Shown one piece after another: positions 1 to 64,000 of a stretch of DNA of 64,000 nt (position 1 is the first letter of the stretch; each line of letters starts with the position of its first letter). Under the pieces are notes generated by a model. That model saw only the letters and a list, made by a program, of their open reading frames with translations, was not told where the DNA came from and ran no database searches. Origin of the DNA: Clonostachys chloroleuca (lineage: Eukaryota > Ascomycota > Sordariomycetes > Hypocreales > Bionectriaceae). The stretch spans positions 1,054,001 through 1,118,000 of the forward strand of contig JBANAY010000003.1 of NCBI GenBank assembly GCA_037952775.1, given 5' to 3'. The position numbers were made by a program, and so were the translations under genes.

Positions 1-466
1 AAAACATATACACAGATCACATATTCCCTTTTTTTATATAGATAGATATTTATATCTTACCAAGTCTTGTGACTTTTTGACTTCCAGATTGTTCAGTTGT
101 ATTTACCCGCATATCTTGACGTTAGTGGGCCAGCAAACAATGGAAACTAGGACCATAGCCTAGCTTCGAAATAATCCGTGATACTAACAGGCTGATCTTA
201 TCCACGCAATTATCCTCCTTACATTTTTCTCCACCAATCAACCTTTCTCATCTGAAGCCAACGGAGAACTGTGAATGCATAATATGGCCATAGAAGTTGC
301 GCTTATGGACGGCAAGAATGTTGAACGGCTTTGGCTTTCAAATGCGCCTTGTATTTCTTTAGAGAGCTTTCGACTATTATTCTGACCTATCGGCAGCTCA
401 TGCTGGTTAGTCACTAGGGCAGAAGAATCCTCTGAAAGTAATGTTGATCAAATCATATTGATATCC
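1..466. other. Intergenic, nothing recognised
   Basis: AT-rich sequence downstream of the first regulator gene. I see no ORF with coding character, no tRNA and no repeat. It probably contains the 3' UTR of the minus-strand regulator that ends at 467. Confidence 0.5.
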
Positions 467-2330
467 TCAATCTAGCGAATCTACCCTAACCGATCTCCAT
501 TCCTGTGAAGCTAAGATGTATTCCCCTTCGAACACTGTTCGATCCACACCATTCTGTTTCTTGCTACAGGTCAGCTTCACCCTATCCAGAGGCTCTCCGA
601 GTAAGTCCATCTCAATTCCATGAATTCTGTAGCTTTCAGGTATATTGGGAAGCACTAAGTCTTGTTCTTGTGGACAGCGTAGGAGCGGAAAGTTGTCCAA
701 ACCACCCAGTGACCCTTTGTAAAACCCACCCTCTTCTAGCTCGATCACCTTGCGAACCACACAGACGGACAGCTTAGAGTCCCAGATACCTTCTTGATGT
801 TGCGAGGTCGAAAGAAGTCGCATCGCTTGGGTTCGGATCTGATGTACGCGGCATTTGGTCGCGGCATAGAAGAGAGGTGCAATCCAACCCATGTCAATGA
901 TGGACAGGTGTCTGAAGACGAAGTTACCCATCGATATCTGCTTGTCATTCAAATCCGGTGTTGTTTTCAACAAAGTTATGCCATTCTGTATGAGAGTGAG
1001 GAACTTGGTTGTTTGCAGATCGTACGCTAACTCGTCGTAGGGAGAAATGCAGGTAGCGGTCATGATTTCTGCCATTGTGTAGTATTGAAGGATGAGCAAA
1101 TATAATTTGGTTCGCTGATCACCTCTCGGAGTTTCCGTTCGGATAATATCCAATGAGAGATCGTAGATCCTGAGCCATTGTGATAGGTCGGCGCGGTTGT
1201 GTTCCTGGCGCGCTTTCAAGGCATCAGTGCTGATCAAAAGAGCACTTCCGGCGTCGTGCTCCGCTCGGGCCTGATTCGAAATCTCAATGGCCCGATCAAG
1301 AAGCTGTCCCAGATATTGCCAGGCCTCGTTGGTTGAGTTAAAGCGAGTGCTGGGTAGTGGCCCTCGTAGGCTCACCGGAAAATCAAAGCAGGGCCGTGGA
1401 CGGCCTTGGTGGAATAGCCTGAACTGCAATCTCAACCTCGTAAACATTTCGGCGATCCAACCATCCAGCATCTTGGCTCGAGGTTGATGTACGGCAGGCA
1501 CTGCTGATAGCGACTCTTGAGCTTCGGCCAGGACCTTCAATCCATTATCCATGTGGCGGTGTGCAGTCTCAAAATGGCCACGAAGGAGCTCTAAACAGAT
1601 GAAGATGACGCATCCTATCAGCGAAACATGAAGAGAGGCTCGTCCCGTGGCGTTCAGGTGGTACTGAAGGTGGCGGATGGCCTTGGTATAGTGCCGCAGA
1701 GTGATGACCTCTTGCGAGGATGCGGTGTTGTCGCTCAGGGTGGGTGTTCGGTGCACTGTGCCCAATGCAAGAACAGCATGAAGAACAGAGGGCTCCGTCG
1801 AAGCGGCCTGGAAGACCAGCTTCGTCCAGAATCCGGTGACGAATGTGCCCGGCAACTTTGGGGCGGAGCGATGCCTGAACCACTCGAAGCGAGCTTTATC
1901 ACCTGCATCGAGGAGGACGGGATAATGGCATGCCGGTGAGTATAAGGGGCCAATGATAGAGCCATAGCCGGGCTTGCTGTTTCCTGGCAGAGGAGGTAGA
2001 CGTGAGCGAGGATTTATCGTGCTACATGCAACCCCGGGCTTCCCGCCAGCTCCTCCTCCACCCCAGATACCATACCCCTCGCATGTGCGTCCGGTTGACA
2101 TGCATCGATGGCAAACTGGAAAGCTTTCGTCGCATTTGACCTTTCGGATCCTATCTACCGATTAGTGAGCCCGAGGGGCGCGCCCACCAAGCGATGGAAG
2201 GGATGGGGTGATAAGGGGCTGGAGACGTTGGGTTTTCAACTCACCTACAAGTATGGCAGCCGGATTTCACTTTCCGTTTGCCCGTGTAGTGCTTACCCTT
2301 CGATCCGGGCAGTCTTAGTTCCTGTCCCAT
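467..2330 (-). CDS. Zn2Cys6 fungal transcription factor
   Basis: Two exons, complement(467..2150, 2245..2330), 589 aa. The intron of 94 nt (donor GTGAGT, acceptor ATAG) falls inside the zinc cluster. Exon 1 starts MGQEL and ends GCHTCR; exon 2 resumes IRKVKCDE. Together they give a full C-x2-C-x6-C-x6-C-x2-C-x6-C binuclear zinc cluster at about residues 24-51. The remainder is the helical fungal-specific regulatory region (for example the segment ALGTVHRT near residue 150), as in the DUF3468/Fungal_trans_2 group. Starting at the first ATG of exon 2 (2101) would lose five of the six zinc cysteines, so the spliced start is preferred. It is divergent from the aldo/keto reductase across about 610 bp and may regulate it. 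Confidence 0.88.
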
Positions 2331-2944
2331 TGCTAAGATCCAGTCCTTCCACTGAACGGCGAGGGAGATGGAGCATCGATGCGTGATGGTGTTACAAAAT
2401 TACTCCTGAAGTCCTGTTTATTCTTCAGCTGATATTCAAGTGGGGGCAAGAAAGGATCATTTGCATCATCCACCACGGCCTAAAGTGACCCCTGCTTTAT
2501 TCGCCAGCTCGGACATGCCATGCCCTGATTGGCCTGGAACTTGATCGAGCAAGCAGGGATCATCCTCCACTTCGCAATTTAGATCGTATGGATCCATCTC
2601 CAAGTATCCCAACTTGAATACCACTCCTCCGTACGGATGATGTAGGCATGCGATATCTCCGGTGAAACCAATACAACTCGTTTGAAGATGGCTTCGGGTG
2701 CTTCCTAATCCCTTTAAAACCGAGAAATCGGGTACATTATACGAATGACATGAGCCACGTCACAAACAGCCAAGTGCTGAGTAAAAAAGTATATAAGGAC
2801 AGCGATTCCTGCTTCATCTATAGGGAGAATAACTCATCAACAAGCCTCCCGCTTGCTATTGTGCCACTACCACCAATAAAAAGATTTATTCTCTTTTCAA
2901 CACTCCATAATTGCATATTCATCCCTACTTCATCTCCAGCCACG
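2331..2944. promoter_or_regulatory. Divergent promoter, regulator / AKR
   Basis: The 614-bp region between the divergent regulator and reductase genes. A TATA-like TATATAAG lies at 2790-2797, about 155 nt upstream of the reductase ATG. A near-palindrome TCCGTACGGA lies at about 2628-2637; its right part with the following bases (CGTACGGATGA) recurs at 4360-4370, just downstream of the reductase. CGG/CCG half-sites are the usual targets of Zn2Cys6 proteins, so this is a candidate operator (inference). Confidence 0.45.
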
Positions 2945-4213
2945 ATGCCTACCTTCTCGAAGCTCCGTCAACTTGGCAAGAACGGACCCCTTGTGTCTGC
3001 CATAGGTTTTGGCCAGATGGCACTTGGGACCGACTTCTATGGAGCAATTCCGTCTGATGAAGAGCGTTTCGCTGTCATGGATCGTGCCCATGAGCTGGGT
3101 ATGACCATGTGGGACAGCGCTGAGTAAGTACCCCTTCTGATAAGATCTCGTGGCTGCAAACGAAATCGTCGCCCACGCCTCCTCACTACGTGGAATATGA
3201 GTCTAAGTTGTATCGCAGTATTTATGGAGATAGTGAAGAATTGATGGGAAAGTGGTTCAAGCGGACTGGGAAGCGTGATGACATCTTCGTGGTGACCAAG
3301 TTTGGCTTCGTCAAAGGCCACGATCACACTAAGGGCCCTAAGTATGATACTTCCGCTGCCTATACTAGGGAAGCCTGCCTTGAGAGTCTGCGCGTTCTCG
3401 GTATAGACTCTATCGACCTTTGTAAGGCAATTTGCACACTTGTTTGTGTTGTCAAGATGCTAACGTCCATCTGTCTGTTTCAGACTATGTGCACCATGCC
3501 AGTCCCGTGACACCAATCGAGGAGACAATGAGAGAATTGGTCAAACTACAATCGTAAGTTTTAGATCCAATATCTCGCCATCTCGCAAATTTCCCTTGAT
3601 TTCACTGACTGATTCCTTAAAGCGAGGGGAAAATCAAGCATATTGGGCTCTCAGGTGTTTCCTCAACCACATTGCGTAGGGCCTACAAAATAGCGCCAGT
3701 GGCAGCCGTCCAGACAGAATACTCAGTGTTTGCCCGTGAAATCGAGAGCGACAAGGGTACTGATCTTCTTGCCACTGCTCGCGAGCTCGGTGTTGCCGTC
3801 GTCGTGCATTCCCCCTCGGGCGAGGCATACTCACCTCGAACTTTGGCGCTGGTGAGCCGGCGAGTGACAGCAAGGATAGGCGCCACAAGTTCTTCCCCTG
3901 GTTTTCAGAAGAACATCGCGAGAACAATATCAAGGTTGTGGGTCAGTTCAAAGCCTTGGCCGAGAAGAAGGGCTGCACCACTTCGCAGCTGGCTCTTGCA
4001 TGGCTCCTCAAACAGGGTGATGATATCATTCCCATACCGGGCACAAAGAAGATCAAGTACCTCGAGGAGAACTGGGCGACTCTCAATGTCGAACTTTCTG
4101 ATCCTGAAGTGGCGGAGATTGGACATTTTGGCGAAACGGCTGGCATTGGAGGAGACAATAAGATTGCCGCACACAAAGATCACTACTTTGCCAACACTGT
4201 GGAGGAGTCCTAG
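2945..4213 (+). CDS. Aldo/keto reductase (AKR), one-base frame break
   Basis: NADPH-dependent aldo/keto reductase. Exons 2945..3123, 3219..3421, 3484..3553 and 3623..4213, all with good GT...AG ends. The AKR tetrad is visible: Asp in WDSAD followed by Tyr in IYGDSE, Lys in VVTKFG, His in YVHHA. C-terminal cofactor-binding motif is IPIPGTKK. Within exon 4 the frame is lost at the CCCCC run 3811-3815; one further C would join HSP to the downstream LGRGILTSNF frame, which continues to the TAG at 4211-4213. No intron can bridge the break because protein-like sequence runs up to it on both sides. As written the gene is frameshifted; a sequencing or assembly indel is the likelier cause, real loss the alternative. 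Family length (about 330 aa) would be normal. Confidence 0.85.
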
Positions 4214-4792
4214 GTACGGAAGAGAAAGAAAATAGAGTTTAACAACAACGAAGCTGCCAGGGCCCGACAACTCAACGCAATGAATACGAAAGCTTAAAAA
4301 TATACCCTTTCCTAGTCCGCCCAAGATGTAGTCATACGAAGGAAAATTCCATGAACCTTCGTACGGATGACTCAACTTGCCGTCAGGGGAGGATTTGCCT
4401 CTGAGATTATGATTTGTGCTAGGAGCGAGCTAGATCACGGACAACGGGGGGTAGTTTCAGTAACTCTAGTCTTACCCAAATCACCAACAGTATGCGTCAA
4501 GGACGTGGCCTTTCACCAGAGCGTCTAGATGATTAGCTGAAATCCTGGCAGTTAATAGAGGCCATAGGGTGATCCGGGACTTCATAGGGTAAAGAACGAG
4601 CTGTATCTATGTCAAACACGTTACGTGTACCAAAACTCCAGAAACCCCCGAGTGAACCTTCGGTTTTATTTTCGAGTATCTTAAACCCCCTACAACAATC
4701 AGACGTTGAACTCTTATGTACTAGAAAACATATCCGCTATCATAATCCTCGGCAATCGGCGATTGAGCAAAAAGGTGAGGACACAATGATAC
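4214..4792. other. Intergenic with a short dispersed repeat
   Basis: The region between two convergent genes. It contains about 38 nt (4221-4258, beginning agagaaagaaaatagag) that recurs with few changes at 7996-8036, and the CGTACGGATGA copy at 4360-4370. I see no gene. Confidence 0.45.
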
Positions 4793-5706
4793 TCACAGCT
4801 TCCCCAAGGCCGGCGCAGGCACTAGCTCCAGATCCTGGTGCGGGAGATCTAGAAAATCCCACATGTAATGAAATCTGTCACTTCCAAAGAAGGGCTCAGC
4901 TTTCCCCTTGCCATCATGCACCCAGAACCAAGGACACCCATACGCGCCTAAAGTCTCCGCAGTATGCTTTGTTACATCATTCAACTTCTTCTTGACATCC
5001 GGACCTTGGGAATCTTTAAGAATTTTAGGCGCTTGCTCGGCGCCGAAGACAGCTTGCAGGACCGCAAGCATGTTTTCCGGCTTGGAAAGATCCTTGTGGT
5101 CGAGCCACAGGGCCTGGAAGCATGCTTTGTGCAGGGCGTCGTACTGTTCCGTATATGCTTCCTTGACAAGGGTGAGGCATCTTTGCGGCTATTCACGTTG
5201 AGTGAGTGGCAAAGGCACACGTAACATGGGAACACAAGATATACGTACCAGTAAAGACAGGAAGGGAAAAAACTCTGGAACTTTGAACCTCAATCCGAAG
5301 TACTTCTGCGCTCGCTTAATATCATACGGCGAGTAGGCGGACTTGGCGGCGAGAGCCATAGGTGGCTTGTTACCTGTCTCAATTTTCAGAGAGAGGAGGC
5401 CAGCCATACATCAACTGGGGGGATCTCTTACCCGAACTCGCCATAATTCCACCTAGGAATACCGGGATGAATCTAGTGAGCCACGGTTAGAAAGCTGATA
5501 TCTTATCGCACATATAGTGGCCCTTACTCTACTTCGACATTCAGATCTTCAAGTGCCTGTCTGCGTTGAGAGAGGTATGAATACGCGAGGAAGCTATAAG
5601 GAGAGACTGCGTCATGGAAATGTCAGAAGGGCGTGCTTGATGTTCTTTTGCAAGGGCACTCACCACAGTCGAGATACGCCTCGATCTTTTTCTTATGAGG
5701 AGCCAT
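4793..5706 (-). CDS. Kappa-class GST / DsbA-like thioredoxin-fold protein
   Basis: Five exons, complement(4793..5188, 5249..5373, 5432..5472, 5528..5606, 5664..5706), 227 aa, all introns 55-60 nt with GT...AG. The protein begins MAPHKKKIEAYLDCVSPYSF: a thioredoxin-fold strand followed by the SPYS motif whose serine activates glutathione in kappa GSTs. The middle segment NKPPMALAAK and the C-terminal FGSDRFHYM also fit the GSTK/2-hydroxychromene-2-carboxylate isomerase family, and the length is normal (about 220 aa). Expected role: glutathione conjugation or isomerisation in mitochondria or peroxisomes. It sits tail to tail with the aldo/keto reductase and head to head with an SDR, consistent with a detoxification group. 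Intact. Confidence 0.9.
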
Positions 5707-6053
5707 CTTGTCTGTTACTGAGTTCTGTCGTTATATGTCAAGGGTCTATTAACACAGAATGGCTGAGCACATCCAATTGATTGAAAGGGTGAGATGACAA
5801 CATCACATGTATTTATCGCGTCTTCGGTTCCCCTTAAGTTTTAGCCGAGGCGCGACCCCAGACTTGCCAGAATAGTGGTTTATGTAATACAAAACAGGGA
5901 TCGTCCGAGCCAATCTCTGCCGCTTGTGCCAGTCTGCCGTGGCTCGCTTCATTCCAATTGCGGGGCTTCTTCCTTCATCTCACACCGGGTCGGCGGCTCG
6001 GGATGTCCTCCTACCGCATCTATCTGTTCTGGCTTACTTAAGGATGAGAAAAT
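5707..6053. promoter_or_regulatory. Divergent promoter, GSTK / SDR
   Basis: 347 bp shared by the divergent GSTK and SDR genes; it should hold both 5' UTRs. No clear operator was recognised. Confidence 0.4.
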
Positions 6054-7160
6054 ATGAGCAAGCCATCGGATCTGGTTGCTCTTGTAGTTGGGGCTTCTCG
6101 TGGAATCGGTCGCCAGATAGCCATCGACCTTGCGAGACATGGATATCGAGGTAAGCAATCATTCCCTGATCATAGGCTAGAGGCGGAGAACTGACAGCGA
6201 CATTTCAGTGGTTGTGGCAGCTAAGACAGTCAGTGATGCCACCAAACAAACTACCCCTTTCCCGCCCGATCCCAACTCCAATGAATCGACCATCACTACC
6301 GTCGTTCGCGAAATCGAGGAGGCTGGCGGAGAAGCGGTAGCCTTTCAGGTTGATACAAGAGACCCCGAGTCTGTCAAGAACATGGTTGATTTCACATCGA
6401 AGTACTATGGTTCTTTGGATGTGATTGTTTATAATTCCGGCGCAGTATGGTGGTCGTCAGTGGAGAAGACGTCGATGAAACGGTTCAAGTTACTTCAAGA
6501 TGTGAATATCAATGGTCTCTACGCGACCATACAAGCTGCAATGCCTCACTGGCAACAGAACGAGTGGAAGGGGCGGATCATTGTGGTTAGCCCGCCCATC
6601 TATTCGCGCTTCTTCCGAGGCAAGACAGCATACGCCGCTATCAAGGTCGGGATGTCTGTGCTCACAAAAGGGCTTGCAATGGACTGGAAGCGAGAGGGCA
6701 AATCGAACATGGCCATCTCGTCTATATGGCCCGCAGTGGTTGGTGCTCATGCTCCATCTCGCTTGACACGATTATGAAACTCACAGTCAGCAGGGGATTC
6801 AATCAGCTGCGACGCCAAACGTCAGGCTTTTGCCTGACCTTAGAAAGGCTGTGAGTAAAGCCTTTATCCAATGTTATGAAATAACCTTCGAAGGCTGATC
6901 CAGTTACAGACAATATTCTCCGATGCCATTTTGGAGATGCTTCGAGCTCCAGCGGATGAGATTAACGGCCGTCTAGAAGTAGACGAAGATTTCCTGCGTG
7001 CGAGAGGTGTCCAGGATTTTCCAAATACAGCGTAGTCCCTGGATCGACGCCAAGAAGGATGCTACCTGTCCAGTTTCCGGATCTACGAGTCGCCGAGGAG
7101 GATGATGAAGGATTGCGCATGGACAGCACGGATGCTGGACATCGGGAACACAAGCTCTAA
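6054..7160 (+). CDS. HSDL2-like short-chain dehydrogenase, frame break near C-terminus
   Basis: Exons 6054..6150, 6209..6738, 6794..6850 and 6910..7160. The N-terminal Rossmann motif is GASRGIG. The catalytic Tyr-Lys is YAAIK, with a candidate serine in VVSPPIY. The insertion between strand 2 and helix C (PFPPDP, then EIEEAGGEAVAF) is typical of the HSDL2-like SDR group. Intron 2 is my choice of CAGTG|GTTGGT to CAG|GGGATT, because it restores the conserved IWPAV...QSAATP segment; its donor is weak. In exon 4 a stop (TAG at about 7036) follows a TTTT run (7017-7020). One more T would continue the frame to a TAA at 7158-7160 through a polar C-terminal tail. The truncated version would still hold the full catalytic domain. 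Confidence 0.8.
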
Positions 7161-7547
7161 TTGTCTCGCTATTCTTCAACGCCTCTGCTTAGGTTCAAAT
7201 TGAGTTAAGAAACAGCTGAATCAAAACAATCTCAACCCAGACACAACATGTATTGAGTCGACATGACAGTAGAATGACCCAGACAGTCTTTCCTCCCATT
7301 TGCCGATTTGGGTATATTGTCCTGCCATTGGATTTTTGGACAACTCGCAAGCAGGCTGAACATAAACTCCATGCTACAACAAGGGAATGTCTGCCCCCAA
7401 GAAACCAAGTAAAGATCTGCGTGTGACATGGAGACTCTACTAGCCCTTAAATCAAACTTCAAAACGGAATACATTGCACCTTACTTCAACCTTCGACATG
7501 AAAGCATTCTCATTCAGCCTTGCTTCGCCTCTTTCCTACTTGACATC
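7161..7547. other. Intergenic, nothing recognised
   Basis: About 390 bp between convergent genes. Only short random ORFs; probably the two 3' UTRs. Confidence 0.45.
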
Positions 7548-7838
7548 TCATTGTAGGAAATCAAGTTGGATCCGTACGTTGTTAAGTTCAGAAACCAGCT
7601 TCGTCTTTCTCTTCTGCATCAAGACCTCCAACTCGATCATCCGGTTCAAATCATCCGTGAACTGCTGCTTGGCTTGTTGCGCTGCATCAGTAAAACGGTC
7701 CATCCGCCCATACCGTGGCCAAAACTCCTCGTTCAACTGCTTTCTTCTCTGTACAGACTCCGCCATGGTGTTTTCTATGGTTCGGATCTCCTCCGCTAAA
7801 CGCTGCTCAGTATATTGAAGCTGGGTGATGCTTGCCAT
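7548..7838 (-). CDS. Small coiled-coil protein, unknown function
   Basis: Single exon, 96 aa, starting MASITQLQYTEQR. The whole protein is predicted helical: charged, with heptad-like leucine/isoleucine spacing (RLAEEIRTIENTM, RMIELEVLMQKR) and no membrane segment. An in-frame upstream extension to 8072 exists but is hydrophobic and low in coding character, so the ATG at 7838 is preferred. I do not recognise the family. It could be a scaffold or a small biogenesis factor, but nothing in the context tells. Confidence 0.5.
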   Translation of the reverse strand: MASITQLQYTEQRLAEEIRTIENTMAESVQRRKQLNEEFWPRYGRMDRFTDAAQQAKQQFTDDLNRMIELEVLMQKRKTKLVSELNNVRIQLDFLQ

Positions 7839-8934
7839 CTTTCCTATTTCAAACCTTGTTGACCGAGAATATAACTTTGGTTGATTTTTCTTAGCCTGAT
7901 AGTATAAAGGTAACTTTACAGAGTTCGGGATGGAGGAGTTGGGTGTAGCTATCGGCAGTATATATAGTTTTTTGGAAGCAATACTGCAAATCGGAAGAGA
8001 AAGAGAATAATAGAGTTTAACAACAATAAAGCTGCAAATCAACTGTGAATATTTGTACATTGTACAAAGCAAACGTGTTTTTTTAAATCACTGATCATAT
8101 CTGTATCTAAACTGTGATTCGCCGAAGTGTCACCCTCTTTTGTGAATCGATACCTCAGCTACCTGATATTCAACCTCAAATAGTGTCAACTAGTGTTTAA
8201 ATTATGTTCTCTCATTTGGCCTCGAAACTCTTTGGCTCTTTGTCCATACGGTTAGTTATTTAGCTAATCTATCATTTGGTAAAGAAATGAATCCTTTTAC
8301 CGTATATCTCTACGAATGTCATCACCGTCATAGCTTTCAGAGGCTATGGCTCTGTGTAGTGTAACGGCAGAGGACCAATGAGACAGTTATTCAAGCTGCA
8401 TTTAAACGCAATCGTGAGACATTCTTGTGCAGCATGGTATCGCGGACTTATTGGAGAATATGTGAATTCTTTGGCTCGATTCGTTTCTTCATCATCATGA
8501 AACGACAACAATAGCTTACAGTATAACCATCACTTCATCGCTGTCAGTGCAAATCGCCGACCGTATCCACATGTCTAGGAGCACACACCTTCTCACTCCA
8601 TGACTACCATGCTACAAAGGAGCATTATAATTCACTTACATATTCACTAACAAAGACGCTATGGTAGTATGGACAACTTTCAATGACTCGGACACCTCCA
8701 TAAGCCCTCTGGAATTCCAGAAAGAGCCAGCATGGACAAATGGGGTAAACAAAGAGAAAGAGACGCAAAATATCAACTCTTATCTCTTCATTCTTAAAGA
8801 AAAGGCAGCAATACAACAACCTGTATTTAGCTTCTCATTTGACAACCTCAGATCTGAAGAGCGACAAGAGCTGACAATAGGAAGAAAATTATGGACGATG
8901 TCCAACGAACAACCTAGCCAACCTCAGACATTAG
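7839..8934. other. Long intergenic region with dispersed repeat copy
   Basis: AT-rich. It contains the second copy of the approximately 40-nt repeat at 7996-8036 (compare 4221-4258). A 113-codon plus-strand ORF starting at 8661 overlaps the 3' end of the tubby-like gene in antisense and has no recognisable features, so I do not call it. Confidence 0.4.
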
Positions 8935-9552
8935 CTACGACGAACCGGAAGCGCTTCGAGTCGCAGCTCGCGCTCTTCTCAGGACTTCGAAAAGCGAAAT
9001 AAATGTCATAATAACCAACACCCTGAAGTCCGGTCCCAGGTCTTGGTTAATCTGCAACTTTGCATGTTCGGTGAATGTGCCAGACGTGGTACACACAGCA
9101 ACAACATTGCCACCACCTCCCATCATATCAACAAGCTTGTATCTGGTGCTGAAGATACCGCCACGCGCTCTATCAGCACGATAGTTTGATGTTTTCTTCC
9201 ATGCGAACGTTCTCCTGCTGCCGTCGGTCAATGTCAGAGCCCAGACATGGCAGATCTTCATAGCGCTTCCGGCCTTCATCTCTTCCCAGCGCACTTGCCC
9301 AGGCGCATGGTCCGTATTTCCCAAAGCAATTCTTATAGTGCGGCCGATTTTTTTGAGATGGGCGGCTGCCACCATCGAGCTGGAGTTCCTGCTTGAGCCT
9401 TGGATAAGAGTGAGGTCCGGCTTTCCAACTGAAAACACTGATATCTCTGCAGTGTATGCTTTGATGTTCCGCTCAGAGTCTTGAATATCATAATGCCGGC
9501 CCAGTGTGGGTTTATGGATGCCAAAATGAAGGCAAGGCTTGGTGAAGTCCAT
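8935..9552 (-). CDS. Tubby/LURP1-like C-terminal-domain protein, hypothetical
   Basis: Single exon, 205 aa, starting MDFTKPCLHFGIHKPT. The protein reads as alternating short beta strands with tryptophans at regular places (VRWEEM, CHVWALTL, FAWKKT), then a hydrophobic helix near the C-terminus (VLVIMTFISLFEVL). This is the layout of the tubby C-terminal-like fold, a 12-stranded barrel round one helix, which fungi carry in many uncharacterised copies. Fold assignment is by pattern only. No catalytic residues are seen; a membrane-lipid or scaffold role would be inference. Complete and intact. Confidence 0.6.
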   Translation of the reverse strand: MDFTKPCLHFGIHKPTLGRHYDIQDSERNIKAYTAEISVFSVGKPDLTLIQGSSRNSSSMVAAAHLKKIGRTIRIALGNTDHAPGQVRWEEMKAGSAMKICHVWALTLTDGSRRTFAWKKTSNYRADRARGGIFSTRYKLVDMMGGGGNVVAVCTTSGTFTEHAKLQINQDLGPDFRVLVIMTFISLFEVLRRARAATRSASGSS

Positions 9553-10223
9553 TGTGATGAGTGCATTTACGGTTCCTGTTCAAAGTGTTGCTCACATCAT
9601 GATTGTAACATGCAAAACCCGCGCTATTGAGAGCCAACAGCATGAATAAATACTGGCTAGCTGGGAAATGGCTGACGCCCAGTACCATACTCTTGGAATC
9701 AAAGTGCCCAGCTTCTATGTATGACCGCGACTGTAGGATCGACGGCGCCCGGCAGGGCTGAGCAATTGTTTAGATTTAGGGTAGCATGTGGTGGCTCAAT
9801 GCCCAAAGTTCCTTATTCCATGAATCTTAGTGGGATGAGGTCAGTTCGGCAAACACGGCATGACTGTGATCTACTTTCCATGTCCTCCGGGCACTTCTAG
9901 CTATGAGGGACTTTGGGTGTGGTAGTGCCCGTCAACCTTTAATCGACCCCCATATTGCTGCCTAACATCTCGCTGCCGACATCCCCATGTGGTAAATCCC
10001 AGCCGTATACACAAAATGCTGTGCCAGCGCTGCATACTCGACTTCAGAGCAGAGAACTCTCGTTATTAACAGATTATCGGGCGGGGGCGAAGGGAAAAAA
10101 CCATTCTGAGTCAGCATCTGAAGGAGACAGGTATTGTCCAGGAAACAGGGTTTAGTGGGTTGCGTCAGCTTTCATTTCCGACAACTTGATTCCACGTCAA
10201 CAACAACTTAACCGCCCAAAACG
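9553..10223. promoter_or_regulatory. Divergent intergenic region
   Basis: 671 bp between the tubby-like gene and the small membrane-protein gene, which are divergent. No repeat, TATA cluster or extra gene recognised. Confidence 0.35.
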
Positions 10224-10580
10224 ATGGCCACAAATATGGAAAAAGTAGCTCTCGGCGGCCTCATTGGCATCACATACCTCGGCGGGTTCAGTCGTTTCAC
10301 CCATGGGCAATACACTCCAGCGTTCCACCGATACCAGGTCGATCGAGCGCCTGACGACGAGTCGACACGATTGATCCCGATTATGGACGTCACTCTCGCG
10401 ACGATGCTTGTGTTTCCGAGAACACGAACCGTTGCCGCGCTACTTGGCACCTTCTTCCAGTGTGTCGGGCTGGTTATGCGCGTTGCAAGTCGCAAGCCCA
10501 TGATACCTGATATTCTGCTCGCTTCGATCACGGGATTCGTTGCATGGTCTTCCTACAAACTCAATCCCCATTTTTGGTAA
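10224..10580 (+). CDS. Small integral membrane protein, unknown function
   Basis: Single exon, 118 aa, starting MATNMEKVALGG. Three or four hydrophobic segments are visible: VALGGLIGITYLGG (about 8-21), LIPIMDVTLATMLVF (about 50-65), VAALLGTFFQCVGLVM (about 70-86) and ILLASITGFVAWSSY (about 97-112). The HRYQVDRAPDDES loop lies between the first two. Length and layout fit the DoxX-like/SURF4-like small membrane proteins common near fungal secondary-metabolite genes, but I do not recognise a definite family. Its 3' end is about 300 bp upstream of the Zn2Cys6 gene on the same strand. Confidence 0.6.
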   Translation: MATNMEKVALGGLIGITYLGGFSRFTHGQYTPAFHRYQVDRAPDDESTRLIPIMDVTLATMLVFPRTRTVAALLGTFFQCVGLVMRVASRKPMIPDILLASITGFVAWSSYKLNPHFW

Positions 10581-10720
10581 TGAACTGGATGATCTTATTC
10601 TTGGGCCACGGCCCTCTTTGTCATATAAACCATCATGTACTGAGCTTGAACTTTCCTCCTTGTCATCACGTCCAAGTTAATGTGCGGCGCTGGATTGATT
10701 CTCCACTTATTTCGCGTACT

Positions 10721-10733
10721 GCCGAATTGTCCG
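10721..10733 (+). promoter_or_regulatory. 13-nt copy of the AATTGTCC element
   Basis: GCCGAATTGTCCG lies 143 nt upstream of the regulator ATG at 10876. The same 13 nt occur at 14983-14995 in the FAD monooxygenase/reductase promoter, as one of four regularly spaced AATTGTCC cores. This could be an autoregulatory site for the adjacent Zn2Cys6 protein (inference). Confidence 0.45.
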
Positions 10734-10875
10734 AAGGCGTCAAATAATTGACCGGAAATTCCGAAACTCAACGCAGTTCCTCCACCCAAATTGATGTCTC
10801 CTCGTCCGCTGTTCTCCCACCCGCGATCCCGGTGACTCTCGATCGAGACTATTTGCTCTCGGAACGGGTCTCGAA

Positions 10876-13302
10876 ATGCCAGTACGGGGACCAAACGCGG
10901 GCCAACCTGGTCGCAGGCCCGACGTACCACTTTCGACACCTCCGCTCAAGAGACGCCGCCGGCCCCCCTGGCATGCTTCCAGTGTAGAAGGAGAAAAGTG
11001 AAATGCGATCAGGAGAGACCCTGCAATAACTGTACCAAGGCAAAAATCCTCGACTGCAACTTCCCGCCTTCGGAAATCCCTGGATCCCTGGACCACGGCC
11101 CCGATCTTCCGACACCGCAGACTCAAGCGAATTCAGTATCCTGTGATTCGCCGTCTTCACAACACACTTCCGCATTTCCGGGGCAGATACACGTAGACGT
11201 ATCCCCTGAAGTAGAATCGGTGATAAATGTTCAGAGCGCATCATCTTCTGCTTCGCTAAGGGAGCCGAATACAGGAACACGATCCCTCCATGTTTCGCAG
11301 TCACCGCATAGTGATCAGCTGCTTCAGAGGATAAAGGAATTGGAGGCAACTGTAAAACAGCTATCCAATGATCGGGCCTCGATACATGACGCATCCCATA
11401 CTCAGAGTCAGACTGCAACTGGCGGCTGTGACGCCTCAGGAGTCAGGTTTGGTGCCCAGAGCGCTTGGATCAACGGCACCAGCTTGGTATGTTGAAGTAT
11501 TTCTAGATTTCAAGGTATCATTCTGACAAGAACAGTACTCAAACATACTCCGGCCACTTGCGAAGGCTCAAACTGAAAAGTCCCAACTACATCAAGCGAC
11601 CACCAACTTCAAGTCGTTCCGTAGACAAATCGACCAATATTTCGCAGTCCCTGTCACACCGATAGGCGCCGGGACGAGAATACCAGATAAACCCTTGGCT
11701 GATAGCTTCCTCGAAAACTATTTTGATCACTTTGAGGGGTGGTTACGGGTTCTTCACGTCCCTAGTTTCCGTTCCGAATATGTGAAGTTTTGGCAGCAAC
11801 GAGATACAGTCGATCAGATTTTTGTCCTGCAGCTTCAGCTTTGCATGGCCTTGGGAATTAACGCCCATCCAGAATGTCTCGTCTGGAAGAATGCCGCAAA
11901 TCAATGGATACATGAAGGTCGCAGATGGCTCCAGGATTCGTTTGAAAGGGCGAAGGAAAAACCCTCCTTTAAGGAAGTTCAGCTGGCCTGTCTTGTCATA
12001 ATTGCTGAAGCCAACGCGTCTGAAAATGATCAGATGCACCAATGCTGGGTATCAGTTGGTCAACTTGTGAGACGGTCAATGTATCTGGGTCTTCACCGCG
12101 AACCTCGACTTATCCTGTCCACTCCTTCCATTATCCAGGCAGAGATGCGCCGGCGGCTATGGACGACTGTTCTCGAGTTGAATCTCATGTTATCCCTCCA
12201 AGCCGGTCAACCAACGATGATCTCTTCTTCGGATTACGACATTCGTCCTCCATCCAATATGACGGATGAGGAGCTCACGAATGAGCCTGATGAGACTAAA
12301 GTGATAGGATCCAGTGCCAAAAAGCAGACTCGAACAACTCCCCAATTAGCTCTCTTAGACTCATTCCTTCTTCGCTCCGAGCTCGTTAATAAACTGAATG
12401 GCATTGACCAAACCATGTCATATGACGAGGTGTTTCGGTTCCACAAAGATCTGAGCAAAGCCAAAGGAAGAATGCAACAAACCTTCAGAGCTGGCTACAC
12501 AGCTACGACCGCGATGAACTCCGCACATAATTCAATCGCCAATATCATACTCTCCCGGTACCTTTTAGCCCTTCATCTCCCCATATTGGGACATTCAATC
12601 AGAAACCCGACCTTTCATTTCTCTCGGAGGTTTTGCATTACCGCCTCGATCGAAATGGCCAAGGTCAGTGGAATTCTAGAGAGCAGTCGTGGAAGTGATA
12701 TACGTGCAAGCGACGAGGTGCTACCCTCCCTCAAGAGGCTCTTCGTCAACAGCCCGGGTCTATTTCGCCATATCACGATCCAAGCCATATTCGCCATTTC
12801 ATTGGAGCTTGTAACTTCGCAAGAGGAGGAACAGGAGAATCTTGGGATTTTCCCAGTCTGGGATACCGGCGAGTTATTTCGATCTCTCCAGGCGGCTGAA
12901 GCTTGGTGTGCAGATCGATTACAGGCTGGAATCTCTGACCACCTGGGCTACTGTTTTGTCGGGGCCTGTTTGGCATATGCGCATTCTCTTCAAACTGAGG
13001 GACCAGGTACTGATCTTAGTCAGGTCGTTGTCCAAGCTGCTTTAAGGAACGTTGAAAACTGTTCAAGGATCATGCGAGAGGTTGCTGACAAGCTTGGTGT
13101 GCCGGTCAACCAAGGCACTTCTCTTAGTTCTGGGGCTGGAAACATCTCTGGCCCGTTGCCGGACGTAATGGACATGTCTATAGATCTAACAAGTGGCTTT
13201 TTTGGTGTTGGTATGGATGGTTTTGCGTTTGATTGGACTTATCCTTTGGACATTGGACTGGAGCCAACTTGGGGCCTAAACACTGTTTCTAACACTATGT
13301 GA
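10876..13302 (+). CDS. Zn2Cys6 transcription factor, N-terminal frame break
   Basis: Exons 10876..11486 and 11536..13302 (intron GTATGT...ACAG). The zinc cluster is ACFQCRRRKVKC then DQERPCNNCTKAKILDC. A coiled segment (LLQRIKELEATVKQL) follows, then the Fungal_trans domain with its EMRRRLWTTVLELNLM signature around residue 430. The ATG at 10876 gives a basic leader (PLKRRRRPP) that is in a different frame from the zinc cluster; one extra C in the CCCCCC run 10963-10968 would join them. Without it translation from 10876 stops at 11001, and the next in-frame ATG (10998) lies after the first zinc cysteines. Total length when joined would be about 790 aa, normal for the family. It is the probable local regulator of the monooxygenase and reductase genes downstream. 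Confidence 0.85.
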
Positions 13303-13523
13303 ACAACAGCATGGAAAGAAAAGAGGACCAATTGCTCAGATTAGTATTTCACACACGGCGTATATTCTTAAAGTATTTATTTGTTTGTATTCAATGGCTT
13401 GTGTCACTAACTGAATCATGATATCCTAAATCAAAAGCTCTCCACAACACGGCCCAAGATCACTGCCAGACGAATGCGGTACCGTTTTAGCTACACATAT
13501 CTCATCATCAAGATGCTCGCATA

Positions 13524-14738
13524 CTAGTTCCCTGCCATTTCGTCGGCCATAGCGTCAAAATCAACACCATACAGCCAGTGGATATCAAAGGGTTCCGTCA
13601 CGATACTCTCTCCATTCTGAGCTGGCAACCTCCTCTTGTTAATAGCATCATTGAGCTGCAAAACCCTGTCAATACGAGATTGACGCTTTTGCTGCCAGTT
13701 TCGCAGAACTTGTGGTGCTTCTTGGATCGCCTTCGATCCACCCTTGGCTATGACCTTGGCGAAGGTGTAGACATCTTCAAATGCCTGGTTGACACCCTGA
13801 CCAGCCGTTGGGGGAATCGCATGCGCGGCATCGCCAAGAATCAGAACACGCCCGCCCTTTGATACCCACGAGTCCAGCTTGGGAATGATGTGGAAGCGCC
13901 AGATGTTGACAGTGTTGGGGTCAATGTGGGAAACAATGTTTTTAACGATAGGTGGGTAGTCCTCATGCCCAGTGCGCAAGAAATCCACGCACCAGTTCTT
14001 GTCGCTGAGTAGCTGTTCCCATGCTTCTCTGTCGCGTTCTTCGGTATACCGAAACTGCTTGCCCACGAACAGCTCCGAGCCTTCCTTTCGCTGAGGTGCA
14101 GCAACGAAAGCGCCGTGGTCCTTGTTCATGATTGTAACAGGCAAGTTGGATTCACCGCTTGGGTCAGCCTGCTTTGTAGGGACTACAGCAGATATGCCGG
14201 CCATGTTGGTGAAGATGGGGGCGATCTGTGGGTAGATGTAGGAACGGACCCGGGAATGGATGCCATCCGCGCCGATGAGAAGGGGGGCCTGGCCTATTGT
14301 CCCGTCCTCAAATTCCCATGAGACACCACCGTCATCTTCTTTGGTGATACGGGCGAACTTCTTGCCATAGTGAGGCTTGATGCCGGCCTCTGATATCATG
14401 TCCAGCATGATTTGGATCAACTCATAGCGGTAGACTCGCATACCGCTATATCCATACTTGTCTTTTGAACCAAATTCAAATGTGTCAAGAAGCTTGTTAT
14501 CATTCTGGAAGTAGAGCTTCTCAAAGGCGTATCCTCGAGGCTCTAGGCGTTTGTAGATGCCAAGTTTGTCGAGAATCTGAAGTGCGTTGGGCGACAGCAT
14601 GATAGCTCCCCCGATGTCGAGTGGTGCTGGGCGAGACTCATAAATAGCACAAGGGATGTTTTGTTGGTGTAGTGCCAAAGCTAGGCAGAGGCCAGAGAGG
14701 CCGGCACCAATGATAGCTAGAGGCTGAGCTGTAGACAT
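13524..14738 (-). CDS. FAD-dependent monooxygenase (salicylate hydroxylase-like)
   Basis: Single exon, 404 aa, intact. The N-terminal FAD-binding Rossmann motif is GAGLSG (residues 11-16), with the following acidic residue in YESRPAP. The middle DG motif is GADGIHSRVR. The GD motif is ILGDAAHAIPP, followed by GQGVNQAFED, which binds the FAD ribose/pyrophosphate and is diagnostic of class A flavoprotein hydroxylases. No membrane anchor or signal peptide. The substrate is probably an aromatic or polyketide compound; it cannot be read from sequence. The promoter is shared with the NAD(P)-binding reductase at 15293 and carries the AATTGTCC repeats; a TATA-like stretch lies at 14831-14843. Confidence 0.9.
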   Translation of the reverse strand: MSTAQPLAIIGAGLSGLCLALALHQQNIPCAIYESRPAPLDIGGAIMLSPNALQILDKLGIYKRLEPRGYAFEKLYFQNDNKLLDTFEFGSKDKYGYSGMRVYRYELIQIMLDMISEAGIKPHYGKKFARITKEDDGGVSWEFEDGTIGQAPLLIGADGIHSRVRSYIYPQIAPIFTNMAGISAVVPTKQADPSGESNLPVTIMNKDHGAFVAAPQRKEGSELFVGKQFRYTEERDREAWEQLLSDKNWCVDFLRTGHEDYPPIVKNIVSHIDPNTVNIWRFHIIPKLDSWVSKGGRVLILGDAAHAIPPTAGQGVNQAFEDVYTFAKVIAKGGSKAIQEAPQVLRNWQQKRQSRIDRVLQLNDAINKRRLPAQNGESIVTEPFDIHWLYGVDFDAMADEMAGN

Positions 14739-15292
14739 GTTGAGATAGCTGGTTTAACACGAGATGTGGGAAAGAATTGCAGAAGCTGCTTGATCTGTCT
14801 GTCTATATTTCATGGAACGGCCTTCCACTTAATATATATATCTACATATTCAAGTACGGTGAGCCTGTTGCTTTAGCGAGAGCATGAATGAGGCTAAAAT
14901 CTTACTACATGAATTGTCCGCCAGATCTACTAAGCAAATTGTCCGATATGCTAAAATACCGAATTGTCCAGGTAATGAGAATGCCGAATTGTCCGGTACA
15001 CCCTCTACCGACAACAATCCGCAAAGCTGCGTCACATCTGAGCTATCAAGATTGGTCATCTAGTGTAGGAGAATTCTTAGTGCTTAATGGACCTATTTCT
15101 GTCTATGAATTCATTTTGGGGTACAAATAGTCCTGCTGAATCCCATCCATCCAGAAGTCTTTTCAATCCGCATCTCAGCACCAAAATCCGACCTTCCCAA
15201 GCTCAAGTTACTCCATCTAACACTAGTTCTTTGCCCTCCTACTCGGTTATTACTTCTCAAAGATACTATATACAGCCTCTACCTCGGACAAC
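14739..15292. promoter_or_regulatory. Divergent promoter, FAD monooxygenase / reductase
   Basis: 554 bp between divergent genes. It contains TATA-like AATATATATAT at 14831-14841 for the minus-strand monooxygenase and TATATA at 15267-15272 just upstream of the reductase ATG. The four AATTGTCC cores (separate entry) lie between them, placed to act on either gene. Confidence 0.55.
14911..14994 (+). repeat. Four phased AATTGTCC elements
   Basis: The core AATTGTCC occurs at 14912, 14937, 14962 and 14986: steps of 25, 25 and 24 bp. Three of the four are followed by G, and two are preceded by CCG. The sequence between cores is not conserved, so this is not a simple tandem duplication. Regular spacing between two divergent promoters suggests an array of protein-binding sites. 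Confidence 0.75.
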
Positions 15293-16039
15293 ATGAGATT
15301 CTTCGTCATCGGTGGCAGTGGTCGCACTGGGCAGCTCGTCATTGACGAGGCCTTAAAGAAAGGTAAGCGCAGCCTACCACTGTAGATATTGTCTACGATG
15401 ACAACCGAAAGTACTAACTAGTTCCTAGGACATCAAGTGACGGCTTTGGTTCGAAAGAGCGGTTCTCTCAGCGAACGGGAGGGCCTCAGCATTTCCCTGG
15501 GCTCTCCTGCTAATGAAGCCGACATCTCAAAGGCGATTGCCTCCAGCCATTCTGCGATAGACGCTGTACTTGTCACTCTCAGCGCTCGAAGACTTACCGA
15601 CAGTCCTTTCTCAGCCCCTGATCCCAACTCGCCGCCAGATTTCATGACCATCTGCGTCAAGAATACTCTATCTGCGATGCGAGCTGCCGCACAGCCCATC
15701 CCGAAAATAGTTGTCATGTCCTCCGTCGGCACTGCAGAGTCCATCAAGGGCGTCAACTTTCTCATGCGCATGGTGTTCACTCACACGAATATGCGCTTCA
15801 GCAGAGCGGATCACGAAGGCGTGGACAGGGAACTTCGAGCCGCCCGGGACATCAAGACAGTCGAGGTCCGGCCTTGGATGCTCACGGAGACCGAAGCTGC
15901 AGAGGTCAAAGTATATCCTGATGACGGGACTGGATCTGGGTTCATGCCAAAGATTTCGCGTTCTAGTGTGGCTCAATTCATGGTTGAGGCAGCTGAGGGA
16001 TCACAGTACGATGGGAGGGCACCGGTTATCAGTAACTAA
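15293..16039 (+). CDS. NAD(P)-binding atypical SDR (NmrA/BVR-B-like)
   Basis: Exons 15293..15362 and 15429..16039 (intron GTAAGC...CTAG), 226 aa, intact. The N-terminal dinucleotide motif is IGGSGRTGQ, followed by GHQVTALVRK, the usual second strand of SDR_a5/NAD(P)H-binding_10 proteins. The segment VVMSSVGTAE is the fifth strand, and the C-terminal part (VRPWMLTETEAAEVKVY) fits the same family. Likely a reductase or a redox-sensing NmrA relative; the substrate is unknown. It is divergent from the FAD monooxygenase and probably co-regulated with it. Confidence 0.85.
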
Positions 16040-16223
16040 ATAGCAGATATTTAGCGCTCTTTGTCTTTTATTTGTTCGAATATTCCAATATAAGTTTTCT
16101 TCCTGGCTCTTTCTTAATGTTGCTAGTTATTCGCGAGTACATTGTTAGCCACTCGATCGTGTGAGTGAGAAACATCAAGCTTCATTCTATTACTTCTAGC
16201 CATTTAGCCACTGAATTTCTTCT

Positions 16224-18077
16224 TCATCCGAGTAAAGGGGCAGCCCTTGAGTTCCACAGTAGAACCTCTTCATCCGAAACCTCGCCAAAAACGAACCGGA
16301 CCCATCTCTCATAGGCGGTGTTTGTTTCTGAGAGAAGTTTCGACAAAATATCATCAGGCCGCTTTGCACCAAGCCTAATCAGAGTATTCACAAATGAGCG
16401 TTGCTGGTTATATTGTACTGTAGGCATATGGAGGCTTTCGTGGCGAATATACCGGCGAGCTATCCAACCCAGTATAGAACCGCCCTTGTACTCACCCCAC
16501 GTTGGCGTCCATTTGATGTCGGCGCCCTTGTTGATGAGTTTTTGAATTGTTATCACCTCACAGTCGTCAGTTGAGCAATCAATATCCGGCGAGACACTTC
16601 CCGATGTGATGTCGCTCAGTGCAATATCTCGTTTGACAAGCTGATCCATGGTGTGTAATAAAAGGCGAAAGAGTAGATTATTCATCTCATCCTGAAATAC
16701 AAGAAAGCAATTCCTTCCTATGAGCAGTAGATCCAAGAGGCTACTCCAACGATCAGTGATGATTTGGTGTTGCTTGGCGCTCTTGACGAGCCGCGTGTTG
16801 TTGCGCCCAGTCCGAATTGAAGACAGGAAACCGAGTAAGAGTCCGCAGGCTGCCTTCTTGCGCGCAAGTATTCGTAGTATGGCGTAGACCTCATTGTTCA
16901 GCAGACCATCAAGGCGATCCCATTTATGCCAGAATAGGCAAAGTAACGAGAGAGTCGGATAGCCACCAAGGTGGCCGGCGTGGGTGTTGAGAGCCAGACC
17001 CCCTTTGTGAAATAAATACTGTAGACCCTCTGAAGGAGACAGAATTCCGGCTTTCCGATCCCTATCACAGTCAACTCGGAGCACATACGCCATCACAGCG
17101 TTCATTATGTACCACTGTCTTGGGCCAGGCAGTTCAAGTTGTGATACTACTGTCGTGTTGATGTTCTCGTGCGCTTCCAAAGACAAATCAATCATTTCTG
17201 GTAGTCCAGTATCGGCTAGATTATGCGCGGCAGCAAGGATTGATATACATGCCACCGATTCGTGATACGAGGGAACGCATACACCCGAGTGGACAAACGA
17301 ATAAAGATGAGCGAGCGAAAGATCAGCCGATGCCCGCATTCTCATTAACCGTGCCAAAGGAACTGGACCTGTCACCATGGCCATTGCGAGAGCAGATCCG
17401 CTTCCCTCCGTACCGTGGCCTCCACCAACCGCGAGGGGGTTTGCCCCAAGATCTAACCATGCTCGGCAGGTATCCTCGCCAACACGGTTGAATACTGACT
17501 TGCGGAGGGTTCTGTCGAGCTCATTCTGGAAATATGGAATGTCTCGTTTTGATCCAAATTTCAGGTATAGGCGCAGCGGTTCCGGCCGCTGGAAGTTGAA
17601 CAGGCAATTGGCCAACAGTTCCCATCGCTTGCCTTTGTTATCGGCAGGGTCGATTCTTGCGCCAGCACGTAGCAGAAACTCATAGGCGACCAAGTCATCT
17701 TGCCGTGCGGCAAGCACAAGTGTAGATCTCGTGTCCGGCAGATTCAGACAATTCGAATGAACCGGATTTTCTGCGATTTCGAAATTTGACCAAATGCCAA
17801 CGGCGCTCACCTCGACCCCGTATGAGATAGCTTTCTGGATAGCCCATATTTGCCCGCAGCAGCAGCCCCAGTACATCAATTGGTCCCTAGCCACGGGAAT
17901 GGATAGTAAATAGGATTCCCATCTCTTGTTGACAATCCTGCTACATTGGTTCAGCCTCGCCAGTTCTCGGACCGTGAGCCAGCCCGAGATGTGCAGATAG
18001 ATTTCAGTTGGGAGTTCGTTCATCGTTCTTAGTAAGTGATTAGGAGGATCAATTGGAAAGCCGCCAGACAAATTCAA
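16224..18077 (-). CDS. F-box-like protein with degenerate ankyrin repeats
   Basis: Single exon, 617 aa. The F-box-like helix is at about residues 19-60 (MNELPTEIYLHISGWL then ARLNQCSR). Ankyrin-type segments follow, for example STLVLAARQDDLVAYEFLL with AGARIDPADNKG, and CRAWLDLGANPLAV. Later repeats are poorly conserved (INKGADIKWTP, LIRLGAKRP near the end). Such fungal proteins are expected to be substrate receptors of SCF ubiquitin ligases, but no substrate is known. The second methionine (residue 19, MNELPTE) may be the true start, since the F-box begins there. Intact. Confidence 0.75.
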   Translation of the reverse strand: MNLSGGFPIDPPNHLLRTMNELPTEIYLHISGWLTVRELARLNQCSRIVNKRWESYLLSIPVARDQLMYWGCCCGQIWAIQKAISYGVEVSAVGIWSNFEIAENPVHSNCLNLPDTRSTLVLAARQDDLVAYEFLLRAGARIDPADNKGKRWELLANCLFNFQRPEPLRLYLKFGSKRDIPYFQNELDRTLRKSVFNRVGEDTCRAWLDLGANPLAVGGGHGTEGSGSALAMAMVTGPVPLARLMRMRASADLSLAHLYSFVHSGVCVPSYHESVACISILAAAHNLADTGLPEMIDLSLEAHENINTTVVSQLELPGPRQWYIMNAVMAYVLRVDCDRDRKAGILSPSEGLQYLFHKGGLALNTHAGHLGGYPTLSLLCLFWHKWDRLDGLLNNEVYAILRILARKKAACGLLLGFLSSIRTGRNNTRLVKSAKQHQIITDRWSSLLDLLLIGRNCFLVFQDEMNNLLFRLLLHTMDQLVKRDIALSDITSGSVSPDIDCSTDDCEVITIQKLINKGADIKWTPTWGEYKGGSILGWIARRYIRHESLHMPTVQYNQQRSFVNTLIRLGAKRPDDILSKLLSETNTAYERWVRFVFGEVSDEEVLLWNSRAAPLLG

Positions 18078-18447
18078 AGACCCGTGTTATATTTACCTGT
18101 CCAGTACCCACAGGGGTTTAGATCCCTGCCGTTTTGCTGACTCACTGTGTTGCTGACGACAGTTCTGCATGTAAGCTACAAACAAGGCAGCTGTTGCCTG
18201 CCATGAGTCACAGTTCGATATCTAACATGGGTCTCATATTTAGAAATGCTGTTTGAAAGTATCTGAATTATATAGGGGAAAAAATAACAAGTAAACAGAA
18301 CCTTGACGCCATTGCAAGTGAAAAAGTATAAAGATATTGCTGGGGCATGGTGTTTATGGAGATAGAGAGCTAAGCAGAATACTCGTATCGATTCCCGGGT
18401 GCCTAGCTAACAAACTTGGTGGCGTGGCTTAAAGTCCCTTACTAGCC
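18078..18447. other. Intergenic, nothing recognised
   Basis: 370 bp between the F-box gene's start and the 3' end of the GH106-like relic. No coding signal or repeat seen. Confidence 0.4.
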
Positions 18448-20905
18448 TTAAAACATCCGCTTCTCATAGACATATGTAACGGTCACTGGCCCGGTCAGCC
18501 CAATCTCCTGCGGATCCAAAGACCCATAAACATCAGGCCAAACTTCTATCAGCTTACTCCAAAGAGTTGTTGTAACAGTAACTTCGAGGACTAATGAAGT
18601 TAGCTACTCCACTATGATAGGTTTATTCAAATATTCTTACTATTGTTCCCATTGTCGATGTAGTCAGTCACATCCAAAGGCTCACTTCCGAACCAATCAA
18701 CTTCAGTCACCGTTTTGCCGTTGATCTCCAGTCCCCCAAGAGCCTTCTACATTACCCACAACTAGTAAAATCCGAGTTTCCGCGATATTCTTGTTGATAT
18801 TAAACGCAGTGTTGTAAGTCCCAATACCACTGGCGGTCTCCAAACCGTCGATCTCGTTCCAAGGACGTAGTTCATTCAAGGCAATGGATGAAAGGTTAGT
18901 TTTCGTCGTGTTGTAGGAATCTGCCCCAGTTTCGTTGACAACAGTAGGAGCCCAGTCCTCCACAGACAGAGTCCACGCGAATGAAGAAATTGGGGAGGGA
19001 AGACTGTCTTCCGGAGATAGACTGATACTCTTTCCTGTGTTCCTCTTCGCATTGCAACTTACATTTGACGCAACGTAAACCGAGCCATCTCTTACATGGC
19101 TACGACATGTCGTTGAAACGAGGTATGTGTCGAGAGATGAGGCGCCAAATGGGTTTGTCAGAGTCAATTCTACTACACCAGCAAAAACGGAGTACACTCG
19201 CGCTGATTGCTGTCCTTAATTGACTATATAGCCTGTTACTGACACCAACAGGGTTATTTTCTCCAAGACTATATATTGGTAAGAACAATCAATCATATGA
19301 ATAAACCAAAACTCACTAAATAGTAATACTTGCGCCCGATGCTATGTTAACGTCCACCAAAGTGTAGCCATCGGCCATGCTGAAGACTGGCATACCAGAG
19401 ACCAGCCCGGAGAAAAGGTCAATACGGAATGGCTGAGATTCACCTTCAATCTTGATAGAGCCACTGAACTTGATTTCACCTCCGTTATAAATCCAGTAAA
19501 TATAGCCTAAACCCTTGATACGTCTCTCAGAGCTGTTAGCGTGGTATTTGAGCCTAAAGAGTACTGTGCCAAAGGTGTAACCCCAAGCTTCTTCAAAGCA
19601 GCCGGAACATCGGAGCTAGTCCTCGCTGTCGTAGTAGTTTTAAGGTCTGAACATTGGACAGAACTCTTTGCCTATTGCGAGTTTGCTTCTCTTCGTCAGA
19701 AAAGTAGCTGAGAGTTGTCGTAGGTAGGTCACCAACAAGTACAATAGGCAAGGCCTTCTGGCCATACGACAAAATCAATTTCGCGGTCTCAAGATTCATG
19801 GCTGTGCTGTTAACAATAAGTGCCTTGTATGCTGGACCATTCGGGGCGAGCCTTCCCCCACGAACCTCATCATTGCGAACTAAGAGCTCGGGGGTTGGGA
19901 ACGGGTAGGAGTACCCTGCTACATTGAGGCTGGTATCGTCCCATGCAGCAGTAGCACCCCAGTCCTCGTTGAGAATCGCGATGTCTACCGATGGTCCGCT
20001 TTCTTGAAGAAACTTTTGAGCATTTGCAAGATATCCACTGGCTTGAGTGGCATACTTCCACTGAGGCTGCCGCGGACCCCAAGCGTCAGCGAAGCCATTA
20101 GAGACGGTGCCAAACGGAGTGAATGGAGCATATCCGGGCCAGAGGCTTGTCTGAGATGTTTGATACGGATAGCCATGAATGACGACTCGGTTGACTCCCA
20201 AGGACATGTCATTGTTAGCGGTACTGAGCAGAAACTTCCAAGTAACGCCGTAAGCTTTACCAAAGTACGCGCCCATTTCATCAGAAAGGATCGTACCTCC
20301 TACATTATCTCGCCCAGCGGCCAAGACGCGGAATTAATCCGGAGTGCCGTCAAAGCCTAGAGACTCTCCCTCTGGAACATCGACCAACGATGATATTATA
20401 CTGCTACCAAACGAAGCCGTGTAGGGTTGGAGACGAAGTTCCAACCCAAGCCAGTCCACCCACTTTTGGAATGGCTTCAAACGGCAATCAACATAGAGAT
20501 CCAAGACGGTTGGAAAGAAGTCGTTTGTTATCTGGGCCGCCACTTAAGTATCTCCTGAGAGTGTATTCGTGTCTTTCAACACGTAGAGAATAAATGGGGA
20601 AAGATCATAGCCTCGGCGGGATCTGAATTCATTGAGAAAATTCAATGTCCAGTACTGAGTATACTTGAATTCCAACGAATCTTCAAACATAGGCCCTCCA
20701 CTTCTAGAAGAATAATCAGTTCGCTAACTTCTCATCAGCAAACAGAGAGACTCACTTTGCAAGCGCACTTCGCATCTCAGAGGTCAAGATATTCTCGTTT
20801 CAGTATTTGACCCCAGCTTCGACTCCGGCTTCACTGAAGTGATCAACAATGTATGCAGGCCATGGATATGTAAGCTCAGGTCCTCCAGTGTTCACTATAA
20901 CTCGC
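18448..20905 (-). pseudogene. Decayed GH106-like alpha-L-rhamnosidase
   Basis: Fragments in several frames together read like the catalytic and C-terminal parts of a large secreted GH106-type rhamnosidase: WPAYIVDHFSEAGV, then DEMGAYFGKAYGVTWK, MSLGVNRVVIHGYPYQ, WPGYAPFTPFG, VDIAILNEDWG, and a C-terminal beta domain ending VTVTYVYEKRMF with a TAA at 18448-18450. Disruptions are many. There are in-frame stops at about 20800, 20545 and 20335, and single-base shifts at the T run 19639-19642, near 19515, near 19205 and at the C run 18733-18737. The N-terminal third is missing beyond about 20905. At least one intron (GTGAGT...ATATAG, near 19270-19320) is still recognisable. Unlike the other broken genes here, this one has nonsense codons as well as indels and a missing end, so true decay is likely. 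Confidence 0.7.
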
Positions 20906-21129
20906 AGCCGAGATGGGCGTCATGGCGTGTCATGTCGAATGACGGAGCGTCTAATCGATTCAAATGGCGATTTTGATCATGCTTGATGGCACATCACTCG
21001 TGTAACCTTTCTTTTCTGTCCATATGGATTCATTGTTGAAGATTGAACAAGTACTAACTGCCTATCGGGTTTCTCTTTCATACTTCCAGGGAGACTTTCT
21101 TAGTGAATAAATTACATTTCTTGATGCCA

Positions 21130-22173
21130 TTACTCCCACTTTGCCTTGTTAGCCGCTACAAACGCCTTCCACGTAGTAGGCTTTGCATCCAGAAGCTGGA
21201 GACTATCCGTGAGGTCCGCGCCTTGGTAATAGCCGGGATCTTGCAAAAGCAGCATATTGTCGTTCATCTCATCCGCGATTTGCGGGGGCAGGAACGACTT
21301 GAAAACATCAACCGGAACCTGGGCGAAAGTCGCCTTATGGCCTGTAACCTCTGAAAATTCGGCGATGAGCTGGTTGGGGCTGATATACTCGGCGGCAGCC
21401 AAAATCCGCCTTCCAGTTGACTCAGACAGCTTCAACGCCGCTTTGACAAATAAGCCTTGAGAGGAAATGTCAGCATCGTTAAACTCGAATAGGAGGGTAG
21501 CAAAACCTACCAGTATCTCCAGAAGCGTCAAAGACGGGAACTTGAGCCTTGTCTCCATCGACAGGCAAAGCCCATGTAAAGGTGCCATCTTCATTCTTTC
21601 GGATCATTTCAAAAAGGTTGGACATGTAGAAGCCGGGCATGACGAACGTCGCCGGAACTCCGATCTCGCGGATGTACTTCTCGACGGTAGCCTTGGCGTC
21701 AAAGTGTTTGACGTGGGTCAGAGCCCCCTTGCTCGCCTCAGTCACGTTAATGAGGGATGAGAAAATGAGGTTCTTGACCCCAGCGGCCTTGCTGGCGTCG
21801 GCGACGGCCTTGCCTTGGGCCAACTCAACTTCTGCAGACCCTGATTCCCAGTAGTTGGTGACAATGAAGACACTGTGGGCACCTTCGACCGCCCCCCTGA
21901 TCGTTTCCGGGGAGGAGAGATCCGCCTAGATGCAATGTTAGTTAAATGCCTTGTTCAGATGAGTCTTGTTCAGATGAGTCAAACAGGGAGTTATCATACA
22001 GAAACCAACTCGACGCCCTTGCTAGCTAAGGCCTTGGCGGCTGGCTTGGACGTATCTCGAGTAACGCCGCGAATCTTGTATTCCTTGGAAAGAACGGGGT
22101 CGGCGAGGAGCGCACTGATAACGGAACCGCCTTGGTTTCCGGTGGCGCCAAAAACGGTGAGAATCTTGGACAT
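21130..22173 (-). CDS. NmrA-like NAD(P)-binding protein
   Basis: Three exons, complement(21130..21455, 21511..21925, 22000..22173), 304 aa, intact. N-terminal glycine motif is VFGATGNQGGSV, the GxxGxxG of NmrA and isoflavone-reductase-like proteins. The segment IRGVTRDTSKPAAKAL is the second strand and helix; FIVTNYWESGSAEVE and NLIFSSLINV are typical of the NmrA family. NmrA proteins bind NAD(P) and sense redox state or act as reductases. The start at 22173 (MSKIL) is preferred to an in-frame ATG four codons upstream. The promoter holds a direct repeat at 22436-22494. Confidence 0.9.
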
Positions 22174-23401
22174 TTTAGGTAGCAAGATTGTGATGTGAGG
22201 AGATAGGTGAGTTGTTATTGGTTATTGCGGTGAGCTTGGGATTGAGCGTTGTTTGCCGGTAGATTGATTGAATGGTGATATTGTTAAAGCTTTTATTTCG
22301 GCCATTATGCAGACGGTAATGGCGTGTTATATAGTTGACGATATTGATATACAATTGACTGGTGTTTGTTCGCACCTTTGATAATCAGCCTCTAATCACC
22401 TGGTGGAGGTCCGATCTACGATTTGGTTGGACATGTCGCTGGCCGGATTGGACAAACTAACCGGTTAAAATGGGGCTCGCTGGCCGAAATTGACCGCCGC
22501 GAGCCGAAAAGCGAGTTTGTCAGCAGCGAGCAACAAAGTCATGTCTCAGGGACTTGTGATTGACCCGGTTGACGTCAGGAATCCTCGCACAACAACTTGA
22601 CAGAACACCTACATGTAGAGACTGGATCTCCAATACATTTCTGTGTTGCGTGGACAGTCTCTGCTCAAAGCTGGGATGGGATGTATGTGTTTTGATCGCT
22701 GACTGGTATACAGGCATCGTCACGGTGGGTAACCAACGATTAGTGAGCAGACTGAATGTCTCGGATTTTCGAAGACGAGCCGAAGTTGGGATTAGTCAAC
22801 TCAGCCATATGTTTGCCTACCCTATAGTCAAAGTATTGATCCTTCAATCAGCTCCAACAAAGAAATTCGAATGACCCTCTTCGAATATGCTTACGGCTTG
22901 GAATTTCTTCATCTGGTTTATCTTGTTTGATTGACCTCCAAATGCCTAGATTCTTATCCGGCCAAGACAACATTGTAGCATTATCAGCAACAAACGGAGC
23001 AGCAATTGACTCGGAAGCAGTCCTCGATTCGCTAGCAAGCCGCATGTGTATGGTCATTGTAGCTACTCCCCTAGCATTGACAACTTCTCCAGCCTTCGAG
23101 ATCCAAATTTGAGATCGACGACGTTAAAAACGATCTCAATTTCTTGGCCTCCATCACGCAGGTCGAGACAACATCAAATAACATGAAGTTGAATGGTCTA
23201 GCTATCTAAACGCGCCTTGCTCTAGATTCCAGTGTTGAAGCTAACCCGCCGTGTGAAGGGTCCAAAAATATCTCCTGGAATAGAAAATGAACCTCTTGAA
23301 AAGAAGCTGTACAATGCCTCCACGGAGAGATGAAAATACACGCTAACAATAAAACCCACCACGTTACGCATTTTTGCGTCTATTTTTTCCGTATCTATTG
23401 T
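22174..23401. other. Intergenic with promoter direct repeat; possible short relic
   Basis: About 1.2 kb. The motif TCGCTGGCCGgAttGGAC at 22436-22453 recurs as TCGCTGGCCGAAATTGAC at 22477-22494, about 265-320 nt upstream of the NmrA-like ATG. Short ORFs around 22927-23112 lack recognisable features and are not called. Confidence 0.4.
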
Positions 23402-24568
23402 TTAATCCGTTGAACACCATTCCTGGCACTTCTCCAGCCCTTGCCCATAAACAAGCAACAAACGACTAAACTCATCGAAATCAGACGGTTTACCATCTTC
23501 CATTAGGTGCACAATGTCGGCACAACTGAGCCGAAACCTCATTTGCTTGGCATCCTGCATACCCGCCATCCATGCCTTGGGTGAGGCTGCATCCCACAGG
23601 CCCTTGGTTCCGGTGAAACATATGCTTCCCGGACAAGGGGAATGCCCCTGTTTTAGAATCGAAAAGGCCGCCTCCATCAGTCCTGCTATGATCCAAGTCC
23701 GGCGGATCGACTCAGAGAAAATCCACGCCCGCCACAGAGAGGCGGGTGTGCCGTCGCAATCAAGATCGCTCGTGGTTGAGAATGGATGCAGTTGGTCCAT
23801 TCTTCGACTGGTCCCAGCCTCCAAATCGGCCTTGGTCTTTTCCATGAGAGTATTGGCCCATTGGATCAGAGTCGCTGTGGTTGACTCAGCCTCGGCCCGG
23901 GATCTGATATCTCCGTCGAAGAGTCGGATAAGCTGAAAGATCAAGAGAGCTTGTGTTCGGCTCAGATGGCTTCGGATGTCACACGCCCCGCCGCTGAAGC
24001 CTTCGCACATGGTTTGGTCCTGGATAATCAGCTTCGTGTAGCTTCTCACGATTTGAAGAGCGATGTATTTATTGGAGTTGGTCGAGTGTTGATAAGCCTG
24101 GAAGGCAGCATATGCATGCTGTAGGCTCTCCGGCATGTCGCTGCCATAAAGCTGGGAGTGGATAAAGTTGGAATGCTGTCCCAACGTCCATTGACTCACC
24201 CATGCTCTCAATCTGTCGATAAAGTACCTCAGACCAGAGTCGGGATATGCAATGGACACTGAGAGATTACCATGCTCTCGCTGAATGTCCCAAGACGATG
24301 GGGCAAGGAACCAAAGGTTCACGGGCGGATAAGGAGTCCCCAGTCTCTGGGCATGTATTGACAAAGGCGAGTTCTCTTGTGAGAGACTACCTATTGACGA
24401 TGGAGTGTCTGTGTGCGGATTCCCGCTGGAGGCGGACGCATCAGAGGCGGCTACAATGCGGACCAGGGGATATTCGCAGCGGAGCCCCTTTCCGTGACAT
24501 CGGCGACAGGCGGGCAGCTGCTTACTGCATCTTCGCTTCGACTTGCTACACGCCACACAAGCGTGCAT
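23402..24568 (-). CDS. Zn2Cys6 transcription factor (short type)
   Basis: Single exon, 388 aa, intact. The zinc cluster begins four residues from the start: CVACSKSKRRC then SKQLPACRRCHGKGLRC, with spacing C-x2-C-x6-C-x5-C-x2-C-x6-C. The remainder is helical with a WRAWIFSESIRRTWII segment around residue 290, as seen in the short AflR/DUF-type cluster regulators. The usual long Fungal_trans domain is absent. Possibly the regulator of the SDR 520 bp away (divergent). Confidence 0.85.
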   Translation of the reverse strand: MHACVACSKSKRRCSKQLPACRRCHGKGLRCEYPLVRIVAASDASASSGNPHTDTPSSIGSLSQENSPLSIHAQRLGTPYPPVNLWFLAPSSWDIQREHGNLSVSIAYPDSGLRYFIDRLRAWVSQWTLGQHSNFIHSQLYGSDMPESLQHAYAAFQAYQHSTNSNKYIALQIVRSYTKLIIQDQTMCEGFSGGACDIRSHLSRTQALLIFQLIRLFDGDIRSRAEAESTTATLIQWANTLMEKTKADLEAGTSRRMDQLHPFSTTSDLDCDGTPASLWRAWIFSESIRRTWIIAGLMEAAFSILKQGHSPCPGSICFTGTKGLWDAASPKAWMAGMQDAKQMRFRLSCADIVHLMEDGKPSDFDEFSRLLLVYGQGLEKCQEWCSTD

Positions 24569-25086
24569 TCTTCACGGTTACCTGGCGGGTGGTTTGCGCA
24601 GGCGGAGAGGCACATGCGGTCCTGCTCGAGGCAACGGCTTGAACATTAAGTACGATAATGGGGCGGCGGAGGCGGATGTCGCGGGCTTTCTCCGCCGGCT
24701 TGATTTGAAATCATCCACCATGAGTCCATGCTACCATCTTTTCATGTCACTTTGTGCACGCTATTGGCCAAGCCACCATCAGCCCCAGAGTAAGCCCTCG
24801 CTTTGCAGACACAAAGGCTGCGGATACACCCGCAGCGCTCATGTGGTAGAACCGCGTTTTGATTTCGAATATACTGCGGAAACTGCCCGCAAGACAAAGA
24901 ATTTGCTAAGGTTGCAACAGATGTTATTACAAATTGGCAGTGTAAATACAGCATAGCTGAGGATGGAAGAAATATAAAAACGATGCGTGTTGACTGGTTT
25001 GCGGACCGATTTGATGCAGTCTCTACACAGAAAGCACCTGACTTACACCTTCCAATTCAATTTCAAAACAGCCCAATACCGCAATC
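24569..25086. promoter_or_regulatory. Divergent promoter, Zn2Cys6 / SDR
   Basis: 518 bp between divergent genes. The segment 24655-24710 is rich in GGCGG/CCGCC triplets of the kind bound by Zn2Cys6 proteins. No exact repeat recognised. Confidence 0.35.
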
Positions 25087-26140
25087 ATGAGCTTGCCATT
25101 TCTCAAGAAGTACCACAAGGAGCCATATCCTGCCATACATCCAACCCGTCCGGAGCTGAGCCAGAAGGGCAAGACCGTACTGGTAGCTGGAGGCAGCACT
25201 GGAATTGGATACGCCATCGCTGAAGCTTTCATCACTGCCCAGGCGGATCGAGTCATTGTCACGGGCCGCCGGGCTGGAGTGCTTGAAGAATCTGTTGCTC
25301 AACTCAAAAAGGACACCCAGAAGTCCAGCCCAGCGACCATCGTTGAAGCCAGGGTGGTTGACGTTGCGAATCTCGAGGAGTCGAAACAGCTCTGGACCCA
25401 GCTGGAATCCGACGGGGTCTACGTAGACACCCTAGTGCTCAACGCGGCCAGCTTTGGTCAAAAGAAGCCGATCCTTGAGACCGAATTTGACGATGTCTGG
25501 AACGACTTTGTGGTTAATGTGCGAGCACCTCTTGACTTCACGCAGCGCTTCTACAAACAAACAACTGGAAAGGGGCAAAAGGTGTGTATGCGTAATTTGA
25601 TATCTTCCAAGTCCAAGTATAACCTGAACTTGTTTTACTTACTCATCTGATCACGGATTCAGTACCTGGTTAATGTGTCCACCATTGCTGCTTACATGTG
25701 GGCATTGGCCGCGGACCGCCCGACCTACGGCTTGACCAAGAGTGCCGGCACCCTCCTTGTCCAGCAGATTGCCAAGGACATCAGCGCGGACGAGATCCAG
25801 ATAGTCAGCTTCCATCCAGGTGCCGTGAAAACCGAAGCCGCCGCAAGGGATGGCATGGCAGACCTACCGATCAAATGGGACGATGGTATGTTACGCTGCC
25901 TTAACAATATGGCTTGCGGTTGGCTGACAACATCACCGAACAGCAAACCTCGCAGGCCACACGGCCGTCTGGGCGGCTACCCCCGAGGCCAAATTCCTGC
26001 ACGGCCGCTTCTTCTGGGCCAATTGGGATGTGGATGAGATCAAGCATGGGGAGGCGGGAAAGCAGATTGCGGAAGATAAGAATTTCCTCAAGGTCGGCAT
26101 GGAAGGTCTCGCGGAGAAGAACGGCGGAGCCATCTTCTAA
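25087..26140 (+). CDS. Short-chain dehydrogenase/reductase
   Basis: Exons 25087..25581, 25663..25885 and 25944..26140, 304 aa, intact. Rossmann motif is VAGGSTGIGYAIAE, followed by the TGRR basic cluster expected for NADP preference. NAASFG is the NNAG-equivalent. The catalytic set is Ser in NVSTIAAY with YGLTK further on, and PGAVKTEAAA follows the active site. The C-terminal exon carries AKFLHGRFFWANWDVDE, common in fungal classical SDRs of about 300 aa. Substrate unknown. It lies between two Zn2Cys6 genes. Confidence 0.9.
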
Positions 26141-26449
26141 GCTACTATTCACCAGCTCTACCTCTAGTTATGGAACAATAGATGTCATATTCCTATAATA
26201 GATGCCCGACGTACTAAAAGTCTGAAAAAGAAGGCGAGTGTTCTTGCATTTTATCAATTTGGTTCGGAATTGATAAGCTCTGTCATTCCATTTTCTAAGA
26301 TTATCAATTGAACAAAAGAAGCCTCACAAAAAAATTCTTTCGGTTCAGAATAACTTCCATGATTAGATGGTTCTATGGTTACGGTATTGCTAATCAAATT
26401 CTATGTGCTGTGGTCATGAATAACATGTCATCAAAGCTTCCAATCTCCA
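26141..26449. other. Convergent intergenic region
   Basis: 309 bp, AT-rich, between the 3' ends of the SDR and the next regulator. Nothing recognised. Confidence 0.4.
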
Positions 26450-28029
26450 TTATCCGCTTGAGATAATCGTGCGAGCCTCGTGCTTGACAATTGACAAGTG
26501 TAAGGGCAAGGACATCCAGATAAGCTTCCCGAGAGATTCCATATTTTCACACCATCTCATGATAGCAAATTGCTTGTCTTGCTCGTCATGAGAACTCTCC
26601 GGTGATATTAACCACTCCCTCTCGCCAGTCGACACTACCAGGTCTTGAATTTTGAGAAATGGGTATTTGCCCTCGTTATCGATGAGAGAATCGTAGGAGT
26701 CCATCCAGGCTCTCGTACTGCGCGCTTCCCATAAATCACGACCACAAGGGAGCGTTGACTTTTGGAACGTCTCGCTTGCCCTACAACTACTTCCGCCCGG
26801 TCCTATCATGCCCTCAATCAAAAAGTCAACAACGCTTAGAACTAAGGCAGTCCTATACATGCCGAGTTAGTGGGGAAGTAGTGGCGGAGTGGGTGTGTTT
26901 GTCAAGACGACTTGCCTTCGAATGCTCTCTCTCCAGATCCAATCCGCCCTTCTAGGTCGCTCGTTTTCCGGCTCAGAGCGCCATGAGTGATACCGAACGA
27001 GTTGCCCCACGAGTCCCTGATCAAAGGTCAACATTGCCCACGTCTTTCAATTAGGTGTGCAGGTGCTGACAGTCACTATTCTCACGAGATATAAACCTCC
27101 AGTTTTTTCGACAGACGCTGGATCCTCAGCTTGTAAGAGTAAGAGGATCACCACCGACTGTAGGCCCTCAAGCTGCTGCTGACTAGTAAAAGACGCGTAC
27201 TGCTCAATGATCAGCTCCATTATCCATTCTCAGGCCCTAAACCAATAGGAAATTGAAGTTAATGAGAACTCACCTGTTGTACAATCCGTTCCCCTTCATC
27301 GTGTATCGTTTTCCACACAAATTCCGAATTCTTCGAACTCTTCGAGTAAAACATCTGCACCAAGCTTACACATATCGACAGCTCCGTGGAAAAGCACACG
27401 TGTCGCCCGCTGACACGACAGGCGGGGGCCAGCTCCTCGTCCAAATAGCACCGCGGATGTATGAATGGGGGTAGCTTGTCTCCCTCTATGAGCATCCGCG
27501 GGTAGCTCTTGAGCTGGCCGAGGACAACCGATGCCAGTACATCCTGGCCACCTATCCTACGCCGGGAGTAGGCCTTGCCCAGCAAAGAACTGTCCGACGC
27601 GGTCATGAGCTGCATGTTCTTTTGCTTCCGAGCATTGTCGGCCTGCTCAAGCAGCCAGAGATCCTCGTTGACGTTCTGCTCGACCTCCTTTATGATGGCC
27701 AGAGGTATGCTACTGGGCGGGCTGGACTCGTTAAGCTCACCGTGCAGCACGCCAGTTGTCGAGGTCCACGCCGGCGGAGGAGATGGGTCTCCAGTCGGGA
27801 ATATGTCGCCAGGGGAAATGTCATCGATGGGGCCCAAATGGAACCTATTCGGAGCCTGCAGACGCTGTGCAGGGCGAGGGCTTGCCTGAGGGTAAGGGGC
27901 GAGACGTTCGGACTCGTAGACGCACCGCACATTCTTGTCGAGGCAACGGGAGCAGGTCGGGAGGACCTGGTTGCAGCGCGTCTTAGCTTCCCTGCACCGC
28001 ACGCACGACTTTTTACGGGAGAGGGGCAT
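26450..28029 (-). CDS. Zn2Cys6 transcription factor with uncertain exon 2 start
   Basis: Proposed exons, complement(26450..26852, 26916..27016, 27086..27236, 27274..28029). The zinc cluster starts at residue 9: CVRCREAKTRC, NQVLPTCSRCLDKNVRC. Later parts fit a short fungal regulatory domain (ADWIWRESIRR joined to TALVLSVVDFLIEG). The last intron (26853-26915) uses a GC donor, AAG|GCAAGT, with acceptor ATAG. Exon 1 ends CAG|GTGAGT in phase 0, but the natural acceptor TTTAG at 27237 gives a stop in every frame. Either two bases are missing near 27225-27232, or a later acceptor (GAG|CTGATC) is used and the gene is intact. An in-frame extension upstream to 28311 exists, but MPLSRKK at 28029 is the usual kind of start. 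Confidence 0.7.
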
Positions 28030-28507
28030 TGTTGGTCTGGCTTCAACTGGGGCGAGACTTTGGTTTGTTTGTAATAACAAGAAAACCGGCTCTCCGCGTC
28101 TGATCCGGAATCTGTCACAGCCAATTCCAAGCTGACGCCACCCAGATTCCGGATCTAAGCTGGATTGGGAATCAAAACTCCACTTGAACTCCGCGGGGAC
28201 ATTTGTAAGTTCTAAGTCAGTGACATCGAAAGTCAGTCGTACTTTGTCCAGTTGGCTTCTTAGTTGCAATCCGGAATTCCGTTTGAGTAGAATATTCCAA
28301 TAGACCAGCAATTTTGATTAGAAGATTCCAGTGGACCACCGAGTTTGATTAGAGCCCCGTAGTTAGCCATGATGAAGTACTTAAAGCTCTTGGAAAATAG
28401 CGTTTGTCGAGGAATCTACTCAACAGCAATACCAACAGACAGCAGTTCAGACAATACCTTATAAATTCACCCAAGATCTCCCTCAAGAACTCACTCCGGG
28501 ACTCAAG
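28030..28507. promoter_or_regulatory. Divergent promoter, Zn2Cys6 / MDR
   Basis: 478 bp between divergent genes. It contains an imperfect tandem duplication of about 29 nt, 28294-28322 and 28325-28353, both starting ATTCCA and ending TTTGATTAGA. The purine/pyrimidine-rich leader before the MDR ATG looks like a normal fungal 5' UTR. Confidence 0.45.
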
Positions 28508-29622
28508 ATGCGTTCTCTCGCTACTCAAAAATTTGGCAAACCAGAAAACTACGAGATCCTCGATCTCCCTCAACCAGAGATCACGCGCCCAGATGAAATC
28601 TTGATCAAAGTCTACGCATCATCTATTAATCCAGTTGATGTCAAACTAGCCACTGGAATGGGCAAGAATCTCCTTCCCTGCCCGTATGTCTTTAATTAAT
28701 TCATTCTGATAATTGGTCCCAACTAACAATACCTCATACTAGACTTCCTTTCAAACTTGGATACGATGTCTCTGGAACCGTAGTAGCTGTCGGCAAAGAT
28801 GTCCCCTCAACTCTCCAACCTGGCACTGAGGTCTACAGCCGTGTCAAGGAGGAATACCGGGGCACGGCGTCCGAGTTTGCGATATCTACAGTGGATGCCA
28901 CCTCCCCCAAGCCCAAATCCCTGACCCATATCGAAGCGGCATCAATACCCCTTGCTTCGTTGACGGCCCTACAGGTCCTTGACAGAGCGGACAAGCAATT
29001 AGTCGGGGGGCTCAAGGGGAAAACCGTCTTCATCCCGGCAGGTCTGTCAGGAGTAGGCAGCACAGCAATTCAGCTGGCCAAGCGGGTCTTCCAAGCAGGA
29101 CAAGTCATTACCACCCTCTCAACTAGCAAGATTGCTGAGGCAGATGGCCTCCTTGGCGCAGATGCGATCGATGTTGCTATCGACTACACAAAAGACAACT
29201 ATGCCACAAAAATCGAGGCAGGTTCATTAGATTTTATGTTTGACATCACCAATCAATCAATGGGAAGTCTTCACCTGATGAAGAAAGGGGGCTTGATTCT
29301 TACCATTGCTGGAGCTCCTTTTGGCGAGATGCTCAAGGTCATGACGAGTCTGCCTACAGTAGTCAGATATGGCCTGACAGCCTTTGGATCCTGGCGCCAG
29401 TTCAGGGCAGGCAGATACAATGTCGGCTTCGACTACATCCCCATGCACCCGAGTGCAGAAGACCTCGCGAGGTTGGGGCAGTGGGTGGATCAAGGAAAGC
29501 TCAGAACGGTGGTCGGTAGGGTAGCAAAGTTGAGAGACGTGGATGCGGTTCTGCAAGGATGCCAGGAGGTGTTCAGTGGCAAGGGAGGAATCGGCAAGTT
29601 TGTTATTGAGATGGAACAGTAA
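28508..29622 (+). CDS. MDR-family quinone oxidoreductase / alcohol dehydrogenase-like
   Basis: Exons 28508..28683 and 28743..29622 (intron GTATGT...CTAG), 351 aa, intact. The N-terminal GroES-like part contains ASSINPVDVKLATG and GYDVSGTVVAVG. The cofactor-binding motif is AGLSGVGSTAIQLAK, replacing the usual AxxGGVG. No structural or catalytic zinc cysteines are seen, so this is the zinc-free quinone-reductase branch (RTN4IP1/enoyl-reductase-like). Expected reaction: NADPH-dependent reduction of a quinone or alpha,beta-unsaturated carbonyl. Divergent from the adjacent Zn2Cys6 regulator. Confidence 0.9.
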
Positions 29623-30052
29623 TCTATTCGCTCAAACGGTGCGGTCTCCTTACAATGCGGTACTCATTTTGGTTTACGCTCATAGACAGCTACTTCACAT
29701 ATACTTTCATTTATACCTTTTTTTTTATCTTTGGATGACAAGTTTCCAGTCAAAACACAAATGATGGGATACAAATAATCGCTAATGTTCGGCCTGTATC
29801 TTACTCTCATAAATGTTATGGATCACATTCGAGCTTGGTCAAATATTTGATGCTCTTCGTCCGCCCCGCCCCCTATTATATACAATTGCTCTAAAGTAAG
29901 AAAGAAAATTACTGAATTTTTCATATCTATGCCTATTATGATAGCTTCATTGTGGATTGCAGGTGGATCAAGTAGCGCAAGAGGTTCTGGAGTGGCGCCA
30001 TCAGCTTTCTAGACAATGATACCCCAACTGAACCTTCATCGTAGACAACATG
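29623..30052. other. Convergent intergenic region
   Basis: 430 bp, AT-rich, between the 3' ends of the MDR and ankyrin-protease genes. Nothing recognised. Confidence 0.4.
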
Positions 30053-32722
30053 CTACCCTTTCATGGATTTAAAAGGCCATGCAATGAGGTTCAGAGCCTG
30101 GAGCGGATCATCCCCAATCCCATGATTATCCTCCCACATCAAGTCGGGCGAGAGAATCTTGACACCATTCCGATCACGGCAAAGATGCGTCAAGAGTTTT
30201 CGCATGCCCCTGGTCCGTCGTATCTCGAACTCATGAACACGGCCAAGCCATGTCTCCTTGGTTTGCGGATCCCATACATTCGTCATATTGAGAAACCCAA
30301 GGATAATTGCGGCCATACCCACAGCAATGGGAGTTGACACCGAGGTCCCGCTCATCTTACGAAAGCCGCCTCCCAGGTTGGTTGGCCACTGGCTCCAGAC
30401 TTCTTCCCCAGGTGCCACAAACATGGGGAAGTCCGGGCTCGGTTGAGGAGCAAATGGTGATAACTTTTGAAACTTGTCGCCGGAGGAAACACATATGGCG
30501 AGGTCTGGACTACGCGCCGGCCAGGCAATGGCATTATTGTTACCGTGGTTTGCGGCGGCGGCGAACACGATGATACCGTTCGCATTGACAGCATCGTCCA
30601 GAGCCCGGGTTAATTCATAAGACCCTAACTGCGAGAATCCCAATGAAAGGTTGATGATATCCACCTTCTGCTCTATCGCCCATCTTATTGCCTAGGAGGT
30701 CAAATCAGACAATCATTTTCCAACGCCGCAAGAAGTCCTGGGTCCAGGGTTGTTTACTTACCTCTTCCACGGGACGGCGAGACTTTCGCTTGGCTGCTTT
30801 TGAAGAGGCTTTTCTGGTTTGCTGGGCCTCGGAAATCTCCTTGCCGGTACTCACTTTAGCGATATACAGTTCTGCCCGGGGAGCAACAGCCATGATCAAC
30901 CCGGCAATGTGTGTTCCGTGGCCAAATTCATCAGTGACGTCGTTTTCCTCCCCAGGTTCGCCGACAAAATTCCGAACGGCAACAATTCTCTCGCGTTGGG
31001 TCTTCTCGGGGATGCCCTTTGCCCTCTTGCGTCCGATCTTAGTTCTCCTCCTTGCGGGCTTGGCGAAATCTTCGTGGCCGAGATCTACACCCGTATCTAA
31101 CACTGCGATCTTGACGGGGCCATTCCAGTGGAAGCCGGAATTTATCGTGGCTTCGTCATCATCAGGCGTCCATTGGATTCTGTTGTACCATGTTTCCTCC
31201 AGAGTTGCAAAGAAATTGTCAAGATATGCGTCTCTATCGGCTAGTTAGTATCACGAGCTTCGTGGCGGGTATGCATGTAAACTCACTTCTCCGGGGCCGA
31301 TGCCGAATCAGTTGTTATGCTTGCATCAGTCAGTGCAAACATTTCGCCTATTCATGTTAGTCCCTCGTTAATACTCTTCTAGATATGATGAGGCTTGCCT
31401 TGGACCTGCTTTACTTCTTCGCTTAAACTTGGGGACGGTGTCCTTCGCGGGCTCTTTGGGGGTTTCAGCATCCCCGTGTCCTTTGTGTCCGTTCTCCCCT
31501 GCCGCGTTTCCCCGCCAGCCTCCAAGTTCAAAGATTCCATTGCAATGTTCTGGTTTGGCGGGTTTGTCTTCTCCTGACCGGCTTGCGAAGGGGGGACAAA
31601 TCGGACTGCGAGCCGCAACGCCGTTTGGCGATGGCCATGTGTCCGAGCAAGCTGTAGGGCAGTCTCCCCTGCGTCATTGGTGATATCGCGATTTGCCCCC
31701 TTATCAAGCAGTAACTGGACTATTTCAGTCTTGTCAAACCTCGCTGCGAACATCAACGGCGTCCAGCCCTCGTTGTTCAGGCAGTCCACCTCTGCCCCGT
31801 GCTGCAAAAGCATCTGGACGCACTTCTCCAGCCCATGTCTTGCCGCCCTGTGAAGCGGGTGCCATCCTCGAGGGCTCGCTGCCTCTACCGCGTACGGGTC
31901 AGCGTGCAGCAGATATGCGACGGCCATTTCCAGGTTCTTGTCGATTGCCCAGTGGATGGCCTGACCTATGTGAGTTGGAACTTCTTCCTTCCTGGGATAT
32001 TCCTGGAGGAATACGTTGTGGTTACTCTTAGCCTTGGCACAGGAGAACACGTGGTCGAATCTTCTTCTCTCGGTTGTCGATAGGTTTTCAAGGAGTCTCT
32101 TGGCTGTGATCCCCTCTTTATTCCTCGTCGTCGCGGACGCCCCGTGGAACAGGAGAAGAGCAGCACACGGGATACTTCGAGCCCTGACGGCGAAATGCAG
32201 AGGCGTGTCGCCATTCGCAGACGCGGCGTTCGGATCAGCTCCGCTCAAGAGCAGCTTCAAGGTCGTCTGCGCCGACCACAGCTGCGCGGCCACATGGAGT
32301 GCCGTGATCTCTCCTCCGCCCTTCTCCCTCTCGTCGGGCGCCGTCTTCGCATGAACATCAGCCCCGTTCTTCAGCAGCGTGCTCACCACTTCGCGCCTGT
32401 TGTCGGCGGCGGCGAAGATCAATGCCGTCCACTTGAACGGGCTCCTTGAGTCCACTTGGGCGCCTTTGGCGAGCAGCTGCGCGACGATCTGGTGCAGTCC
32501 CAGCTGAGCCGCGTTCTGGATTGGAGTGCGATTTCTTTTGCGGCCGTCTTTGTCTCGTGCATCACGGCAGTCCTCGGGGTATAAATCGAGAAGCTCCCCT
32601 ACAATAGCGGAATTGTTCTTCAAAACAGCTCGATGTATGGCCGTCGCTCGGTCCTTGTTCCGCTTCTCAAGATCCAGGCCATTCTCCTTGAGGAATTTCT
32701 GGAGCTCGGCAGAAGCGGCCAT
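30053..32722 (-). CDS. Ankyrin-repeat subtilisin-like (S8) protease
   Basis: Four exons, complement(30053..30691, 30762..31233, 31287..31347, 31399..32722), 831 aa, intact. Residues 1-370 hold about nine ankyrin repeats (for example TPIQNAAQLGLHQIVAQLL, TALIFAAADNRREVV, HPLHRAARHGLEKCVQ, TPLMFAARFDKTEIV). A polar proline-rich linker spans about 370-460. The S8 domain follows: Asp in VLDTGVD (about 508), His in FGHGTHIAG (about 567), oxyanion Asn in AAANHGNN (about 667), Ser in MSGTSVSTP (about 736). There is no signal peptide, so it is probably cytosolic. Intron 1 uses a GC donor (CAAG|GCAAGC), needed to keep the frame. No NB-ARC or NACHT domain is seen. Its ATG lies 366 bp from the divergent gasdermin-like gene; HET-Q2 of Podospora is the known precedent for a subtilisin-like partner. 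Substrate assignment to the neighbour is inference. Confidence 0.88.
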
Positions 32723-33088
32723 TTCTTGATTTGTTTGTTTGCTTCTTCAAGGAGAGTGATGCCTCGTCGCGAATCTGTGGGTAGGAGGGGATTATTGTGA
32801 GCTTACATGCATCATGCATGATTAGTCGGCTCAGACTGTAGGGCTCATGACGCCATTGGACACATGCAAGAGCCCCCTCTCTCATCTAGCCAGTGATATG
32901 TCAGAATCGGTTTGGTCATTATCGAAAATCCCGGTTGGCAGCAGCTTACGCCCCCGCCGTGAGCGAATTCGTCCAAATACCCGACCCTAATTGAGATCTT
33001 GCTTGGCTTCAACCAAAATACCGGCAGCTGTTCCATCTCGTTCCCAAGACTTCGGGGTTCTGCTATCCGCCATCAACAAGAGGGAACG
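32723..33088. promoter_or_regulatory. Shared promoter of the protease-gasdermin pair
   Basis: 366 bp between the two divergent start codons, short enough for one bidirectional promoter. It contains a 15-nt inverted repeat (32806-32820, arms CATGCAT/ATGCATG around one C) and a CCCCT stress-type element at about 32873-32877. Co-expression of the two genes is inference. Confidence 0.5.
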
Positions 33089-33954
33089 ATGAGTTTCGGA
33101 GACACCACGAAGAAGTACTGGATCGTTCCCTCAGCGACTCTTGCCCCCGAGGATCTGGTCCTCGGAACCGTCCTGAGGAAGCCAAATAACGTGATCGATA
33201 CTCTGAATCGCAATGCTGTTGAGCCCATCGAGATCGCCCATATCATCCATGAGAAGGAGCAGGTGAAGAAGAGTATCGGCAACGCCTTCGAGGTGGGATT
33301 CGGCGCCGAGCTTGGGGCGTCCTCGGCCCTGGCAGCCATCATAGGAGGGGCACCAACAATAGGGGGAATTGGAAGAATGGGATTTCCGACTCCATTGAAG
33401 CGACCCAAATCCGGGCTACGCATTTCTCACCTACGGCGGATTACGTGAACAGGGCGCTGCAGACGCCGGAGATCAAGGCCTATGTGCGCCAGTCCTTCTT
33501 CACTACGCCTGTTTACATGGTCGTTGGAGTAGCGGTCGCGAGCTCCGTCGAGAGAGAGTTCACTAGGTCCAAAAGTAAGGACGGAAAGGTTGGAGCGGAC
33601 GTTGGCATCGCGGGTACTGGCTTGGATGTCTCGGCTTCTGTGTCTGCAAATCGAGGGACAGAGCAGAAGTACGGTGATAAGGTAGAGGGGGATGTCGTTC
33701 TAGCGTATCGAGCTCGCCGGTTCAGGTATTCGAGGAGGAAAGAGGTCTTTGTGAGGAATAGTGAAGATGAGAAAAAGCATGGGAAATATAGCACAGATCA
33801 GGATGAGGAGCAGAACAAGGATGGCGACGACGACTACGACGACGACGAGGATGACGAGAACGAGTTTGCCGAGTTTTCTTACTTTGAGCAAAACGATGTT
33901 TCGGCCACAGAGGCTGGCGTGGCAGGTTTTGAAGAGGACAATGAGAGCGAATAG
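33089..33954 (+). CDS. Gasdermin-like (RCD-1/HET-Q1 family) cell-death protein, one-base frame break
   Basis: One exon, two overlapping frames, about 288 codons in all, close to the usual fungal gasdermin length. The N-terminus (KKYWIVPS, then DLVLGTVL and a following LNRNAVEPI) matches the pattern I associate with fungal gasdermin-like proteins. Next comes an amphipathic small-residue segment (GFGAELGASSALAAIIGG), and in the second half beta-rich sequence (VYMVVGVAVASSVERE) with alternating hydrophobic residues, as in pore-forming strands. The C-terminal 55-60 residues are highly acidic (aspartate-rich run at about 33802-33870). The frame changes at the GGGGG run 33362-33366; no GT lies in the window 33340-33400, so an intron does not explain it. 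Family proteins act at the plasma membrane after losing an inhibitory tail. Assignment is by pattern and by the protease neighbour, without a search. Confidence 0.72.
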
Positions 33955-34843
33955 CGTATCTTGTGTGCAAGCCTTGCGCTCCAATCACACATTTCAGGCT
34001 TTGTGGTCAACCAGAACATGGTTTCTATATCAAGCACAGCATCGGGATCATGATACATGCATGCGAGCCTCTCGTCGCCAAGTGCCAGTCTATGCCATGG
34101 TTCAACCTCATGTGTAGACTCTATACGTTCATTCTCCGGTCTTATCCATTGCTACATCCATCCCCTCAATATTATCTACTAGCTTTAGGGAACTCTATGA
34201 TGCAAGGCAACTACCTAAGAGCTACCTTGCTAGTCCGCCTAGGGTGAGGAGAAGCTGTGCTGCGATTCTAGCCAATTCTCGTTCATCCAACTGCTAGTCC
34301 GCGAACCAACAAAAAGCATCTTTTCCCCCAATCATTGAAGCGACTGACATGGAACATGGCACACCCAGAACCTCCAGCGTTGAATTTCAACACAATATCA
34401 AAACAATTAATCAGAAATAAATACAATATCGAGCTAATTATTGTAGAAGCTAATACGTAATTCCCTGATTGTTGACAAATCATTTTTTGTTATAGTGGAT
34501 ACTAGGGCATATAGTTCCCACGATAGCTTCGACTACCACATACGACCATACCCATTCGAAAACACGCGATCCCGTCCGCTCTCGCCTAGTTAAACGGATG
34601 AGGGGTGGATTAGTAGTTGGGTCGGTGACGACCAGCGAATACCCGCTGTTGTATGTTTTTTCTCAGTTTCTTTTTGTCTTCTTTTTTGGGTTGATAAATC
34701 TCGTCTGTAAGGAGAGGCAATGGCTGGCTACCTTATTGACGAGTATGAGTGGGCATGGCTTTCATGCTATTGAAAGCAGCCAAGAGTCGCCCCCGATTCT
34801 CATCTAGGCCAATGTCCAGATAATAGTCAAAGCTTCCTTGAAG
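33955..34843. other. Intergenic, nothing recognised
   Basis: About 890 bp downstream of the gasdermin-like gene. Only short ORFs without coding character; probably 3' UTR plus spacer. Confidence 0.4.
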
Positions 34844-35318
34844 CTATCCATTCCAAAAGCCAACCATGCTATCGTCCCCTCTATTATACATCCAACATTG
34901 AATACTTGTCCCGACCATGGTACAAGCATAGATCACGTCGACTAGTGGGTTCGCGGAGAGAAAGCCGGTACAGTACTCAAGGGCCTGGTGCTCGAGTGCT
35001 TGGACCAGGGTGCCTGCTGTGTTGTCTGCTCTCTTTGTCTTTGCGAAGCAGGCAACCTGCCACGCGCCCTGTGCGGTCAGGTGCTGGATCACCAAGTCAC
35101 AGGCTTTTTGGCTCCCAGACTCTGGCGGCTGCTGGGGAAAACACATGAAGTTGCCCGTAAAGGTGTGCCGATGAAAGAGGAACTCGAACAACTAGACAGT
35201 CAAATGCTCCTTAGGGGCGATGAGATTTCCGTTGGGGTCGAGAGTCACCTGGGCAGTGAGGTAAAGCGACTCCATCCCCCATTCCAAGATGAGTCCATGT
35301 GGGTGCCAAGCTGGTTGA
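34844..35318 (-). pseudogene. Uncharacterised fungal protein with in-frame stop
   Basis: Reading frame from MAQPAWHPHGLILEWG (about 35318) down to 34844. It is interrupted by one TAG at about 35190, between KEHLTV and LFEFLFHR; the same frame continues for 110 codons after it. The later segment (EYCTGFLSANPLVDVIYACT, then MVGTSIQCWMY) looks like the C-terminal part of a widespread uncharacterised fungal family. A minus-strand ORF directly upstream (35366-35842) can be joined to it by an in-phase GT...AG intron (about 35346-35370), so this could be the 3' end of a longer gene. A C-to-T change (CAG to TAG) would explain the stop. Function unknown. Confidence 0.4.
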
Positions 35319-35365
35319 GCCATAGTCGAGGTGGTAGGGGAGCTGCGTCTGTAGGAAAGGTGACT

Positions 35366-35842
35366 TTACGCGTATAGTACTGTGTGATGAGTCACAAACG
35401 AAACATAACCGGTGACGAAGAGGGTTGGTTCTAGACTCGGCATTGAACTCTCAGAGGGAAGTAAGGCAGAGTCCAGATTTGTTGTGTGGACAGGTAGCTT
35501 TAAGAACCTAATCCCTTGCCAACAAGCGCTTTTTATGGTGACATCGTTCCAGAGCACCATGAGTGATTGGACTGATATGAATGTGCAAGTGTCGGAAGCA
35601 ATGTAGTCGCCCATAGTTAAGCGCCGCCACACTCGCCCTGCATGAGACTCGATCCCAGGGTTCAATGATCTTGCTCTCTCACACATCATCTTGGGCCTGG
35701 CGAACTGGTGAAAATCCTCTAAGCTGTTACCAAGGATACGTTCCTTACGCAGGGCCCGCATCTTCTGGTAAATAAAAACCTTCCTCTCTTCACAAGAGCC
35801 TAAATAAATGATGTCGCTGTTATTCTTGTATACTAATTTCAT
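35366..35842 (-). CDS. Hypothetical ORF, possibly 5' exon of the preceding relic
   Basis: 158 codons starting MKLVYKNNSDIIYLG. The composition is unremarkable and no domain or membrane segment is recognised. The ORF ends (LYA) at a GTAAAG that could be a donor splicing in phase to the relic at 34844-35318. It could equally be a chance ORF. Confidence 0.25.
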   Translation of the reverse strand: MKLVYKNNSDIIYLGSCEERKVFIYQKMRALRKERILGNSLEDFHQFARPKMMCERARSLNPGIESHAGRVWRRLTMGDYIASDTCTFISVQSLMVLWNDVTIKSACWQGIRFLKLPVHTTNLDSALLPSESSMPSLEPTLFVTGYVSFVTHHTVLYA

Positions 35843-38467
35843 CTGTAATTAAGCTACAACTTCTTCAAGTCGTTGCTTGTGCTGTAGTCCGTACAACTCG
35901 AACTATCACATGAAGCTGCAGACGCATCCTTCGGCTCTTTCTCCTCTAAGGGATGGCCATGATCTTCTAGGAGTTTTGACTGATACGATGGCGGTCAAAC
36001 CTCATGCCCATCGCACCTTGGGAGTTGTACCCCAACCAAAACACTCAGAGAGCGGCAGCAAATCAGAACCAGCCATATAGCTGTCCATCCCTACAGCCCG
36101 TCACCATGGTCCGTTCTCACCCGCGACCAAATGTATCAAATTTACATTTTTGAATAAGGACTCCTTTTCTGGAGTCAAATATTTGCAAATGCAGCAAATT
36201 AGGCCCCGTTGCACAGGGGCTTTGATTGCGTGTGGTGATGGAAGTCTGAGTACGCATGGACAATGGGGCCCAAGCCAATCGGACGGAAAATATGCCTCGT
36301 ATCGAGATTCAGAAGGGCTTCTTAAGAGCATCACCGTCATCTGTTTCAGTACGGGGGAGACGGTGGAGAGATTTGTTCAAGAGATTCTTGTGAACGAGGA
36401 CGAGTCCAATTCCATCGAACGCCAGCGATTTAGCTGCAACAATCCCAACATACTATTATCTATCCCCCTTCTCCCTCCCCATTCTCACTTTTCAATGTGA
36501 TAGTAACAAAATCTTAGGAAATTGCGTGGAGGTTTACCTACACTTGGGATTAGATCATGATTTGGTTTGGGTATGACATGGTCAAAGACGTCGTTGCCGC
36601 TTTGCCTTTCAGTACAGTGGCATAACAGCGGTACACCCAAACCAGGACCAAGACCGGGCAACGCCGAAAGACTTTTGTATTGAAGAGCTACTCCCTGTCT
36701 GGTTGGGCAGGGTATATTGAACTTTTTCGATGTGGATTGGAAATAGGTAGACCAGAAGCTATCTTGCCAATCCACCTGGAGTATTTAAGAAGCTGCTCTT
36801 CTCGCACATTATTGAACATCTTTTAGATGATTCGAATCTTCAGATCCGAACCATCATGAAGTATCATGCGGTTAATAATTGAATTATAGAAAATAAGGTT
36901 CTGCATTAACTCCCGCTCAGGGTGCGTAACGTTTCATCCTGTCATTTGTACAGGATGTGTGAGATAAGTCTGGTAGTTCCGAGGTCCGGTCGATAATAAC
37001 ACAGAGCTGCCCGACCCTCACTGAACAGTTTTCTTTGTTCATATTCCCAGGGCACACTCATATCAGGCATCTACTTCACTCCATTCAGTGGGGAAAATAA
37101 CGCACCGTAGTTTTACAACGACAATCCCATGGCGAATTATTTGGGGATGATATCGATTCTAAACAACGCTCTCATGCCAAACCTTAGTAATAGGCTCGCT
37201 CAGCCACCTTTGTGTGCTCCAGGAGGGCAGCCCTTAGGGCAGGTGGCTGGACATGAGACCGAGGTGGGCTCACGAGGTTCAAAGGTCTGACATTACCAGC
37301 GCATCGTCACTACTCGAATGGGCATTAGTTTCTGAACCTGGCTGGCTGTTGAAACGACCAAGTGGCCGATCAGATCGATGCAATTATGCGCCACTTGATT
37401 AATTACCACGGTGCTTAATACTGTCAGGCGTCATCAGCTCCGTTTCTGGTGGAGAAGATACGCGCCGGGGAGTCGATCAACAAGGGATGGAAGCATTTCA
37501 TACACTGTATGCGTCCAGCTGCCAATGACTTCCCCGTTTAGGCTTAATGTTCGGCATGCATTGTCTGAGTAGCGGCAGGGTCCTGCCACTGCCCTCCAGC
37601 TGCCGAACATGGATTGATTTCGCGTTCGAGAAGCGATGTAGAACTCACCACATGACGACCCGTTCAGTTGCTTGCTTCTGATGGTCGGAGGCGCCATTGG
37701 GACGATCAAGAAAGTACAATTCAGACTCAAGAGGAGTGTTTTAGTAAAATTATCACTGACTGAAAAGAAAAGCAAGAAAGAACCCTGGATTGATCTCGTC
37801 TCATCTTTGTGTCCTGGGTCTAGCAGGAGACCCGGGGACTGGGCCGTCAAGCCTATGCCGGCAACGCATCAACCCCTATTATTATGCTCTGCTGATGAGC
37901 GAAAAGCTTGGCTGGCGGCAATGGCTAGTGGCTCGGATAGTCCATTAACTAGCTGTCTTACCACGTAACACCGGGCCAATAACCTCCCTGATCGGGCTGG
38001 ACGCGTGGGCCAGACTGAGGCCAATGGCAGCTCCAAGGCCCTCCAAAAGAGCAGGTCAAGAGGGCGAGCCCCTGGCGCGCTGTGAAACGTAAGCCGGCGT
38101 GGGCATGGGGTCATTGGTTGGAAAATCACCACCGTCATGCCAATCCCACTCTGGTGAAACGGCCATCCCGGTTAGCCCCTGACGGTCTCAGAACGCCAAG
38201 GGGAAAGGTGAATTGAAACATCTTGATAAGAAACTGGCTCCAAGTGCTGTTTCTCTTCTTGATCTGCCCGGCTTTGTTCTGTCTCATCCTCACGAGTCAA
38301 CTGTGTGTTGCTTTACCTTCATTTTTCTTTCGATTTTTTGTTGCCAACACTGGATTGTTTGACACCATTCTTTATTTGAGCATATTGATTCACGACTTAT
38401 CAACTTTCTTTACATATCACACATATATACATTCATTTAAGACTCGAACCGAGCATATACCGCAATC
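35843..38467. other. Long intergenic region, no confident gene
   Basis: 2.6 kb with only short ORFs. The minus-strand ORF 37434-37850 (138 codons) shows no family features. The last 300 bp, pyrimidine-rich with ACATATATACATTC near 38423, look like promoter and 5' UTR of the CRH-type gene. Confidence 0.4.
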
Positions 38468-39985
38468 ATGATTGCAAAGGCACTCGTTGCATCCATCGCG
38501 CTGGCCGCCTCAGTCTCAGCACAGACTTTCACCGACTGCAATCCCCTTGAGAAGGGTAAATGGCCATATACATGAACAATGCCTCTGGACTGTAGAAAAC
38601 TAACATGATGAATCAGATTGCCCTGCTGCTGCTGCCTTGGGCACCCAGTCAATCGACTGTGACTTGACACAGGGTGCATGCGCTGGCTTCAATGTTCTGG
38701 AGGGTACCACCTTGACCTACGATTCCAAGGGCGCTCTTTTCTCTATTGAGAACGACAAGCAAGCACCTACCATCGCTAGCAGCAGGTACATTTTCTTCGG
38801 TCGCCTCGAGGTGGTCGCCCAAGCCGCCCCTGGCCGTGGCCTGGTCACTTCCATCGTGCTTCAGTCTGCCGATCTTGACGAGATCGACTGGGAATGGCTC
38901 GGTTATGACGAGGTCAACGTTCAAACCAACTACTTCGGCAAGGGAGATACCACCGTCTACGACCGCGGCGCCTTCCACAAGGTCTCTGCGCCCCTGACCA
39001 CTTTCCATACCTACACCATCGAGTGGACTGCTTCCAAGCTAGACTGGATCATCGATGGCCAGGTCGTCCGAACTCTCAACTACGCCGATGCCGCCAGCGG
39101 CACTCGCTACCCCCAGACGCCTATGCAGGTGAAGCTGGGTACCTGGGTTGCAGGTCTTCCCGGAAACAGCCAGGGCACCATCGACTGGGCCGGTGGTCTT
39201 ACCGACTTCTCCCAGGCTCCCTTCAACGCTTGGTACAAGTCCATCAAGGTCGTCGACTATGCTGGTGGTTCCGCCGCTCCCACCGAGAGCATCCGCGAGT
39301 ACCAGTACGGCGACAGGACCGGTTCCTGGGAGAGCATCGTCATCGTTAAGGGCGAGCCCATCCCTCTCTCCTCCGCCATCACCACCCCCGGAGCGTCCAC
39401 CCCCGTCAGCACGAACACGCCGGCGTCTTCGTACACACACACCGGACCCTTCAACTCGTCCTTCGTCGCCCATCCCACCCCGACCGGCGGCGACTTCACC
39501 ACCTCGACCGTCTACGGCACCACCGTCTACGTCACCTCGTGCGCTCCCACCGTCACCAACTGCCCTGCCGGCGGCTCGACCAAGGTGACCGAGACCATCG
39601 CCATCTCCACCACCGTCTGCCCTATCGGCACCGGAAGCAGCCACGTCTCCTCCCATCCCAGCGCCACGAGCGGAAACTCGCCCCAGCAGCCCTCCAGCAG
39701 CGGCATCAGCGTGACCAGCGGCAACTCCCCCAGCTGCCCTCGGCCACAACCGGTCCCGCCAGCCCGAGCCACACCTCTGCCAACTCTCCCAACAAGCCTT
39801 CCTCCAGCACGCCCTCTGGCCTCATCACCGCCACGTCCGCCTCGCCCGTGCCCTCGCACCCGCACAGCAACTCCACCGCCAGCATCACGTCGCCCTCTGC
39901 CGTTCCCACCGCTGGGGCTGCGCAGTTCGTCGGCAGCCTCTCCTTGGCGGCTGGTGTTGCCGCCGCAGTTGTGTTGTTTGTATAA
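38468..39985 (+). CDS. CRH-type GPI-anchored GH16 transglycosylase, frame break in Ser/Thr tail
   Basis: Exons 38468..38555 and 38617..39985. The signal peptide is MIAKALVASIALAASVSA. The GH16 catalytic motif DEIDWEW (nucleophile and acid/base Glu) sits near residue 115, and VQTNYFGKG follows as in Crh1/Utr2 chitin-glucan transglycosylases. A Ser/Thr/Pro-rich linker then leads to a hydrophobic C-terminus (SLSLAAGVAAAVVLFV) of GPI-signal type. The GPI tail is in a different frame: one more C in the CCCCC run 39727-39731 joins them. As written, the protein would run into a different 80-residue tail ending at 39992 and lose the GPI signal. The enzyme cross-links chitin to beta-glucan in the cell wall. 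Family conservation makes an assembly indel the likelier explanation. Confidence 0.9.
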
Positions 39986-40882
39986 AGAATAATGAGAAGG
40001 GAATGGAATGGAACGGGGAACAATGGGATATAGAGAAAGGGAATCTTCTTGTTCATGGGAACAACTGGTTAAAAGGGTTTATACAAGTAACGCCGGTCTT
40101 CGTTACTTCTTTACATAAATTCACAAAGTAAAAAAAGTAAAACACAATGTTCATATCGACTTAACCATACATGTTCTTCGTTTCCCGATTTGCTTGTCTT
40201 ATTCAACTTTGGAAATTACAGTTGAGGCGTTCTTGCCAGTGATACTTGGATCAATGGACAAGATTACGCCAGGAAACGTAGTGGTCTAGCTTGGCATGTG
40301 GGATTTCGACAATGATGCGCTCGAGCTCTGGGTTGAGATGGAACTCTCGTGCGGGAAAAATTGGGTGTTTCCGGAATCGGCTGCGGAGAATGTAGGAAAA
40401 AGTGAGTTGGCTTGCACAATGAGGTCACCCATAAGAGATACCGCTGAGGGCGTCAGACCTTGCAATCAATCCATTGTGACTTGGTCAGGGAGCTGCGCAG
40501 GACGGATAGTAACAGACCATGCGGTGAGATCCACGTCGATTATGCTCGTTCATTCAGACAATTATATTGTATGGTTAAGGATAGGTATGTGACTGGTATA
40601 CACTTTGAAACTTCATTATATCGTTCATCAAAAGAGAAAGGAAAGCAAACAGTACAACCACCATAGATTCATTAGTTCTTCTTCCGACTACTTCCAGCTT
40701 GCGCGGGTATACTCTCCAAACCGCCAGGGTATCTTGTTGAGCATGCTGCTCGATGGTTTCACATTTCCAATATAGCATTCCAGCGTGCAGAGGATATCAA
40801 AACTCAGCTCAACGTCAAATAGTCTTTGAACAGGCAAGCGAGTCTAATCTCAACGTGCGCGCGACAATCTGATGCAGTGCCT
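39986..40882. other. Convergent intergenic region
   Basis: About 900 bp between the 3' ends of the CRH-type and MARVEL genes. The first part is AT-rich 3' UTR; short ORFs around 40296-40592 are not convincing. Confidence 0.4.
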
Positions 40883-41393
40883 CTAGACCTTATCGGCGTT
40901 GGCGGCAGGTCCTCTGGACTTCCAGTAAGCCATGGCCTCGAGACCGAAGAGACCGAGGAATCCAGCCCAGATGAAGTATGCGAAGGCGACAGAGGCCTGG
41001 GTAACCTGGCATGAACGGTTGCCCATGCAGTCGGGAACACCAATATCGGCGGCGACAGCTGTAGCACCGGCGAACCAGAAGATCATGGTGATTCCCAGAA
41101 CGGCGAGGACAGCGATGGGGATGTGAGCTCTTGGGAGGAAGGCGGGCGCGAATACGACGTAAACGAGGACGAGGATGGACCATACGACGGTGAAGAGGAG
41201 GAACTGGACGGCGGACCAGCGCCAAGTGATGTCAACAACTATGGAGATGTTAGCAGATGGCAAGACGGAAGGGACGGTTGGGCACCCAAGGGTTTGGGTA
41301 CTGACCATAGCTGACGAGACCAAGCTCAATGATGAGGAACAGCGCCAGGACGGCGTGGATGATGGTCAGGATGCCAAAGGAACCGGTCTTCAT
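40883..41393 (-). CDS. MARVEL-domain membrane protein
   Basis: Two exons, complement(40883..41238, 41306..41393), 147 aa, intact; the intron uses a GTCAGT donor and CATAG acceptor. Four membrane segments: ILTIIHAVLALFLIIELGLV (about 8-27), FLLFTVVWSILVLVYVVFA (about 40-60), IAVLAVLGITMIFWFAGATA (about 68-88) and VAFAYFIWAGFLGLFGLEAM (about 113-132). A cysteine pair lies in the outer loop (DCMGNRSC). This is the four-helix MARVEL layout common in fungal membrane-organising proteins. Function otherwise unknown. Confidence 0.88.
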
Positions 41394-44300
41394 GATGCCG
41401 GTTGATTATTGTGTTCTTGGGGGAGAAAATAAAATAGGCTGTGCCAGTGGTGTGGTCAGATCGAGCAAGCTCCTGGCAGGAAACGAAATTAATTAGGGAT
41501 GATGTCGGTTTGGTTGTCGTCGCGACCGGGCGGGGTAGCGAAGCAAGAGCAGGGTTGGGTGGATGGTTTGAAACGATGCTGGATATCGAAGTGAGGTGGA
41601 TGGGAGAAGAAGAGAGGGGAGGCAGAAATAAAACAGCGGGGTGAAAATGCTGAATAAAAGCAAAAAGAATCTGTCGCTTGGCAATAATGAATGTGACGCG
41701 CATCCAGCGAAGGCGCTGAATGACGATGACGTAGCCTTCCAAGAAATGATGCAGTGCCAAGTGGTGAGGTCATGCGCCGGTTTTAGGCCCTTTAGGCGCT
41801 GTATTAGGCGGCTTTAGGGCACATCCACAGGCATTTGAATCGCCCAAACCTCGATGGCCTGTGGCTGAGTTTGCGGTTGTGGCTGGCGGCTGTGGCTTGG
41901 TAATGCTCAGTCCTATAGGGTAGTTATGAGTGGATAAAGGAAACGCTCAACGCTTTTTGGTAAAGTTTTGATGGTATTTACTACAATGTCACCTTGTTCA
42001 AGACAATGCCTGTACTATTTTCTACTATTTTCAGCACATGGATATGTCGCCAGTAACGTGCAGAAAATACCCAATCTTACAGCGATTACCAAATATTTCC
42101 TACGCAAGGCTCCCATAAATGCTCGCATCGTCACTGCTCATGAGCATCATCAAACGGATGGGTGCAGGGTAGCCTTGCTCAGCTTGTCGGATGAAAGATA
42201 TTCCGAATTGAGTCACTGTCCAAGAACCATAATTCCTTTCTCTACCTGGAATCGGAACTTGCCGGACCAAATTATTTTGGCTACCCTATACCACAAAACG
42301 GGTAAGCATTAATCCGATAGAAGGCACTTGTGCGGCGGAGACCAACCCACGGGACATCTCACGTGATAACCTTTCCTTTACACATGAATAAATAGCTGAT
42401 CTATAGATCTTCTCTAGATGGAAATCCAAGTCTTCTATCATTTCGATTCAATTGGTGACCTCTAGCTGTGGCGAATCGTCACATCAACCATCTCCGTTTA
42501 GCCATGGACATTGCCCTGCTATACCTCGCGGATGAGATTTGACAGCATTCCTCAAACCCTTGTCAAAAACCCTGCGTTAGGTTGGGTGCATTACCTCAAA
42601 CATTGTCTCGTAATGGACCTGTCCTACCTCATTTGAATATATAGGAAAGCTCTTCTCTCTGTAACGTCTAAGAGTTAGGAGGGGAAGATCGTGGTAATTG
42701 TCGATTGGCGTAAACCACGAGCACGTAGTGAAGGGGCTCCCGTGCATCAAACCTCGAATGACAGGGCTTGTGTTACAAACAAATGCCGGCGCCAAAATCT
42801 AGACCGTGGCCTCATCTCAACAAGTGGGTGAACCAAAAATGATAATGAATGGGCTTGTTGTAAGCATCGTAAGTTTTGGTCGTTCTATATTCAGCAAAGA
42901 CTCTAACAATAATCAAGACGCATCAGTACAGGCTGTCAAGGCTTCCGACCAAGAACGCGATGAAGTATTATCCCCGTTCTATTTCCCCCAACATCGACAA
43001 AGGGACAATCTGGATATATTTACACTAAGCTTAGCTTCAAATAATCACAAATGACAAGGAGGTATTCCATTTCTTGCGGCAAAAGTATACTAAGCGTCGA
43101 AGGGTTCGGTCATGGCTCACTTTTCGACATGCCAAGGCTCTATCTGTGACCAAAATTAAGTGCGATCAGAGTATATTCTAGAAATGACCTGAAAAAACAT
43201 GAGAAAAACAACAGTGCTTAAACATCGGGCAGTTTGATCTGGACTCCTACTAATTTTCTGATATCCACAATCATGAAAAACCTGTCTTCCCGCCATCCTG
43301 AGAACGTATTCCTCCCAAGGAGAGGACCGAATCGAATCAGAGGAAAATCAGTGCGACCTAGCCTTGATACACAGTCGGCTACCAGCCACTACTGAGCTCC
43401 CGAAAACTGACTCATTTCTCCCTCTACCCACGTTCCTTCAAAGTTTCCTAGAAGCCATATTTCTCGCCAACTGCCCAAGCTGGCAACGGGGTTCTTGGAT
43501 CCCTTTGCGAACAATACTTCTTTGGTAGTCGAGGATTGTGGGTGGGGCTTCTTTATTGAGGAAGGTTGGCACTGGAGGAGTGTTTACTTTCTTTGTTTCT
43601 CATGATTTTAGGGGCCACAGCTTTTGGAGTCCCTTAGACAGGAAACACGGACGATACACAAGGCGAGTTTGTGGTCGCCTGGACGATGCTAGCAAGATAC
43701 CCATTAGTAATGGGGTCCATTGCCATTAGAGATTCTCCACGAATCAAATTTCATACTTTTCCATCGGGCCTCTTGTTATTGAGATCTATCTTATCATCAC
43801 AGTAGCCATGGAACTGTGGTCTCATCAACAAGTTAGCTAGTGACTTGTCTAAGACGTTCTCCTAGTCAACGGAAGTTCTCTCGTTTGGGCTATGAAAAAG
43901 CAGTAACGTGATGACCACAGTTTGGATATACGGGAAAATTTGGGTAATTATTTAATGCAGAGCTGTTATTGTCGGACTTTAGACATGTTTCGCCGGATAT
44001 CTCGTGTAGTGTACTTGCAGACAGGAGGAAGACCCACGACCTACCTAGCAGCCCCAACCGTCTCGACTTGATTCGTCCTCAAGGTTCTCGGAAGTCGAAG
44101 CACGTGGGCAGAGATTCCCGCTCTCTCCTCAAGTTTTTAAATTGGCTTATGGGATGTGGGAGGATTCTCCCTGGTCTCGGTCGGAGTTACGAGCATCTGC
44201 TGGTGAGAGTCATGATGAAGTCGAGACGGTCCAGGCGTATCAGGCCCACAGAACAGAGAAGTGGAGCCACCAGGGTCAAACCATGTCGGACATCTCGGAT

Positions 44301-45419
44301 TTGACTCTCCACTTGCACAACAAAGCTGTTTATCATTAGACGGCTGGGGATCAACATGAACACCATTGACCTCTTCACGGTCTAGACTCTACCATAGAAG
44401 CTATAGCACGACTTCTAGGATCGAGATCGTCAAACGCCTTCTTGAAGAAATGGCCCATCTCCAGTCTTTGTTCCTACGCTAGCCAAGCCGTCGCCGAGCA
44501 GCCGCCCACTAGGAAGAGGCTGTGCTTGCATTTGGGATCTACCAGCCAAGGAACTCTGGCAGAGTACCACCGGGAGATGAGGTGTAACACGAAACGTCGT
44601 ATTAGCAATGCCCATACGCTGATTCGTCGGCCCCTTGTAGCTGATACCCATGGGTGAAAGGATATCACGGAACGCTCTGTCAAGCCGAATGGCATTGTTT
44701 CGTGCAAGGATGGGGAAGGATTTCCGTCGGACAGTAGCCCCATAGCCCCATTGAACGTGGCGCAGAACATCTTTCGAAAAAGTACCATGCCTGAGTCACC
44801 AGATGTAAAAGCGTTCGCTAACTGAGGAGAAAACCCCGCGGATGACATGGAAATGAATAGCTGAGCTGAACCGATCTTTGGATACTGAATACATGATGAA
44901 ACTAGCATATAATCAGCTGAGATGAACGGCAAGTTATCCTAGTTTGACTCCGTGTAAATGACATGGTTACACGCTTGACCTGAAAAGAAAGAGATACGCC
45001 TAATTCAAGCCTGAATAAGAGTACATCTAGTTTGAGACTCCTCCTCTGCTGGTAGAATGGAACACAATTCAAAACAGGCTAGAACTGGTTACGTCTCCCG
45101 TTGCCTCTCAACTGCCAATCTGGCTGCTCCGTCGCAAATCAGCTGTGGCTTGGCCCCTTCCCCACGTCCCGAGCGAAACATCTTTTGTTGGCCGGAGCAA
45201 GGGTGAACCTATGACGGCAAGGCTTAGATTAGGGGCCGAAAATTCGATGGCTTGCCCTCTAGGGGCTGCAGCTAGTCTGATAAGGGATTCATCCGCGTGC
45301 CTTACAGCTCCCGAGTGACGCGTACTGTATCATCTCCTAGCTGCTGTGCTGAAGCTCATATACCTGCGATCGCCACGGCCGGGTATTGGTTGCTTCCTCG
45401 ACGCATCTCCAAAACCGGT
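41394..45419. other. Large gene-poor region
   Basis: 4.0 kb without a confident gene. It begins with the MARVEL promoter, then a G/T-rich segment at 41770-41900. The ORF at 44474-44932 (minus, 152 codons) and short ORFs at 43538-44340 show no recognisable domain and may be remnants. No transposon ends or terminal repeats noticed. Confidence 0.4.
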
Positions 45420-46615
45420 ATGCACAGCTATCGCAAGATGGAGAGATATGACAACCCGGCTCCCGCTTCGTTCTCGAAGCGGCTTATATTATCATACACC
45501 TTTGACTGGCTGGTTTTGATCGTTGTCATAATCGCGGCAGTACTTCTCGGGCGCTTGTCTCCCACGAAGAGACCATTCTCACTTGAGGACCAAAGTCTAA
45601 CGTGGGTATTCCGATATTATTTCAATTGTAATCTTGTGCATTGGAGCTTACAAATTCTAGGTTTCCTCGATCAGACGAGACTGTTCCGATCTGGCTGGCC
45701 ATGGTCCTCTGCGTACTTGTTCCTCTCGTCGTTATCTTCCTCTTCGTCCTCCTTCTCGTCCCTGGCGCAAACAGCTTCTCGAAGTCAACGAGCCGATCGT
45801 CCATAATCAGACGAAAGCTATGGGAGATTCATGTCGGGTGGCTTGGCCTCGCATTATCCGTCATAATTGCATTCTTCATCACCGAAACCGCCAAGGGCCT
45901 GCTCGGAAAACCTCGACCCTACATGCTGTCAGTCTGCGACCCTGATCTAGCAAACGCGGCGGATCATCTTGTCGGAAGCGGAAAGCTATATGCGGCAAGC
46001 ATCTGCCGACAAACCGACACCAAGCTACTAAATGAGGCCTTTCGCAGTTTCCCAAGTGGCCATTCGTCGTGTAGCGCCGCTGGGCTTACCTACCTGTCGC
46101 TGTTTCTGGCCAGCAAACTGAGGATCACGACTCCCTTTTTCCCACGGTCCGGATCGCCGTACTCTTCCGGGTTGCTCGACTCTTGGGTAGCTAAGAAGGA
46201 TCATGATGGGTCAGAGTACGACTCTCATACGCGGACAATCACTTCCCGACCTCGACTGTCTCGTACACAGGCCGCAGCCCCTCCGATTTATCTCCTTGCC
46301 CTGTGCCTCGTACCCATCTTCCTCGCCATATTTATTGCCGCTTCTCGATGGTTCGATTTCATGCATCACGGCTTCGACGTCATCGTGAGTTTCCTGGTTG
46401 GATTGCTCACTGCCTTCTTGGGTTTTAGTTATTACCACACTCCCATCAGCGTGGGAAGTGGCTGGGCTTGGGGGCCTCGTGAAAAGCATCACGCTTTCTG
46501 GGCAGGTGTCGGAGGTGATTTGCCTGTGGAAGAGCAGGCGAGGAGGCTTGCAGGCGGCCGGGGAGAGGACGTGGAGCTTGGGGCATATGCTGGGAACCAC
46601 AGAGCTAACTACTAG
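45420..46615 (+). CDS. PAP2-type lipid phosphate phosphatase (DPP1/LPP-like)
   Basis: Exons 45420..45601 and 45661..46615 (intron GTGGGT...CTAG), 378 aa, or 372 aa if the second ATG (MERYDNPAP, 45438) is used; intact. The three phosphatase motifs are present: KGLLGKPRP, PSGHSS and SRWFDFMHHGFD (SR-x5-H). Six membrane segments surround them, for example FDWLVLIVVIIAAVLL, VLVPLVVIFLFVLLLV and LGLALSVIIAFFI. The enzyme should dephosphorylate diacylglycerol pyrophosphate or phosphatidate at an internal or vacuolar membrane. A glycine/arginine-rich cytosolic tail ends the protein. Confidence 0.92.
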
Positions 46616-47713
46616 GACGCAACGCCAAGGGGTTGAAGCTCGATGTCCTCAAATATGCAGATTAGATGGTCTGCTTGGCAGGTTCTGAATGCAGGAATGG
46701 TGGTAATTGAGACAGAGTAATCATGCCGGGAAGAATGCAGTTGATGAAGGGTGTCCATTGTAACTAATCTTGCCGTGTGGACTGCCACTTTTCATTGCAC
46801 ACGCTTCTGAGGGAACAACAAGTGAGTTGTAAACAGACCGATTAAAGGCTATTGTGTGGTCATGTATTGCTACCATCAATCTGTCTTTTATTTTCCTCTT
46901 TCCCAAGCTTTAGTCTTATCCGCTCCGTGTGTGTATCCCATGCCTTTGAGAGCGAGGGCTAGAACGTGGTATTTTGTTGTAACCTTGATCGATTTATTGC
47001 TTGATGAAAAAATGATGGATTGAAGAGGATTTCCGCCTCAAAGAATTGAAATTGCGCTATATTGGAAATGAAAACCCAACAGGGAACATTGTGCGTGAAA
47101 GTCACAGCCTTAATGCGCCGAGGGCAGGCCATTTATGACCCTCGCGCTTATTCGTGCCGTATCTCGACGTGATCGAGTGTTTCTGCTTTCGCATCATTTC
47201 CAACACCTCTGCATTTCTAATAGCTGTATTTCAATAGCCATCTCGAACACAAGGAGATCTGCCAACCAATCGTTGTAATTCTAGGTGTAGTGGCACCGGG
47301 CCAACCCCATGGAATTTCAACATGTAGTCCAAGGCAGGATCGTCTCTGCTATCCTTGCTATCACCCTCTTCATACTCTGTGAGTGTCGAGCGGTAGCCTC
47401 CGCACAACGATGAAGACCAAGACGCAGTCGGGGGTATCAAAGCTAGACGAGGCTTACAAATCAAGGTTGTTGATGAGAGACAATGTTAGATGTAGTGGTA
47501 TCCCTCACCCGTATCTATCAAAATTATCAGTTTTCTTGGCTGTATGCAAGGGGCACGAATCGCTCAATTCACACGTGCGGAAGCCACCAACGTTGGACGT
47601 TCTTCTGATAACAAAAAATGGTATTTGATTCATCGCTAGCACGTTGTCTGCGGTAGGTCATTAAGAGACTAAATTAAGAAATACAATCGTCGTTGTGACG
47701 AGCATTTGAGATC
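46616..47713. other. Convergent intergenic region
   Basis: 1.1 kb between the 3' ends of the PAP2 gene and the 74-aa protein gene. Short ORFs only; nothing recognised. Confidence 0.4.
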
Positions 47714-48097
47714 TTAGTTGGAGATCTTGGGGTCCACCTTGTTGCTAAATCAGGAGAATGTATGGTTAGCAATTGAATGGTTCCCAGGTAAAGTTATTAT
47801 AAGATGGAGCTTGAGGGATCGTGGCATACCCAGTGACCTTCTCGTAGACTTGACGGCCACCGTCGGTGATCTTCTCTTGCTTCTCCCTGGTGAGGCCCCA
47901 GCCCTGGCTCTTGTTGGCTTGGCCGAAGGCTGCAGTGAATCGAGGGTTAGCATCAGGCGCAATCAAACTGACTGGTCCCATCGTGGGGAGGATTGAGACC
48001 TACCCTTGTCAACGTAGTCGTCCTGCTGGCCTCCTTGAGCCTGGGTGTTGCTGTGGTTGCTGCCCATACCGGAAGCGGCCTTCTTGACGAAATCCAT
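47714..48097 (-). CDS. Conserved small fungal protein (74 aa), likely stress-related
   Basis: Three exons, complement(47714..47744, 47830..47929, 48004..48097), 74 aa, intact, with two short GT...AG introns. It starts MDFVKKAASGMG, contains the QQDDYVDKAFG segment, then QEKITDGGRQVYEKVTG, and ends NKVDPKISN. This layout is familiar from small, hydrophilic, conserved ascomycete proteins without a named domain, often seen among abundant stress-responsive transcripts (recollection, not verified). The last exon codes only about ten residues and is too short for a simple ORF search. Confidence 0.8.
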
Positions 48098-49483
48098 TAT
48101 GAGATAAGTGTGTGTTTGCTGAAGGGTGTAGGTGGTGGTGGGAAATAGTAGTCTGGGACTGAATGCTTGCTGAGTGATTGATGGTGATGAGAAATGAGAG
48201 TAGGCGGACGAGTGCTGTCTAATGTACTCTTCAACTTCAAGCCATACGATCCGTGTTCTCTGGTGGCCCATTACGCCATAAGGATGGACAGTGGGTTATC
48301 CCCACTCCCATCCAAGATCTCGAAGGGCTCTAGAACGGGGCATAAGACGCCCACGTCATAACCCAAACTCCCCTTGCCGTGGGTGCGTCATTTCAGCCGA
48401 CAGCGTCCCTCCAACCTCCACTTCTCACGGGAATGAGACAGACCCGCGCATTCCAGAAAGCAGACCTATCAGCACTCGCCTCTCTTCGATACCGCGGGGA
48501 ATTAATGCGATTTTACCCCTGAAAAGCTAGGCCTTGGCTTTCACCGTCCATTGGCCTCATTTCGTATTCGACGGATTGGTGATTGATCGTCTTGAGTCGC
48601 CTTTCCCCTTCCCGGATTCCGACCCTTGTCCCTATCTGGACCTTACGTCACACCCAGCTCTGATGAAACTCTGACGGGCTCAAGAGCTGTCTGTGTACGG
48701 ACAACGCGCGTCCCCCATATCGTGGATGCGGTAAATTAGCTGCCAGGACTGTATTAGACTTGCATGTGGATTTGCACCTTCTCAAGAATGAAAAAATGAT
48801 GAAGCTCTTCAGTACAAGCCTCCGTCTTATCCAAAGTACTTTCCTTGAACTTGCACATGCGATCACTGGATTTGAACAAATCATACCTCACTGATTTTGC
48901 TTCTTGCTGTTCTTGTCTTAATATCATAATTTATTGTGCTGTTAGAAGAGTCAGAAGCAAGAAACGATGGTAAACCCTAGCTGAATCTGCCAAATGGTTT
49001 CCGCTATAGTAAGTAGTCATGGGCTCGAGGCCAAACCCTCCTCGTGGATGCAATAACGGTCTTTAAGTGATAGAGGTATATAAGCTCATCAGAGATTACG
49101 AGACACTGGGCCATTCAACTCTCAGGCCTCACAGAGCCTTGTTGTAGAAATTCATATTGTTCACAGTAGTGATACCAGGACGTAGTTCACGACAAAAGTG
49201 TAAGTTTCCCATCGGACAAATGTACCGAAACGTAGATGTCGGTCTGGAAAGCCCGACTAAAGTACGTGCCAGCGTTTCCCAACAGTCTTCGGACATGGCC
49301 GGCCGACACATGTTAGGTAGCGGACATGTCCCCCGATAGATCCCCGCAGTAACATTGAAATGACAAGCTTTGCTGAACTTATAATGGCTTGATAGAGCTC
49401 ATTCGTATTTCCATTTCACCCCTCTCGTCAACCATTCGACTGACGCGATTCCTGTATCGAGACCTGACAGCACATACATTATC
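48098..49483. promoter_or_regulatory. Divergent intergenic region, small protein / SnoaL-like
   Basis: 1.4 kb. The part next to the small protein is pyrimidine-rich and holds CCCCT-type elements near 48300 and 48516. The ORF 49399-49755 on the minus strand is the shadow of the SnoaL-like gene. Nothing else seen. Confidence 0.35.
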
Positions 49484-50033
49484 ATGGCACCTTCTCTGAA
49501 AACCTTCCAGAGCGACGATAGCGTCCTGTCCGCGCCCATCAAGTCTCTGCTTGCTACCTTATACATGACAATGGATGAGAATAAGATTGACGAATGGGGC
49601 GCACACTTCACAGAAGACGCGGTATTCAAGAAAGAGGCTGCCGAGATCAAGGGCCGGCAAGGTGAGTGGTCGTAATAAATGAACAACAATGATCTATGAC
49701 TGACACAACCTTCAGCCCTCATCGACAGCGGTAAGGAGAGTTGGAAGCCGCTCAAAAGTCGAGATCACACAGTATACAAGGTTTTCCCCTTTGGACCTGA
49801 CTGCGATGAGATCATGCTGCATGGCCGCAGTCATAACGTCGATCTCGAGGGCAACGAGAGAACTTTCACATGGGCCGCCCGCATGCACTTTAGAACTGTC
49901 GAGCGCAAACTGCTGATTGACGAGTATACTATTATTCCGGTGAGTATTCTAAGACGAGAGCTAGTGACAGCGCAGCCTACTCTTTTTTCGTGAAAATAAC
50001 AAAGCTAACTGTTGCTAGGACTATCATCGATAG
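49484..50033 (+). CDS. SnoaL/NTF2-like small protein
   Basis: Exons 49484..49661, 49716..49939 and 50019..50033, 138 aa, intact. The last exon codes only DYHR and a stop. Layout is that of the SnoaL-like NTF2 fold: an N-terminal helix with IKSLLATLYMTMDENKI, then WGAHFTEDAVFKK, and beta strands (FTWAARMHFRTVER, KLLIDEYTII). Members are enzymes (isomerases, dehydratases) or ligand-binding proteins; the substrate is unknown. No signal peptide. Confidence 0.78.
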
Positions 50034-50423
50034 GTAGGTAGGTTACGTGATTCGTGTCTTGAAGCTCGTCGGCATCTTGTCCGACGCGCATTCATTTGTG
50101 CCCCTCACGGAAAAGTCTCCGATACTTGTGTCTCCTGGGGTGTGATCTTCAATGTGCTTAATTGGGATGGGCTGCTGAATAGTTCTGGCTCTCCAGTTTA
50201 GAGCTGGCTTAAGTTCTCTCGATATGTAGCTTATTATTACATATTACTATAACTCTACACAGGCTGCTATTCCTCGCAGATATACGTTTTCAATATTGTT
50301 GCGGAGTGTCTGGATGATTGAAACCACCCGGATATCAATAGCCGAAAATTAGGGTCATCAAAATGGTTGAGTTCGCCAGCGAGAAGAGCGAGGCTGGCTG
50401 TGAGGGCAGTACACGCGTCAAAC
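50034..50423. other. Convergent intergenic region
   Basis: 390 bp between the 3' ends of the SnoaL-like gene and the F-box fragment. Nothing recognised. Confidence 0.4.
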
Positions 50424-50807
50424 TCATACTTCTACCAATGTAAATTGGTGACACATGTTAACAATATCTTCATACTTAGTCGATAGATCTAGGTGGCGAT
50501 TATGGTAGTTCTTTAGAAGCGCTTCTACCTCGCGCCGTTGTTCTGTGATCCAGGCTTCATCGTGGAACACGTGGATTGTTGTAGCGTAAAATGCACCCAA
50601 CGCCTGTTGCAGATTGTCGCCAAAGCTATTGCAAAGAGCCTGGCTTAGAATGTTTTGACGGCTCTTCGAGAAGAGTGTGTGAAATGTTGTGATCAGAGCG
50701 AGGAGATCTTGCGAAGAGGTAAGCGACTCAAGAATAATATAGAGTAACTCGGGCGACAGCAATTCTATGCCATTACAAGCCATGTCTGCTTTTAGTGGTG
50801 CAAACAA
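50424..50807 (-). CDS. Short F-box-like protein, possibly truncated
   Basis: 127 codons; the second ATG (MACNGIELLSPE, residue 9) fits the F-box start better. The F-box-like helix is SPELLYIILESLTSSQDLLALI with FHTLFSKSRQNILSQAL after it. Fungal proteins of this kind usually continue for 300-400 residues; here the frame stops after VNMCHQFTLVEV. Either a 5' remnant of a longer gene or a short member. No other domain. Confidence 0.5.
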   Translation of the reverse strand: MFAPLKADMACNGIELLSPELLYIILESLTSSQDLLALITTFHTLFSKSRQNILSQALCNSFGDNLQQALGAFYATTIHVFHDEAWITEQRREVEALLKNYHNRHLDLSTKYEDIVNMCHQFTLVEV

Positions 50808-51949
50808 ATAAATAATGGTTGAGGATGGCTGACTGAGCCTTGAGGGCTTCAGTTTGGCTGGGGACCAATCATGTATTGCCTTGGCATGAATCGTTTGAAA
50901 TCAATCACCTTTGTAACATGAGCAACATTCTGATTTGTACACAGCCACCTGATCGAGTCAGGCTCAGGCGTGGTCGTCACTTGATTTCGGCCGCGGTATA
51001 GAATACTAGTTACAACGGGGTAGTGAAACCGAATCGTTGGAGGTTCTGGTTATCAAACTTGTATTGTAGTTTTCCTGTACCTGCTATTTCCACTTGCGCC
51101 ATTGTGGAAATGAAAGATTCGGCTATACCTTGTAAAATCTAATAATGGATGGTTTGGCCACCTTTAAGTTACCTATTCTTAATCAACGGGAGTAACGGCA
51201 TTTGCCGGTAGTAGCTCCGTGAGGGTCTGGCAATGATTCATAACCGCGATCGATCTCCGTAAGAAGTCATCCTGGCTAAGATAATAAGGAAATAATACCT
51301 CTTACATTTCAAAAATGAATATTCTCACGGATTTGCGTTGCCGAGATCTAGACAGGGCTGAACTAAGGATGTGCCAGAAACCCAATAACGACGTGCATGG
51401 GCATGGCCACTGAAGATAAACGAGGTAATGACGCTGGACGCGGTATCGCTCTGCAAATCAGGACTCTAGCCGTTTCTAAAAATGGGGGTTGAGGAAGAGA
51501 TCGCTGTCAGGGAGGCGAAAAGGGTGGGCGAAGTGCCAATCCTTTCCGTCTCAGGTCTGGGGCTGACCACTGACTGAGCCACTCTTTTGGCACTTCTGCC
51601 TACTACTGCTGCACGAATCTGCCACTCTGACAGCCTACTGCTACGCCCCAACGCCCCTTGGGACTTTGGTCGTCGAATGAGGCGCTTGGCCGGGTGATGA
51701 TGCTGCCTTGGTGGCTAGGTTGAAATATGCCGATGGCCCGTGGAGAAACCCCTTTCTGTCTCACCACGGCTCAGATCCTCGCCGTTGTTTCGAAGTTGAC
51801 TATGGTGAGACCAACGGCTTAAATCGAGTATCTGCTCCCCGCAATTCGTCAATGTATACCCCATCGCCATAGGCCGAGCCTGTGAACACTTTGTCCAGAG
51901 TCGATACTTTTATCCCTCGAGTCGCATACCTTGCCTCAATCGAGAAAAG
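50808..51949. other. Intergenic, divergent
   Basis: 1.1 kb between the F-box fragment and the Golgi membrane-protein gene. No coding signal or repeat noticed. The final 150 bp are the likely promoter of the membrane-protein gene. Confidence 0.35.
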
Positions 51950-53338
51950 ATGGCGAGTCCGAATATTGATGGGCACGACACGGCGTCGTTCCTCAACAAA
52001 ATGCCCGCGTACGAGCAGCCTATGCATCCGGAGCCAGCTGCGAGCCAACCACACCGTCAATTCACGCTGGGATCTCTTCGTCCTTCTTGGCCGCGGAGAG
52101 ATAGCTCTGCCGAGGAACCTTTGCAAAAGTCCAAGCCAATATCCAAGCGACGTGCGGAATGGAACAGCTTTCTGAGCCGGAAATGGGCTGTGACGTTCGC
52201 CGCCGTTACTCTGGTACAGGCCATCATTTGCTTGAGCTTTGAGGTGTAAGTAGGAAATGGCTATCTCTGCAAGCTCATGTAGATTGATTAAACAGCTGTG
52301 CTAATACGGTATATTGATAGATACGTCTATGTAAAGCTTGAGTCGAGGCTCAAGCTCGGCATCCAGAATAATGTGAAGAAGCAGGTCGAGATCATCCCGA
52401 CATTTCTACCCCTCTTCATCTTTGGCTTCCTTTATGAGAATGTCCTCGTGTGGGACGCCCTTCGGGCCAAGAATACGATCCAAATCATGGGAGCCTGTTT
52501 TGCCAACTTTGCACTCGCCATTTACACGGGAATTCAGATCGACCAAGTCTACACAGCACTCGTTCTCGCCAAGGAGAATAACCAACTGCAAAAGCCAATC
52601 GACCCCGACAAGGTATTCGAAGTTACCAAGCCATATCTTTTTACCATTTGCGCTCTCATTAGCTCGTCTACAATTATCATGGTGTTTGCAGCCTGGAAGC
52701 TCTACCAGGAGTTTTCCTGGAGCGTGCTTAAAATTATTGGCGCTGATTACAAGATGAAGAAGCGCTTTCTTTGTTATCAGGTATGGATGATTCATCTCAC
52801 ACCCCCAACTCCCGAAATCAACGAGAGGATCCTGACCGCTGTCTAGATTTATATTGGGCTCCTTAAGTTTGACTTTTTCTTCGTGATTGGATTCATGATT
52901 CAGCTCGTCTCAGTAGTCACTAGTCGCCGCGATCCTGAATTTGGTCTCACCATCGCCGCTATGCCAATCACGCTCATCATCCTGGGCGCTGCCGCCTTGT
53001 GCACGCGCCGAGAGATCAGATGGGGCATGGTTATTACAATCATCCTCTATCTTGGCGCACTGTCTTATTTCATCTTCAAGTCCGCCCGAGTCTTGTCTAA
53101 TGACAGTATTTGGCAAGAATACTACAAGGCGGTAAGAAAGCCCCTCGCCGCATTCGCCTTGATCACGATTGTTCTCATCGTCATAACCATCATCAACGCA
53201 ATATACTGCATGCACAACTTCGGCAAAGGGCTTAAAGATTATTTTGGGAAGCGAAGTAAGAATGACCCTGACCAAGAGATGGGTTCTCCCGGTCCCGTGT
53301 ATGAGCAGCATCGGATGAGCCGCATAACTATTGAGTGA
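51950..53338 (+). CDS. UPF0658-like Golgi membrane protein
   Basis: Exons 51950..52245, 52321..52780 and 52847..53338, 415 aa, intact. Phase-2 and phase-0 introns join cleanly (GTAAGT and GTATGG donors). After a 75-residue polar N-terminus there are about seven membrane segments: WAVTFAAVTLVQAIICLSF, IIPTFLPLFIFGFLYENVLV, IMGACFANFALAIYTGIQI, LFTICALISSSTIIMVFAAW, FFFVIGFMIQLVSVV, LTIAAMPITLIILGAAAL and ITIILYLGALSYFIF, plus FALITIVLIVITIINAIYC. This matches, from memory, the fungal UPF0658 Golgi membrane family of about 400 aa. Molecular function unknown. Confidence 0.72.
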
Positions 53339-55548
53339 TTTGGTGGAATTCAAAGCGATAGAGAGACATGTTATAAATATTGATACCCTTTTATGATTGT
53401 ACGAAGATTTGACGACGATATGCAAGACTAAAGAGTTTGGAAACAAAGGATACGGGAAAGAGGCCCTTTCAACCCGTAACATCGCAGGTAGAAGCTCATG
53501 GATTCGAACTTGGTGCTTATTTTTCCTGTTCATAAAATGGTGACAGGTAAATCTAGCCTTTGTTTATCCCTAACGACCGCGTTTCTATTCCTATTTTGGA
53601 AATCCTGACGACGCGTGAAAGTATAAACTAGGCAACATACTAAGGTAAGAGGGTTGTCATGGTGAGAGGTTGGTAGTGGGGGAAGGAGGTTGAGAACACA
53701 TTTTCATGGTTCTCATTTCCCTCCTCCTATATGCCTGTTCCAATCCCCTCTTGTGAGTGCCTGCGTACTATTTGGCAGTGGTGATGGGTTCCTTACTGTC
53801 TCGGCGCAACGCGCGTACTCCCTAGCCCTATCGAGATGCATTGCTTGTGCGCTTATACAAGGGCTGAGACAGGAAGTGGCCCTGACAATGTTAAGAAGCC
53901 GAACTCTATTGTTTATGGGAAAGGATATAATCATTTTTCTCCACTCGGGCGGAAGAAATACTCATGGTGAACATCTAATTGTCGTTCGCAGGCTGGACGT
54001 GGAGCTCAAACCATACTGATGTTAGAAATGCTCCGCATAACTCGTCATAGTTACAACGCGGACAAGAAACAGCGGGAAATCCTTCAGGAGAATGGAATTG
54101 CTATCAGAACAATTGCTCCTCTGCGTGCATAACTAACCCTGACATGATACACCACGGTTCGGGTCATGCTCAATGTGAATGTATCTCCTAGACGAGAAAA
54201 TGAAAGACCTTGGATAGCTACCTATCTGATGAGGGAACGCGACTTAATCTTACAGATACGTGGCTCACACGAATGTCACTGATGCTAATAACGAACTCAT
54301 TCTCACTATCTCCATTGTAGCTCATTATTTGTAATCATCCTTCATTGAACTCATACCAAGGAGGCTTGAAACGAGCGAAGCGTGCGAAGATCTTGAAATA
54401 ACAGTGATGCTGACAAGTAAGTCATCGGTATGAAGGCTTATAGAGTTTATCTTCTGCATGGCCGTAGCCTTGGGCTAGCAGAGCTTATTCTTTTGCCTTT
54501 CGTCTTTATTGTGTTGATTTGTCGGGTCTGGATCCTTCCATTTCTGTTTTGGCTTCGTTTTCCAACTCTCACCTGTGTAAATTATTAATCTAGGTCTCAG
54601 TGCCCGTGGTAGCTCTAGAGAGAGAAGAACTGTTGTATTGCATCTAAATTTTCTGCCAAATTTTGATATCAATAATGACGTTAACATGTCTCGATTCCAG
54701 CTAGTTAATAAGGTTAGAGTTATACATAGACCTAGCTCTTTCTTTGTCTGCAAACCTTAAGGTTGCTATGGATGCGATTACGAAGCAGAACCCCCGAAAA
54801 TAGATGATCTATCGATTGATCGCGGCTAGGGAGGGGGCTGGGGTTAAGCCAAAACCCCCTGCCTTATAGTTTCTGTGGTAGTCCCCAGCCTCCTGGATCT
54901 CATGCAAAGGCTCATGAATCGATCGTGGCTTCCTTGAGCCAATCGATGCCAGCGTTTCGTAGTACGTATAGATTCCTCTAGACGCAACTTATTGTTCAGA
55001 AGTCATTTGTAGAGCTAATTGAAGCATCAGACTCATGTGCCCTGAGAGTGTTGAGCGTTCTAGACCAAGATCCATCTTGACCAATGGCCCAGCCAAAAGG
55101 CGGCAGGCTAGATCTGTGTATATCTACACAAATCAGGGAGCATGCGGTCAACTCTGTAGTGGTTGCCCATCATGTGATCCAAGTCTAGGCAACATATGCC
55201 GAACTAGCTTTTTCTTCGTTCTCACTCTTCGGTTTAGTATTGGCTGAATGCTCAGTTACTGATTCGTGCTTGCTACTGCCGTGCTCAGAATACTTCGGCT
55301 TGAAGAATATGGAAGAACATTAAAAATAAAACAAGGTTTTAGACCAAGCCAATAGTCCGAGTAAGAATTATACTTGCTGTTGATCAGTACGCTAGCCAGC
55401 CTCTCGTTTTCAGAGCTTTAGCCTCTTGTCCACCTGCTTTGTCGGATATTTGAAGGCCCTCTCCCGTCCTCGCATTTGTTCTATCGATTCCTCACTTAGA
55501 TCTGTATTATCTATCCCTCACTAAAACACTGATATACAACGCATTGAA
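53339..55548. other. Long intergenic region
   Basis: 2.2 kb. A GTTCGAATCC-type box on the minus strand near 53504-53513 recalls a tRNA B box, but no acceptor stem or A box fits around it. The ORF 53690-54019 has no recognisable features. The rest is AT-rich spacer. Confidence 0.4.
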
Positions 55549-56152
55549 ATGCTGTTCCCCAAATCTGCTGCTGTTTTCGCAGCTTTTGCCGTTGCTGGCG
55601 CGAGCGCCCAAAAATGCAAATGCCCATCGAACCCTTGCACTACCAATCTCGTTAAAAATGGCGATTTTGATGACCCTTTAAATGGCTCCCCATGGGAATT
55701 TACCAATATGGAAATCACCAAAATCAAACCAAGGAGTTCTCCCCAAGCAGCGTAAGTAACATCTCGTGACCAAGGTCGCCCAAAGAGCATTTGTCTGACA
55801 GTCCCAGTTTGGCCGAAGTCCGAGACGACAACCTGGACCATTCTATTGAACAATCCATCACCTTGATTGAAGGAAAAAAATACGCGCTCCGCTATTACTA
55901 CGCAGTTATATCAGGCTCAATTCCTGCCACCGCCGAATGCCAAATCATTGCCAGCGTTGACAATAGTGACTTCGACGTGAATCCTGTGACCGCTACTCCA
56001 CTGGGGGAGTATAAACAGCATGAATTCATTTTTACTGCGGCCGCAACTAGCAATCTTGAGATCATCGTGCGATGCACCCCCCAGGCCCCATTTTTGACAT
56101 CAACCTGGATGATATATCCATCTATAAGGCCTCCTGCCTAATCTCTGAATAA
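55549..56152 (+). CDS. Secreted CBM-like protein, frame break near C-terminus
   Basis: Exons 55549..55751 and 55808..56152 (intron GTAAGT...CCAG). A signal peptide (MLFPKSAAVFAAFAVAGASA) precedes a Cys-rich start (KCKCPSNPC). The mature part reads as a beta-sandwich of carbohydrate-binding type: NLVKNGDFDDP, GSPWEFTN, GKKYALRYYYAV and FIFTAAATSNLEIIVRC. In the written frame the end is LTSTWMIYPSIRPPA. One more C in the CCCCCC run 56077-56082 would instead give a DDISIYKAS-type ending, the usual closing strand of such modules, with a TAA at 56150-56152. Likely binds a plant or fungal polysaccharide; possibly an effector-like secreted protein. Confidence 0.75.
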
Positions 56153-57172
56153 GATTTACGTCGAATTTCATCTCTATACCAAGGCCTGGAGCGCCATACC
56201 GTATCGGGATATGAATGTGGAATGGATAAACGCGGGTTGTCGACTTGCTATCTCAATATTTGATCTTAGCTATTTTGTTTTGCCATTCAGAGGGCTATAT
56301 TCAAAACGGATAGGAAGTCAATTTCAAAAGTTTGTTTTACTGAAACTTTCCAATACCGTTGTAATTGGATACTGCGGTTCTCAGCTGTGGTGAGGAGCGT
56401 TGGCACGACTTAGTATCCAATTAATAATTTTGAATACCCGCGGCTCGTAATTTACCGGGGTCTCAGAGAATCTACTACATTTGCAGTGATGGACTTCTCT
56501 ATTGATGTTTCAAAGCCAGAGGACTTCTCGCTCTCCGGACAACAACCCTCTTGAAAGTAAAAGAACCACGGTGAGCCCCAATCAATACCATTGCTGTTTC
56601 TTCCGTAAAGCTTCCAAACTTTGCTGGACGAAGTACCTGCGATACCCTTCTGTCTACCTTTTACTCTTTCGTTCTGTTTGTGGGCTTCTCTCTGGGTTCT
56701 GGTATGTGGCTGAACGAGAATGAGTAAAAGCAGGTTAGATACTTGCCGATATGCAATCCGTTAAATCTCAAATCACGATTGAGTCTCTATTGAAAGGCAT
56801 CTAAGATCGTTTCTCGAGGAACTAAGACCAATGTCATTTATATGTCATTTTATGTAGCCTTTCGACTGCTGTATAACAGCCAAGCTTGCCGAGCTCTGGG
56901 GCTCTCAATGTAGGCGAAACAAAGATCCTGTGTTTTTTATCTAGCCCACTAACATATATGAGCGATCTTGGTTTTCTGAATGGGTGTTGGACCAACAATA
57001 GATGCCTCACTGAACGTGAATAGATGACTGGACGCGGAGACCGTACACCTACCTGTCCTTGGTTTCAATCCAGAGGAAGACAAGAATAGAAAAACGAGGC
57101 ACACGAAGGGCAGAGAGTTGCATCTTAGTGCTCCTACAAGGGTGGAGTGCTTAGTCAACGTTTCTGTGGCAG
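56153..57172. other. Intergenic, nothing recognised
   Basis: About 1.0 kb of AT-rich spacer between two plus-strand genes. No repeat or additional gene noticed. Confidence 0.4.
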
Positions 57173-58564
57173 ATGATGGAACTACAATGCTTCTCTTCTC
57201 GTTTTGCATTCCCGCATCAGCCAGGATCAGCCAAGATTGAAATTAACACTTACTGCGAGATGTCTCACCAGGCACACAACATTCCCTGGAATGTATTCGG
57301 GTCTAATCTCAAATTTCGCACTAGAATCCCCTGTGCAGACGACGGGGCCGGTTTGCATTTCCGCTTCACGCCTACGCAGGGCAAGGAGCTCATGCACTTC
57401 GTCGACGCCTTCACGCGGAACATCCACCAACATGCAGATTCAGAGCGTCAGAAATATCTGGGGACTCATGGCGTCCCACATTCGGATAACATAGCTCTAG
57501 ATGATCGTGTTGCCCGCATAATCACGCCCGCAACCCGCCTGTGGCGCTCAGAGAGGCGGGACACGCTTGGCGAGGTTGACGAGAGACCAACCAACGAGCT
57601 TTGCCATCATTCTGAGCCAGACGAAAAATGTCGCTGCCCTCTTCCACACAGTCAAAGAAGGATGGGCTCTTTCCTCCACAAATATAGGTGGTCCAACTGT
57701 TATAGGTTCTTTGATGACCACAAGGATGGTTACATTGGTCTTGAGATGTTTAAAACGCTTCTCATGCACGGTGAGATGGATACGCTCCTCAAGATTTGCG
57801 CCCATCCAGACGTGGGATTTCCAAGCTGGTGGGATGCGCAGTTGTGCATGTGCTACCCACGAGACCTCGGCCGCGATTACTTGGAGAACGCGCTGGACGC
57901 TTACCTTGCGCTCAACATCTTTCTGTCGTCCTTCCCCGAATCATGGGCCCCTGGCCGCTCCTCCGATCAAGACTATCGGCGTACGAGGATATACCAGATG
58001 ATGATCTTTCGAGTTACAGGAACAAAGCAGGCGTCCGAGCTCGCCACGCATCCTCATCGTCAGTTCTTTGGCATCGCACGTGGCCAATTCAACTCGTATT
58101 CCGGATTCAAATGTCCTATGAGATCAAAACGAAAAGACAAATTCTCGGGTACAAACCAGCCATATGGGCGTCTAACCTACGAGGAGTTTCTGGAGAGCCA
58201 AAAGACAGTGGACTTCCTGCCCTCAGTGTCCGACGTCCTTCATGTGCGCTGGGTCTTATGTGAGAAGGGTCTTCCAGTAGAAGTATCACAAGTCATTCTT
58301 GACAAGGCGCTATACAGACCCCAACGCAGACTGAAAGTGCCCCACGACCCTCTTCACCTTGAAAACGTCGAAGAGTTGAACAAATACCTCAAGTTTTGCT
58401 GGCTGGTTCTAGTACGGTCTGAAATTGTGGCGAGAGAAGTCGGTATGAAAATGCCGTGGAAGGATTTGCTTTCCGAATCAATTGAGCGTTTACTTGGTTG
58501 TTCGTGTAGAAAGTTGCTGGAGCGAGGTCAACCACCTGATGACGACTTACTGTGGTTCAAATAG
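57173..58564 (+). CDS. Orphan hypothetical protein (463 aa)
   Basis: Single long ORF with even composition and no stop for 1.39 kb, so probably coding. A second in-frame ATG at 57260 (MSHQAHNIPWNVFG) may be the true start, giving 434 aa. Features are few: no signal peptide or membrane segment. Tryptophan/aromatic-rich helices (WWDAQLCMCY, LNIFLSSFPESW) and a C-terminal helical region (LEEL-type, LKFCWLVLVRSEI) are seen. Cysteine-rich pair HHSEPDEKCRCP occurs near residue 145. I do not recognise the family. It could be a member of one of the expanded, uncharacterised fungal families. Confidence 0.55.
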   Translation: MMELQCFSSRFAFPHQPGSAKIEINTYCEMSHQAHNIPWNVFGSNLKFRTRIPCADDGAGLHFRFTPTQGKELMHFVDAFTRNIHQHADSERQKYLGTHGVPHSDNIALDDRVARIITPATRLWRSERRDTLGEVDERPTNELCHHSEPDEKCRCPLPHSQRRMGSFLHKYRWSNCYRFFDDHKDGYIGLEMFKTLLMHGEMDTLLKICAHPDVGFPSWWDAQLCMCYPRDLGRDYLENALDAYLALNIFLSSFPESWAPGRSSDQDYRRTRIYQMMIFRVTGTKQASELATHPHRQFFGIARGQFNSYSGFKCPMRSKRKDKFSGTNQPYGRLTYEEFLESQKTVDFLPSVSDVLHVRWVLCEKGLPVEVSQVILDKALYRPQRRLKVPHDPLHLENVEELNKYLKFCWLVLVRSEIVAREVGMKMPWKDLLSESIERLLGCSCRKLLERGQPPDDDLLWFK

Positions 58565-58858
58565 AGTATAAATCGTAAGCTCACGCTATTAGCATATATT
58601 ATGAGATGGACAATGGGACTGCGTTTCTGGTTGCCCCTCGGTGTATCGGGCATTTCTTTCTCGGACGCGCAGACGTGGGCTTTTGCATGGGCAGAACTAA
58701 TATTGGCTTTGTTGCAAGACTGTCTACTACGATCTGGAAGAGTTTCACATTTCTATCATAAGTTTTATTTCATAGATTTGTTGGTTTGAAGATGGATGTT
58801 CTAATTACATTCTCAATCGAAGGCTGCTATACTGGCCCGCATGCTCCAGCCCTACTAG

Positions 58859-60841
58859 TTACACATCTTGTTGTTTCTCTGCCTTTAAGTCTGCTCTAAA
58901 CTCCTTGTCCTGGAGCTTTCTTGCAACATTCTTTGTTAAGAATTTCTCAAAATTGGGAACAAGGAAGGCGGCTAACAGCACGATAGCGGAGAAAGGAATC
59001 GTCGTGTAGAACACCAGCTTGAATGCGTCCCTGTTTGCAGCTACCAACGCAGCACCCACGGCCTCGGTTACTGTATCCGTGATACCGGGAACGGCACTGA
59101 AGTTCCCTGTTGTTATTCCTTGAAAGAGTGTGGGGAGCGAGTCTGAGGGAAGGCCGGCATCTGTAGCTGCTGGGGCAACGTACTCAGGTATCAACTCGGT
59201 CAATTTATTTGAGTAGACGGATGTGTACAGGGCCTGGGCCACAGCACCCCCAAGACCACGGATTGACCCGAGTACACCGGTTGCTAGACCAATATCTTGT
59301 GGCTCCCATAACAAGGTGACGCCTGGATATGTGATGTTCTCAAGATAGCCGACGGCAGTGCACGCCAGGACGCCAAATGCGATAGTTGCTGCCCAGCGCT
59401 CTTCTGACAGAGACGTCAATGAAGTCACAAAAGTCATGACGAGCGCCGCCGCGATGATACACTGGATCTTGACCTTGGGGACGTATGAGAGGGCGAAACC
59501 CGCCATAGTCTGACCAAGCAGCACGCCACCACCAACAACGGAGCTCTGCCAGCCGATGGCCTTGACATCTGTGGTGTAAACAGTCTGTATGATGGTCGGC
59601 CACAGCACGGTCATGGAGTAATAAACCATGGATGCAATGGTTGCTGTGGCTATGACGGCCACGAAGCCGATGTTTCTGAACATGCGAGGCGGCATAAGTG
59701 GCTGGACATGACAGAAGAAGCCCTCTGTTGTTGGAGTTAGTAAGATTACCATTGACCTCTCACACTTCCTTCGGAGTTGTACTTACCATAAACGAAGAAT
59801 ACAGCGACAAGGGCGATCCCGATGAGAAGAGTGCACAAGACTTCAGCACTCTTCCAGGGGTAGGTTGTGCCACCCCATGACAGACCAACGAGGAATAGAA
59901 CACACCCGGAGATATATAGTGCGATACCAATCCAGTCCAGCTCCTTTGTCTGTTGCATTCGCGTTTTGCCGACATGGAGCTGCTCGAAAGTGGGTGGATG
60001 GTAGAGGAAATGATACAGACACAGCGTGATGGTGCTGAGGATGATGCCGATATAGAAGCTCCATCGCCATCCCTGCTGGGTATTCTCGATCAAAGACCGC
60101 GCGATGATAGGACCGAAAACGGCAAACGGCATCGAGGAAAGGAAGACGATGGTGATGATGGGGCCTCGCTTATCGTTGGGGACCAGCTCACCGAGGACGA
60201 TTCCAAACGAAAGCTGGCCTGCAGCAGCGACACCATTGCATCCCATTCCCACGATCAACATGGCAACATTCTGTGATGCAGCGGCCATAATGCAGCCAAC
60301 CAGCCCGAGCCCCGTGGTGCTCATTACCATCCACTTCCGCCCATACAAATCTGATAGTCGGCCAACGAAGAGAAATCCAATGGAAGACCCCATAGTCCAG
60401 ATTGTAGCTGCCCAGCCGATGTTTGGCGAGTTTCCGAGATCCGCGTTGATAAGGGATCTTGCATGAGTCAAGTTAGTATAAACTCAAAGGATGGACTAGT
60501 TTCACATACAGCGTGTTGGCTGGGAGCACCCATCCGAGGTATCCGCAGATACTGGCGAAACATTGCGCCTATCCTCGTTAGAGTTATCTTCAATTCAGGA
60601 TGTTTGTTCGCCATACCATGACGGTGCCGATGAACTGAGGGCTACGGAAGTAGCCTGGTGGCATCACATCCACTTCTCCTCCAAGGGCGTGGGCATCGAC
60701 ATAATCGATAGTACCGTCAGCATGGACGACTTTGGCCCTCTCGCCATCGTTTTCGAGAACTTGTGATATGTCGTCGAGAGGCCGTCCATCTTTAGACTCG
60801 ATATGGCTTGCCGCAGGCCCCTTGGTCTCAGGGCCAGACAT
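58859..60841 (-). CDS. Tri12-like MFS efflux transporter
   Basis: Four exons, complement(58859..59724, 59787..60457, 60510..60568, 60617..60841), 606 aa, intact. The N-terminus is polar and cytosolic (about 75 residues). MFS signature GRLSDLYGRKW follows the second helix. About 14 membrane segments are visible, for example MLIVGMGCNGVAAAGQLSFG, LFLVGLSWGGTTYPW, VAVIATATIASMVYYSM and IPFSAIVLLAAFLVPNF. These features match the fungal trichothecene-efflux/siderophore-type family (Tri12, 14 helices). Substrate not deducible. The ATG at 60841 (MSGPETK) is used; two upstream in-frame ATGs (60853, 60868) are alternatives. Confidence 0.9.
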
Positions 60842-63160
60842 GGTATCTGGTGCCATGCTATTTGCCAAGGAAACCAGATCAAAGGCTAAGGAATAGTATG
60901 GCGTTGGAGACTCCTGTAGTAAAGTTCCAAGAAACTACTACTGGAATGCTTGGCTTGAGAAGGGGGATGAAGATCATCGGAGTCAAGGGGGATGGCGATT
61001 ATTTAGTCGACTACGGGAAAGGGCGGAAACACCACGTTTGAGAGCGCCACATGCACCCCAAGTTGCCTTTTGTTGCCTGCCCATGCGCTAACAGGCCTGT
61101 AAGAGTCTAGACGCCCACGTTGAAGCCCCGGATTTAGGTATCCACGATCTAGCCCGAGACCGCCTCCGCATAAACGATGCGGGTGCGGGGATGGACGCCA
61201 TTTTGAGGACACCATCAAACGAACGGACTGTTTCATTGACGCACGCTGCACTCACTGCATTTGTATCGATGTAACCTGGAGTTGCCTGGTTGATTAGCTA
61301 GTGGTCTATCAGGTTTGATCAACATCAAGGCACTATGTAGGAAATCCGCCGATGATGCACAATGCTGGCAATCCAAGAATAGGACCAGGCGATTTCTTGT
61401 ACTGGATTGTCCTTCTGGCTCGGAAATGCATTAAGCATTTCGGGCAACCCGACTGGTACAAACTCTCTTTTGGATTCTTTACCCGAGTTTGTGAGGCTGG
61501 CCAACAGACTTTTCTCGGCTGTTGCCACTAGCCGGTTGCTCTGAGCCAGGTCAAAGTACATCATCGGCTCTCATCTTCCGACGAGCTTAGGCCATCGAGG
61601 ACCGCAAGGGAAAACTTCATCCTTGGCATAGATACATCTGGGCGGCTTACCCGATAGCAGTCTGAGACTAATTCCATCTTCTTTCCGGTGCTTCCAGAAT
61701 CGCTCCCATGTACTATTGATCGCGGAAATCAGCACACCCTCTCCCGACTACGCTGTACCTTGACACATTCTATGGTTTTCTAGACTAAGAAGCTACCTTG
61801 CTTATCTTGATCATAAAAATAGCTCTGATTTTGAGTTTGCGGTCCCATGACTGAGATGTCCCTTATCATATCGTCGGGAAGTCATTCTGCAATCCGAGGG
61901 GAAGTATGTTGTACGACCAGTTGTGAATTGATGTGTAAGTATTACCTAGACACGGTTGCCGAGCCTTCTATGCCCTGAGAATAACGAAAGTAAAAAACTG
62001 GCGCTGTCCAGTCTCCTAGAAAGACAGCATCTAACATTTCGAAAACCTCTCCACCGACGCTGCCACGAACCACGCCTAGAATCTCTGAAATGAGAATTTT
62101 AGGTGCATATAACGAGTATTTCTGTCCAAATTAGGGAACGCTGTTTCCGTTCTTCTTAAAATGAGGATTGCTTTTCAAACCGGCCGATGACTTCTCGATC
62201 ATACATCTGTCGACGGTGGTAGGAGATATCTCGAGACCCTGCGACGCCCATTACGTCACTGAAGTTGAAATGCACTATGAGCAAATTACCCTTCACTCAT
62301 CAATAAGAATAACTACCGAACCCTCATTCTACAAAGGAGAAAGAGAATTCTTTGTGCTAGTTCGGAAGTAATGACGAGCTATCTGGATTATGACAGGACT
62401 TGCCACGCGGACTTTGAAATAGAGCGGCTGGAGAATCTTGGTTGCTTGCCAGGAACACTACCAAAGATTGGCATCGAATGAATACTTGACCTCTCCAGCG
62501 GAGATTGAAAACCCGATTTTTCTTCGAGCAACATCTTCTGTTGGGGGTTTTGTTTACTCTATGTGGCACTGAATGCCTAAGATCGTCAGAGGCATCATTG
62601 ATTCTATGCTCAGGGACCTTTTCGCCTTGATGAGCGATTTTATTATCAACCTTCTGTGGATTGTTTCTTCAAACCAAGTCGTTGAAGGTTTATCCAAACT
62701 ACTATTTTGATCTGATGCACACAAAGCAGACGTGTGCTCCGGGTGATCGGAATTGATCTCTTTGGAAGTAGGAATGAAGTCTTCGACAATGTATGACAGG
62801 TATTTCCCGCCTACTTATGATTGAAATGACATAATCAGCGCATCTGGGGAAGACGCATTAAACTGGGCTTCCATCAGGGCGGGCGATGAGATCATCGCCG
62901 AGTTGCGTCATGATTCTCCGCCACCTCAAAGCTCCAATTGCGTCCCACCAGGCCGGAAATGCGGGGCTATAAGTATGAATAATCTCAAGTATACGCAGCA
63001 GAGAGATGCAAAACCACTACGTCAGACCAGTTCGTGTATCTCCTAAGGGTAAGTTGATGGCATCATGACCATCGCCAGTTGCTAAATTACTGAAACATTG
63101 AGTGTCTATAGGAAAAGGAAGGCGGTTGAACCAGCAATTAACAAGCCCATCACTATCGCC
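60842..63160. other. Long intergenic region with a possible regulator relic
   Basis: 2.3 kb. The minus-strand ORF 61325-61564 (MMYFDLAQSNRLVATAEKS, then FVPVGLPEMLNAF) has protein-like composition but an in-frame TGA just upstream, and may be a remnant of a longer gene. The rest shows no coding signal. The last 200 bp are the MobA-like promoter. Confidence 0.4.
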
Positions 63161-63853
63161 ATGTCGTCTTCACCAGAACCGCCGTTCCTACCATTAATCC
63201 TTGCAGGCGGCAGAGCGACAAGAATGGGATGTCCCAAGCATCTCCTGTCCACGCCGAACGGAAAACATCTGTACGAAAACCAAATCGAGGTTATCCGCGA
63301 GGCGTTCCCTGGCATAACCGAAATCTACGTCTCCCTCGCCCAAGACTCTCAATTGGACGACCTCCTGCAGATGGCCTGCTCCGAAAACGGCTGTCTTCTG
63401 GAAGGGAACCCTCGCGTCCGACTGAAAGTCATCTTCGACGAAGAGCGCAACCTGTCAAACGAATCTGCAGGTCCCGCCTCTGGAATATTGGCAGCTGCCA
63501 ACCTGCGTCCCAACACCACGTGGCTTGTCGTTGCGTGTGATTTCCCATTCCTTACAGCAGACGCCCTGAGGCAGCTGGTCTCACACTACGAGCAGCCTGT
63601 TACCTGTTTCCGTAACCTTAAAGGGTACTGCGAGCCGCTGCTGGGACTCTGGAGTCCACAGGCTCTGGAATATTTGGCAGACAACCACAAAAAAGGAGTT
63701 CTCAGCCCGAGCAGGGTGGTGGACAAGCTGGGAGGACCGATGTTATTGCCCACGCGGGATCCGCAGTGGACGCTATTTAATGTGAATTCAAGGGCAGATT
63801 GGACGGCAACTATGAAAGCTTTTAGTTTTGGCCAAGACAATAGTTCAATTTAG
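63161..63853 (+). CDS. MobA-like nucleotidyltransferase
   Basis: Single exon, 230 aa, intact. N-terminal signature LILAGGRATRMGCPKHLL is the GxGTxM...K nucleotide-binding motif of MobA/NTP_transf_3 proteins. GPASGILAA is the second conserved segment, and VVACDFPFL carries the metal-binding aspartate. The family transfers GMP to molybdopterin (or a related nucleotide to another cofactor or sugar). Free-standing MobA domains occur in fungi; the molybdenum link is therefore likely but not certain. An upstream in-frame stretch to 63098 lacks an ATG, so the start at 63161 (MSSSPEP) is preferred. Confidence 0.82.
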   Translation: MSSSPEPPFLPLILAGGRATRMGCPKHLLSTPNGKHLYENQIEVIREAFPGITEIYVSLAQDSQLDDLLQMACSENGCLLEGNPRVRLKVIFDEERNLSNESAGPASGILAAANLRPNTTWLVVACDFPFLTADALRQLVSHYEQPVTCFRNLKGYCEPLLGLWSPQALEYLADNHKKGVLSPSRVVDKLGGPMLLPTRDPQWTLFNVNSRADWTATMKAFSFGQDNSSI

Positions 63854-64000
63854 GTGATTCATTGAGCAAGACTTCTCACCACCCTCCAGGCACATCAAAG
63901 ATCAAAACATTATTTGTTCGTGAGATGTTTTTGTGCAGTAGTCGCATCAATCGCTCTTCATTGGGGGATAAACAACGGAACCCCGGGAATGTTTCTTATT
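63854..64000. other. End of window
   Basis: 147 bp downstream of the MobA-like gene. Nothing recognised. Confidence 0.4.

Follow-up and report, generated by a model that had tools for sequence, protein, structure and literature searches.

A divergent ankyrin-S8 protease/gasdermin gene pair in Clonostachys chloroleuca and the predicted release of a conserved tail segment

Whether a protease whose gene lies back to back with that of a gasdermin-family protein is the enzyme which cuts and thereby activates its neighbour is the question raised by a divergent gene pair of Clonostachys chloroleuca. The pair consists of an ankyrin-S8 protease gene on the minus strand and a gasdermin-family gene on the plus strand, and is located in a stretch of 64,000 nucleotides (C3:1054001-1118000, henceforth the window) of a 59.4-Mb fungal genome assembled in four contigs. 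The distance of 366 bp between the ATGs of both genes, noted in the original prediction, is confirmed, with the common upstream region extending from 32723 to 33088. The pair is real, well supported as a protease/gasdermin pair, present in several hypocrealean genera and ordinary in kind. Its proximity and its common upstream region are no proof of an enzyme-substrate relation.

The ankyrin-S8 protease gene

The protease gene (30053..32722, minus strand) is described by a spliced model of four exons which encodes 831 amino acids, starts with an ATG at 32722, terminates with a stop codon ending at 30053 and is free of internal stops. Exon 1 (31399..32722) encodes the ankyrin array (residues ~25-385) and a Ser/Pro-rich linker and is followed by the short exon 2 (31287..31347). 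The subtilisin-like S8 domain starts in exon 3 (30762..31233), which contributes Asp508 and His567, while exon 4 (30053..30691) encodes the remaining part of this domain including Asn667 and Ser736 as well as the stop codon. The three introns measure 51 nt (31348..31398), 53 nt (31234..31286) and 70 nt (30692..30761), the first of them being bordered by GC-AG. The other splice choices tried result in internal stops, for which reason the GC-AG model was adopted instead. Relatives are similar to the model across the exon joins, and a stretch resembling RTPSP...GELYALTDA, present in several of them, agrees with the joined reading over intron 1, where the reading frame matches that of the relatives.

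Pfam recognises both Ank_2 (4.7e-46) and Peptidase_S8 (4.1e-31 at 502-764) in the encoded protein. Judging from the S8 motifs, we take the columns of Asp508, His567, Asn667 and Ser736 to be the catalytic ones. In 19 aligned sequences including that of the window, Asp508, Asn667 and Ser736 are conserved throughout and His567 in 18, with P0030 featuring an Arg in this column. Hence, the intact S8 protease with an ankyrin array which had been proposed for the minus strand is borne out. The window protease also shows two of the features by which HET-Q2-like (Q2-L) proteases are delimited, namely an S8 or CHAT domain with its catalytic residues and a gene located no more than 10 kb from a fungal gasdermin gene, the start codons being separated by 366 bp in the present case. 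Over the S8 part, the identity to the C. rhizophaga protein amounts to 97% (among the matches listed, 120 of 313). Across 16 full-length proteins the mean pairwise identity is 66.4% within the S8 domain and 52.5% within the ankyrin region, which means that the ankyrins are conserved, though less so than the enzyme.

The gasdermin-family gene and its tail

The gasdermin similarity of the plus-strand ORF, as originally proposed, holds, but the gene does not form one single frame. The frame opened by the ATG at 33089 (33089..33448) encodes the N-terminal ~90 residues of the pore-forming domain, beyond which it runs out of frame and meets a stop at 33446. A second open frame (33253..33954, plus strand) is homologous from ~33370 onward; by itself it matches HET-Q1 with an E value of 2.7e-8 and, over residues 42-168, is 94% identical to P0001 of C. 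byssicola. C. byssicola, at 94% identity over the gasdermin part searched, and C. rosea, at 90%, provide the closest named relatives; row P0007 among the gasdermin matches is the window's own second frame. An intron between both frames was considered and rejected, as 14 relatives retain the supposed intron sequence as protein. Since these aligned relatives are continuous across 33355-33380, the window contains one frame break within ~33355..33380, near a short homopolymer run; the unbroken state of the relatives has to be read with regard to the fact that database proteins are open frames by nature, so that broken copies elsewhere would escape notice. The break is either an assembly error or a strain-specific loss.

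Searches with sequence profiles and the comparison of a modelled structure assign the gene to the gasdermin family, as had been predicted. A profile of 14 relatives matches the HET-Q1 pore with an E value of 5.1e-21 and RCD-1-2 with 3.5e-8. Pfam at E 0.1 does not recognise the window frame and yields a single sub-threshold match for P0001, and alone would therefore miss this gasdermin. The fold was assessed on a model of P0001, an intact relative taken in place of the window's broken copy, and the best rows of the structure comparison are RCD-1 as well as bacterial and animal gasdermins. The confidence of this model, calculated from 37 sequences, is moderate, 134 of its 288 residues having a pLDDT below 50; an earlier prediction based on 14 sequences (mean pLDDT 43.2) was not used.

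The tail was analysed in 37 relatives of 275-326 amino acids, P0159 (208 aa) and P0160 (179 aa), both short-contig rows, having been left out of the 39. It comprises 60-111 residues beyond an RYS/QYS motif and falls into three parts. A conserved stretch up to residue 235 (52% mean pairwise identity) is followed by a variable acidic linker (33790..33861, plus strand; P0001 residues 236-260; 28.5%) and by a conserved segment, EFAEFSYF...D...GF (33862..33930, plus strand; P0001 residues 261-283; 56%), which we predict to be an inhibitory plug. Its conservation is comparable to that of residues 61-100 in the pore domain (56.6%). The motif [FLY][ST][YFR]FxxxD is present in all 37 aligned relatives, in which F281 is invariant. 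Within the P0001 model residues 262-270 are drawn as a strand, and the mean pLDDT reaches 57 (261-270) and 70 (271-280), compared to 31-38 in the linker blocks. In the original prediction, which speaks of an acidic tail, both the frame break and the conserved, non-acidic segment of the tail had been overlooked.

Just ahead of the linker, column 234 is occupied by Tyr or Phe in 36 of the 37 relatives, while 34 have Phe in column 221. For HET-Q1, a cut after F238 and the resulting loss of 40 residues are described in PMC10989679. As F238 falls near column 239 in a profile alignment which ends before this residue and had to be extrapolated past its aligned part, column 234 was selected, and a cut after its Tyr/Phe seems likely by analogy, column 221 being the alternative. 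The predicted site is thus refined from the acidic tail as such to a conserved aromatic position, which in the window corresponds to the Tyr codon at 33787..33789 (plus strand, predicted P1), and the piece freed would comprise 54 amino acids (6.2 kDa). In the review passages on fungal gasdermins consulted, neither this plug-and-linker tail nor the cut site was found; we make no claim of priority.

Linkage within the genome and across the Hypocreales

In nine other hypocrealean assemblies a gasdermin and an ankyrin-S8 protease are encoded on one contig (among the matches listed), so that the linkage of orthologues expected from the original prediction is found. These assemblies are Purpureocillium lavendulum, Conoideocrella luteorostrata, Stachybotrys elegans, Moelleriella libera, Fusarium sp. 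MPI-SDFR-AT-0072, F. austroafricanum, F. torreyae, F. lateritium and Fusarium sp. NRRL 66182. Four of the nine pairs carry consecutive locus tags (C. luteorostrata 7927/7928, F. torreyae 3432/3433, F. lateritium 6279/6280, NRRL 66182 2943/2944). Pairing was read from the search rows, where the longest contig given for each of both proteins is identical in size. Of the 39 gasdermin rows, retrieved by a search which scored the 7997 candidates sharing most words, 21 are named, and 9 of these are paired, as are 9 of the 18 ankyrin-S8 rows that come closest (P0016-P0033; from 120 listed out of 313 hits). Since every row stands for a whole 90% cluster, unpaired rows were not taken as evidence against linkage. 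This applies to the other 9 of these 18 rows and to the 12 named gasdermin rows for which no ankyrin-S8 row of equal contig size is listed (120 of 313 hits); they are uninformative, the gasdermin of Thelonectria olida possibly being a true orphan. Among the rows compared, no same-species pair is split over different contigs of one assembly; the rows of Ustilaginoidea virens and one of F. lateritium stem from different assemblies, as indicated by their locus-tag prefixes. In addition, the identity matrices of the two families agree (r 0.93, a value not reached in any of 5000 permutations). Joint inheritance of the pair would lead to such agreement, but so would plain species history. With the gasdermin fold found and orthologues linked, neither of the two outcomes named beforehand as speaking against the prediction, a missing gasdermin fold and unlinked orthologues in all related genomes, was obtained.

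A single-protein search of the C. chloroleuca genome reveals five gasdermin-like places at E <=1, the window included. One full-length copy (L008, C3:6042013) is directly preceded, on its own strand, by a DUF7580-S8 gene. For the other (L009, C3:18672793) a search of the genome for S8 and CHAT proteases yielded no match nearby, so that linkage is not obligatory; an S8 neighbour is hence present in one of two other full-length copies. The remaining places are a gasdermin-like fragment (L010, C3:6054430) and a weak one (L011, C3:1385328; E 0.22) beside a further DUF7580-S8 gene. Altogether, an S8 match lies within 3 kb of three of the five gasdermin-like matches, the chance of which is 5e-5 if 52 merged S8 loci are placed at random and a 10-kb radius is allowed. 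We give this tally little weight since it covers the window itself, the neighbour-backed fragment with E 0.22 and a fragment which lies 12 kb away from a further copy. Both DUF7580-S8 loci resemble the window in combining an S8 domain with a gasdermin-like neighbour, but bear DUF7580 instead of ankyrins ahead of the S8 domain. They also differ in orientation, L008 being co-oriented with its gasdermin and L011 convergent with the weak fragment, whereas the window pair is divergent.

Proposed mechanism, alternatives and known systems

We consider it probable that the ankyrin-S8 protease cuts off the C-terminal tail of the gasdermin, the remainder of which forms pores and likely kills the cell. 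The protease would be silent until its ankyrin repeats, acting as a sensor as originally suggested, encounter a ligand or a cell protein that has been modified. Once activated, it would cut the window gasdermin behind the conserved Tyr/Phe which immediately precedes the acidic linker (Tyr codon 33787-33789) and free the ~54 residues (6.2 kDa) which include the FSYF...D...GF segment, the predicted plug; the N-terminal domain released in this way would oligomerise in the plasma membrane. For the pair overall this predicted mechanism is likely; the effector copy of the window strain is uncertain.

This uncertainty originates from the frame break, which, if real, would render the locus a decayed relic of a strain that lost its gasdermin effector and retained a protease without substrate. 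The sequence clearly shows two frames, against a continuous protein in 14 relatives, and two more gasdermin-like matches of this genome (L010, L011) resemble fragments as well. As a control of the assembly, chaperonin (PF00118) and HSP70 (PF00012) genes were searched in the same genome, and the matches form ~21 loci when counted by eye. A CCT subunit gene (L012) and an HSP70 gene (L013) among them exhibit a frame change without room for an intron, in both cases beside a homopolymer run; as only these two suspicious loci were read in detail, 2/21 is a minimum and should not be taken as an error rate. L012, which we take to be CCT epsilon, is a single-copy gene (its closest match in the genome is 42% identical), and the epsilon subunit is essential in yeast. 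The HSP70 gene, whose closest match is 49% identical, is a divergent paralogue which could be decayed too, and thus the weaker control. Given these breaks, the assembly very likely contains indel errors, and as the gasdermin break is also situated near a homopolymer run it is no proof of gene loss. Where an assembly also breaks a single-copy chaperonin gene, one frame break is insufficient to declare a gasdermin dead. Moreover, the gasdermin reading is otherwise conserved, with 94% identity to C. byssicola (part searched), no further stop and the tail motif retained. On balance, we think it rather unlikely that the locus is a relic.

It is also conceivable that the two genes have nothing but their upstream region in common, the protease having other targets and the gasdermin being activated otherwise, for instance by allelic mixing as in RCD-1. 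The full-length gasdermin devoid of an S8 or CHAT neighbour (L009) would fit such independence. Nine other assemblies, however, retain both genes on a common contig, and a second gasdermin of the genome lies beside an S8 gene (L008). These observations argue against this explanation, as do a tail which resembles the HET-Q1 arrangement in position and a score of the family which is higher for HET-Q1 than for RCD-1, making it an improbable one. Still more improbable appears an allorecognition locus like het-Q, at which strains differ in the active partner. HET-Q1 and HET-Q2 do act in heterokaryon incompatibility, as stated in PMC12881547 and PMC10989679. Unlike the het-Q idiomorphs, however, both partners share a chromosome in the window and, in the nine further assemblies, a contig, and between genera the ankyrin region remains fairly well conserved (mean pairwise identity of 52.5% in 16 full-length proteins). 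Returning to the cutting of the gasdermin tail by the protease, we tentatively suggest a wider reading, which for now is somewhat doubtful: the pair may be an old, vertically inherited hypocrealean sensor-executioner unit, in which an aromatic plug (FSYF...D...GF) on an acidic linker silences the gasdermin until a conserved, non-polymorphic trigger causes the ankyrin-S8 protease to free it by one Tyr/Phe cut, leading to a pyroptosis-like death rather than to allorecognition. If inheritance by descent and lack of polymorphism hold, such pairs would offer a way into roles of fungal gasdermins outside heterokaryon incompatibility, for instance in Clonostachys. In any case, the present analysis contributes a sequence-supported set of ankyrin-protease/gasdermin pairs from the Hypocreales, for which a specific cut site and plug are predicted.

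Two-gene clusters of a Q2-like protease and a fungal gasdermin were reportedly surveyed by Clave et al. in 2022. Our literature search returned no paper on a Clonostachys gasdermin and none titled on the window pair, which does not show its absence from print. According to two reviews (PMC12881547, PMC10989679), fungal gasdermin genes are mostly (about or >80%) clustered with protease genes, ~60% of the clustered proteases belong to the S8 class, and the protease domain is commonly flanked by ANK, TPR or WD40 repeats. As ANK-bearing proteases beside fungal gasdermins are thus already reported, the pair is of a described type and its novelty had been overrated. Nor is HET-Q2 encoded next door to HET-Q1 in Podospora, as had been assumed; het-Q1 and het-Q2 are described as idiomorphs, i.e. 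different genes at the same locus (PMC12881547). The window pair, with both genes side by side in one genome, does not consist of such alternative genes. HET-Q2 and the window protease are both S8 partners of a gasdermin, but HET-Q2 is described as a protein of 388 aa, whereas the window protease carries ankyrin repeats. HET-Q1 (278 aa; PMC10989679) and the window family (275-326 aa) are similar in length, and both end in a short C-terminal tail. RCD-1 of Neurospora crassa is controlled by the co-existence of two allelic variants and not by proteolysis (PMC12881547), in contrast to the window family, for which a protease cut is predicted. A closer tested precedent than het-Q is the two-gene cluster of P. 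anserina in which, according to PMC12881547, a TPR-bearing CHAT protease activates its gasdermin. With the Q2-like clusters, as portrayed in these reviews, the window shares adjacent genes and repeats (ANK, TPR, WD40) beside the protease domain. No difference in kind was found: where the tested pair uses a TPR-bearing CHAT protease, the window represents the ANK-S8 version, found in Clonostachys and other Hypocreales and divergently arranged in the window.

Gene models and names of related proteins

The ankyrin-S8 protease gene of the window contains a GC-AG intron (31348-31398), which is adjoined by a Ser/Pro-rich linker. This linker is absent from the public 771-residue Clonostachys rhizophaga model (P0016) and is kept in several other relatives. 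In a further database protein, P0045, an S8 domain related to that of the ankyrin-S8 protease is combined with a patatin domain (PF01734) within one chain, possibly representing a further architecture. The gasdermin of Purpureocillium lavendulum (P0004) is named “dynamin family protein” in its public record, which is probably a misannotation.

Frame breaks and base composition

Both in the single-copy CCT chaperonin gene (L012) and in the divergent HSP70 gene (L013) of the same genome the reading frame breaks at a homopolymer run without any intron, and it is therefore very likely that indel errors are present in the assembly. In the window, the GC skew changes from -0.19 to +0.20 within 38001-42000, around a GH16 glycosyl hydrolase ORF (38604-39992).

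Further gasdermin-like loci of the genome

At locus L008 (C3:6035000-6043500), DUF7580-S8 protease ORFs (4233-6167 of the locus) lie directly upstream of a second gasdermin-like gene (6696-7481), on the same strand. A gasdermin fragment resembling this copy is located 12 kb from it (L010, 4326-4700; C3:6054430) and is adjoined by a tyrosine phosphatase-family gene. Locus L011 (C3:1379500-1389400) harbours a DUF7580-S8 gene and, convergent with it, a weakly matching gasdermin-like fragment (together 2237-6067); a further DUF7580 and S8 match occurs about 13 kb away (C3:1367669-1369780). No S8 or CHAT match was found near the full-length gasdermin-like gene of L009 (4288-5124; C3:18672793), whose nearest solved relative is RCD-1-2 (E = 3.7e-5).
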